This document shows positions 1-41,947 of a stretch of DNA of 41,947 nt, one piece after another. The stretch's first letter is position 1; every line of letters starts with the position of its first letter. Location of the stretch: NCBI GenBank assembly GCA_904419385.1, contig CAJFRI010000005.1, positions 1 to 41,947 of the forward strand, read 5' to 3'. Source of the DNA: Candidatus Heteroscillospira lomanii. Its GTDB lineage: Bacteria > Bacillota > Clostridia > Oscillospirales > Oscillospiraceae. Both the position numbers and the translations under genes were made by a program. Below the pieces are notes generated by a model. That model had not been told where the DNA came from, ran no database searches, and saw only the letters and a list, made by a program, of their open reading frames with translations.

Positions 1-29
1 GGTTTGAAAAGGCTCTGCCTTTTCAAACC
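1..29. other. Perfect 13-bp hairpin at window edge
   Basis: Arms 1-13 and 17-29 are exact reverse complements around a 3-nt loop. No T-run follows on the + strand. It may be the terminator of a gene left of the window or part of the structured intergenic DNA that continues to about 205. Confidence 0.6.
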
Positions 30-93
30 GGGGGATTACAGCCCGCTGCGTCGCACTCGCCTTGCGGCCCGCACACTTGCGGTCTGAGAAGTA

Positions 94-124
94 TTTTTTC
101 CGCGGCGCATGTCCGCGGAAAAAA
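94..124. terminator. Symmetric hairpin with T and A tails (terminator-like)
   Basis: Arms 94-105 and 113-124 (TTTTTTCCGCGG and its complement) flank a 7-nt loop. A symmetric hairpin with poly-T/poly-A ends can terminate transcription in either direction. Neither flank within the window holds a gene that ends here, so it may serve a gene beyond the left edge. Confidence 0.5.
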
Positions 125-147
125 TGATTCAATTTATTCGCGCCTGC

Positions 148-204
148 GGGCGCGAACTCTGCGAGGCTTTTTATGCGGGGGGCGCGAACTCTGCGAGGCT
201 TTTT
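148..204. repeat. 25-nt direct repeat, two copies 32 bp apart
   Basis: Positions 148-172 and 180-204 are identical (GGGCGCGAACTCTGCGAGGC followed by five T). The bases before each copy are also alike (TGCGGG), so this looks like a tandem duplication of about 32 bp. It lies directly upstream of the promoter of the TetR gene. Each copy ends in a T-run, but no strong hairpin precedes it. Confidence 0.8.
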
Positions 205-205
205 C

Positions 206-234
206 TTGAAATCGAAAAGCCGATGTGCTAAAAT
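206..234 (+). promoter_or_regulatory. Sigma-A-type promoter of TetR gene
   Basis: TTGAAA at 206-211, a 17-bp spacer and TAAAAT at 229-234. The next gene starts at 283, leaving a leader of about 40 nt. Confidence 0.65.
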
Positions 235-282
235 AAAGACGATTTTAATATTTTGTATTTATACGCGAGGGGAGGAACGGCT

Positions 283-882
283 GTGCCAAAGGTCGGATAT
301 TCGGAAAAAGAGCGCGAGGGCGTGCGCGGGCGGCTGATGGACGCCTGCCTTGAGCTGACTGTACGGCAGGGCGTGCGCCGCACGACGGTGGAGCAGCTCT
401 GCCGCGCGGCGGGGATATCGCGCAGCTTTTTCTACACCTTTTTCCCCTCGAAGGAGGAGCTGCTGGTCGAGGCGCTGTACCGCCAGCAGCCGAAGCTCGC
501 GGACTACGCGCGCGCTCTGGCGGCGGAGCTGCCCCTCGGCGAGGCGGCGCGCCGGTTTTTGCACGAATGCTGCCACGGCGAGCGCAGCGGCATAGCCGTG
601 CTCAGCCTTGAGGAGCAGCAGCTTGTGTTCCGGCGGCTGACGGATGAGGGCTACGCCCAGTTTCGCGAAAAACAGCGCCGCCTCTTCGGCGAGCTGCTGA
701 AAATTTTCGGCGCGAGGGCGGACGACGCGCGCGTCGGCATTTTCACGAATCTCTGCCTCTCGGTCATAGTCACGCGCCGCGCCATACCGGACAGTATGCC
801 GCTGTTCGTGCCGGAGGCGGCGGACGCGACGCTGGACGTGCAGATAGACGCCGTGGCCGACTGGCTCGAGAGCCTCAGCTGA
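283..882 (+). CDS. TetR/AcrR family transcriptional regulator
   Basis: A 199-residue DNA-binding repressor-type protein. The N-terminal helix-turn-helix is clear: a first helix with the TVRQGVRRTTVEQL segment, then the recognition part GISRSFFYTFFPSKEEL, as expected of the TetR family. The C-terminal two thirds is helical and would form the ligand-binding and dimer domain; its ligand cannot be read from sequence. The start is placed at GTG 283 because GGAGGAA (271-277) sits 5-7 nt upstream; an upstream in-frame TTG (253) would put that site inside the gene. A hairpin terminator follows. The next gene (980) is downstream on the same strand but separated by this terminator, so a regulatory link is not shown. 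Family certain, target unknown. Confidence 0.9.
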   Translation: MPKVGYSEKEREGVRGRLMDACLELTVRQGVRRTTVEQLCRAAGISRSFFYTFFPSKEELLVEALYRQQPKLADYARALAAELPLGEAARRFLHECCHGERSGIAVLSLEEQQLVFRRLTDEGYAQFREKQRRLFGELLKIFGARADDARVGIFTNLCLSVIVTRRAIPDSMPLFVPEAADATLDVQIDAVADWLESLS

Positions 883-887
883 GATAT

Positions 888-923
888 CAGACCCGGCGGG
901 GGAGCGCCCCGGCGGGTCTGTTT
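888..923 (+). terminator. Rho-independent terminator after TetR gene
   Basis: Arms 888-901 and 907-920 pair with one mismatch around a 5-nt loop, followed by only three T. The short T-run makes it a moderate terminator. Confidence 0.6.
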
Positions 924-979
924 CAGGACAAAATAAACACAATTTTAAAAAATCATCTTTATTTTAGGAGGAAAACACA

Positions 980-1465
980 ATGGGACTTTTCAGCAAGCTG
1001 TTCAAGGGGCCGGAGCCGGACATGGAGAAGAGCGCCGCGAATTCGGCGAAGATGCGCGAGCTGTTTGACGCAGCCGTGCCGGACGGACATAAGTACCGGC
1101 TGATTTTCGGCTACACGGAGGACGTGAGCCGCTTCAACTACGGCTTCGTCCACGGCAGCAAGACGAAGATAGGCAACCTCATAGTCGGCTGGGACGAGCA
1201 GGGCGAGACCATCGCCGTTGTGCCGACAGTGCCGGACCTCTCGGCGCGCGGGGAGGCGACGGTGTACCGCCGTGCGGACATACTGAAAGCCTACCGCAAC
1301 AAGTACCCGACGGATGCCTTCGTCATCTACCCGGACAACAGCGGCTACATAGCCATCAACGCCTACGACTGGCTGGACGACGAGAAGCTCTACGTCTACG
1401 TCTCGCAGGAGGCCGAGCTTGCGGCGTTCACGGAGTTTTTCACGGAGCGATTTGCGAAGAAATAA
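980..1465 (+). CDS. Hypothetical protein, 161 aa
   Basis: Not recognised. The protein is soluble-looking, begins MGLFSKLFKG, and mixes acidic and aromatic residues (Y and F rich in the second half: DAFVIYPDNSGYIAINAYDW). It has no signal peptide or membrane segment and no obvious catalytic motif; a compact alpha/beta fold is likely. AGGAGG at 966-971 gives a well-spaced start at ATG 980. It is followed 3 nt later by a 43-aa membrane peptide gene and then a shared terminator, so the two form a small unit. The AT-rich stretch 921-965 probably holds the promoter (candidate TTTCAG-17-TTTAAA, weak). Confidence 0.75.
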   Translation: MGLFSKLFKGPEPDMEKSAANSAKMRELFDAAVPDGHKYRLIFGYTEDVSRFNYGFVHGSKTKIGNLIVGWDEQGETIAVVPTVPDLSARGEATVYRRADILKAYRNKYPTDAFVIYPDNSGYIAINAYDWLDDEKLYVYVSQEAELAAFTEFFTERFAKK

Positions 1466-1468
1466 GCC

Positions 1469-1600
1469 ATGGAGTTTTTGTATCTGCTGCTCGCCATGCT
1501 GGCCATCGTCATATTTGGAAACCTGTGGTTCCAGCTGGTCGAGTGGCTGCTGGGGCGAATAAAGCGGCTGATTTTCGGCCGCCGCTCCGGCGACGAATAG
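1469..1600 (+). CDS. Small membrane peptide, 43 aa
   Basis: A short ORF starting at ATG 1469, three bases after the stop of the previous gene, with stop TAG at 1598-1600. The peptide is MEFLYLLLAMLAIVIFGNLW, then a second hydrophobic/aromatic stretch and a basic tail (GRIKRLIFGRRSGDE), so one N-terminal transmembrane helix with the positive end inside is likely. No own Shine-Dalgarno is obvious; translational coupling to the preceding gene would explain expression. A perfect terminator starts 2 bp after the stop codon, which supports a real gene end. Function unknown. Confidence 0.55.
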   Translation: MEFLYLLLAMLAIVIFGNLWFQLVEWLLGRIKRLIFGRRSGDE

Positions 1601-1601
1601 G

Positions 1602-1631
1602 AAAAAGGGAGTGCTGCTGCACTCCCTTTTT
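1602..1631. terminator. Bidirectional terminator between convergent genes
   Basis: Arms 1602-1614 and 1619-1631 (AAAAAGGGAGTGC and its complement) around a 4-nt loop. It lies between the 43-aa ORF (+) and tcdA (-) and has T-runs on both strands. Confidence 0.9.
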
Positions 1632-2348
1632 TCATTTAAGAGCAATATCTTTCACGACCTCGCCGGCGAGAATCAGCCCCGCGGCGGCGGGGACGAAGGC
1701 CACGCTTCCGGGCACGGCGCGGCGGCCTGGCTCCGGCTCGCCGCCGGGGCAGAGGGGCTCGAGCGGCTTCTCGCGCGAGTAGACGACCTTGAGATGTTCG
1801 ATGCCGCGGCGCTTGAGCTCGCGCCGCATGATGCGCGCGAGCGGGCAGACGCTTGTCCGGCTTATGTCGGCGACCTCGAACGCCGTCGGGTCGAGTTTGT
1901 TGCCCGTGCCCATGCAGCTGATGATGGGCGTGCCTGCCGCCGCGGCGCGCACGGCGAGCTCCAGCTTTGCCGTCACGGTGTCGACGGCGTCGATGACGTA
2001 GTCGAGCCCGGCGAGGTCAAAGCCGCCGGCCGTGTCGGGCAGATAGCTCTCGCAGCGCAGCTCGAGCTCTAAGTCCGGGGCAATGTCGAGCAGGCGGCGC
2101 GCCGCCGCCTCGACCTTTGGCATACCGACGGTGCTGCTCACGGCGAAGATCTGGCGGTTGAGGTTCGACACCGACACGCTGTCGCGGTCGACGAGCAGGA
2201 GCGAGCCGACGCCGCAGCGCGCAAGAGTCTCGGCCGCATGGCCGCCGACCCCTCCGAGGCCGAACACGGCGACTTTTGCCCTGCGCAGCCGCCTGAGCCC
2301 CTCGGCTCCGAGCAGCATTTCCGTTCTGATGTTCCTCTCGTCGTACAT
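1632..2348 (-). CDS. tcdA: tRNA threonylcarbamoyladenosine dehydratase (TcdA/YgdL type)
   Basis: A 238-aa member of the ThiF/MoeB/HesA E1-like family. TcdA uses ATP to cyclise t6A37 to ct6A37 in ANN-decoding tRNAs. Visible features are the nucleotide-binding loop GLGGVGG at about residues 30-36, the acidic VDRD at 52-55, SNLNRQ at 61-66 (the family's ATP-contacting SNxNRQ), and the central DAVDTVTAK segment. The start is ATG 2348, with GGAGG placed well upstream; a longer frame exists but has no ribosome site. Its promoter is back to back with that of mnmG, so three anticodon-loop modification genes are neighbours. A MoeB/ThiF-like sulfur carrier role is the alternative, but no ThiS/MoaD gene is nearby. 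Confidence 0.88.
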   Translation of the reverse strand: MYDERNIRTEMLLGAEGLRRLRRAKVAVFGLGGVGGHAAETLARCGVGSLLLVDRDSVSVSNLNRQIFAVSSTVGMPKVEAAARRLLDIAPDLELELRCESYLPDTAGGFDLAGLDYVIDAVDTVTAKLELAVRAAAAGTPIISCMGTGNKLDPTAFEVADISRTSVCPLARIMRRELKRRGIEHLKVVYSREKPLEPLCPGGEPEPGRRAVPGSVAFVPAAAGLILAGEVVKDIALK

Positions 2349-2375
2349 AGTCCGCCTCCGTGCCTTTTTTCTGCC

Positions 2376-2404
2376 ATTATAAGATACGCCGCGGCTTTTA
2401 TCAA
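2376..2404 (-). promoter_or_regulatory. Promoter of tcdA
   Basis: On the minus strand: TTGATA (2404-2399), 17 bp, TATAAT (2381-2376), about 28 nt from the start codon. Confidence 0.8.
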
Positions 2405-2424
2405 GGCGGCGCTCGGCGGGCGTG

Positions 2425-2453
2425 TTGCAATCGGGGCGAAAATGTCGTAAAAT
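2425..2453 (+). promoter_or_regulatory. Promoter of mnmG-mnmA
   Basis: TTGCAA at 2425-2430, 17 bp, TAAAAT at 2448-2453. It diverges from the tcdA promoter 20 bp away. Confidence 0.75.
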
Positions 2454-2499
2454 CTTTTCCGGAATCAAATTACTTCATTTGTATGAAATGGGAGATACT

Positions 2500-4380
2500 A
2501 TGCTTTACGACGCGGGAAAATGCGATATAGCGGTCATCGGAGCGGGACACGCGGGGATAGAGGCGGCGCTCGCCTGCGCGCGGCTCGGGCTCGACACCGT
2601 GTGCTTCACGGTGAACCTCGACAGCGTGGGCAACATGCCGTGCAACCCCGCCATAGGCGGCACGGGCAAGGGGCATCTCGTGCGCGAGCTCGACGCCCTC
2701 GGTGGGGAGATGGCGCGAGCCGCCGACAGGGCCTGCATACAGTACCGCGTGCTCAACCGAGGCAAGGGCCCGGCCGTGCACTCGCTGCGCGCGCAGGCCG
2801 ACAGGCGGCGGTATCAGGAGATAATGAAGCACACTCTTGAGCTCCAGGAAAACCTGCGCGTCAAACAGGCGGAAATAGTGGATATAGGCGTCTCTGACGG
2901 GGCGGTGCGCTCCGTCACGACGCACACGGGCGCGGTCTACTCATGCCGGGCTGCCGTCATCTCGACGGGCACCTACCTCGGAGGGCGCACGATAATAGGC
3001 GACGTGTCCCGCGTATCGGGGCCGGACGGCCTCGCCGCCGCGACCGAGCTCACAAAATGCCTGCTGCGCCTCGGCGTGCCGCTGCGGCGCTTCAAGACGG
3101 GAACGCCGCCGCGCGTGAACGCCCGCACGGTCGACTTCTCGAAGATGGAGCTCCAGCCGGGCGACCCGGACGCGGAGCCATTCTCGTTCACGGCGGAGCG
3201 GGCCCCGGAAAACCGCGCGGTGTGCTGGCTGACATACACCAACGCAGAGACCCACCGCGTGATACGCGAGAACCTCAGCCGCTCGCCGCTCTTCACCGGG
3301 GTGATAGAGGGCGTCGGCCCGCGCTACTGCCCGTCGATTGAGGATAAGGTAGTCCGCTTTGCCGATAAGCCGCGCCACCAGCTCTTTGTCGAGCCCATGG
3401 GCCTGAACACCGAGGAGCTGTATATACAGGGGTTCTCGTCCTCTCTGCCTGAGGACGTGCAGGTCGAGATGCTGCACACCATAGCCGGGCTGGAGCACGC
3501 GGAGATGACGCGCGCGGCCTACGCGATAGAGTACGACTGCGTCGACCCGACGGAGCTGCGCCCGACGCTGGAGTTCAAATCCATAGGCGGGCTCTACGGC
3601 GCGGGGCAGTTCAACGGCTCGTCCGGATACGAGGAGGCGGCGGCGCAGGGCTTCGTCGCCGGGGCAAACGCGGCGCTGAAGCTGCTCGGACGGCCGGAAC
3701 TCATCCTCAGGCGCTCGGACGGCTATATAGGCACGCTCATAGACGACCTCGTGACCAAGGGCACGAATGAGCCATACCGCATGATGACCTCGCGCACGGA
3801 GTACCGCCTGATACACAGGCAGGACAACGCCGATGAGCGTCTCACGCCCATAGGCAGGCGCATCGGCCTCGTCTCCGAGGAGCGCGCCGCGGCCGTGCGG
3901 GAGAAATACAGGCAGGTGCGGGAGGAGATCGCCAGGCTCGAGCACACGCACATCGCAGCGACGGACGCTCTGTGCGCCGCGATGGAGGCGCTCGGCACCG
4001 CCGCGCCGGGCTCCGGAGTGTCGCTGGCTCAGCTCCTGCGGCGCCCGCAGGTGCACTACTCAGACCTCGCACCATTCGACCCGGAGCGCCCGGAGCTCCG
4101 CCCGGAGGTCGCGGAGCAGGCGGAGATCTCGATAAAATACGAGGGGTATATAAAGCGCCAGCTGAAACAGGTCGAGGAGTTCTCGAAAATGGAGGAGCGG
4201 CCCATACCTGCGGATATCGACTACAGCTGCATCGACGGCCTGCGCCTCGAGGCGAGGCAGAAGCTCGCAAAGATCAGGCCGGAGAACTTCGGCCGGGCTT
4301 CGCGCATATCCGGCGTGTCCCCGGCGGACGTCGCGGCGCTGATGGTGTGGGTCGAGGCGAAAAAATACAGGGAGGTGTGA
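2500..4380 (+). CDS. mnmG: tRNA uridine-5-carboxymethylaminomethyl modification enzyme MnmG (GidA)
   Basis: A 626-aa FAD-dependent enzyme which, with the GTPase MnmE, adds the (carboxymethyl)aminomethyl group at C5 of wobble U34. The Rossmann motif GAGHAG is at residues 14-19; other family signatures are [23 protein letters not shown] and, near the C-terminus, SYEGYIKRQ-like [10 protein letters not shown]. The length matches the family (about 620-630). ATG 2500 is chosen because GGGAG sits just upstream and the protein then begins right before the FAD-binding strand; an ATG at 2488 is possible. The mnmA ribosome site overlaps its end, so the two are one operon. The partner mnmE is not in this window. 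Confidence 0.97.
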
Positions 4381-4382
4381 CG

Positions 4383-5387
4383 ATGGAGCGAGTTGTACTC
4401 GGACTGTCGGGCGGGGTGGACTCCGCCGTGGCGGCAAGGCTGCTCATGCAGCGCGGCTTTGAGGTCGTGGCGCTGTATCTGGACATAGGCACTGGCGGCG
4501 AGGAGGCGGCGGAGCAGGCCGCGCGCGAGCTTGGGATAGATTTTCATGTGCGCGATATAAGGCCGCAGCTCGAAAAACACGTGTGCGCCCCGTTTGCCGG
4601 CGGATACCTGCGCGGAGAGACGCCGAATCCGTGCGTGATCTGCAACCCAACGGTCAAGTTCCCGGCGCTCTTTGCCCTCGCCGACGAGCTCGGCGCGCGC
4701 TATGCCGCCACCGGACACTATGCCCGCTGCCGCGGCGGCAGGCTCTTCATGGGCGAGCCGGAGAACGACCAGAGCTATATGCTTGCTTTCCTGCGCACGG
4801 AACAGCTCGAGCGCTGCATATTCCCGCTGGGCGGGATGAACAAGAGCGCCGTGCGCGCCCTGGCGGAGCAGTTTTCGCTCTCCGCCGCGCACAGGCCGGA
4901 CAGCATGGAGATATGCTTCGTGCCGGACGGCGACTGGGCGGGCTTTATCGAGCGGCGCGGCGCCGTGCCGCCTGAGGGCGACTTCATCACGCCGGACGGC
5001 GCCGTCATCGGCCGCCACCGCGGCATACACCGCTACACCATAGGCCAGAGGCGCCATCTCGGCATATCGGCCGGCAGGCGGGTGTTCGTCTCGGCCATAG
5101 ACCCCGAGCGCAACACGGTGACGCTCTCCGACGGGGACGCGCTGTATGTCTCCCGCGCCGCGGCAGAGGGCGCGAACTGGCTCATGCCGAAGCCGGAGGG
5201 GAGCTTTGAGTGCGGCGTCAGAGTGCGCCACTCGCGCGGCCTCTCGAGCGCCGTGGTCACCGCTGCGGACGGCGGGTTCGTGATGGAGTTCGACCGGCCG
5301 GTGCGCGCGCCGGTGCCGGGACAGGCGGCAGTCTGCTATGTCGGCGGCGAGGTCGTGTGCGCGGGCACGATATGCGCTGAAAAATGA
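4383..5387 (+). CDS. mnmA: tRNA 2-thiouridine(34) synthase MnmA (compact form)
   Basis: A 334-aa ATP-pyrophosphatase-type thiolase that makes s2U34 in tRNA for Lys, Glu and Gln, using sulfur from a cysteine desulfurase. The PP-loop SGGVDS is at residues 9-14. The two catalytic cysteines are present: one in TPNPCVICN and one in MEICFVPD. TGHYAR, DQSYML and the HRYTIGQR stretch are also typical. It is shorter than the usual 350-370 aa because the insert after the first beta-alpha unit is reduced (ALYLDIGTGGEEA), without the usual Asn-Trp pair. Start ATG 4383 is 2 nt after mnmG, with GGAGGTG (4371-4377) overlapping the mnmG stop. Adjacency to mnmG is fitting, as both act on the same wobble base. 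Confidence 0.93.
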   Translation: MERVVLGLSGGVDSAVAARLLMQRGFEVVALYLDIGTGGEEAAEQAARELGIDFHVRDIRPQLEKHVCAPFAGGYLRGETPNPCVICNPTVKFPALFALADELGARYAATGHYARCRGGRLFMGEPENDQSYMLAFLRTEQLERCIFPLGGMNKSAVRALAEQFSLSAAHRPDSMEICFVPDGDWAGFIERRGAVPPEGDFITPDGAVIGRHRGIHRYTIGQRRHLGISAGRRVFVSAIDPERNTVTLSDGDALYVSRAAAEGANWLMPKPEGSFECGVRVRHSRGLSSAVVTAADGGFVMEFDRPVRAPVPGQAAVCYVGGEVVCAGTICAEK

Positions 5388-5396
5388 AAAAAGTCC

Positions 5397-5425
5397 TTGC
5401 AATTTCAGAGTTTATTTGATATACT
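5397..5425 (+). promoter_or_regulatory. Promoter of rpsB-tsf
   Basis: TTGCAA at 5397-5402, 17 bp, TATACT at 5420-5425. Transcription would begin near 5432, giving a leader of about 100 nt. Confidence 0.85.
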
Positions 5426-5431
5426 ATTACG

Positions 5432-5514
5432 GCATTACGCACGGGGATGGGACCTGCGCTCTGGTGGCTTCGGCCTGGGCGCGGGGATGACCGCCCCGGA
5501 GGTAATAACTTAAC
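5432..5514 (+). promoter_or_regulatory. Structured rpsB 5' leader (candidate S2 autoregulation element)
   Basis: The leader can form a stem CCTGCGC/GCGCGGG (5453-5459 with 5479-5485, one G-U pair) capped by GGC-TTCG-GCC. The octamer CGGGGATG occurs twice (5442-5449 and 5482-5489), and either copy can pair in part with CCGCCCCG at 5491-5498, just ahead of the true Shine-Dalgarno. Feedback by S2 is known for rpsB-tsf in gammaproteobacteria; no named Firmicutes family is recognised here. Confidence 0.45.
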
Positions 5515-5530
5515 AAGGAGGAAAACAAAA

Positions 5531-6268
<738 letters not shown>

Positions 6269-6320
6269 AACAATCGTCTCCGGGAGTGCCCGGGAATAAA
6301 TCATACAGGAGGAATTTACC

Positions 6321-7235
6321 ATGGCTTTTACCGCCGCTGATGTTAAAAATCTGCGTGAAATGACCGGCGTCGGCATGATGGACTGCAAAAAGGCCCTCAC
6401 CGCCGCTGATGGAAACATGGACAAGGCCGTTGAGTGGCTGCGCGAGAAGGGCCTCGCCGCCTCCCAGAAGAAGGCCGGCCGCATAGCCGCCGAGGGTATG
6501 GCTTACGCCGCCGTCATCGACGGCACCGGTGTCGTCGTCGAAGTCAACTCCGAGACCGACTTCGTCGCCAAGAACGAGAAGTTCGTCGACTTTGTCAAGG
6601 GCGTCGCCAAGACTGTCGCCGACTGCAAGCCCGCCGACCTCGACGCTCTTATGCAGTGCAAATATGCCGGCACCGAGCTCACCGTTCAGGAGCAGCAGCA
6701 GGAGATGGTCCTCGTCATCGGCGAGAACATCCGCGTCCGCCGCTTCTCCTTCTTCGCCGACGGCTTCTGCGTCCCCTACAACCATGCCGGCGGCAAGATC
6801 GGCGTCCTCGTCAAGCTCGAGGTCTCCGACGGCATCGATGCCACCGAGATCGGCAAGGACGTCGCCATGCAGATCGCCGCTCTCAATCCCCGCTTCTGGG
6901 ACAAGAGCCAGGTCACCCAGGATGTGCTCGATCACGAGAAGCACATCATGCTCGTTCAGATGTCCAACGACCCCAAGATGGCCTCCAAGCCCGACGCCGT
7001 CAAGGAGAAGATCGTCATGGGCAAGCTCAACAAGTTCTATTCCGAGAACTGCCTGCTCCAGCAGGAGTTTGTCAAGGACGGCAGCATGAGTGTCGAGAAG
7101 TACATCGCAAGCGCGGCCAAGACTCTCGGCGGCACCGTCAAATTCTCCGACGCCGTCCGCTTCGCCAAGGGCGAGGGCATCGAGAAGAAGCAGGAGAACT
7201 TCGCCGAGGAGATCGCAAAGCAGCTCGGCAAGTAA
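6321..7235 (+). CDS. tsf: Translation elongation factor Ts
   Basis: A 304-aa guanine nucleotide exchange factor that releases GDP from EF-Tu. The N-terminal UBA-like domain contains LREMTGVGMMDCKKAL, and the core carries NSETDFVAKNE, which inserts next to the EF-Tu magnesium site. The C-terminal dimerisation region ends in EEIAKQLGK. AGGAGGA lies just before ATG 6321. It is co-transcribed with rpsB and closed by a strong terminator. Codon use is of the optimised type (GCC, ATC, AAG). Confidence 0.98.
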   Translation: MAFTAADVKNLREMTGVGMMDCKKALTAADGNMDKAVEWLREKGLAASQKKAGRIAAEGMAYAAVIDGTGVVVEVNSETDFVAKNEKFVDFVKGVAKTVADCKPADLDALMQCKYAGTELTVQEQQQEMVLVIGENIRVRRFSFFADGFCVPYNHAGGKIGVLVKLEVSDGIDATEIGKDVAMQIAALNPRFWDKSQVTQDVLDHEKHIMLVQMSNDPKMASKPDAVKEKIVMGKLNKFYSENCLLQQEFVKDGSMSVEKYIASAAKTLGGTVKFSDAVRFAKGEGIEKKQENFAEEIAKQLGK

Positions 7236-7256
7236 GTTTGTCTATAATGCAGCAAA

Positions 7257-7285
7257 AGCGGGTCCCGCATGGGACCCGCTTTTTT
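7257..7285 (+). terminator. Terminator of rpsB-tsf
   Basis: Arms 7257-7266 and 7271-7280 (AGCGGGTCCC and its complement), loop GCAT, followed by T-run 7281-7285. The convergent gene ends at 7291, so it may act both ways. Confidence 0.95.
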
Positions 7286-7290
7286 CGTCC

Positions 7291-8040
7291 TCATATCCAG
7301 GCAATGCGCATCAGCCCGAGGACGAGCAGGTGCAGAGGATAGAATATGTAGAAAAACCACTTTGAAAAGCTGCGGCAGCGCTCCGAGCGGCGGCCGTTGT
7401 ACAGATAAACTATCGTGAGCCCCGCGAGGGCCGGGCCGGCCATGCTGCCGAGCGAGTACAGGGCGTTAAGCCGGAGCGGAAAGCGTCCGATACCGCCGGC
7501 GAAATTTGTGAGTCCTAAGAGGAGCGCGCACGCCGTGAAAGCCTGCCGGCGCCTCTCATCCGAGCCGCCGGCCCAGATGAACAGCAGGGTGAACAGCGCT
7601 CCGAGCAGCGCCCAGTCGGACACGACGGTGAGCAGCGTCAGCGCGGCGACGGCGGCGGTGCGCAGGGGGAGGCTGGTGATGCTGGTCGCGGCGCAGATGA
7701 CGCCGAAGCATATCAGCAGGGTGAACATCATGTTGAGCCCGCAAAACTCAATGATGCCGCTCTCAGTGAGGGCGAGGCAATACGGCACCTCGGAGATCAT
7801 GGCAAAGGCCGCGAGGCGCAGCGCATACCGGCGTTTCGAGCGGGTGTAATGGAAGCCCTCGACGAGGAAAAAACACATCACCGGCGCCGTGAAATAGCCG
7901 ATGTCGAGCATAAGTTCGGCCGTAAAGCCGCCTGGCGCCATGAACACGCTTGAGATGTGGTTGAGCAGCATGGTGAACATGGCGATGTATTTTATCTCGT
8001 CCCGGCTCAGGACCTTTAAACGGGAAGATACGGTGTTCAA
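7291..8040 (-). CDS. TraX family membrane protein
   Basis: A 249-aa polytopic membrane protein of the TraX family, named after the F-plasmid pilin acetylase; chromosomal Firmicutes members have no established substrate. The N-terminal sequence LSRDEIKYIAMFTMLLNHIS matches the family start (KxIAxxxMLIDH-like), followed by about eight hydrophobic helices and a C-terminal FYIFYPLHLLVLGLMR, also typical. The start is placed at TTG 8040, since GGAGG lies 7 nt upstream (minus strand); the frame is open further upstream without a ribosome site. It stands alone, convergent with tsf. There are no conjugation genes nearby, so a transfer function is not implied; an acyltransferase role is possible. Confidence 0.85.
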   Translation of the reverse strand: MNTVSSRLKVLSRDEIKYIAMFTMLLNHISSVFMAPGGFTAELMLDIGYFTAPVMCFFLVEGFHYTRSKRRYALRLAAFAMISEVPYCLALTESGIIEFCGLNMMFTLLICFGVICAATSITSLPLRTAAVAALTLLTVVSDWALLGALFTLLFIWAGGSDERRRQAFTACALLLGLTNFAGGIGRFPLRLNALYSLGSMAGPALAGLTIVYLYNGRRSERCRSFSKWFFYIFYPLHLLVLGLMRIAWI

Positions 8041-8059
8041 GCTATCGCCTCCGCGCACT

Positions 8060-8087
8060 ATTATAGCACGGCAACGCGGAACAGCAA
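8060..8087 (-). promoter_or_regulatory. Promoter of TraX-like gene
   Basis: Minus strand: TTGCTG (8087-8082), 16 bp, extended TGC-TATAAT (-10 at 8065-8060), about 20 nt from the TTG start. Confidence 0.7.
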
Positions 8088-8101
8088 AACGCTTTTGCCG
8101 C

Positions 8102-8130
8102 TTTACAAAGGCAGTTCGATGTAGTACGAT
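8102..8130 (+). promoter_or_regulatory. Promoter of Smr-like/birA unit
   Basis: TTTACA at 8102-8107, 17 bp, TACGAT at 8125-8130; the gene starts at 8154. Confidence 0.65.
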
Positions 8131-8153
8131 ATCCATATAACAGGAGGCGCGCT

Positions 8154-8498
8154 ATGTCACAGCTCAGAGAAGTCAATATAAAATACGATATGCCGACGGC
8201 AAACGAGGCCATCAAGCGGGTCACATGGAACATACGCAACGGCGCCGCGCTCGGCTGTACGGCCATAAAATTCATACACGGATACGGCTCGACCGGCAAG
8301 GGCGGCAAGATACGCACGGAGGTGCGCCGCTATCTCGACAATGAGTTCCGCCAGGGGCGGATACGCGGCTACATCGCCGGAGAGGATTTTTCCATATTCG
8401 ACAGCGACACCCGCCAGGCGTTCCAGGCCTGCGGCGAGCTGAGGCAGGACCACGACCTCGAGCGCCACAACAACGGCGTCACCATAGTAATATTATAG
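8154..8498 (+). CDS. Small Smr-domain-like protein
   Basis: A 114-aa protein that resembles a stand-alone Smr (small MutS-related) domain. The stretch AIKFIHGYGSTGKGGKIRTE has the HGxG core with a following basic segment, and the N-terminus LREVNIKYDMPTANEAIKRV resembles the usual LDLHGxxxxEAxxxL start, with the LDLHG histidine replaced. Smr domains are nucleases or DNA/RNA-binding modules in MutS2 and in stand-alone proteins. Because the canonical LDLHG is degenerate (NIKYD), nuclease activity is uncertain. AGGAGG precedes ATG 8154. birA follows 10 nt later, so they are probably co-transcribed. Confidence 0.75.
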   Translation: MSQLREVNIKYDMPTANEAIKRVTWNIRNGAALGCTAIKFIHGYGSTGKGGKIRTEVRRYLDNEFRQGRIRGYIAGEDFSIFDSDTRQAFQACGELRQDHDLERHNNGVTIVIL

Positions 8499-8508
8499 GA
8501 GGGGCGGC

Positions 8509-9459
8509 ATGTCACTGAAAAGCGATATACTCAGCGCGCTCGAGCGCAGCGGCGGCGCGCCAGTGTCGGGACAGGAGCTGTCTGAGCGCTTCGGCGTGTC
8601 GCGCAGCGCCGTGTGGAAAGCTGTGAACGCCCTCCGCCGCGACGGGCACGATATCTCATCGTCGACGAACATCGGATATTCGCTCGTCTCCGAGAGCGAC
8701 AGCATCTCCGCCGAGGGCATACGCGCGGCCCTGCCGGAAAGCCGCCGCGGCATCGACATAGAGGTGCTGAGCGAGACTGGCTCCACCAACAACGAGGCCA
8801 AGCGCCTCATCGCCGAGGGGAGGGACGGCTATCTCCTCGTCGCGGCCGACCGGCAGACGGCCGGCAAAGGCCGGCTCGGGCGCGCGTTTTTCTCGCCCAG
8901 CGGCAGCCTGTACATGAGCCTTGCGTTCCGCGTCGACACCGAGATCGCCGACGCGGTGAGGCTCACCACAGCCGCTGCCGTGGCCGTCGTGCGCGCCATA
9001 GAGGAGCTCACGCCGCTCCGCCCGCAGATAAAGTGGGTCAACGACGTATACCTCGACGGGAAAAAGATATGCGGAATACTCACTGAGGGCGTCACGGACA
9101 TGGAGTCCGGCCGGGTGCGCCACATGGTGATAGGCATAGGGCTCAACTGCGGCACGGAGGAGTTCCCGCCCGAGCTGCGCGACATCGCCGCGAGCATAGA
9201 CCGCGGCGGCGTGAGCCGCAGCCGCTTTGCGGCACATATTGCCTCCGAGCTCATAGACTGCATAGAAGGAGCGCCGTTCCTTGACTTTTACCGGGCGCAC
9301 AGCCTGGTCATCGGGCGGGAGATATGGTTCATACAAGACGGCGTGTCCACCCCGGCGACGGCTGTCGGCATAGACGACAGCGGCGCTCTTATCGTGCGCC
9401 TCAGAGACGGCGGCACAAAGCTGCTGAACACCGGCGAGATAAGCGTGCGGCTCAGGTGA
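8509..9459 (+). CDS. birA: Bifunctional biotin-protein ligase / biotin operon repressor BirA
   Basis: A 316-aa enzyme that activates biotin to biotinyl-5'-AMP, transfers it to a lysine of carboxylase carrier domains, and in bifunctional forms represses biotin genes. Residues 1-60 form a winged helix-turn-helix (SGQELSERFGVSRSAVWKAV). The catalytic domain shows ETGSTNNEAK near residue 90, TAGKGRLGR at 117-125 (the biotinyl-AMP loop), KWVNDVYLDGKKICGIL at 175-191 and an SH3-like C-terminal domain. AGGAGG precedes ATG 8509. No biotin synthesis gene is near. The following 60-aa ORF begins 5 nt after the stop. Confidence 0.96.
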   Translation: MSLKSDILSALERSGGAPVSGQELSERFGVSRSAVWKAVNALRRDGHDISSSTNIGYSLVSESDSISAEGIRAALPESRRGIDIEVLSETGSTNNEAKRLIAEGRDGYLLVAADRQTAGKGRLGRAFFSPSGSLYMSLAFRVDTEIADAVRLTTAAAVAVVRAIEELTPLRPQIKWVNDVYLDGKKICGILTEGVTDMESGRVRHMVIGIGLNCGTEEFPPELRDIAASIDRGGVSRSRFAAHIASELIDCIEGAPFLDFYRAHSLVIGREIWFIQDGVSTPATAVGIDDSGALIVRLRDGGTKLLNTGEISVRLR

Positions 9460-9464
9460 ATGGG

Positions 9465-9647
9465 ATGGAGAGAATGAAAGAGTACGGTACGGATATGCTC
9501 ATATCTCAGAATGACGGCAGCCTGACCATGATAGACCGCGGCGCCGCGGACGACTTCATCATCGACGGCGGCAAGATGTGTATCCGCCAGGGGAACATGC
9601 TCCTGGACGTGACTCCGAAGATGGGACAACAGGACGGCAGAGACTGA
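9465..9647 (+). CDS. Hypothetical protein, 60 aa
   Basis: A small ORF directly after birA and before a perfect terminator. It reads MERMKEYGTDMLISQNDGSL and continues through DDFIIDGGKMCIRQGNMLLD to a polar tail; the middle looks like a short beta-rich fold. No family recognised. ATG 9465 has AGGTG from the end of birA upstream; ATG 9474 with GGAG at 9467-9470 is an equally good start (57 aa). Its position between birA and the terminator supports a real, coupled gene. Confidence 0.6.
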   Translation: MERMKEYGTDMLISQNDGSLTMIDRGAADDFIIDGGKMCIRQGNMLLDVTPKMGQQDGRD

Positions 9648-9656
9648 CATATATGC

Positions 9657-9690
9657 AAAAACTCCCCCGGCACAGCCGGGGGAGTTTTTT
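9657..9690. terminator. Bidirectional terminator, birA unit / nrdD
   Basis: Arms ACTCCCCCGGC (9661-9671) and its complement (9675-9685), loop ACA, flanked by AAAA and TTTTTT. It serves both convergent units. Confidence 0.95.
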
Positions 9691-9698
9691 GCGTGTAT

Positions 9699-12020
9699 TT
9701 ACACGCCGTGCTTCACGCGGTCGCGCTCCTCGGCGCGCTTGGCGTCGTTGAAGCGGTCGAGCGTGCCGACCAGGTAGCCGGTGATGCGGCGTATGCGCTC
9801 GAAAGGCACGCCGTCGTCCTCGGTGCGGCCGCAGCCGGGGCACTGATCGCCGATTATGCCCGAGTAGCCGCAGACGGGGTCACGGTCGACGGGGTGGTTT
9901 ATGCTGCCGTAGCCTATGCCGCTCTCTTTCATGCAGCGTACTATCTTCTCAAAGGCGGCGAGATTCTCAGTCGGGTCGCCGTCCATCTCGACATAGCTGA
10001 TGTGGCCGGCGTTGGTGAGCGCGTGATAAGGCGCCTCGAGCCTGATCTTTTCAAACGCCGTGATGGGGAAGTAAACGGGGATGTGGAAGCTGTTGGTGTA
10101 GTAATCGCGGTCTGTTACGCCCTCGATGACGCCGAAGCGCTTTTTGTCCATGCGGACGAACCTGCCGGACAGGCCCTCGGCCGGCGTGGCGATGAGGGTG
10201 AAGCTCAGTCCGGTGCGGCGGCTCTCCTCGTCCATTCTGGCGCGCATGTGGGCGACTATGTCGAGACCGAGGTTCTGTGCGCGCTCACTCTCGCCGTGGT
10301 GCTCGCCTATGAGCGCCTTGAGGCACTCGGCCAGCCCTATGAAGCCGCAAGTGAGAGTGCCGTGCTTGAGCACCTCGCCGACCTCGTCGTCCCAGTCGAG
10401 CTTTTCGCTGTCGAGCCATACGCCCTGGCCCATGAGGAAGGGGTAGTTTTTCACTTTCTTGCGTGCCTGGATGGCAAAGCGCTCTTTGAGCTGGTCTATG
10501 ACGAGCTCCATCATGTTGTCGAGCCCGTCGAAGAAAGCGCCTATGTCGCCCTTTGCCTTTATGGCGAGGCGGGGCAGGTTTATGGAGGTGAAGCTCAGGT
10601 TGCCGCGGCCGTTGCATATCTCGCGGCTCGGGTCGTAGGTGTTGCCTATGACGCGGGTGCGGCAGCCCATGTAGGCGATCTCGGTCTCCGGATGCCCGGG
10701 CTTGTAGTACTGGAGATTGAACGGCGCGTCGATAAAGCTGAAATTCGGGAACAGGCGCTTGGCCGATACGCGGCACGCGAGCTGGAACAGGTCGTAGTTG
10801 GGCTCGCCCGGGTTGTAGTTCACGCCGTCCTTGACGCGGAATATCTGGATGGGGAAGATGGGGGTCTCGCCGCCGCCGAGGCCGGCCTCGGTTGCGAGCA
10901 GGATGTTTTTCATCACCATGCGCCCCTCCGGCGAGGTGTCCATGCCGTAGTTTATCGAGGAGAAAGGCGTCTGAGCTCCGGCGCGGGAGTGCATGGTGTT
11001 GAGGTTGTGGATGAAAGCCTCCATGGCCTGATAGGTGGCGCGGTCGGTCTCCTTGACGGCGAAGCGGCGCGCGAGCTCCTGGGCATGGGACATGGTCTCC
11101 GCGTCGCCGTAGCGGGCGGTGAGCTCGCCGAGCTCGGCCTCAAGATAGGGCTCCATGCCCTCGAGCCTGGGGCAGAGGCCGCTCTCGCCGTATATCCTGT
11201 CGGCGATGGCGCGCAGCTCTTTGTCGGGATCGTCGGCGCCGGTCTCGGCAGTGATGAACTTGCCGAGGTTCTGACGGTACAGGCGGCGGAAAGTCTTGGC
11301 GACGCCCTCGGCCATGCCGTAGTCAAAGTTGACTATGGACTGGCCGCCGTGCTGGTCGTTCTGGTTCGACTGTATGGCGATGCAGCAGAGCGCGGAATAC
11401 GAAGCGATGTCGTTCGGCTCGCGCAGGCGGCCGTGTCCGGTGGAGAAGCCGCCTTTGAACAGTTTGATGATGTCTATCTGGGTGCAGGTGGTGGTGAGGG
11501 TATAGAAATCGAGGTCGTGTATGTGTATGTCGCCCTCGCTGTGCGCCCGGGCGTGCTCCGGCTTGAGCACGAACATGTTGTAAAACTGCTTGGCGCCCTC
11601 GGAACCGTATTTCAGCATGGTGCCCATGGCGGTGTCGCCGTCGATGTTGGCGTTTTCGCGCTTTACGTCCGAGTCGCGCGCATCCGCAAAGGTGAGCTCC
11701 TCATAGGTCTGCATGAGGCGGGTGTTCATCTCACGCCGGCGGCTGCGCTCGGCGCGGTAAAGTATATATGCCTTGGCTGTCTGGACATAGCCGCGGTCCA
11801 TGAGCACGCGCTCCACTATATCCTGGACATGCTCGACGTCGGGCAGGTCGCAGCCCTCTATTTCGAGCGTCGAGCAGACCTCGCCCGCGAGCTGCTCGGC
11901 CACCTGGCGGCTGCCGGGGCGGTAGGTCGCGGCAAAGGCCTTATCTATTGCGGCGGCTATCTTCTCTATATCAAATCCGACCAGCCGGCCGTCTCTCTTC
12001 CTTATGCTGACGGGCGCCAT
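9699..12020 (-). CDS. nrdD: Anaerobic (class III) ribonucleoside-triphosphate reductase
   Basis: A 773-aa glycyl-radical enzyme that reduces ribonucleoside triphosphates to deoxy forms in strict anaerobiosis. An ATP-cone allosteric domain occupies about residues 1-95 (VSIRKRDGRLVGFD start). The catalytic barrel follows, with SINYGMDTSPEGR and ICNGRGNLSF segments. Near the C-terminus C717, C727 and C730 (DPVCGY and CPGC) form the metal site; the glycyl radical is G748 in RITGYL. The start is ATG 12020, with a strong GAGGAGGA upstream; a TTG at 12035 would lie on or before that site. The activase gene nrdG is not adjacent, so it must lie elsewhere. Two NrdR-like boxes cover the promoter. Confidence 0.97.
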   Translation of the reverse strand: MAPVSIRKRDGRLVGFDIEKIAAAIDKAFAATYRPGSRQVAEQLAGEVCSTLEIEGCDLPDVEHVQDIVERVLMDRGYVQTAKAYILYRAERSRRREMNTRLMQTYEELTFADARDSDVKRENANIDGDTAMGTMLKYGSEGAKQFYNMFVLKPEHARAHSEGDIHIHDLDFYTLTTTCTQIDIIKLFKGGFSTGHGRLREPNDIASYSALCCIAIQSNQNDQHGGQSIVNFDYGMAEGVAKTFRRLYRQNLGKFITAETGADDPDKELRAIADRIYGESGLCPRLEGMEPYLEAELGELTARYGDAETMSHAQELARRFAVKETDRATYQAMEAFIHNLNTMHSRAGAQTPFSSINYGMDTSPEGRMVMKNILLATEAGLGGGETPIFPIQIFRVKDGVNYNPGEPNYDLFQLACRVSAKRLFPNFSFIDAPFNLQYYKPGHPETEIAYMGCRTRVIGNTYDPSREICNGRGNLSFTSINLPRLAIKAKGDIGAFFDGLDNMMELVIDQLKERFAIQARKKVKNYPFLMGQGVWLDSEKLDWDDEVGEVLKHGTLTCGFIGLAECLKALIGEHHGESERAQNLGLDIVAHMRARMDEESRRTGLSFTLIATPAEGLSGRFVRMDKKRFGVIEGVTDRDYYTNSFHIPVYFPITAFEKIRLEAPYHALTNAGHISYVEMDGDPTENLAAFEKIVRCMKESGIGYGSINHPVDRDPVCGYSGIIGDQCPGCGRTEDDGVPFERIRRITGYLVGTLDRFNDAKRAEERDRVKHGV

Positions 12021-12042
12021 TTTTCTCCTCCTCAAATATTAA

Positions 12043-12058
12043 ACACAATATATTGTGG
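12043..12058. promoter_or_regulatory. NrdR box 1 (proximal)
   Basis: ACACAATATATTGTGG, a near-perfect 16-bp palindrome matching the NrdR box pattern (ACAC-AT-rich-GTGT). It lies just downstream of the predicted nrdD start point. Confidence 0.8.
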
Positions 12059-12074
12059 CTTTTGAAATGCCTGA

Positions 12075-12090
12075 GCACAATTTATATTAC
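12075..12090. promoter_or_regulatory. NrdR box 2 (distal, degenerate)
   Basis: GCACAATTTATATTAC lies exactly 32 bp from box 1, the three-turn spacing typical of NrdR box pairs, and overlaps the -10 of the nrdD promoter. The half toward the promoter is degenerate. Confidence 0.6.
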
Positions 12091-12112
12091 ATGTTTCGCG
12101 GCTGCATGTCAA
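12084..12112 (-). promoter_or_regulatory. Promoter of nrdD
   Basis: Minus strand: TTGACA (12112-12107), 17 bp, TAATAT (12089-12084). A consensus -35 with a good -10, covered by box 2. Confidence 0.85.
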
Positions 12113-12159
12113 GCGCGACTGTGGCGGCAAAATAGACAAAAAAGGGCGAAAAAATTCAT

Positions 12160-12199
12160 GCGCCTCGAGCGCCGGAATTTACTGCGGCGCTTAAGGCGC
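12160..12199 (-). terminator. Probable terminator of rodA
   Basis: Arms 12160-12173 and 12186-12199 pair over 14 bp with two mismatches around a 12-nt loop. On the minus strand the sequence after it is T-rich (AATTTTTT, then TTTTTT). It is 37 bp past the rodA stop codon. Confidence 0.5.
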
Positions 12200-12236
12200 A
12201 TGGGACACGCATTTTTCAGATGGAGCGATGGACTGC

Positions 12237-13382
12237 CTACAAGCTGTAGAACCGGCGCGGCGATGGTCGGTATTTTATGCCTGAGACTATGCCCATAGCT
12301 GCAAACGCCGAGAAGAGCGACGAGCCTCCGTAACTGAAGAACGGGAGCGTGAGCCCTATGACCGGCGTGAGCCCGATGCACATGCCTATATTTATGAATG
12401 TCTGAAAAGCGATGAAAGCTGCCATGCCGAAGCAGATGAGGCAGCCCATGGTGTTGTTCGAGCGCAGGCCCACCTGGACGCAGCGCAGCACTATGAGCAT
12501 GAGCAGCGCGATGATGATGACGCAGGCGATCATGCCGAGCTCCTCGCCGGCGGCGGCGAAAATAAAGTCCGTGTGCTTCTGGGAGAGCGCGTTCGACTGG
12601 GTCTGCGTGCCGTTATACAATCCCGTGCCGGTGAGACGGCCGGAGGCGAGGGCGATCTTGCTCTGGTTTGCCTGCCAGTTGATGTCCTCGTTGTTGGGAT
12701 CGATGGTGGGGTCGTACGGGGCCATGATGCGGTCGCGATAGCGGTCGTTGAGCACGTGTGTCCAGAAGAAGGGGAACACCGCGGCGATGCTCGCCGCGCC
12801 GATGGCAAACCAGTAAAGCTTTACACCGGCCATGAACAGCTCGACGGCAAAGATGGCGAAGAATATGAGGTCGCTGCCCATGTCGCGGGTGACGGCGAAG
12901 ATGAGGACAAAGAAGATGCCGAAATGGGCGACATATGTGAAGACAGGGAACACGGAATTGAGCGTTCCGCGCTCTTTGAAATATGTCAGCTGTTTTGCCA
13001 GCAGGACGATGAACACTATCTTTACGACCTCGGTCGGCTGTATGCCTATTCCGAAAAAGCGGAGCCAGGCCTTGTTGCCGGTCTCCTCATCGCCGACGCC
13101 GAAGGGGATGAGGATGAGGATGAACGCAATGCTGGCCACGAAGAGAAAGAGCCAGTTGTCGGCAAACACATCGATATCTATAACGGTAAACAGCACGAAC
13201 AGGCCTATGCCTATGAGGAACGCTATACCCTGGATTATAAGGTAGCGGTAGGAGTTTTCATAGCTCGCGGTGGCGCTGCTGATGATGATCATGCCGAATA
13301 TCGTGCAGATGCAGCACAGGGCGAAGAGATACATGTCCGCGCGGTGGACGAATTCGCGTATAAGGGGAAAATGCTTGCGCAT
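12237..13382 (-). CDS. rodA: Rod-shape/peptidoglycan polymerase RodA (FtsW/RodA/SpoVE family)
   Basis: A 381-aa SEDS glycosyltransferase that polymerises lipid II into glycan strands with a partner class B PBP. About ten transmembrane helices are visible. Family signatures include WLRFFGIGIQPTEVVKI (the QPSE-type motif, here QPTE), the long extracytoplasmic loop with SKIALASGRLTGTGLYNGTQ, HTDFIFAAAGEELG, and the C-terminal LPFFSYGGSSL. The start is ATG 13382, with AGGAGG upstream; the open frame runs further without support. RodA is preferred over FtsW because of the lateral-wall type GTGLYNGTQTQSNALSQKHTD-like loop and lack of a cell-division cluster nearby. No pbp2 is next to it. Confidence 0.92.
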   Translation of the reverse strand: MRKHFPLIREFVHRADMYLFALCCICTIFGMIIISSATASYENSYRYLIIQGIAFLIGIGLFVLFTVIDIDVFADNWLFLFVASIAFILILIPFGVGDEETGNKAWLRFFGIGIQPTEVVKIVFIVLLAKQLTYFKERGTLNSVFPVFTYVAHFGIFFVLIFAVTRDMGSDLIFFAIFAVELFMAGVKLYWFAIGAASIAAVFPFFWTHVLNDRYRDRIMAPYDPTIDPNNEDINWQANQSKIALASGRLTGTGLYNGTQTQSNALSQKHTDFIFAAAGEELGMIACVIIIALLMLIVLRCVQVGLRSNNTMGCLICFGMAAFIAFQTFINIGMCIGLTPVIGLTLPFFSYGGSSLFSAFAAMGIVSGIKYRPSPRRFYSL

Positions 13383-13419
13383 GTCCGACCTCCTTTCACA
13401 GAAGAAAATCGATAACGAA

Positions 13420-13448
13420 ATGATAGCACAAAAATTGTCTTTACGCAA
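13420..13448 (-). promoter_or_regulatory. Promoter of rodA
   Basis: Minus strand: TTGCGT (13448-13443), 17 bp, extended TGC-TATCAT (-10 at 13425-13420). Its -35 overlaps that of the divergent radC promoter. Confidence 0.65.
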
Positions 13449-13468
13449 CGCACAAATTTCGATATAAT
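13440..13468 (+). promoter_or_regulatory. Promoter of radC-GH1
   Basis: TTTACG at 13440-13445, 17 bp, TATAAT at 13463-13468. The start of transcription near 13475 falls after the ATG at 13471, so that ATG cannot be the radC start. Confidence 0.7.
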
Positions 13469-13521
13469 AAATGGCATCGGATGCCGCGGCACGCAGGGCG
13501 CCGGAGCTGGGAGGATTTGTG

Positions 13522-14187
13522 TTGGGAGTGCATGATAAACACAGGGAGAGGGTGAGACGCCGGTTTGACGAGGCCGGCGACAAGTTCGAGGACTATCAGC
13601 TCCTCGAGCTCCTCCTGTTTTATTCCATCCCAAGGATAGACACGAATCCGATAGCGCACGAGCTGATAAACCGTTTCGGCAGCCTGAGAGCCGTGCTCGA
13701 TGCTTCGCCGGAACAGCTCACCTGCGTCAAAGGCGTGGGCGCGAGCTCGGCGACGCTCATAAAACTCGTGCGCAGCGCGGCCGCCGCATATCTGCGCGGA
13801 GACGAGGAGCCGTGCGCCCCGGCCAGCAGCGAGAGCATAGGGCGCATGCTGGTGCCGCGCTTTCTCGGCCTGCGCGAAGAGCGCATGTATCTCATCTGCC
13901 TCAACGGCGCCGGAAAAGTGACGGGCGACTGTGAGATAAGCCGCGGCGGCGCGAGCGGGCTGAATTTCGACTTCCGCGCCGTTGTCGAGTCGGCCATATC
14001 GCGCGGCGCGTCGAGCGTCATCCTGGCGCACAACCATCCGAGCGGCATAGCGCTGCCGTCGGAGGCCGACGTGATAACGACGCGCAATTTGAAAAACCTG
14101 CTCAGGATGCTGAACATCACTCTCGCGGACCACATCATCGTGTCCGGAAGCGACTGGGTGTCAATGGCTGAGAGCGGGCAGATCTAG
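13522..14187 (+). CDS. radC: RadC family JAMM/MPN protein
   Basis: A 221-aa protein. An N-terminal helix-hairpin-helix region (CVKGVGASSA near residues 68-77) precedes a JAMM metalloprotease-like domain with the full zinc motif HNHPSG...SEAD (H170, H172, D183). RadC was named for a repair phenotype that was later reassigned; its real role is unsettled. The start is set at TTG 13522, 7 nt after GGAGG (13510-13514); GTG 13519 is possible. An upstream ATG (13471) lies before the predicted transcription start. The GH1 gene follows 33 nt later on the same transcript. Confidence 0.93.
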   Translation: MGVHDKHRERVRRRFDEAGDKFEDYQLLELLLFYSIPRIDTNPIAHELINRFGSLRAVLDASPEQLTCVKGVGASSATLIKLVRSAAAAYLRGDEEPCAPASSESIGRMLVPRFLGLREERMYLICLNGAGKVTGDCEISRGGASGLNFDFRAVVESAISRGASSVILAHNHPSGIALPSEADVITTRNLKNLLRMLNITLADHIIVSGSDWVSMAESGQI

Positions 14188-14220
14188 AACAGAAGAACAG
14201 TGGAAAGGGAGGTGCCGGCT

Positions 14221-15507
14221 TTGAGCCGCATTGAGATAAAACGCGACATACTGCTCGGAACGGCCGGTTCCGCCACGCAGATAGACGGCGGCGACTTCGG
14301 CCACACCTGGAACCTGTGGTACAGTGCCGGCAAGATAAAGGACGGGTCCGACCCCGCCGTCGCCGCCGGCCACTGGGAGCGCTGGCGGGATGATGCCATG
14401 CTGATGGCGCGCATGGGCATCCAGACCTGCCGGCTCGGCATAGAGTGGGCCCGGGTCGAGCCGAGCGAGGGCTGTTTCGACGAGTACGCCATAGACCATA
14501 TAAAAGAGGAGCTCATGCTCCTCAACGGCCTCGGGATACGGCCGCTAATAACCCTGCATCACTTCACTAACCCCGTGTGGTTCGAGGTGTGCGGCGGGTG
14601 GGACGAGCCGAAAAACATCGTCTATTTCCTGCGCTATGTAGAGCGCATCATCACCCGGCTCGGGCACCTGTGCGACGACTATGTGACCATCAATGAGCCG
14701 AACGTCTACGCGCTCAACGGCTACCGCGACGGGATCTGGCCGCCGGGGAAGAAAAACCTCAGGTCCGCCATGCGCGCCATGTCGGTCATGGCATCGGCGC
14801 ACATCAGGGCCTACAGGCTCATCCACCGCCTGCGCCGGGAGATGGGCCTGCGCGGGACGAGGGTCGGCGTCGCGCTGCACATGCGGTCTTTCGCGCCGAA
14901 AAACCGCGCGAACCCCGCGCACTGCGCCTCTGCCGCCATGGCCGAGCGCCTGTTCCAGACGCTGATAGCCGAGGCGGTGACCGTCGGCAGGTTTGCCCCG
15001 CCTCTGCACGACTATGCAAGGGCGCGCCCCGGGCGCTACTGCGATTTCCACGGGCTGAACTATTACACCCGCTCCACGGTGTCCGGCCTCAGGGACGGCA
15101 CGAAGATGTACAGCCAGCGCTCCGACCTCGGCTGGGAGATATACCCGCAGGGGCTCATCCAGTGTGCTGAAAAGCTCATGCGCATATGCTCGCTGCCCAT
15201 ATATGTCACGGAAAACGGCGTCTGCGACAACCGCGACGCTTTCCGCTGCCGTTTCATCTACGACCACCTCATGGCCATATCCCGCAGCAGCCTGCCGTTT
15301 GAGCGGTACTACTACTGGAGCTTTCTCGACAACTTCGAGTGGCTGGAGGGCACCTCGGCGCGTTTCGGCCTCGTGGAAGTCGACTTCTCGACCATGGAGC
15401 GCCGCGTGAAAAAGAGCGGCCGGTTTTACTCCGAGCTCATCAACCGGCGCGAGATAAGCCCCGATATGTATGAGGAGTTCCTCTCCATGGAGAGTTATCA
15501 TCACTGA
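14221..15507 (+). CDS. Glycoside hydrolase family 1 (beta-glucosidase-like)
   Basis: A 428-aa retaining glycosidase of the (beta/alpha)8 type, cytoplasmic (no signal peptide). The acid/base glutamate is in TINEPN (E159) and the nucleophile in YVTENG (E331); other GH1 marks are GTAGSATQIDGG, LGIEWARVEP, LTLHHFTNPVWF, GLNYYTR and YYYWSFLDNFEW. GH1 enzymes cleave beta-glucosides, beta-galactosides or 6-phospho-beta-glucosides; which one is not clear, and no PTS gene lies nearby. The start is TTG 14221, 7 nt after GGAGGT; an upstream GTG (14200) precedes that site. It is co-directional with radC and ends at a large terminator. Confidence 0.93.
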   Translation: MSRIEIKRDILLGTAGSATQIDGGDFGHTWNLWYSAGKIKDGSDPAVAAGHWERWRDDAMLMARMGIQTCRLGIEWARVEPSEGCFDEYAIDHIKEELMLLNGLGIRPLITLHHFTNPVWFEVCGGWDEPKNIVYFLRYVERIITRLGHLCDDYVTINEPNVYALNGYRDGIWPPGKKNLRSAMRAMSVMASAHIRAYRLIHRLRREMGLRGTRVGVALHMRSFAPKNRANPAHCASAAMAERLFQTLIAEAVTVGRFAPPLHDYARARPGRYCDFHGLNYYTRSTVSGLRDGTKMYSQRSDLGWEIYPQGLIQCAEKLMRICSLPIYVTENGVCDNRDAFRCRFIYDHLMAISRSSLPFERYYYWSFLDNFEWLEGTSARFGLVEVDFSTMERRVKKSGRFYSELINRREISPDMYEEFLSMESYHH

Positions 15508-15510
15508 TAA

Positions 15511-15546
15511 AAGATGCCGGCATGGCCAACGCCATGCCGGCATCTT
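15511..15546. terminator. Strong bidirectional hairpin terminator
   Basis: Arms 15511-15526 and 15531-15546 are exact 16-bp complements with loop CAAC. It lies between convergent GH1 (+) and the SLH gene (-). Confidence 0.9.
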
Positions 15547-15561
15547 TCTGACGTCTGAGGC

Positions 15562-17391
15562 TCAGTTCTCGACGATTATCGAGGTGGCCTCAAAGCTGTT
15601 GGAAGAGACGAAGCTGCCGTACACCGTGACCGTGCTGCCGGCCTTGAGGGCGCTGAGCTTCACGGAGCTGCCGGTGGAAGCGGAGATGATGGTCGCGTCG
15701 GACGCGTCGACATACACGAGCCGTTCGTTGTAGAGCAGGGTGATGGTCTTTTTGCCGCTGTCGGCCGAGAGGATCTCGGCGCTGAATTTGTCGGACGACT
15801 GCACGGAGTCTATGAGCTCGACCTCGGTTATCACTGTGCCGGACAGGGACACGGACACCGTGTCGCCCACCTTGATATCGGATATGGAGATGTCCTTGGA
15901 GCCCCAATATGCGGCGGCCATGCTGTCGAGCTGATAGGTGGCCTCGTTGCCGGAGTTGTCCTCAAGCGTCCAGAACGTGCCTGTCGGGTTCACGGTGATG
16001 GAATTGAGCACGGCGGTCACGCCGGACTCTGCGGCGGAGATGGAGATTTTTTCGATCTCGGAGTCGTCTATCGTGACCTCGATGTCGTCGCCGGCGTTCA
16101 CGCGGTCTATTGTGATCTCGGTCTTGCCGCGCTCTATCTCGGGCAGGTCGCCGATGTCGAGCAGGAACACATAGGTGACGGAGCCGCTCTCGACCTTGAG
16201 CTGCACGGTCGGCCCATAGATCACGGAGGAGACTTCGCCGGAGATCTCGTCGCTGAAAGTGACGGCGCTGAGGACGTCGAGCTCACCGTCGTCTATGCGC
16301 GCCGTGGCGAACTGGCCGGAAGTCAGATCGGCGAGCTCGGCCTCGTCGCCGTCGAGCGTTATCTCAGAACCGGACTCGACGTCTATGCGCACATCCTCGC
16401 CGCTGATGAGGTCGTCGACTATGAGATATTCGCCGGACTTTGAACTGGTCACGCGGCTGATGCGGCCCTGCACCCACTCCACGTCGGAATCGGTGCTCAC
16501 GGAGATGGCGCTTATCTCGCCGTTGATGACGGAGAACTCCGCCTCGTCGCCTATATGGGACGAGGTGATGGATGTGCTGCGGCCGTTCACGGTGACGGAG
16601 GCGCCGTCGGCAAAACGGAACTCGCGCACGAGGCCGTCCTCCCCGCGGAGCTGGACATAGTCGTCGTCAGCGCCGGCGATGATGCCGAATGTGCGCACGA
16701 GCCCGCTGTATCCGTCTATGGTGAGCTCTATGTCCTCGTCCTCGACGTACTCGAGCCCGCGTGACACGAGTGTCGCGGCCATTGCGCGGGTCACGCCGAG
16801 CTTCGGGGTGAAGTTGCCGTTGTCGTCGCCGGTGATGATGTCCATGCTCACGAGCTGGGCGATGTAGCCGGTGTGCTCGGGGGAGATCTCATCGGCGTCG
16901 CCGAAGGGGAGCTCTATGCCGGTGAGATCGAGCGCGTCGTCCTCAAGAGTGAGCGCGCGCACGAGGAACACGCAGAGCAGCTCTTTTTCTATCTCGGCGG
17001 AGAGATCGAGCTCGTCGAGCTCGTCTTCGGTTATGATGCCGGCGGCGAGGCAGACTGCGATCTCCTCGTTTGCCCATGACAGGGAGGATGGGACATAGTC
17101 CTCAGCGATGCTGCCCCAGTCGTCATAGAGAAAGCTGAGCTCGTCGCTGGTGAGCTCGTAGAACCTCGAGAGGAACACGAGCGCCTCGCAGGCGGTTATC
17201 TCGTTGTCCGGGCGCATGGTCCCGTCCTCGTATCCGGAGATGTATCCGCGCTCGTAAAGATCCTCGATATAGCTCTCGGCCCAGTGCCCGTCGAGGTCGG
17301 AGAAATCCGAAGCGGCGAGGCCGGGCACGGCCGAGCCGAGCGCGAGCGCGGCGCAGAGACAGAGCGCGAGGCATTTTTTTATGTGTCGCAT
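15562..17391 (-). CDS. S-layer homology (SLH) domain surface protein, 609 aa
   Basis: A secreted cell-wall protein. A signal peptide spans about residues 1-27 (KK start, hydrophobic core, AVPGLAAS). Three SLH units follow: residues 29-80 (FSDLDGHWAESYIEDLYERG), a degenerate one at about 104-147, and 162-215 ending in TRAMAATLVSRGL. SLH domains bind pyruvylated secondary wall polymers. The remaining 390 residues are acidic, Ser/Thr/Val-rich beta repeats with no recognised catalytic domain. The start is ATG 17391 with GGAGGTG upstream. It is monocistronic. Codon use is ordinary, unlike the larger SLH gene at 28957, so it is probably a minor wall protein. Confidence 0.9.
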   Translation of the reverse strand: MRHIKKCLALCLCAALALGSAVPGLAASDFSDLDGHWAESYIEDLYERGYISGYEDGTMRPDNEITACEALVFLSRFYELTSDELSFLYDDWGSIAEDYVPSSLSWANEEIAVCLAAGIITEDELDELDLSAEIEKELLCVFLVRALTLEDDALDLTGIELPFGDADEISPEHTGYIAQLVSMDIITGDDNGNFTPKLGVTRAMAATLVSRGLEYVEDEDIELTIDGYSGLVRTFGIIAGADDDYVQLRGEDGLVREFRFADGASVTVNGRSTSITSSHIGDEAEFSVINGEISAISVSTDSDVEWVQGRISRVTSSKSGEYLIVDDLISGEDVRIDVESGSEITLDGDEAELADLTSGQFATARIDDGELDVLSAVTFSDEISGEVSSVIYGPTVQLKVESGSVTYVFLLDIGDLPEIERGKTEITIDRVNAGDDIEVTIDDSEIEKISISAAESGVTAVLNSITVNPTGTFWTLEDNSGNEATYQLDSMAAAYWGSKDISISDIKVGDTVSVSLSGTVITEVELIDSVQSSDKFSAEILSADSGKKTITLLYNERLVYVDASDATIISASTGSSVKLSALKAGSTVTVYGSFVSSNSFEATSIIVEN

Positions 17392-17439
17392 ATATGTGCA
17401 CCTCCATGCAGAATTTGCGGTATTTGGCATCTTTTCCAC

Positions 17440-17469
17440 AGTATAGCACACATTCCGCCGTCAATGCAA
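17440..17469 (-). promoter_or_regulatory. Promoter of SLH gene 1
   Basis: Minus strand: TTGCAT (17469-17464), 18 bp, extended TGC-TATACT (-10 at 17445-17440). Confidence 0.65.
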
Positions 17470-17475
17470 ACTAAA

Positions 17476-17508
17476 GCGGGGGACTTCCGTAATTTGGAAG
17501 TCCCCCGC
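17476..17508 (-). terminator. Terminator of GntR-ABC operon
   Basis: Exact 13-bp arms 17476-17488 and 17496-17508 around a 7-nt loop, followed on the minus strand by a T-containing tail (TTTAGTTTG). It lies 7 bp past the permease stop. Confidence 0.8.
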
Positions 17509-17515
17509 GCGCCGT

Positions 17516-18316
17516 TTATTCGAGGTTGAGGTTCTTGGAGAGTATCAGCGTCGTGATGACGTAGTATGCCACGCAGAATGCCAGGCCGAGCAGGATGATC
17601 ATCAGGAACGCCGTGTTCGCCGCGGCGTATTCGCCTCCGCCTATGCGGATATAGCGCATGAAGTCGCCCAATCCGACCAGCGTGGCGAGGTTGCCGATGA
17701 GCGCCATGAGCTGGGTCTGTATCGCGGAGATGACGATGTAGGCGATGACGGAGATGATCACGCGCCAGCGCTGGAAGAGATGGCCGATGGAGATGGCCGC
17801 GTATATCTCCAGTATAGATGCCGCGCTCCACACGAGCATCATTACGCAGAACTGGAACATGCTCAGCCAGAGCAGAGGCTCCTCGCTGGTGATGATGCCT
17901 ATGGCGCGGAAAATTTCGCCGAGCAGGTCCTGCGGCAGATTTATAAACTTCCACCACAGCAGGAACATGCTGGCTATGCCGACCACGCAGGTGATGATTA
18001 TCATCACGAGCGCGGTGAGCAGCTTGGAGAGCACCAGTTTTCCCGTCGTGACCGGCAGGGTGAACATCAGATAGCCCTCGTCGCGCAGCAGGCCGGAGTT
18101 GAAGCGCTTGATGATGAAGATGACGGATATGACGAACAGGGCGATCATCACGCCGGTGAACACCATGGCCATGACGACTGAGAACATTCCGCTGCTCTGC
18201 CCGTTGTCTTCAAGCGAGCAGCCGGTGAGGAAAGCCACGGCCAGCGCCGCCGGCCAGAGTATGGCAAACTCACGCCACATGCAGCGGAACTCGTATTTGA
18301 GAAGCTTTCTCAGCAT
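17516..18316 (-). CDS. ABC transporter permease (YtrC/D-like)
   Basis: A 266-aa membrane protein with about six transmembrane helices, beginning MLRKLLKYEFRCMWREF, a typical start for ABC-2-type permeases (LLKYEFK). Loops carry GYLMFTLPVTTGKLVLSKLL, the conserved segment where the first cytoplasmic loop meets the ATPase. The start is ATG 18316, overlapping the ATPase stop (TAATG); GTG 18322 is too close to the GGAGG. It is the only permease in the operon, so it may work as a homodimer. Substrate unknown; relatives respond to cell-envelope antibiotics. Confidence 0.85.
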   Translation of the reverse strand: MLRKLLKYEFRCMWREFAILWPAALAVAFLTGCSLEDNGQSSGMFSVVMAMVFTGVMIALFVISVIFIIKRFNSGLLRDEGYLMFTLPVTTGKLVLSKLLTALVMIIITCVVGIASMFLLWWKFINLPQDLLGEIFRAIGIITSEEPLLWLSMFQFCVMMLVWSAASILEIYAAISIGHLFQRWRVIISVIAYIVISAIQTQLMALIGNLATLVGLGDFMRYIRIGGGEYAAANTAFLMIILLGLAFCVAYYVITTLILSKNLNLE

Positions 18317-19062
18317 TACCACTCGCCTCCTTCCATCGGATGAGCCCGGAAGATCTCGCGGAAGAGCGCGTCGACGCTCTTGCCCTCGCGTTCGCGCAGC
18401 TCGTCGACGGCCTCGTGCCGCACGACGTGCCCAGATTTGAGGAACACGGCCTCGTCGAGCGTGCGCTCAACATCGGAGATGAGGTGGGTCGAGATGAGCA
18501 CGGTGCCGTTTTCGTTGTAGTTCGTGAGTATCGTGCTGAGGATGAAGTCGCGCGCCGCGGGGTCGACTCCGGCTATGGGCTCGTCGAGGAGATAGAGCTG
18601 TGCCGCACGGCTCATCACCAGCGCGAGCTGGAGTTTTTCCTTCGTGCCCTTGGACATGCTCTTTATCCTGTCGCGCGGGCCTATGCCGAGCGTCGAGCAC
18701 ATCTCCGTGGCTTTTTTGCGGTCGAAATCGGAGTAGAAATCCGCAAACAGGTCGACCAGGTCGCGCGAGCACATCCAGTCTGCAAAGTACATGCGGTCGG
18801 GCAGATAGCTCGTTATGCCCTTGGTGTGCACGCCGGGCTCGCGGCCGTCTATCATGAGGAATCCCGCGCTCGGCTGAAGCAGGCCGCAGAGCAATTTGAT
18901 GAGAGTCGTCTTGCCGGAGCCGTTGGGGCCCAGCAGGCCGACTATACGCCCGCGCCCTATCTCGAGCTCAACCCCGTCGAGCGCGCGCTTTGCGCCGAAG
19001 CTCTTCACGAGGCCGCAGCACCTGATGAGCGGTGTGTGGTTTGTAACTGCTGTTTCGTTCAT
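18316..19062 (-). CDS. ABC transporter ATP-binding protein
   Basis: A 248-aa nucleotide-binding subunit. Walker A GPNGSGKT is at 45-52, the signature region reads SMSKGTKEKLQLAL, and Walker B/D-loop is LYLLDEPIAGVDPAAR. The switch histidine is in ISTHLISDVE. The unusual signature (SKGTKEK instead of LSGGQ) is characteristic of the YtrB/EcsA-type export ATPases. Its start codon overlaps the regulator stop by 4 nt (ATGA) and its stop overlaps the permease start, so the three genes are tightly coupled. Confidence 0.93.
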   Translation of the reverse strand: MNETAVTNHTPLIRCCGLVKSFGAKRALDGVELEIGRGRIVGLLGPNGSGKTTLIKLLCGLLQPSAGFLMIDGREPGVHTKGITSYLPDRMYFADWMCSRDLVDLFADFYSDFDRKKATEMCSTLGIGPRDRIKSMSKGTKEKLQLALVMSRAAQLYLLDEPIAGVDPAARDFILSTILTNYNENGTVLISTHLISDVERTLDEAVFLKSGHVVRHEAVDELREREGKSVDALFREIFRAHPMEGGEW

Positions 19063-19418
19063 TTTTCTCCCTCCCTGAGAAGCTCCGCCGATTCTTCGGC
19101 GGTGTATCCGAGCTGCGACATGGCAGCCAGATATTCGCTGATGTGTTTTTTTGCCAGAGCCCGCCTCCGCGCATCGATGACGACGCTGTCGTCGGTCACC
19201 ATGCGGCCGGACGTCCGGTTGCTCGCGGCCAGCCCGTCGGCTTCCAGCTGGGCGAGGGCGCGCTGCATCGTGTTGGGGTTTACCCCCGCGCTCTCAGCGA
19301 GCTCCCGCACCGAGGGCAGACGGCTGCCGGGCGGATACTCGCCCGAGACGATCTGCCTCGTGAGCTGTTCGGCGAGCTGCGTCCATATCGGACGGCCGTC
19401 GTCTAATTTCCAGTCCAT
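19059..19418 (-). CDS. GntR family (YtrA subfamily) transcriptional regulator
   Basis: A 119-aa repressor. The N-terminal winged helix is of GntR type: PIWTQLAEQLTRQIVSGEYP, GSRLPSVRELAESAGVNPNT, then MQRALAQLEADGL. The C-terminal part is short (about 45 residues), which marks the YtrA subfamily, whose members regulate adjacent ABC exporters and themselves. ATG 19418 is preceded by AAGGAGG. Upstream lies a perfect palindrome on its promoter, fitting autoregulation. The operon is regulator-ATPase-permease. Confidence 0.93.
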   Translation of the reverse strand: MDWKLDDGRPIWTQLAEQLTRQIVSGEYPPGSRLPSVRELAESAGVNPNTMQRALAQLEADGLAASNRTSGRMVTDDSVVIDARRRALAKKHISEYLAAMSQLGYTAEESAELLREGEK

Positions 19419-19434
19419 TCCGCGCCTCCTTGGT

Positions 19435-19470
19435 TGTATTATTGTATTAACCGAGTAATACAATAATACA
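19435..19470. promoter_or_regulatory. Palindromic operator of the GntR-ABC operon
   Basis: TGTATTATTGTATTA (19435-19449) and its exact reverse complement (19456-19470) flank a 6-bp spacer. The AT-rich inverted repeat lies from the -10 to just before the ribosome site, as for YtrA-type operators. Confidence 0.85.
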
Positions 19471-19488
19471 GTTTGCCCGCTTTGTCAA
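19460..19488 (-). promoter_or_regulatory. Promoter of GntR-ABC operon
   Basis: Minus strand: TTGACA (19488-19483), 17 bp, TATTGT (19465-19460). The -10 lies within the distal operator arm. Confidence 0.7.
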
Positions 19489-19506
19489 TAGCCTTTTTCA
19501 AAAAAG

Positions 19507-19535
19507 TTGTATTTTCCGAAAAGCTCTGTTATCAT
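19507..19535 (+). promoter_or_regulatory. Possible promoter of shikimate kinase gene
   Basis: TTGTAT at 19507-19512, 17 bp, TATCAT at 19530-19535. The -35 is poor; the -10 is good. Confidence 0.45.
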
Positions 19536-19561
19536 GTATTCCACAAAGGAGATGTGTCACT

Positions 19562-20062
19562 GTGAGGAATATAACGCTTATCGGCATGCCGGGCGCCGGG
19601 AAAAGCACTGTCGGGGTCGTGCTGGCAAAGCTGCTCGGATTGGATTTCATAGATTCCGACCTGCTCATCCAGGCGCGTGAGGGCCGGCTGCTCTGGCAGA
19701 TAATAGACAGCGAGGGCATAGAGGGCTTCTGGCGGGTGGAAGAGAGAGTCAACGCCTCGATAGAGGCCGACGGCGCGGTCATCGCCACCGGCGGCAGCGT
19801 GGTATACGGGCCCAAGGCCATGGAACACCTCAGGAAGATGAGCACGGTCGTATATCTCAAGCATGACTACTCCACCATCGCCGCCCGCCTCGGCGACCTG
19901 TCGAAGCGCGGAGTCACGGTGCCGGAGGGGTGGACGCTGCATGATCTGTATAACGAGCGTGCGCCGCTGTATGAAAAATATGCCCACATCATTTTCGACT
20001 GCGGGCACGGCGATATAAGGAGCACGGCGCTGGCGCTCGCAGCAAGGCTGAGCGGCGAATGA
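19562..20062 (+). CDS. aroK: Shikimate kinase (AroK/AroL-like)
   Basis: A 166-aa P-loop kinase that phosphorylates shikimate at O3 in the aromatic amino acid pathway. Walker A GMPGAGKST spans residues 8-16; the DSD at 31-33 binds magnesium and shikimate; ATGGSVVYG supplies the GG substrate loop. The LID-region arginine lies in LSKRGVTVPEG, which is somewhat unlike the usual RPLL loop, so a related small-molecule kinase is possible. The start is GTG 19562 after AAAGGAGA; no other aro genes are nearby. Confidence 0.82.
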   Translation: MRNITLIGMPGAGKSTVGVVLAKLLGLDFIDSDLLIQAREGRLLWQIIDSEGIEGFWRVEERVNASIEADGAVIATGGSVVYGPKAMEHLRKMSTVVYLKHDYSTIAARLGDLSKRGVTVPEGWTLHDLYNERAPLYEKYAHIIFDCGHGDIRSTALALAARLSGE

Positions 20063-20072
20063 GAAAAAGAAG

Positions 20073-20102
20073 GCAGACGGATAAAATTATCCGTCTGCTT
20101 TT
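20073..20102 (+). terminator. Terminator of shikimate kinase gene
   Basis: Exact 11-bp arms 20073-20083 and 20088-20098, loop AAAT, then TTTT. Confidence 0.92.
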
Positions 20103-20144
20103 CTCTGCAAATTATCATGCGTTAATTCCTGATCGTCGGTTATT

Positions 20145-20153
20145 TGCTATAAT
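20145..20153 (+). promoter_or_regulatory. Extended -10 promoter of DUF4230-like gene
   Basis: TGC-TATAAT (20145-20153), an extended -10 with no clear -35. It implies a 5' leader of about 105 nt before the gene at 20264. Confidence 0.6.
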
Positions 20154-20263
20154 ATCTCTTGTTTGGATTGTTTTCGCGGGCAGGGGAGCTGGGTCTCGCG
20201 AAAAAAACAAAGTATTTTTTGGCGCGCATTCCGGCGGCCAATAAAATCTGGAAGGGGATAAAT

Positions 20264-20986
20264 ATGACTGACGAAAAGAAAAAAGGTTTGCTGGCAAGGT
20301 TTTTCGGGAACAAGACGCGTGTTGCCGCGACGGTGATAGTGCTCGTTGTGGCGGTCATATTCTTCAGCGGATACAAGAAAGCTGTGGATGGCTTCAAGGA
20401 ACGCGAGGATGAGTACAGGAGCACGATAGACCAGCTTGAGACAGAGCTGGACGACAGGGCTGCCGTGTTTGAGGAGATTGACACAAAAGTTGATATAAGC
20501 GTCATCAGCAATGAGGTGCAGAGCATAGGCGAGCTCGCCAGCATGGAATATCTCTACACAGACGCCGGCCAGTTCTCAGACCCAAGGCAGATATTCGGGG
20601 TGGACATACCGTTTACGACTAAATCTTTTGTCGCCAAATGGGATGGCGTAATTAAAGCCGGCATCGATGTCACGCAGATCGCCGTCACGGTCGACGAGAG
20701 TACAAAGACCATAACCATACACCTGCCTCCGGCGCAGATACTGTCGCACGAGATAGGCGACAACATAGAGACGCTCGACCAGGAGGACGGCCTGTTCAAC
20801 CCCATCACCGTCGATGACGTCAGAGAGTTTGACAACCTCGCGAAGCAGGATATGGAAGAGCGTGCAATAGAAAACGGCCTGCTCGAAAAAGCCGACGAAA
20901 ACGCCAGAGCGATAATCGAGAGCCTGCTCAATGCCGACAGCATAATCAGGGACAACTATCAGGTCGTGTTTGAGCCGCTCGGTTGA
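20264..20986 (+). CDS. Membrane-anchored DUF4230-like protein
   Basis: A 240-aa protein with one N-terminal transmembrane helix (about residues 19-37, VAATVIVLVVAVIFFSGYKKA), a short coiled-coil (about 40-65, EREDEYRSTIDQLETELDDR), and an outside domain. The pattern ISNEVQSIGELASMEY followed by KWDGVIKAGIDVTQIAV and a ITIHLPPAQIL strand matches my memory of DUF4230, a family of unknown function in Firmicutes and Bacteroidetes. The start is ATG 20264 with AAGGGG upstream. Monocistronic between two terminators. Confidence 0.78.
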   Translation: MTDEKKKGLLARFFGNKTRVAATVIVLVVAVIFFSGYKKAVDGFKEREDEYRSTIDQLETELDDRAAVFEEIDTKVDISVISNEVQSIGELASMEYLYTDAGQFSDPRQIFGVDIPFTTKSFVAKWDGVIKAGIDVTQIAVTVDESTKTITIHLPPAQILSHEIGDNIETLDQEDGLFNPITVDDVREFDNLAKQDMEERAIENGLLEKADENARAIIESLLNADSIIRDNYQVVFEPLG

Positions 20987-20997
20987 TGCGGAAATAG

Positions 20998-21033
20998 AGA
21001 ACGTCACAGCTGTACGGCTGTGACGTTCTTTTC
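20998..21033 (+). terminator. Terminator of DUF4230-like gene
   Basis: Exact 13-bp arms 20998-21010 and 21017-21029, 6-nt loop, then TTTTC. Confidence 0.92.
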
Positions 21034-21058
21034 TCTTTGCCCGCGTTTTTTCCTGCGG

Positions 21059-21087
21059 TTGAATCGGGTTTGATTTTCAAGTATAAT
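21059..21087 (+). promoter_or_regulatory. Promoter of cysteine-rich gene
   Basis: TTGAAT at 21059-21064, 17 bp, TATAAT at 21082-21087. Confidence 0.85.
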
Positions 21088-21114
21088 AGGATCCATAAAA
21101 GATTTGAGGGGGAC

Positions 21115-21453
21115 ATGGCCATGAGGAATATGATCGGATACTGCGGGCTGGACTGCGAAAAATGCGACGCATATTTCGCGACGATTAACGACGATCAGGT
21201 GCTGCGTGAAAAAACGGCGAAATTGTGGGCCGAGTTAAATAATGCCCCTATCCTGCCGGAACATATTAACTGTGAGGGCTGCCGTGCAAATGGGGCGAAA
21301 ACGGTGTTTTGCGAGAATATGTGCGGAATACGGAAGTGCGCGCTGAATAAGGGTGTGGCGACTTGCGGCGACTGCCCGGAGATGGATACATGCCGGACTG
21401 TCGGCGCGATTATCTCAAATAATCAGGAAGCTATGAAAAACCTGAGAGGATGA
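21115..21453 (+). CDS. Cysteine-rich DUF3795-like protein
   Basis: A 112-aa protein with many paired cysteines: GYCGLDCEKCDAY at the N-terminus, then CEGCRANG, CENMCGIRKC and CGDCPEMDTC. This order is that of DUF3795, small proteins proposed to bind zinc or an iron-sulfur cluster; function not known. The start is ATG 21115, five bases after GAGGGGG; ATG 21121 is an alternative. It has its own good promoter and terminator. Confidence 0.85.
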   Translation: MAMRNMIGYCGLDCEKCDAYFATINDDQVLREKTAKLWAELNNAPILPEHINCEGCRANGAKTVFCENMCGIRKCALNKGVATCGDCPEMDTCRTVGAIISNNQEAMKNLRG

Positions 21454-21491
21454 ATTTCTGCCGCCTGCCGATACATTCCGGAGGGCATAAA

Positions 21492-21522
21492 AAACGCCGC
21501 AGCTTTTAGCTGCGGCGTTTTT
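21492..21522. terminator. Bidirectional terminator
   Basis: Arms AAACGCCGCAGCT (21492-21504) and its complement (from 21508), loop TTT, with A and T tails. Shared by the DUF3795-like gene (+) and the MATE gene (-). Confidence 0.95.
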
Positions 21523-21562
21523 GCAAAAGCGCTGTATCCAACTTCCGGTCCGCTCTGCTTTT

Positions 21563-22930
21563 TCAGACTCTCGCGGTGGGGAGCGCTTCGCGCTTCCAGC
21601 GGCGGTAGAACACGCAGAAGCAGACGAGGTGCGCCGAGAAGGTGACGAACCAGCTCACGGGGTAGGACAGGTACAGGGTGAACAGCGAGCGGTTCATTGC
21701 AAAAATGGTGTATATCCAGACTATCCTGAGCCCGCAGGCGCCGGTCAGCGACACTATCGTGGGCGTGATAGAGGGGCCGAGGCCGCGGATGGAGCCGCAG
21801 GTGACGTCCATCATGCCGCAGAGGAAATAGGTGGAGCAGATGAGGTTGAGCCTGCGCAGGCCGTGGGAGATGACCTCGGGGTCGGGATTGTAGATGGACA
21901 GGAGCGTGCTCCCGAAAAACACGGCCGACAGGCCGAGTATGAGCCCGACAGCCACGACGCACATCAGGCTGCACCGCAGTATGGGGACGATGCGGCCGAC
22001 CTTGTTCGCGCCGACGTTCTGGCTCGTGAAATTGAGCGAGGCGTGATAAAACGAGTTCATCGCCGTATAGACAAAGTTTTCTATATTAGACGACGAGGTG
22101 TTGCCGGCGACGACCGCGGTGGAGTCGAAAGAGTTGACCGACGACTGGATGAGCACGTTCGACACGCTGAACACGGCGCCCTGTATCCCGGCGGGCAGGC
22201 CGACGCGCAGTATTCGCAGCAGTTTGTCTTTAACGAGGCGCAGGCGGCGCAGGTTTATGCGGTAGGCCGCGTCGGTCTTTATGAGGCAGCGCACTATGAG
22301 CGCCGCGGAGATGCACTGGGAGATGGCGGTCGCTGTGGCGACTCCGGCGACGCCCATTTCCAATACGATGACGAAAAACAGGTTGAGGAACACGTTTATC
22401 ACGCCGCCGCAGAAGAGGAAGATGAGGGGACGGCGCGTGTCGCCCACGGCGCGGAGGATGCCGGCGCCGAAATCGTAGACCATCATGGCGGGCATGCCCA
22501 CGAACACTATGCGCATGTAGAGCACAGCCTGGTCTATGACGTCGTCGAGCGTGCCCATGAGGCGCAGGAGCGGCTCGGCGAGGATGAATCCGACGAACAG
22601 CAGCGTCACGCCGGACAGAAAGCCGAGCAGTATGGCCGTGTGCGCCACCTCTTCGACGCTCTTCCAGTCTTTGGCGCCGTAGAACAGCGCCATGACGACG
22701 CTGCCGCCGGCGGACAGGCCGAGGAACAGGTTTATTATAAGGTTGTTGAGCGAGCTGGTCGAGCCGACGGCGGCCATGGCGCCGCTGCCGGTGAACTGGC
22801 CGACGACGATGATGTCGGCCGCGTTGAAAAGGAGCTGCAAAATGCCGGAAAGCATGAGCGGAATGGCAAAACGCAGGATGCTGCCAAGCAGCGGGCCATT
22901 GCACATATCGATCTCGGTTGCACGTCTCAA
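21563..22930 (-). CDS. MATE family efflux transporter
   Basis: A 455-aa cation-coupled multidrug exporter with 12 predicted transmembrane helices in two similar halves. The N-terminal helix segment ILRFAIPLMLSGILQLLFNA and ADIIVVGQFTGSGAMAAVG are typical of the DinF/NorM superfamily, as is RAVGDTRRPL in the first half. The start is TTG 22930 (GGGA 8 nt upstream is a weak ribosome site); ATG 22906 inside MCNGPLLG is the alternative and would still leave the first helix intact. No linked regulator. Substrate unknown. Confidence 0.92.
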   Translation of the reverse strand: MRRATEIDMCNGPLLGSILRFAIPLMLSGILQLLFNAADIIVVGQFTGSGAMAAVGSTSSLNNLIINLFLGLSAGGSVVMALFYGAKDWKSVEEVAHTAILLGFLSGVTLLFVGFILAEPLLRLMGTLDDVIDQAVLYMRIVFVGMPAMMVYDFGAGILRAVGDTRRPLIFLFCGGVINVFLNLFFVIVLEMGVAGVATATAISQCISAALIVRCLIKTDAAYRINLRRLRLVKDKLLRILRVGLPAGIQGAVFSVSNVLIQSSVNSFDSTAVVAGNTSSSNIENFVYTAMNSFYHASLNFTSQNVGANKVGRIVPILRCSLMCVVAVGLILGLSAVFFGSTLLSIYNPDPEVISHGLRRLNLICSTYFLCGMMDVTCGSIRGLGPSITPTIVSLTGACGLRIVWIYTIFAMNRSLFTLYLSYPVSWFVTFSAHLVCFCVFYRRWKREALPTARV

Positions 22931-22991
22931 ATCATGTCATCCCAATCCATAAGATTCTGTAAAGAAAGCGTGTGTTCAAACAGCAAACTAT

Positions 22992-23020
22992 AAGATAGCA
23001 AATCGGCATTTGCAATTCAA
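22992..23020 (-). promoter_or_regulatory. Promoter of MATE gene
   Basis: Minus strand: TTGAAT (23020-23015), 17 bp, TATCTT (22997-22992). The rest of the gap up to 23146 shows no other feature. Confidence 0.65.
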
Positions 23021-23146
23021 GAGGGTTTTGTCTTGCAAAATCAATTTTGTTAAAGCTGTATTATATTTTCGGGAAAATCATCGCTCCCGTAGTGCATAGT
23101 TTGACGGATGGTTCATACATGCGCTCGGGTGCGGCTGAAGAAAATA

Positions 23147-23182
23147 AAAAAACACCGTCCGGATATCCGGACGGTGTTTTTT
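23147..23182 (-). terminator. Palindromic terminator of purA-nfeD-SPFH operon
   Basis: A perfect 36-bp palindrome centred on GGATATCC, with A6 and T6 at the ends. It lies 14 bp after the SPFH gene stop. Confidence 0.92.
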
Positions 23183-23195
23183 CATGTCTAATGTC

Positions 23196-24116
23196 TTACT
23201 TTTTCTTCTCCGGCTCGGCCGGGGCGTCGTCGGCGATGAGTTCTTTGAACGACGCGGCCAGGCCGGCGAGGCTCTGTATCTCCGACGGGATGATGATCTT
23301 GGTGGCCTTGCCGTCGGCCGCGGCGGTGAAGGCCTCGAGCGCGCGCAGCTTGATGACGGGCTCGGACGGCATCGCAGCGTTCAGGCGGCGGATGCTCTCC
23401 GCGGTGGCCTCCTGCACCTTGAGGATGGCCTCGGCCTGGCCCTCGGCCTCGAGGATGGCGGCCTGCTTTTTCGCGTCGGCCCGCAGTATGGCCGACTCTT
23501 TCTCGCCCTCGGCGATGAGTATGGCGGATTTCTTCTCGCCCTCGGCCTGGAGGATGGCCTCACGCCTCTCACGCTCGGCCTTCATCTGGCGCTCCATGGC
23601 GTTCTGTATCTCCTTGGGCGGCATGATGTTCTTGAGCTCGACGCGGTTGACCTTTATGCCCCAGGGGTCGGTCGCCTCGTCGAGGATCGTGCGTATCTTG
23701 GTGTTGATGATGTCGCGGCTGGTGAGGCACTGGTCGAGCTCAAGCTCGCCGACGATGTTGCGCAGCGTGGTGGCCGTGAGGTTTTCGATGGCGGTGAGCG
23801 GATGCTCGACTCCGTAGGTGTAGAGCTTCGGGTCGGTTATCTCGAAATATATCACCGTGTCTATCTGCATGGTGACATTGTCCTTGGTGATGACGGGCTG
23901 CGGCGGGAAATCGACCACCTGCTCCTTGAGAGACACCGTGCGCGCGATGCGCTCGATGAACGGGAGCTTGAAGTGCAGGCCGACGCCCCAAGTCGTGCTG
24001 TAAGCGCCGAGGCGCTCGATGACGCAGGCCCTCGCCTGCGGCACGACGCGGATGCAGCGGATGAGGATGATGAGCAGGACTACGGCGATGATGATCGGTA
24101 CGATGAATTCAGGCAT
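23196..24116 (-). CDS. SPFH/Band 7 (stomatin/QmcA-like) membrane protein
   Basis: A 306-aa protein with a single N-terminal membrane helix (about 5-22), an SPFH domain (VVPQARACVIERLGAYSTTW through GIKVNRVELKNI) and a heptad-rich coiled-coil (about 180-245, EREAILQAEGEKKSAILIAE-type repeats). Family members form large rings or cages in the membrane and are linked to lipid domains and membrane protein quality control. The partner NfeD-like protein is encoded directly upstream, the classic stomatin-NfeD operon. The start is ATG 24116 with GGGGG-type ribosome site. The C-terminus ends in a charged tail. Confidence 0.93.
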   Translation of the reverse strand: MPEFIVPIIIAVVLLIILIRCIRVVPQARACVIERLGAYSTTWGVGLHFKLPFIERIARTVSLKEQVVDFPPQPVITKDNVTMQIDTVIYFEITDPKLYTYGVEHPLTAIENLTATTLRNIVGELELDQCLTSRDIINTKIRTILDEATDPWGIKVNRVELKNIMPPKEIQNAMERQMKAERERREAILQAEGEKKSAILIAEGEKESAILRADAKKQAAILEAEGQAEAILKVQEATAESIRRLNAAMPSEPVIKLRALEAFTAAADGKATKIIIPSEIQSLAGLAASFKELIADDAPAEPEKKK

Positions 24117-24120
24117 GTTT

Positions 24121-24573
24121 TTATCCCCCTGTTGCCTCTTTTTTATTTAAAGGCGCGACGATGAGTTTTGCGCCTTCAATACTCTCAACGACAACGAGCG
24201 CGCCGGGCTCTATGGCTTCGCCGGTGGCGCTGCGCGCCGTCCACGGGCGGCCCTGGGCCGTGACCGCGCCGGTGGCGGCGATGTTGTCGATGCACTCCGT
24301 GACTATGCACTCAGTCCCGATGAGCCTGTCGGCGTTGGTGGGCTGGCTCTTCTGATTGATATACTTCGCCGCGAGCGGCCTCGTGAGCAGCAGGGCCGCG
24401 ACGGACACGACCGCAAAAATGACTATCTGGAGCCAGAGCTGCGCGCCGAGCTCGCAGGCGATGAGCGCGCCGAGCGCGCCGATGGCGAACCAGATGGAGA
24501 CGAGCCCCACTGTGGCCGCCTCGGCCACGACGAAAACTATGATCGCAACTGTCCAGACTATGTCCATCTGCAT
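24121..24573 (-). CDS. NfeD-like membrane protein (short form)
   Basis: A 150-aa protein with two to three N-terminal transmembrane helices (about residues 5-70) and a C-terminal OB-fold (IGTECIVTECIDNIAATGAV through LIVAPL). It lacks the serine protease domain of long NfeD proteins, so it is the short form. It partners SPFH proteins; the OB domain faces the cytoplasm. Start ATG 24573 after GAGG; ATG 24567 is possible. The SPFH gene follows after 4 nt and purA precedes it by 30 nt, so all three may share the purA promoter. Confidence 0.9.
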   Translation of the reverse strand: MQMDIVWTVAIIVFVVAEAATVGLVSIWFAIGALGALIACELGAQLWLQIVIFAVVSVAALLLTRPLAAKYINQKSQPTNADRLIGTECIVTECIDNIAATGAVTAQGRPWTARSATGEAIEPGALVVVESIEGAKLIVAPLNKKEATGG

Positions 24574-24603
24574 GTGATCACATCCTCTCAGATGATGCCG
24601 CGC

Positions 24604-25881
24604 TTATTTGCGATATGTCATATCCTCGCGGCGCGGTCCGGTGGAGACCATTTTGATCGGGACGCCGATCTTGTCCTCGATAAAGTCGACATAGGCTCTC
24701 GCCTCGGCGGGCAGCTCGGAGTACTCCTTGCAGCCGCGTATGTCGCATTTCCAGCCGGGCAGGGTGGTGTAGACCGGCTTTGCCCTGTCGAGCAGGGGGG
24801 TGACGGGGAATTTGTCGTACACCTTGCCGTCGATCTCATAGCCGGTGCAGACTTTGATCTCGTCGAGGTAGCCGAGCACATCGATGGCGGTGAGCACGGC
24901 CTCGGTCGCGCCCTGCATGCGGCAGCCGTATTCGGTGGCGACTGCGTCGAACCAGCCGACGCGGCGCGGACGGCCGGTCGTGGCGCCGTACTCGCCCTTG
25001 TCGCCTCCGCGGCGCCTGAGCTCATCGGCCTCCTCACCGTGCAGCTCGCTGACGAAGTCGCCTCCGCCGACGGCGCTGGAGTAGGCCTTGGTGACGCAGA
25101 TTATGTCGGAGATCTCCTTCGGCGACACACCGACGCCGACGCAGCCGAAAGCGGCCAGGGTGTGCGAGGAGGTGACCATCGGGTAGATGCCGAAGTCGGG
25201 GTCCTTGAGAGTGCCGAGCTGGCCCTCGAACAGGACGCGCTTGCCCTCCCTGAGAGCCTCCTGCACTATCTCGGCGGCGTTGCCGACGTAGGGACGGATG
25301 AGCTCGCGCTGCTCGGCCATCTCTCTGTAGAGCGCCTCGGGATCGAGCGGGTCCCTGTGGTACAGGTGGACTATGACGGGGTTTTTCAGGTCGCAGACTT
25401 TCTGCAGGCGCTCGCGGAGTATCGCGTCGTCGAACAGCTCGCAGACCTGGAAGCCGATCTTTGCGTATTTGTCAGAATAAAACGGGGCGATGCCGCTCTT
25501 GGTGGAGCCAAAGCTCTTGCCGGCGAGGCGGGCCTCCTCGTACTCGTCCATCATCGGATGATACGGCATGACGACCTGCGCGCGCTCGGAGACGACGAGT
25601 TTCGGCTGCGGCACTCCGCGGCTGAGCAGTTCCTTGACCTCGGCATCGAGCTTGCGGATATCGAGGGCAACGCCGTTGCCCACTATGTTGGTGATATGGG
25701 GGAAGAAAACGCCGGAGGGGAGAGTGTGCAGGGCGAACTTTCCGTAATTATTTATAATTGTATGCCCCGCATTTGCGCCGCCCTGAAAACGGATGACTAT
25801 ATCAGAGTCCTCGGCGAGCATGTCGGTTATCTTGCCTTTGCCCTCATCGCCCCAGTTGGCGCCCACGATAGCTTTTATCAT
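24604..25881 (-). CDS. purA: Adenylosuccinate synthetase
   Basis: A 425-aa enzyme that couples IMP and aspartate with GTP to give adenylosuccinate, the first AMP-specific step. The GDEGKGK P-loop lies at about residues 10-16 (GANWGDEGKGKITD), followed by GGANAGHTI, the catalytic His. VLFEGQLGTLKD, YGATTGRPRR and STGPRREDM complete the signatures. The length is normal. The start is ATG 25881; AAGG is a modest ribosome site, and an upstream in-frame extension has no support. A small perfect hairpin (25897-25910) lies just before the ribosome site. Confidence 0.96.
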   Translation of the reverse strand: MIKAIVGANWGDEGKGKITDMLAEDSDIVIRFQGGANAGHTIINNYGKFALHTLPSGVFFPHITNIVGNGVALDIRKLDAEVKELLSRGVPQPKLVVSERAQVVMPYHPMMDEYEEARLAGKSFGSTKSGIAPFYSDKYAKIGFQVCELFDDAILRERLQKVCDLKNPVIVHLYHRDPLDPEALYREMAEQRELIRPYVGNAAEIVQEALREGKRVLFEGQLGTLKDPDFGIYPMVTSSHTLAAFGCVGVGVSPKEISDIICVTKAYSSAVGGGDFVSELHGEEADELRRRGGDKGEYGATTGRPRRVGWFDAVATEYGCRMQGATEAVLTAIDVLGYLDEIKVCTGYEIDGKVYDKFPVTPLLDRAKPVYTTLPGWKCDIRGCKEYSELPAEARAYVDFIEDKIGVPIKMVSTGPRREDMTYRK

Positions 25882-25896
25882 GACACTTACCTTTCT

Positions 25897-25910
25897 GCAG
25901 CTAAAGCTGC
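25897..25910 (-). other. Small hairpin in purA leader
   Basis: GCAGC-TAAA-GCTGC, a 5-bp hairpin within the 5' leader, directly upstream of the Shine-Dalgarno. It could modulate translation; no riboswitch is recognised. Confidence 0.4.
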
Positions 25911-25926
25911 GCATAATTACTATTTT

Positions 25927-25955
25927 ATTGTATAACAACGCACCCGCTTTTGCAA
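25927..25955 (-). promoter_or_regulatory. Promoter of purA-nfeD-SPFH
   Basis: Minus strand: TTGCAA (25955-25950), 17 bp, TACAAT (25932-25927). Confidence 0.75.
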
Positions 25956-25969
25956 CCGCAAATTAGGGC

Positions 25970-25998
25970 TTTACTTTCACGATTTAGTGCTGTAATAT
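25970..25998 (+). promoter_or_regulatory. Promoter of yerC-methyltransferase-hslO
   Basis: TTTACT at 25970-25975, 17 bp, TAATAT at 25993-25998. Confidence 0.7.
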
Positions 25999-26028
25999 AC
26001 TTGTAAACGAATGAAACGGAGGCGCGTT

Positions 26029-26340
26029 ATGAACAAGCATGTAAAAAAGCCGCGCAATCTCGATATGTATAAGGCCATCCTCACGCTCCGGACCGTCGAG
26101 GAGTGCATGGATTTCTTTGACGATCTCTGTACGGTGACGGAACTGCAGTCGATGGAGCAGCGCTATCAGGTCGCGGCCCTGCTCGACAAAGGGCTGATTT
26201 ACAACGACATACTCGAGCAGACCGGCGCCTCGAGCGCCACCATCAGCCGGGTCAACCGCAGCCTGCAGTACGGCGCCGGCGGATACGCCGTCGCTTTCAA
26301 GCGCATGGAGGAGCAGGCCGGACAGGAGGATGGGGAGTGA
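26029..26340 (+). CDS. YerC/YecD family TrpR-related regulator
   Basis: A 103-aa protein of the TrpR superfamily, with the core TVTELQSMEQRYQVAALLDK and the helix-turn-helix YNDILEQTGASSATISRVNR. YerC-type proteins are common in Firmicutes and their role is not settled. The start is ATG 26029 after GGAGGCGCG; the ATG at 26011 precedes this site. The last 4 nt overlap the methyltransferase start (GTGA). The regulator may control its own operon, but no operator was found. Confidence 0.92.
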   Translation: MNKHVKKPRNLDMYKAILTLRTVEECMDFFDDLCTVTELQSMEQRYQVAALLDKGLIYNDILEQTGASSATISRVNRSLQYGAGGYAVAFKRMEEQAGQEDGE

Positions 26341-27080
26341 GCCGGGCGTATTCCGGGCTCGCCGGGCAGTACGACGCATTCACCGGCGATGTGCCCTACT
26401 CCGAGTTTGCCGATTTCTATGAGAGCGTGTTCCGCTCAAGGTCGGAGCGGCCGCGCCTGCTGCTCGACCTCGCCTGCGGCACCGGGACGCTCGCGCTGGA
26501 GATGACGCGGCGCGGCTATGAGCTCATCGCTGCCGACGGCTCTGCCGATATGCTGTCGGAGGCCGCGTGCAAGCTCGCCGGCAGCGGCGCGCTTATCCTC
26601 TGCCAGCCGATGACCGAGCTCGATCTGTACGGCACTGTCGACGCCGTCTATTCCAGCCTCGACAGTTTCAACTATCTCAGCCCCGGAGAATTGCCCGAGG
26701 TGCTGCGCCGCCTGGCGCTGTTCACCGCTCCCGGAGGGCTTCTCATATTCGACGTAAATACGCCGGAGCGCTTCCGCTCGCTCGACGGCTTGATCTCGGT
26801 CGACGAGAGCGACGGCGCGCTGTGCCTCTGGCGGGCTGATTTCGACGAGGAAGAGGGCTGCCTCGTCTACGGCATGGACCTCTTCACGCGCTCCGGCAGC
26901 CTCTGGCGGCGCGAGCAGGAGGAGCATGTGGAATATGCCCACGGCCTCGATTGGCTCAGGCATGAGCTCGAGCAGGCCGGTTTCTACGATATAGAGGTCG
27001 TGAAAGGGCCTCAGGCCGATGCGGGAAGGGTGTTCTTCATCTCGCGCAACGGCGGGAAGGGAATGAAAAACGATGGGTGA
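26337..27080 (+). CDS. Class I SAM-dependent methyltransferase
   Basis: A 247-aa small-molecule or RNA methyltransferase with motif I at LLLDLACGTGTLALEM, motif II acidic loop at LIAADGSADML, and VYSSLDSFNYL as motif IV region. It begins YDAFTGDVPYSEFADFYE, as in a common Firmicutes clade of uncharacterised methyltransferases. Start GTG 26337 overlaps the previous stop, with AGGAGGA upstream. It overlaps hslO by 8 nt. Substrate unknown. Confidence 0.9.
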   Translation: MSRAYSGLAGQYDAFTGDVPYSEFADFYESVFRSRSERPRLLLDLACGTGTLALEMTRRGYELIAADGSADMLSEAACKLAGSGALILCQPMTELDLYGTVDAVYSSLDSFNYLSPGELPEVLRRLALFTAPGGLLIFDVNTPERFRSLDGLISVDESDGALCLWRADFDEEEGCLVYGMDLFTRSGSLWRREQEEHVEYAHGLDWLRHELEQAGFYDIEVVKGPQADAGRVFFISRNGGKGMKNDG

Positions 27081-27975
27081 GATCATCCGCGCCGTCTCCG
27101 GCGACGAGACGGTGAAAATTTCTGTGATAGAGGCGCGCGACATTGCCGAGCGCGCCAGAGCCATACACGACATGAGCCCGACCGCAGCCGCGGCCATGGG
27201 CCGCGCCCTCTGCGCCGCGTCCATACTCGGCGACCTGCTCAAAGAGGACAAAGCTTCCGTCACCCTGCGCATAAACGGCGGCGGCCCGGCCGGAACGGTC
27301 ATGGCCGTCTCCGACTCGAACGGAAACGTGCGCGGTTATGTGCAGGACCCGCATGCAGACCTGCCGACCCGCGCCGACGGCAAGCTCGACGTCGGCGGCC
27401 TTGTCGGGAAAAACGGCATGCTCACGGTAAGCCGCGACTTCGGCTTCGGCGAGCCGTACATAGGAAGCACCGAACTCGTCAGCGGCGAGATAGCCGAGGA
27501 CTTCACCGCCTATTACTGCGAGAGCGAGCAGGTCCCGGCCGCATGCGGCCTCGGCGTGCTCATAGATACGGACAAGACCGTGCTGTCCGCCGGAGGATTC
27601 CTCGTGCAGCTTATGCCCGGCGCGGCGGATGACGCCGTAAGCGCGCTGGAGGCGAACATCGCCGCCATGCCGCCCGTGTCGGAGCTTGCCCGCAGCGGGG
27701 CGGAGGCGATAGTCGGCTGCGTGCTGCGCGGCATGGAGCCGCGTATACTGGAGCGCCACCCGGCGGAGTACCGCTGCTATTGCAGCCGCGAGCGTGTGCA
27801 GCGCGCGATCGAGAGCATAGGCGTCGAGGCGCTGGACGACATGGCGCGCTCCGGCGAAGGCGCGGAGGTGAGCTGCCAGTTCTGCGACGCGGTGTACAGA
27901 TTCACGCCCGAGGAAGTGGACAAGATGGCGGAAAAAGCGCGCGAGGCGATAAAAAATGAAAAAGATGAAAAATAG
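27073..27975 (+). CDS. hslO: Redox-regulated holdase chaperone Hsp33
   Basis: A 300-aa chaperone activated by oxidation. The zinc switch is complete: C235-x-C237 (YRCYCSRER) and C268-x-x-C271 (SCQFCDAVY). The N-terminal domain has GPAGTVMAVSDSNGNVRGYV and the typical LxVDxxxxxPYxG-type strand (FGEPYIGSTEL). Start ATG 27073 lies within the end of the methyltransferase gene. In an anaerobe it would protect against oxygen stress. The strong tRNA promoter begins 3 nt after the stop codon. Confidence 0.96.
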   Translation: MGEIIRAVSGDETVKISVIEARDIAERARAIHDMSPTAAAAMGRALCAASILGDLLKEDKASVTLRINGGGPAGTVMAVSDSNGNVRGYVQDPHADLPTRADGKLDVGGLVGKNGMLTVSRDFGFGEPYIGSTELVSGEIAEDFTAYYCESEQVPAACGLGVLIDTDKTVLSAGGFLVQLMPGAADDAVSALEANIAAMPPVSELARSGAEAIVGCVLRGMEPRILERHPAEYRCYCSRERVQRAIESIGVEALDDMARSGEGAEVSCQFCDAVYRFTPEEVDKMAEKAREAIKNEKDEK

Positions 27976-27978
27976 CGC

Positions 27979-28007
27979 TTGACAATATTGGCAGCCTTTA
28001 GTATAAT
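27979..28007 (+). promoter_or_regulatory. Promoter of tRNA array
   Basis: TTGACA at 27979-27984, 17 bp, TATAAT at 28002-28007: full consensus. Confidence 0.92.
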
Positions 28008-28036
28008 AACAAAGCCGTCGCAGTTCGGCGGCTTTT

Positions 28037-28112
28037 GGGAGCATAGCTCAGCTGGGAGAGCACATGCCTTACAAGCATGGGGTCACAGGTTCGAGCCCTG
28101 TTGTTCCCACCA
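28037..28112 (+). tRNA. tRNA-Val (TAC)
   Basis: Acceptor GGGAGCA pairs with TGTTCCC; anticodon stem CATGC/GCATG encloses TAC; T-arm has GGTTCGAGC. CCA is encoded. First tRNA of the array. Confidence 0.97.
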
Positions 28113-28118
28113 GGAAAT

Positions 28119-28195
28119 GGCCCAGTAGTTCAGTTGGTTAGAACGCCAGCCTGTCACGCTGGAGGTCGACGGTTCGAGCCCGTTCTGGGTCGCCA
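28119..28195 (+). tRNA. tRNA-Asp (GTC)
   Basis: Acceptor GGCCCAG/CTGGGTC, anticodon stem CCAGC/GCTGG around GTC, T-arm GGTTCGAGCC, discriminator G, CCA encoded. Confidence 0.97.
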
Positions 28196-28198
28196 TTA

Positions 28199-28223
28199 CC
28201 GCGCCGGTGTGCAGCCGGCGCGG
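28199..28223 (+). other. Intergenic hairpin between tRNA-Asp and tRNA-Phe
   Basis: Exact 9-bp arms CCGCGCCGG and CCGGCGCGG with a 7-nt loop. There is no T-run, so it is more likely a processing or spacer structure than a terminator. Confidence 0.7.
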
Positions 28224-28232
28224 GATATAAAT

Positions 28233-28308
<76 letters not shown>

Positions 28309-28402
28309 CAATAGAAGAGTGCACTCCTCTCGGGATCGAAAGGCGGCTCTTGGAAACATGCCGGCGGCATGTTTCAACCGCCGTGGCTTTTCAGCGGAAA
28401 AG
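28309..28402. mobile_element. Palindrome-rich segment A following tRNA-Phe (putative mini-element or att scar)
   Basis: A 94-bp non-coding segment between the two copies of the tRNA-Phe 3' end. It holds an 11-bp inverted repeat (28353-28363 with 28365-28375) inside an outer GGCGG/CCGCC pair (28342-28346, 28378-28382), and a second hairpin CTTTTC-AGCG-GAAAAG (28387-28402) that abuts the second copy. Whether it moves is unknown. Confidence 0.5.
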
Positions 28403-28423
28403 CGATTCCGACCGGAGGCACCA
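28403..28423 (+). repeat. Duplicated 3' end of tRNA-Phe (21 nt)
   Basis: Identical to 28288-28308, from the T-loop (CGATTCC) through the acceptor strand and CCA. There is no matching 5' half before it, so it is a remnant, not a tRNA gene. Confidence 0.9.
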
Positions 28424-28426
28424 TAT

Positions 28427-28502
28427 GCGGGCGTAGCTCATCCGGTAGAGCGCCACCTTGCCAAGGTGGAGGTAGCGAGTTCGAGCCTCGTCGCCCGCTC
28501 CA
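28427..28502 (+). tRNA. tRNA-Gly (GCC)
   Basis: Acceptor GCGGGCG/CGCCCGC, anticodon stem CCACC/GGTGG around GCC, discriminator T, CCA encoded. Its last 30 nt (28473-28502) are repeated exactly at 28615-28644. Confidence 0.97.
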
Positions 28503-28614
28503 ATTTCAAGCGGGAGTTTCCGTGGCGAGAGCTCGATGCCTCCACCTGCGCTGCAGGCGCATTTGGAACACGGAGGTGCGGGGCCCTCGCGAAACGGAGT
28601 TTCGCGGGGTGCGA
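28503..28614. mobile_element. Palindrome-rich segment B following tRNA-Gly (putative mini-element or att scar)
   Basis: A 112-bp non-coding segment between the two copies of the tRNA-Gly 3' end. It contains a strong hairpin (28585-28609, CGCGAAAC/GTTTCGCG core) just before the second copy, and CCTGC-GCT-GCAGG further left. AGCGGGAG near its left end can pair with the acceptor strand of the second copy. The layout parallels segment A, but the sequence is different. Confidence 0.5.
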
Positions 28615-28644
28615 TAGCGAGTTCGAGCCTCGTCGCCCGCTCCA
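28615..28644 (+). repeat. Duplicated 3' end of tRNA-Gly (30 nt)
   Basis: Identical to 28473-28502: end of the variable loop, whole T-arm, acceptor strand and CCA. No 5' half precedes it. Confidence 0.9.
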
Positions 28645-28669
28645 TTTTTTCAGCGGAATCGAATATTAC

Positions 28670-28744
28670 GGCGCCATAGCCAAGTGGTAAGGCAGGGGAC
28701 TGCAAATCCCCGACGCCCCGGTTCAAATCCGGGTGGCGCCTCCA
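28670..28744 (+). tRNA. tRNA-Cys (GCA)
   Basis: Acceptor GGCGCCA/TGGCGCC, anticodon stem GGGGA/TCCCC around GCA, discriminator T, CCA encoded. Last tRNA before the terminator. Confidence 0.97.
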
Positions 28745-28747
28745 AAG

Positions 28748-28776
28748 ACGGAGCAGGTCAGCCTGCTCCGTTTTTT
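28748..28776 (+). terminator. Terminator of tRNA array
   Basis: Exact 10-bp arms 28748-28757 and 28762-28771, loop TCAG, then a T-run. Confidence 0.95.
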
Positions 28777-28824
28777 ACATTTGTTGGTTTTTGTTACGGT
28801 TATGTTACAATCGGGCACATGCTG

Positions 28825-28853
28825 TTGACGGGGGGAGGGGGGCGTGATATTAT
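28825..28853 (+). promoter_or_regulatory. Strong promoter of SLH gene 2 with G6-A-G6 spacer
   Basis: TTGACG at 28825-28830, 17 bp, extended TGA-TATTAT (-10 at 28848-28853). The spacer opens with a run of G6-A-G6 (28830-28842). Confidence 0.8.
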
Positions 28854-28859
28854 ACGGAC

Positions 28860-28940
28860 GTAATGTAAAAGGGTTGCTATCGACTGCCCTTTTACGCCAA
28901 AATCTGCCCGAAGTCATGTGCGGGCGAAAAAATCTCTATA
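28860..28940 (+). promoter_or_regulatory. Structured 5' leader of SLH gene 2
   Basis: Two hairpins: GTAAAAGGG/CCCTTTTAC (28865-28873 with 28887-28895) right at the 5' end, and GCCCG/CGGGC (28906-28910 with 28921-28925). A 5'-terminal stem of this kind would stabilise an abundant mRNA. The Shine-Dalgarno AAGGAGG follows. Confidence 0.55.
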
Positions 28941-28956
28941 AGGAGGAAACAATCAC

Positions 28957-31458
28957 ATGAAAAGAACACTCGCACTTGTGCTTGCTCTCGTCATGGCGAT
29001 CGGCCTGATGGCTTTCCCTGTCAGCGCTGACTTCACCGATGACGCAGATATCAAGTACACCGAGGCTGTTGATGTCATGTCCGCTATCGGCGTCATCAAT
29101 GGTTTCGAGGATGGTTCCTTCGATCCTGATGGCTATCTCACTCGTGAGCAGGCCGCCAAGGTCGTTGCGTACCTCATGCTCGGCGCTGAGGATGCCGATG
29201 CGCTGAGCGCTTCCAGCGCTCCGTTCGACGATGTCGCCGCCAACCGCTGGTCCGCCGGCTACATTGCCTACTGTGTCAATGAGGGCATCATCAATGGCCG
29301 CAGTGACACCACCTTCGATCCCACCGGCAACGTCACTGGTTACGAGTTTGCCAAGCTGATGCTCGGCTGCCTCGGCTATGACGGCGCTATCGAGAAGTAC
29401 ACTGGCGCTACCTGGAACATCAACGTTGCCAAGACCGCTCTGACCGTCGGCCTGTTCAGCGGCAACCGCGGCGCCAACTACAACGTCCCCCTCACCCGTG
29501 AGGAGGCCGCTCTGTACGCCTTCAACATGATCCAGGCTGACCTGGTCGACTACGACAACCGTGGTTCCGAGATCGACCTCGGCAATGGCGTCACCATCAA
29601 CACCGGCGCTTCCAAGGCTCAGCCCATCACCTCTGCCAACGAGTATTCTACCATCGATGATGAGCTTGCCGATAAGGACAAGGAGGACAACAACCTCTAT
29701 GTCATCCAGTTCGCTGAGCGCTACTTCGAGGATCTTGAGAAGTCTACTGCTTCTCCCGATGCTTTTGGCCGTCCTTCCGTCAACTGGGAGTATGACAATG
29801 ATGATGTCGGTACTTACTCCGATACCGCTGACATCACCTATACTGTGAAGACTGAGGGCAGGGACATCTATGATGACCTTGGCGAGCCTAGCAAGGGCAC
29901 CTTTGAGATCTGGGTTGATGGTGACGAGAACGCTAAAACCGATATTACTACCGGTGACATTGATGATCTTGATGTTGATGACAAGATCGGTGGAAACGGT
30001 GCTCTGATCGAAGTCTATGAGATGGACAACGATGAGTATCGTATCGTTATTATCAACACCTATGTCGGCGAAATTACTGACTGGATCGAGGCCGACGAGG
30101 ACGACGATGTCAAAGAGGCTGTTACTATTGGAACTGTCAAGGCCGATGCCCCTGTTCCTGGTGACTTTGCTGACGACGGCAATTTCGAGACCACCAAGTT
30201 CGATGAGGACGATGCCGACGACAACACTGTTGTTCTTTACACCGCTGCTAAGAATGATGATGGCAAGTACGAGATCAAGTCTGTCGATGTGGCTGAGATC
30301 GTGACTGCTACCCCGACCCGTTTCACCGCTGGTAAGAGCTTTGTCGCAGGCGGCGAGACCTATAAGTACGCTGATAAATATGTTAAATCCTCTGAGGTTG
30401 GCAAGACTGCAGTCGACAATGATGAGGATATCGACATCTACCTCGACAGCTATGGCTATGTTATCTACACCGATGCCACTGGCTCTGACGATGTCGACTA
30501 TGCTCTTATGATCGGCATCGATGAAAGCGGCGAGGCATTCTCCAAGGATGAGCTGATTGTTAAGCTCCTGCTTGCCAATGGTGAGGTCGTTGTCGCCGAT
30601 GTTGATGAGAAGAACTCTGATGAGGATCTGAAGAGCGGTAGCAAGACTCCCGCTATCGTTTCTTACACTGTCGACAGAGACGATGAGTATGCCATTCATG
30701 TAGAGAGCTCCACTGTTGAGGATGCTTCTGAGCTCAAGGTAACCAAGGGTAGCGCCCGTATCAGCATTGACAACGATGACGATTACACTGCCAACAGCAA
30801 GACCGTGTTCTTCGTTGCTGAGAAGGTTTCCGGCAATAAGGATTCCGATTACGATGCTTACATCGGCTATAAGAATGTTGCTTCTCTGTCCAATCGTAGT
30901 GATGATACCGACTACATCGTTGTGACAGATGGCGATCGCATAGTTGCTCTTTATGTTGCTAACGCCAGAAGTGCCAGCACTTCTTCCGACGATTACGTCG
31001 CTGTTGCTGTTGACGCTAATGCTAGCAAGCAGTACGACTCTGACCTCGGTTACTATTATGAGTTTGACGTTGTCAATGGTGACAGCATCGAGACCATGAT
31101 GTTCTCTGAGAGCCTCGCCAAGACCATGGGTCATGGTGGCTCCAATGACGTCATAGCTGTGCTCTCCAGCATCACTGTTGATGATGAGGGTGTTGTGACT
31201 GACGCTGACATCGAGAAGAACGGTGAGAACGACTTCTACCAGGGCACTGGTACTGGCCGTGTCGAGGATGAGCTGATTACTCTTAATGGCAAGTCTTATG
31301 CTTACGCAGATGACTGTGCTGTTTATAAGATGAATGAGGACGCTGAGTGGAACACTTCTTCCATCAACAGTATCCGCAGCAACGGCAATGATCGTGTCGC
31401 TTACATCCTCGATGAAGATGGTGTTGTTACCAACATCTACATCCGCGAGGTTAAGTAA
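28957..31458 (+). CDS. Large acidic SLH-domain protein, probable major S-layer protein (833 aa)
   Basis: A secreted surface protein: signal peptide at residues 1-24 (MKRTLALVLALVMAIGLMAF, PVSA cut), then three SLH domains at about 25-76, 89-142 and 150-200 (FDDVAANRWSAGYIAYCVNE is the clearest). The following 630 residues are very rich in Asp and Glu, with Val/Thr/Tyr beta-strand patterns and no catalytic motif, as in calcium-binding S-layer assembly domains. It has a near-consensus promoter, a hairpin leader, an optimal ribosome site and codon use that avoids ATA; the base composition is also less GC-rich than neighbours. All suggest abundant expression as the main lattice protein. No linked SLH-wall polymer genes are seen. 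Confidence 0.92.
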   Translation: MKRTLALVLALVMAIGLMAFPVSADFTDDADIKYTEAVDVMSAIGVINGFEDGSFDPDGYLTREQAAKVVAYLMLGAEDADALSASSAPFDDVAANRWSAGYIAYCVNEGIINGRSDTTFDPTGNVTGYEFAKLMLGCLGYDGAIEKYTGATWNINVAKTALTVGLFSGNRGANYNVPLTREEAALYAFNMIQADLVDYDNRGSEIDLGNGVTINTGASKAQPITSANEYSTIDDELADKDKEDNNLYVIQFAERYFEDLEKSTASPDAFGRPSVNWEYDNDDVGTYSDTADITYTVKTEGRDIYDDLGEPSKGTFEIWVDGDENAKTDITTGDIDDLDVDDKIGGNGALIEVYEMDNDEYRIVIINTYVGEITDWIEADEDDDVKEAVTIGTVKADAPVPGDFADDGNFETTKFDEDDADDNTVVLYTAAKNDDGKYEIKSVDVAEIVTATPTRFTAGKSFVAGGETYKYADKYVKSSEVGKTAVDNDEDIDIYLDSYGYVIYTDATGSDDVDYALMIGIDESGEAFSKDELIVKLLLANGEVVVADVDEKNSDEDLKSGSKTPAIVSYTVDRDDEYAIHVESSTVEDASELKVTKGSARISIDNDDDYTANSKTVFFVAEKVSGNKDSDYDAYIGYKNVASLSNRSDDTDYIVVTDGDRIVALYVANARSASTSSDDYVAVAVDANASKQYDSDLGYYYEFDVVNGDSIETMMFSESLAKTMGHGGSNDVIAVLSSITVDDEGVVTDADIEKNGENDFYQGTGTGRVEDELITLNGKSYAYADDCAVYKMNEDAEWNTSSINSIRSNGNDRVAYILDEDGVVTNIYIREVK

Positions 31459-31488
31459 CTCTTACTTAAAACCGCACATACCCCAAGG

Positions 31489-31517
31489 GAGGGAGCTTCG
31501 GCTCCCTCTCTTTTTTT
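31489..31517 (+). terminator. Terminator of SLH gene 2
   Basis: GAGGGAGC (31489-31496), loop TTCG, GCTCCCTC (31501-31508), then a T-run. Confidence 0.93.
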
Positions 31518-31537
31518 GCCCGCGCTTCCGCGCAAAA

Positions 31538-31566
31538 AAACCCGCCGCTCTGTCAGCGGCGGGTTT
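31538..31566 (-). terminator. Terminator of glycosyltransferase gene
   Basis: AAACCCGCCGCT (31538-31549) with its complement (31555-31566), 5-nt loop; on the minus strand a run of T follows. Confidence 0.9.
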
Positions 31567-31573
31567 CGCTTTT

Positions 31574-32503
31574 TTATTCGACTATCTCTTCGATAAAATA
31601 TCTTGGCCGGTGCTTGCTCTCCATATATGTCTTGCCGACATACTGCCCGACCAGCCCGGTCCCGAACAGGTTCACGCCCGAGAAAAACGCCAGCGCGCAT
31701 ATTATCGCGCCCGCGGCCTCCAGCTCGTCCAGCACCGCCAGCACCACGCACACCAGCGCCGCCAGCGCCGCCATTGCCGCGCCCAGCCACATCATCAGCG
31801 TGATCGGCCGCGCCGTCAGCGATGTTATGCCCTCCCACGCAAACGCCAGCATCTTTTTCAGCGGGTATTTGCTCTCGCCGGCCGCGCGCTCGCCCCGGCG
31901 GTATTCCACTTTCGCGCTCTTGTAGCCCATCATCGGCACTATGCCGCGCAGGAACAGGTTCGCCTCGCCGTACTCCGACAGCGCCTCCAGCGCCCGCCGG
32001 GACAGCAGCCTGTAATCCGCGTGGTCGTAAACCAGCTCGCCGCCCATCGCGTTGATGAGCTTGTAGAACCACTGCGCCGTCGAGCGCTTGAACGCCGTGT
32101 CCGTCTCCCGCGCCGACCGCACTCCGTAAACCACGTCGCAGCCCTCTTCAAACCGCGCGAGCATCTCGTCCACCGCGTCGACGTCGTCCTGCAGGTCGGC
32201 GTCCATCGACACCGCGCAGTCGCACCGCGTCTTTGCCGTCATCAGCCCCGCGAGCAGCGCGTTCTGGTGCCCGCGGTTGCGGCTGAGCTTTGCCCCGCAG
32301 AAGCGCGCGTCGCGCTCGTGCAGCTCGGTGATGAGCCGCCATGTCGCGTCGCGGCTGCCGTCGTCGACCATCAGCACCCGGCTCTCCGGTGAGATCACGC
32401 CGCGCTCGGTCAGCTCCGTCAATTTCTCCGCGAGCCGCTTCGACGTGATCGGCAGCACCTCTTCCTCGTTGTAGCACGGCACAACTATATACAGCTTTGT
32501 CAT
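31574..32503 (-). CDS. Family 2 glycosyltransferase (DPM1/GtrB-like, membrane-anchored)
   Basis: A 309-aa GT-A enzyme that likely transfers a sugar from a nucleotide donor to undecaprenyl phosphate. The start LYIVVPCYNEEEVLPIT, VDDGS at 46-50, SRNRGHQNALLAG and the metal-binding DADLQD at 101-106 are typical. Two C-terminal transmembrane helices (about 228-290) and the GEYVGK-like GQYVGKTYME motif place it with GtrB/ArnC/YkcC. The start is ATG 32503; an ATG 24 nt upstream precedes the ribosome site GAGAGG. Its product could feed wall or S-layer glycosylation, given the neighbouring SLH gene; that is inference. Confidence 0.93.
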   Translation of the reverse strand: MTKLYIVVPCYNEEEVLPITSKRLAEKLTELTERGVISPESRVLMVDDGSRDATWRLITELHERDARFCGAKLSRNRGHQNALLAGLMTAKTRCDCAVSMDADLQDDVDAVDEMLARFEEGCDVVYGVRSARETDTAFKRSTAQWFYKLINAMGGELVYDHADYRLLSRRALEALSEYGEANLFLRGIVPMMGYKSAKVEYRRGERAAGESKYPLKKMLAFAWEGITSLTARPITLMMWLGAAMAALAALVCVVLAVLDELEAAGAIICALAFFSGVNLFGTGLVGQYVGKTYMESKHRPRYFIEEIVE

Positions 32504-32535
32504 ATTCGACCGCCTCTCTTTTGTCATATGCGCTT

Positions 32536-32564
32536 ATTATACAGCCTGCCCCCGCTCTTTGCAA
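32536..32564 (-). promoter_or_regulatory. Promoter of glycosyltransferase gene
   Basis: Minus strand: TTGCAA (32564-32559), 17 bp, TATAAT (32541-32536). Confidence 0.85.
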
Positions 32565-32654
32565 TAAGATACGGACGTCTGTGTCGTTTGATTCAAATTG
32601 TCCAAAAAAGTTCAAAAAATTGCCGATTTCGAGGCAAAAATGCAATATTTTTCC

Positions 32655-32683
32655 TTGAAAAAGTTGAAAAATAGTATTAGAAT
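32655..32683 (+). promoter_or_regulatory. Promoter of trmL-pgk-tpiA-gpmI
   Basis: TTGAAA at 32655-32660, 17 bp, TAGAAT at 32678-32683. Confidence 0.8.
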
Positions 32684-32715
32684 AAGACCATACATTCGTA
32701 TGGAGGCGCAGCGCT

Positions 32716-33204
32716 TTGATCGATATCGTTCTGGTCGAACCCGAAATACCCATGAATACCGGCAATATCGCCCGCACCTGCGCCGCCACCGGTGCACGGC
32801 TCCATCTGATAGAGCCGCTCGGCTTCGATATCTCCGACCGCGCGGTCAAACGCGCCGGCCTCGACTACTGGCATCTCGTCGACATTTCGGTCTATCCGTC
32901 CGTCGGCGATTTTTTCGCAAAGCATGGCGATGGCAATATCTGGCTCGCCACCGCCAAGGCGCCGCGCAGCTATGTCGAGGCGGATTTTTCCGGCGACGTG
33001 ACGCTTGTGTTCGGTAAGGAGACTGTCGGGCTGCCCGCGGATCTGCGTGAAAAATACCGTGATCGCTGCATCCGCATACCAATACGCGCGGAGGCCCGGT
33101 GCCTCAATCTGGCAAACAGCGCCGCCATCCTCTGCTATGAGGCGCTGCGCCAGCAGGGTTTTCCCGGCCTCTTGGACCATGGCTGCATGAAGGAGGATTT
33201 TTAG
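32716..33204 (+). CDS. trmL: tRNA (cytidine/uridine-34-2'-O)-methyltransferase TrmL
   Basis: A 162-aa SPOUT-fold enzyme that methylates the 2'-O of wobble nucleotide 34 in leucine tRNAs, using SAM. The start motif IVLVEPEIPMNTGNIARTC, the middle VFGKETVGLP and the trefoil-knot IPIRAEARCLNLANSAAIL are all characteristic of the TrmL clade. The start is TTG 32716, 9 nt after GGAGG. The pgk start codon follows immediately after the stop, so it heads the glycolytic operon, an unusual pairing. Confidence 0.94.
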   Translation: MIDIVLVEPEIPMNTGNIARTCAATGARLHLIEPLGFDISDRAVKRAGLDYWHLVDISVYPSVGDFFAKHGDGNIWLATAKAPRSYVEADFSGDVTLVFGKETVGLPADLREKYRDRCIRIPIRAEARCLNLANSAAILCYEALRQQGFPGLLDHGCMKEDF

Positions 33205-34401
33205 ATGAACTGCAACAAAATGACCGTCCGCGACATAGATGTGCGCGGAAAACGCGTTCTTCTCCGCTGCGATTTCAATGTCCCACGCGACAAAACGACC
33301 AATGAGATAACCGACGACAAGCGCATCCGCGCCGCTATGCCTACTATCGAGTATCTGCTCGACAATGGCGCCGCCGTCGTCGCCTGTTCACACCTCGGCC
33401 GCCCGAAGGGCGAGTGGGTGCCGGAGCTCAGCCTCGCGCCCGTCGCGGAGCGTCTCTCGGAGCTGCTCGGCAAAGAGGTGAAGATGTCCAAAGATGTCGT
33501 CGGCCCCGACGCTCACGCCCTCGCCGCCGCGCTCAAGCCCGGCGAGATCATGCTCCTCGAGAACCTGCGCTACCATAAGGAGGAGACGAAAAACGACCCC
33601 GGGTTTGCCCGTGAGCTTGCCTCCATGGCCGACGTTTTCGTGTCGGACGCTTTCGGCACCGTCCACCGCGCCCACGCCTCCACCGCGGGCGTCGCGGCCT
33701 ACCTGCCCGCCGTGGCCGGCTTCCTGGTGGAGAAAGAGCTGCGCATCATCGGCGGCGCCCTCGAAGATCCGAAGCGCCCGTTCGTCGCCGTCCTCGGCGG
33801 ATCCAAGGTCTCGGACAAGCTCGGCGTGATAAGCAGCCTGCTCGAAAAGGCGGACACGCTCATGATAGGCGGCGGCATGGCATATACATTCGTCAAAGCC
33901 ATGGGCGGCAGCATAGGCACCTCGCTCTGCGAGGACGACAGGCTGGATTACGCCCGCGAGATGGTTCAGAAAGCCAGGGACCGCGGCGTGAAGCTCATGT
34001 ATTCTCAGGACTTCCTTGCGGCGCGCGAGTTTGCGCCGGACGCCGAGGCCTCCGTTGTGAAAGGCAGCATACCTGACGACATGATGGGCCTTGATATCGG
34101 CCCCGAGACGCGTGAGGCGTTCTGCAACGAGATACGCTCCGCCGGCACCGTCATTTGGAACGGCCCCATGGGCGTGTTTGAGTTTGACAAATTTGCCGGA
34201 GGCACCAGGGCTGTCGCCGAGGCGATGGCGGAGTCGGATGCCGTGACCATAATCGGCGGCGGCGACAGCGCCGCGGCCGTTGAAAAATTCGGACTTGCCG
34301 GCAAGATGACGCATGTGAGCACGGGCGGCGGAGCGTCGCTCGAGCTCATTGAGGGCCTGGAGCTCCCGGGCGTCGCATGCCTGATGGATAAGAAGGTGTA
34401 A
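33205..34401 (+). CDS. pgk: Phosphoglycerate kinase
   Basis: A 398-aa glycolytic kinase converting 1,3-bisphosphoglycerate and ADP to 3-phosphoglycerate and ATP. Signatures: [18 protein letters not shown] (basic patch), [23 protein letters not shown], the nucleotide-site [13 protein letters not shown] and [10 protein letters not shown] near the C-terminus. The length is normal. Start ATG 33205 abuts the trmL stop and uses AAGGAGG within the end of trmL, so translation is coupled. tpiA follows 1 nt after its stop. Confidence 0.98.
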
Positions 34402-34402
34402 A

Positions 34403-35191
34403 ATGAACAGAAAATACCGCAAGGCGCTCATCGCCGGAAACTGGAAGATGAACATGACGTCGTCGGCGGTCAAGCCGTTCGTCGAGGGGCTCCGCGCCGC
34501 TCTGCCGAAGGCAAAGAGCTGCGACATAGCCATATGTGCCCCGTTTCCGCTGATACCGGCCCTCGCGAGGGCGGTCAAAGACGTCAGCCGCATAGGCATA
34601 GGCGCCCAGGATGTCTGTGAGTTCAAGAGCGGCGCCTATACCGGCGACGTCTCGTGTGATATGCTGACGGATCTCGGCGTCAAATACGTCATAGTGGGGC
34701 ACAGTGAGCGCCGCGCCTACCACGGCGAGGATGACTTCAAGGTGAACGCGAAGCTCCGCGCCGCCATCGATGCGGGCATGACCGCCATAGTCTGCGTCGG
34801 CGAGAGCGCCGAGCAGCGCGAGCGCGGCCTCACAATGGAACATATAAGCTACCAGGTCGCGGCGGCTGTCTGCGGCCTGACGGACGAGCAGGCAAAGCGC
34901 TGCGTCATCGCATACGAGCCGCTCTGGGCCATAGGCACCGGCGCCGTGGCCACGGCGGATCAGGCTCAGGAGGTGTGTGCCCAGATACGCGCGGTCATAA
35001 AGCGGCGCATCGGAGCCAAGACCGCCCGCGCTATCAGCATCCTCTACGGCGGCTCCATGAATATGAAAAATGCCGCTTCTCTGCTCGCCATGCCGGATAT
35101 AGACGGAGGTCTCATCGGGGGCGCTTCGCTCAAGCCGGACGATTTTGCGGCCATAATAGCCGCGACTGCCCAGGAGCAGCATAATGGATAA
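34403..35191 (+). CDS. tpiA: Triosephosphate isomerase
   Basis: A 262-aa (beta/alpha)8 enzyme interconverting dihydroxyacetone phosphate and glyceraldehyde-3-phosphate. The catalytic residues are visible: N13 and K15 in AGNWKMN, H101 in VGHSERR, E173 in AYEPLWAIGTG; the phosphate loop is LYGGSMN and GLIGGASL. Start ATG 34403 directly follows pgk. The gene overlaps gpmI by 8 nt. Confidence 0.98.
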   Translation: MNRKYRKALIAGNWKMNMTSSAVKPFVEGLRAALPKAKSCDIAICAPFPLIPALARAVKDVSRIGIGAQDVCEFKSGAYTGDVSCDMLTDLGVKYVIVGHSERRAYHGEDDFKVNAKLRAAIDAGMTAIVCVGESAEQRERGLTMEHISYQVAAAVCGLTDEQAKRCVIAYEPLWAIGTGAVATADQAQEVCAQIRAVIKRRIGAKTARAISILYGGSMNMKNAASLLAMPDIDGGLIGGASLKPDDFAAIIAATAQEQHNG

Positions 35192-36707
35192 GAAACCGCT
35201 GGTAATGATAATATTGGACGGCTTTGGCATCGGTATGCCGGACGAGCACAATGCCATCCACGTTGCTAATACACCGGAACTCGACAAACTCATGGCGAGC
35301 TGCCCGAATACCATCATCGCCGCCTCGGGCGAGGATGTCGGCCTGCCTGTCGGCCAGGTCGGCAACAGCGAGGTCGGGCACATGAACATAGGGGCCGGCC
35401 GGGTGATATACCAGGACCTGTCCGTGATAATGGATCAGATATCCGACGGGCGTTTCTACGCCAACAAGACCTATAACGACGTACTGGATTACTGCTCCGA
35501 CAACGACGTGCGGCTCCATCTCATGGGACTGCTGTCCGACGGAGGAGTGCACAGCCACATAGACATACTATATGCCCTCATGGAGATGGCGAAAAAGCAC
35601 GAGCTCAGCCGTGTGTTCATCCATGCCTTCCTCGACGGGCGCGACGTCGGCCCCACGACAGGGCTCGACTATGTGCGCTCATGCGTCGAGAAGTGCGCTG
35701 AGCTCGACATAGGCAAGATAGCCACGGTCATGGGCAGGTTCTACTCCATGGACCGCGACAGGCGCTGGGCGCGTCTCGAGCGCGCTTACAGGGCTCTCGT
35801 CCTCGGGGACGGCCGGTTTGAGGACGACCCCGTGAACGCCATCAGCCACAAGTATGAGACCGGCTCCACAGACGAGTTCATCCGCCCAATCATCTGCGAC
35901 AGGGACGGCATGATCCGCCCGAACGACGCCGTCATCTTCTTCAACTTCCGCCCTGACCGCGCGAGGGAGATAACCTCAGCTTTCACCGAACCGGGCTTCA
36001 GCGGGTTCGTCAGGCCCATCGGCCTGTTCCCGCTCTACTATGTCTGCACGACGCAATACGACGAGCGCTTTAAAAACGTGCGTGTCGCATTCCCGCCGAA
36101 GGTGATAAAGAACACTTTCGGCGAGTACATAAGCAAGCAGGGACTCACCCAGCTCCGCCTCGCCGAGACGGAAAAATACGCCCACGTCACTTTCTTTATG
36201 GACGGCGGGATCGACGGCGGCTTCCCCGGCGAGACCCAGGTGCTCGTCCCGTCGCCCAAGAACTACCCGACCTATGACCTCATCCCGGAGATGAGCGCTT
36301 ACAAGGTTGCCGACGAGGCCGTGAAGTACATCAAGGCCGGCAAGCACGACGTCATAATCATGAACTTTGCCAACTGCGATATGGTCGGCCACACGGGCGA
36401 TATGAACGCCGCCGTCAAGGCCACGGAAGTCGTGGACGCCTGTGTGCACAAAGTGGTCGAGGCCGTGAGCGAGAAGGGCGGCATGAGCCTCATCCTCGCC
36501 GACCACGGCAACGCCGACAAGATGTACCACACCGTCGACGACACCCCGCACACGGCGCACACGCGCAACCCCGTGCCGTTCATCGTAGTCGGGGCCAACG
36601 TCAAGCTCCGCCCCGGACGCCTTGCCGACATAGCGCCGACGGCTCTGGAGCTCATGGGGCTCGAAAAGCCTGTCGAAATGACCGGCAACAGCCTTATTGT
36701 GCATTGA
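35184..36707 (+). CDS. gpmI: 2,3-bisphosphoglycerate-independent phosphoglycerate mutase
   Basis: A 507-aa manganese-dependent enzyme of the alkaline phosphatase superfamily. The phosphoserine nucleophile is S62 in VGNSEVGHMNIG; metal ligands are in ILDGFG (D12) and the C-terminal DHGNAD and HTAHTRNPVPF. The segment EKYAHVTFFMDGGIDGGFPG differs slightly from the common FFFNGG form. Start ATG 35184 lies in the end of tpiA. The eno promoter overlaps its stop codon, so the operon may end here or read through. Confidence 0.97.
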   Translation: MDKKPLVMIILDGFGIGMPDEHNAIHVANTPELDKLMASCPNTIIAASGEDVGLPVGQVGNSEVGHMNIGAGRVIYQDLSVIMDQISDGRFYANKTYNDVLDYCSDNDVRLHLMGLLSDGGVHSHIDILYALMEMAKKHELSRVFIHAFLDGRDVGPTTGLDYVRSCVEKCAELDIGKIATVMGRFYSMDRDRRWARLERAYRALVLGDGRFEDDPVNAISHKYETGSTDEFIRPIICDRDGMIRPNDAVIFFNFRPDRAREITSAFTEPGFSGFVRPIGLFPLYYVCTTQYDERFKNVRVAFPPKVIKNTFGEYISKQGLTQLRLAETEKYAHVTFFMDGGIDGGFPGETQVLVPSPKNYPTYDLIPEMSAYKVADEAVKYIKAGKHDVIIMNFANCDMVGHTGDMNAAVKATEVVDACVHKVVEAVSEKGGMSLILADHGNADKMYHTVDDTPHTAHTRNPVPFIVVGANVKLRPGRLADIAPTALELMGLEKPVEMTGNSLIVH

Positions 36708-36732
36708 CTCAGGCCGATTTGCGGTATATAAT
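36704..36732 (+). promoter_or_regulatory. Promoter of eno
   Basis: TTGACT at 36704-36709, 17 bp, TATAAT at 36727-36732. It overlaps the gpmI stop codon and gives eno its own strong start. Confidence 0.9.
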
Positions 36733-36739
36733 ATCCCGT

Positions 36740-36776
36740 GGCGGGCAAAAATGCCAGTGTTCTCAATATGCCCGCC
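36740..36776 (+). other. Hairpin in eno 5' leader
   Basis: Exact 8-bp arms GGCGGGCA and TGCCCGCC (36740-36747, 36769-36776) with a 21-nt loop, just inside the predicted 5' end. There is no T-run after it. It probably stabilises the message. Confidence 0.5.
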
Positions 36777-36809
36777 CGCAAGTTGTTATCATGAAAAATA
36801 ATCATGTAA

Positions 36810-38108
<1,299 letters not shown>

Positions 38109-38121
38109 GTTAATCTCCATC

Positions 38122-38155
38122 AAAGCCTCTCCGGATATCCGGAGAGGCTTTTTTG
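38122..38155 (+). terminator. Terminator of eno
   Basis: A perfect 30-bp palindrome (38122-38151, centre CCGGATATCCGG) followed by T's. Confidence 0.95.
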
Positions 38156-38184
38156 TTGAAAAATCACAGCCTCTCCGATATAAT
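38156..38184 (+). promoter_or_regulatory. Promoter of TetR gene 2
   Basis: TTGAAA at 38156-38161, 17 bp, TATAAT at 38179-38184, immediately after the eno terminator. Confidence 0.85.
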
Positions 38185-38227
38185 GTATTAGCAGCACTTT
38201 TTTAACCGCTGGAAAGGGGCGAGACAT

Positions 38228-38773
38228 ATGCCGGCAGATAATATGAAAGACGCGATAGCCGAGGCCGCGAAAAAGCTGCTCATCGACAGAAATGTCAAAA
38301 AGCTCACGGTGAAAGACATCGTCGAGGAGTGCAGCATAACGCGGCAGACATTTTACTACCACTTTGCCGACATACCGGCGCTCTTCAGCTGGGTGCTTGA
38401 GCGCGAGACGGAGCGCCTTGTGGGGGAGGCGAAGGACACCGGAGACCCTGAGAAGACGCTTGCGCACCTGTTCCTCGTCATGACCGACGCCTCCAGGTAT
38501 ATGAAAAAGAGCATGCAGAGCAGCTACGGCGACGAGCTCGAACGCCTGGTCATCGAATACACGCACCGTTTTTTCGAGCGCGTGATAGACACTGAGGGGC
38601 TCTACAAGGACCGTACACGATATGAAGTGAGATTGATAGTCAGATACCACAGCAGCGCGCTGCTGGGGCTGATACGCGAATGGACGGACGAGGATACGGA
38701 AAACGTGGATCAGATCGCGCATCTCGTATACCTGCTCGTCACGGAAGGCATATCGCCGACAAAACAGAGCTGA
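38228..38773 (+). CDS. TetR/AcrR family transcriptional regulator
   Basis: A 181-aa regulator. The helix-turn-helix is KKLTVKDIVEECSITRQTFYYHF, the normal TetR layout. The C-terminal region resembles the DhaS-type subgroup (YHSSALLGLIREWTDED), with no clue to its ligand. Start ATG 38228 after AAAGGGG. It has its own promoter and a terminator (38776), so it stands alone. Confidence 0.92.
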   Translation: MPADNMKDAIAEAAKKLLIDRNVKKLTVKDIVEECSITRQTFYYHFADIPALFSWVLERETERLVGEAKDTGDPEKTLAHLFLVMTDASRYMKKSMQSSYGDELERLVIEYTHRFFERVIDTEGLYKDRTRYEVRLIVRYHSSALLGLIREWTDEDTENVDQIAHLVYLLVTEGISPTKQS

Positions 38774-38775
38774 AG

Positions 38776-38803
38776 ACCCGGAGTTTTACACTCCGGGTTT
38801 TTT
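38776..38803 (+). terminator. Terminator of TetR gene 2
   Basis: ACCCGGAGT (38776-38784), loop TTTAC, ACTCCGGGT (38790-38798), then T's. Confidence 0.93.
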
Positions 38804-38830
38804 GTCTATACACGGGACAAAATATGATAA

Positions 38831-38859
38831 TTGAACGCGCGGCGAAGGGCTGGTACAAT
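38831..38859 (+). promoter_or_regulatory. Promoter of coiled-coil-ftsH-DUF308 operon
   Basis: TTGAAC at 38831-38836, 17 bp, TACAAT at 38854-38859. Confidence 0.8.
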
Positions 38860-38883
38860 ATAGCACAGAAAGGGGGCGCTGAT

Positions 38884-39294
38884 ATGGCGCATGAGATACT
38901 GTCAGTAAAACTGTGCGAGCTGGACGAAAAGATATGCCGGCTGCACAGCCGTATACATCTCAGTGAATCCGCCGGAAAAGAGAGGCTGGAACAGGAGATA
39001 TCCGAGCTCTCGGCGGAGTGCGAAGAGACGGAGCTGTCGCTCCGCGATGAGCTGCGATTCTCAAAAGCCAGCGCTGTGATGCCGCTGGCAAAATTGTACG
39101 CCGAGGTCGAGGACGCCGCCGGAAAGCTGCGCGAGGAGCAGCGGATGTGCGCGTCTGCCGAGGAAAAGACCCTCTTTGCGGAATACGCACTGGACTTTGC
39201 CGTTCTGGCGGCCGACAGAGCCGTCCTGGCATCCATGGAGGCGATAGACTCCCAGAGAGAGCAAGATGAGCACGAAGAAAGGACGTCGTCATGA
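38884..39294 (+). CDS. Coiled-coil protein of unknown function, co-encoded with FtsH
   Basis: A 136-aa cytoplasmic protein with no family recognised. It is almost entirely helical: heptad-like runs from LCELDEKICRLHSRIHLSES to EISELSAECEETELSLRDEL, and again around VEDAAGKLREEQRMCASAEE. Three cysteines are spread through the helices. The polar C-terminus is [13 protein letters not shown]. Start ATG 38884 has AAGGGGG upstream. Its last 4 nt overlap the ftsH start (ATGA), so the two are translationally coupled and are likely to be made in balance. It could be an adaptor, regulator or substrate of FtsH; this is inference only. Confidence 0.75.
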   Translation: MAHEILSVKLCELDEKICRLHSRIHLSESAGKERLEQEISELSAECEETELSLRDELRFSKASAVMPLAKLYAEVEDAAGKLREEQRMCASAEEKTLFAEYALDFAVLAADRAVLASMEAIDSQREQDEHEERTSS

Positions 39295-41108
39295 AAGAAG
39301 TAAAATCCCCTAAAAAACCGCTGATTTATTATTATTTCATAGTCCTGATGGTGATATTGCTGTTCAATATGCTGGTTACCCCCATGCTGACGCAGCAGCA
39401 GGTCGAAGAGGTGGGCTATGATACGTTCATGGACATGATAGACGAGGGTGACATAGGCCTCGTCGAGGTCGAGGACACGGCCATAGTGTTCACCGATAAG
39501 AGCCAGTCGGATATATACACCACCGGCAGGATGGACGACCCGACCCTGACCGACCGCCTCCACGAGGCGGGAGCGCAGTTCATGCGCGTCACTCAGGAGC
39601 CTATATCACCGCTTATGAGCCTGCTGTTCACGGTGGTGCTGCCGATACTCATATTTGTGGGCATAGGGCAGTATATGAGCAAAAAGCTCATGGAGCAGGC
39701 AGGCGGCAAGAACGCCATGTCGTTCGGCAAATCGAACGCGAAGATATACGTCCAGTCGACACAGGGCATACGCTTTTCAGACGTGGCCGGCGAGGACGAG
39801 GCCAAGGAGAGCCTTGCCGAGATAGTCGACTACCTGCACGACCCCAGCAAATACACCGCGGCCGGCGCGTCAATGCCTAAGGGCCTGCTGCTGGTCGGCC
39901 CTCCGGGCACAGGCAAGACCATGCTGGCCAAGGCGGTCGCCGGCGAGTCGAACGTGCCGTTTTTCTCGATATCTGGCTCTGAGTTCGTCGAGATGTTCGT
40001 CGGCATGGGCGCGTCGAAAGTGCGTGATCTGTTCAAGCAGGCAAAGGAAAAAGCCCCGTGCATAGTTTTCATCGATGAGATAGATGCAATAGGCCAGAAG
40101 CGCAACTCCGGAGCCTACGGCGGCAACGACGAGCGCGAGCAGACGCTCAACCAGCTGCTTACGGAGATGGACGGCTTTGACGACAACACCGGCGTCATAA
40201 TCCTAGCGGCCACCAACAGGCCCGAGTCGCTCGACCCGGCGCTCACGCGCCCCGGACGCTTTGACAGGCGCATCCCCGTCGAACTGCCGGATCTCGCGGG
40301 ACGCGAGGCGATACTGAAAGTGCACGCCAAGAAGATAAAAGCGGCCGAGGATGTCGACTTCCACACCATCGCACGCATGACGAGCGGCGCGTCAGGCGCA
40401 GAGCTCGCGAATATCATAAATGAGGCCGCTCTGCGCGCGGTGCGCAACGGGCGCACCATAGTCAACGAGGCCGATCTCGAGGAGAGCGTTGAGACCGTCA
40501 TCGCCGGCTACCAGAAGAAAAACGCCGTGCTCTCAGATACAGAGAAGCGCATCGTCGCCTATCACGAGATAGGCCATGCCCTCGTCGCGGCGAGACAGAC
40601 GAACTCCGCGCCAGTGCAGAAGATAACGATAATCCCGCGCACCTCCGGCGCCCTTGGGTATACGATGCAGGTGGAGACCGACGACAAGTATATCCTCACA
40701 AAGACTGAGCTCGAGAACAAGATAGCCACGTTCACAGGCGGCCGCGCGGCCGAGGAGGTAGTCTTCGGCGAGAGCTCAACCGGCGCTGCCAATGATATAG
40801 AGCAGGCGACGAAACTCGCCCGCGCGATGATAACGCAGTACGGCATGAGCGACGAGTTCGACATGGTCGCAATGGAGCACGTGAACAACAAATACCTCGG
40901 CGGCGACTCCACGCTCTCCTGCTCCGAGGATACTCAGAGAGCCATAGACAAGCAGGTCGTCGAACTGGTCAGGGCGCAGCATGAAAAGGCAAAGCGCATG
41001 ATAGAAGAGGACCGCGCAAAGCTCGACGAGCTGGCCGGATACCTGTATGAAAAAGAGACGATCACCGGAGACGAATTTATGCAGATCCTCACGGGAGGCG
41101 ATAAGTGA
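39291..41108 (+). CDS. ftsH: ATP-dependent zinc metalloprotease FtsH
   Basis: A 605-aa membrane AAA+ protease that degrades misfolded membrane proteins and short-lived regulators. Order: first membrane helix 11-31, an external domain of about 75 residues, second helix about 107-126, AAA module with Walker A GPPGTGKT (203-210), Walker B IDEIDAI (261-267), second region of homology [20 protein letters not shown], and the zinc site HEIGH (425-429). The pore motif is FVGMGAS. All catalytic residues are intact. It is slightly short at the C-terminus. Start ATG 39291 overlaps the coiled-coil gene; its stop overlaps the DUF308 start (TGATG). Confidence 0.97.
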
Positions 41109-41650
41109 TGAGAGGACGTTCCGGATTTGGATGGATAGAGATAATCACCGGCATACTGCTCATAGTGCTCGGCATAATGATATGCGCGGAGCCGTCGGTG
41201 GTGATGACGGGATTCGTGATATTGTGCGGCATAGCGGCTCTGGTGATGGGTATTGCAGATATAATCCTCTATATTCGCGTCGAACGGCACACTGGCTTCG
41301 GCCCGACCGTATCGCTGGTGACGGGTATACTGAGCGTCATGACCGCCGTTATGCTGCTGGTATATCCCGACTCCGGGGCGCTGGTGCTGTCGCTGTTGTT
41401 CCCGATATGGTTCATAGCGCACTGCATATCGCGCCTGTCGCACCTCGGAATGGTACGCTATTTCTCAGGCAGCGCGATGTACTATATCTCGCTGGTGCTG
41501 AACATAATCGGTCTGATACTTGGCATAATGATGGTTTTCCATCCGATCATAGCGCTGTTTTCGATAGGCTATATCGTCGGTGTGTATCTCATACTGCTTG
41601 GCATAGACAGCATAATAATCGGCGCGAGCAGCGTCGGTTCGCGGTTCTGA
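41108..41650 (+). CDS. DUF308/HdeD-like membrane protein
   Basis: A 180-aa protein with about six transmembrane helices in three repeated pairs. Each pair has the pattern of ITGILLIVLGIMICAEPSVV: a helix, a proline-containing turn, a helix, as in the DUF308 (HdeD-like) family. Relatives are small stress-related membrane proteins with no known activity. ATG 41108 overlaps the FtsH stop; GTG 41105 in frame is also possible. GGGAGG lies just before. Its place in the operon suggests an FtsH partner or substrate, unproven. Confidence 0.85.
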   Translation: MRGRSGFGWIEIITGILLIVLGIMICAEPSVVMTGFVILCGIAALVMGIADIILYIRVERHTGFGPTVSLVTGILSVMTAVMLLVYPDSGALVLSLLFPIWFIAHCISRLSHLGMVRYFSGSAMYYISLVLNIIGLILGIMMVFHPIIALFSIGYIVGVYLILLGIDSIIIGASSVGSRF

Positions 41651-41659
41651 GCGCAAAAA

Positions 41660-41687
41660 AGCGGGAGCTTCAAGCTCCCGCTTTTAT
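41660..41687. terminator. Bidirectional terminator after DUF308 gene
   Basis: AGCGGGAGCT (41660-41669), loop TCA, AGCTCCCGCT (41673-41682), A-run before and T-run after. Shared with the convergent pyrophosphatase gene. Confidence 0.93.
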
Positions 41688-41698
41688 TTTTGCTGTTA

Positions 41699-41947
<249 letters not shown>

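Follow-up and report, generated by a model that had tools for sequence, protein, structure and literature searches.

The window, a stretch of 41,947 nucleotides opening contig CAJFRI010000005.1 of Candidatus Heteroscillospira lomanii (Oscillospiraceae), carries two adjacent tRNA genes on the plus strand, each followed by a short segment that ends in a copy of the tRNA 3′ end. The gene for tRNA-Phe (gaa; 28233–28308) is the host of element A, which as inserted occupies 28309–28423 (115 bp with the second copy counted). The last 21 nt of the gene (T1; 28288–28308) recur exactly 115 bp downstream as T2 (28403–28423), a copy of tRNA-Phe nt 56–76. Between the two lie a left arm, T′ (28319–28337), which is an imperfect reverse complement of the tRNA-Phe 3′ end, and a conserved 66-nt core (28338–28403) composed of GAAA, stem P2 (28342–28346/28378–28382) with the apical P3 (28353–28362/28366–28375), GTG and P4 (28386–28392/28397–28403). 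The gene for tRNA-Gly (gcc; 28427–28502) hosts element B (28503–28644; 142 bp with T2 counted). Its last 30 nt (T1; 28473–28502) are copied exactly 142 bp downstream as T2 (28615–28644). The left arm of element B (approximately 28509–28547) is an imperfect reverse complement running from the anticodon stem of tRNA-Gly to its 3′ end, with a 27-nt stretch matching at 78% (28464–28490 of the tRNA against 28521–28547); its core possesses an apical hairpin (28547–28561) and a second hairpin just before T2 (28585–28609). All these features are on the plus strand. Downstream of the tRNA array, an 833-aa ORF (28957–31458) begins with a signal-peptide-like stretch followed by an S-layer-homology-like domain, as read by eye.

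The two exact repeats had been described in an earlier note on this DNA, together with palindrome-rich intervals and a hairpin directly before each second copy, and all of these were found again. The probability of 21- and 30-nt matches arising by chance within a few hundred bases is negligible. Folding of the intervals beats that of shuffled sequences when the second copy is counted (z −5.7 for A and −2.8 for B), and the hairpins abut the second copies at 28386–28403 in A and 28585–28609 in B. What the note missed is that the tRNA end also stands, imperfectly and as its reverse complement, at the start of both segments; the second copy thus forms one strand of a long outer stem. Its statement that the interiors are unrelated is correct for the core sequences, which differ, but not for the layout, which is common to A and B: an outer T′/T2 stem, an apical hairpin and a hairpin abutting T2. 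An assembly artefact, which it had named as a possible source of the repeats, is contradicted by the occurrence of the same layout in independent assemblies, including those of the cultured strains Agathobaculum desmolans ATCC 43058, A. butyriciproducens DSM 100391 and Butyricicoccus pullicaecorum DSM 23266.

Searches with a covariance model of core A revealed that elements of this type (type A) are not confined to the window but dispersed through its whole family, being present in 57 of 300 genomes and 35 of 106 genera; a single genome yields as many as 12 hits. In the order, 24 of 245 genomes carry them, and in a 398-genome sample of the phylum only the window's own genome matched. A pattern scan of named genomes placed carriers in Oscillospiraceae, Agathobaculum, Butyricicoccus, Pseudoflavonifractor and Intestinimonas. 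Most distinct type A hits (91 of 114) lie less than 400 bp 3′ of a tRNA or tmRNA gene on the same strand, in one orientation. Their hosts comprise ten tRNA kinds and tmRNA: Tyr (42 hits), Ser (11), Val (8), Phe (7), Asp (6), Arg (5), Pro (4), Gln (4), Ala (2), Lys (1) and tmRNA (1). The remaining 23 include a few antisense or weak hits and several located behind a free or displaced tRNA 3′ fragment. At L093, L109/L150, L163 and L081 the elements follow such a free-standing fragment with no tRNA body upstream; probably, it represents the far end of an island inserted in the tRNA gene above the element.

Copy number per tRNA also varies. Tandem arrays of two or three units with repeated spacing and terminator were observed at L095, L097, L115, L137 and L182, for example in A. 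desmolans ATCC 43058. There is usually no gene cassette per unit; genes are found between copies at L104, L121 and L127, where two or three elements downstream of tRNA-Tyr are separated by 0.5–4 kb of gene-bearing DNA. This arrangement resembles a small cassette hot spot, and one of the loci has a second tRNA-Tyr.

Each unit folds as T′ arm, core hairpins and T2, and is inserted between the CCA of an intact tRNA gene (T1) and T2. In type A, T2 is a direct copy of tRNA nt 56–76, often with a terminator after it, and T′ is the reverse complement of nt 57–65, sometimes extended to the complement of CCA, so that the fullest copies begin with TGG. The core order is constant (GAAA, P2 with apical P3, GTG, and P4 directly before T2), GAAA, CTCTTRG, CAA and GTG are conserved as unpaired bases, and GTGG precedes P4 in nearly all copies. 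The junction on the T2 side is fixed at C56 in the T-loop, and the other one varies, lying at or beyond the tRNA end. Target duplications measure 21 nt in the window, 25 nt in a genome of the same genus (G001) and approximately 75 nt, terminator included, at L089. A terminator usually separates the tRNA from the unit. In some cases it duplicates the terminator behind T2 and in others it does not; inserted units therefore differ in size, and a single simple mechanism may fail to account for every case.

Covariation in the type A stems is strong, with two-sided changes in 26 of 30 pairs. Cells changed on both sides number 442, whereas shuffles gave 109 and slid pairings no more than 70; only 35 are changed on one side, a ratio unlike that of slow evolution through G-U pairs. 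Simultaneous change of both strands would produce such a ratio (PMC8794818, PMC7202029). Covariation of this strength alone is no proof of a functional RNA, since copying between stem arms can yield it. In the inner stems, G-T mismatches outnumber A-C ones (17 vs 6, p 0.035), a hint of selection on a transcript.

Several variants accompany the main type. Subtype A2 (GAAAGGCCGTTAAG...GGCCGTGGGA), observed at L095, L096, L097 and L102, has a second conserved hairpin module (GACGCATCC..GGATGTGGA) after T2. At L100 (G139:C8), far from any tRNA, there are tandem repeats whose common part is only the apical hairpin GGAAACATGCCGGTGGCATGTTTC; the apical loop CCGGTGG is found again in several core types. 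A survey of the tRNA genes of two genomes (G013 and G278) revealed further core types with the same layout. Type C, with three hairpins and approximately 105 nt, lies behind many tRNAs of G278 with host-matched arms; it occurs in 18 of 300 genomes, and its hosts are Arg, Leu, Ser, Glu, Gly and Pro tRNAs. Type A is more frequent in genomes that carry C (9 of 18, versus 48 of 282 other genomes, p 0.002), which fits both a shared mobilising factor and a clade effect. In the type B group the left arm reaches into the anticodon stem, and similar units are located behind Pro and Met tRNAs of G278 (L292 and L287). Decayed half-copies and remnants are common, as at the Asn, Arg and Val tRNAs of G013. 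A repeat family unrelated to these elements was also noticed in the window's genome (L051:547–690 and 13 further matches): it starts right after the CCA of many tRNA genes, reads CGTCGGAGCAAAGTCC...GACGTC TTTTT followed by a conserved tail, and showed no T2 copy.

Comparison of the same tRNA array between relatives yielded exact empty sites and differences between congeners. In G071, element B is present and element A is absent: the CCA of tRNA-Phe directly joins TATGCGGGCG, the sequence that follows T2 in the window. Relative to this site, the window contains a 94-bp insertion and a 21-nt duplication of tRNA nt 56–76. A second exact empty site is provided by tRNA-Tyr in genus g66, where CCA is followed by AAAATCCCGAATGC... 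in G066, and the filled sites of G144 and G201 read CCA, a different terminator, T′, core, T2 and the native terminator (the exact comparison is G066 against G144). In the congener G001, element A sits in the same place behind tRNA-Phe, and its core is found again behind tRNA-Tyr, flanked by the arms of that tRNA. The tRNA-Gly of the same array lacks element B in G001, which carries B behind another tRNA-Gly; the counterpart of that gene is empty in the window's genome (G000), so that the presence and absence of B are reciprocal between the two congeners.

The arms follow the tRNA behind which the core resides. T2 matches its own tRNA at 17.1 of 20 positions (11.9 ± 0.2 with tRNAs permuted), and T′ at 7.30 of 8 (5.89 ± 0.09). 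The distal part of T′ scores 4.62 against 3.95 ± 0.10 permuted, which is significant for the set, with a partial match in most copies. Six different 66-nt cores were found letter-identical behind different tRNAs with arms matching each host, and two of the six are pairs within one genome. The pair in G013 has arms GTGGATTC/GAATCCAC at tRNA-Tyr and AGGGATTC/GAATCCCT at tRNA-Gln; the pair in SVLR has ATGGATTC/GAATCCGT at tRNA-Tyr and ACGGACTC/GAGTCCAT at tRNA-Val. Identical cores with arms altered for each host indicate that the arms follow the target, and they rule out slow compensatory evolution as the source of the matched arms. The two SVLR copies also resemble each other in the spacer left of T′, suggesting that T′ was exchanged between two retained flanks. 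Some copies (e.g., L194 and L088) have a perfect T2 and a T′ that fits another tRNA; they look like insertions that preceded arm correction. Two simple origins of the inverted arm were also considered and rejected. T′ is not a direct copy of the 5′ strand of the T-stem, as at L075 the tRNA reads GTTGG where the arm reads GTCGG, which truly complements the 3′ strand. Fold-back on the native terminator fits L077 and L095; it fails as a general origin because a non-native terminator precedes the arm in G144.

Taken together, we estimate at roughly 0.6 the probability that A and B are two core types of small (~95–150 bp), non-coding, non-autonomous mobile elements confined to tRNA and tmRNA 3′ ends, a reading that rests on sequence comparison. 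A class of non-autonomous mini-elements had been one of two suggestions of the earlier note, and it is supported by the spread across the family, by sites found exactly empty, by elements present in one genome and missing in another, and by identical cores at different tRNAs. Movement in trans, which that suggestion included, is compatible with the data, yet no trans factor emerged among neighbour genes or from transposase association. A length of 95–150 bp leaves no room for a gene inside the elements. When 524 ORFs from element loci were clustered, no neighbour gene recurred, the only repeated families being spurious ORFs over tRNA-Tyr, ABC transporters and common paralogues, and no related autonomous transposon was seen in element loci of up to 8 kb. 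Mobilisation by IS200/IS605 or RAYT enzymes, suggested by GTGG and GAAA at the hairpin feet, was rejected: the Y1 transposase domain (PF01797) is unassociated with carriage (24 of 57 carriers versus 80 of 243 non-carriers, p 0.22) and absent from several high-copy genomes. No element matched viral contigs, phages or plasmids. Against Rfam 15 there was no match at the gathering score, and at E ≤ 5 only tRNA, a T-box elsewhere and sub-threshold chance hits appeared. Patchy presence, common remnants and accumulating tandem copies favour a passenger or selfish nature over a role for the host, although the cores are conserved across genera to a higher degree than a pure passenger would be.

We hypothesize that the core would be copied, probably in the form of a folded single strand, and that the copy would enter a new tRNA gene at two sites that all tRNAs possess, the T-loop TTCGA and the CCA end. 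This step would duplicate nt 56–76 and leave the tRNA gene working. As both junctions lie in tRNA-universal sequences, the restriction to tRNA genes could be due either to an enzyme recognising these sequences or to template switching driven by microhomology. DNA polymerase would then fold back on the neighbouring target copy and so build or correct the left arm (quasipalindrome template switching), which we regard as the most likely way of rewriting the arms. Fold-back correction of quasipalindromes is established in E. coli (PMC7202029), and template switching has been proposed to create and maintain RNA hairpins (PMC8794818).

Several other explanations share part of this evidence. The elements could be host-beneficial structured RNAs that arise when transcription reads through from the tRNA. 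T′ could pair with either T1 or T2, making the RNA a tRNA-maturation switch or a decoy, and selection together with horizontal transfer would have spread the units. The strong covariation, the conserved unpaired bases, the G-T excess on the sense strand and the fixed orientation behind the tRNA are what such RNAs would display. However, presence is patchy even between congeners, one genome harbours truncated remnants, tandem copy number is free, identical cores stand behind different tRNAs, and a terminator usually intervenes between tRNA and unit; we therefore consider this unlikely. It is slightly less probable still that the mini-elements are mobilised in trans by a tyrosine integrase or another tRNA-island recombinase, with the folded T′/T2 stem serving as a single-stranded attachment site like attC. 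The T-loop junction, the tRNA and tmRNA targets, the folded palindromic ends and the co-occurrence of types A and C would suit such an enzyme; however, site-specific integration imports the donor's tRNA end, whereas here T1 and T2 are both of the recipient type after jumps to another tRNA kind, target duplications vary between 21 and ~75 nt, and the co-occurrence may be a clade effect. We view as very doubtful a third reading, in which the elements are retro-mobile RNAs using cell tRNAs as primer or acceptor, T′ corresponding to a primer-binding site that reverse transcription rewrites at each jump. In retroviruses, the primer-binding site is complementary to the tRNA 3′ end and is replaced when the tRNA changes; likewise T′ is complementary to the tRNA 3′ end and follows the tRNA. 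Unlike retroviruses, the tRNA-end elements have no known reverse transcriptase or long element, and tRNA priming is not known from bacterial retroelements; if true, this reading would mean tRNA-dependent retro-mobility in bacteria.

Replication template switching alone, acting between tRNA loci with the universal T-loop and CCA as microhomology and requiring no dedicated enzyme, also appears unlikely, though somewhat less so than these. It accounts for junctions in sequences common to all tRNAs and for T1 and T2 always being the recipient's, and quasipalindrome correction is an established process in E. coli (PMC7202029). Nevertheless, it should work in all bacteria, yet type A was found only within this order, and the core folds are kept across genera. 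Parallel scars of deleted islands, the other suggestion of the earlier note, found no support. A duplicated tRNA 3′ end is indeed the island signature (PMC4383910), and a few copies are located at a displaced tRNA fragment (L093, L109 and L163). However, more than 100 copies with common conserved folded cores and a fixed T-loop junction speak against it, as do the same cores behind many different tRNAs, an inverted copy of each tRNA end, which would not be expected of a scar, and empty sites without any island; we find this reading scarcely credible.

Usual mobile elements have fixed ends and a fixed target, whereas here one core occurs at many tRNA genes and its ends are those of the target. 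If the preferred reading of small mobile elements is true, they would constitute a self-adapting class of minimal mobile DNA that spares essential genes, and each genome would offer natural replicates for measuring how hairpins are built by template switching or by an enzyme. The cultured carriers in Agathobaculum, Butyricicoccus and Pseudoflavonifractor make it testable. A word-matching search of the literature returned no earlier description of such elements, and the family is apparently undescribed.

Integron attC sites are imperfect palindromes with a conserved fold and variable sequence that occur in tandem arrays. The elements share all of these traits, but usually have no cassette gene per unit, and their arms follow the host tRNA. 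In a MITE the terminal inverted repeat is constant across copies; here T′/T2 changes with the host tRNA. Like REP/BIME and the GTAG/CGTC-tagged repeats (PMC3733652), the elements are short, non-coding, multi-copy, hairpin-forming and non-autonomous, and GTGG before P4 recalls, as a resemblance only, the GTRG tag at the hairpin foot of REP/RAYT palindromes. Unlike REP/BIME, they are confined to tRNA ends, have host-matched arms and a long target duplication, and show no link to a Y1 transposase. The mitochondrial repetitive hairpin-forming and double hairpin elements (PMC2800124) also form hairpins, show compensatory changes, lie close to tRNA genes and may be mobile, but they are organellar, and the consulted passages on them report no tRNA-end duplication. 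Quasipalindrome template switching (PMC7202029, PMC8794818) makes imperfect inverted repeats perfect in one step and can create hairpin stems; it is, however, a mutational process that alone moves no core to a new tRNA. As in tRNA/tmRNA islands (PMC4383910), an intact tRNA is followed by a duplicate of its 3′ end, the junction falls in the T-loop/T-stem, and tmRNA is also a target. Unlike islands, the elements measure ~0.1 kb, contain neither gene nor integrase, and copy the tRNA end in both inverted and direct orientation. The classical logic, by which an island carries its own tRNA end, does not explain the three T copies following a new host: where cores are identical, each of the three (T1, T′ and T2) fits the new host, and no donor-borne tRNA end was found. 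Islander discards candidates below 2 kb or without an integrase (PMC4383910), so elements this small would have been missed, and the omission of such small candidates by standard island finders may explain why they were overlooked. Compared with known small mobile repeats, the confinement to tRNA genes and the target-matched arms would, judging from the genomes compared, be the new features.
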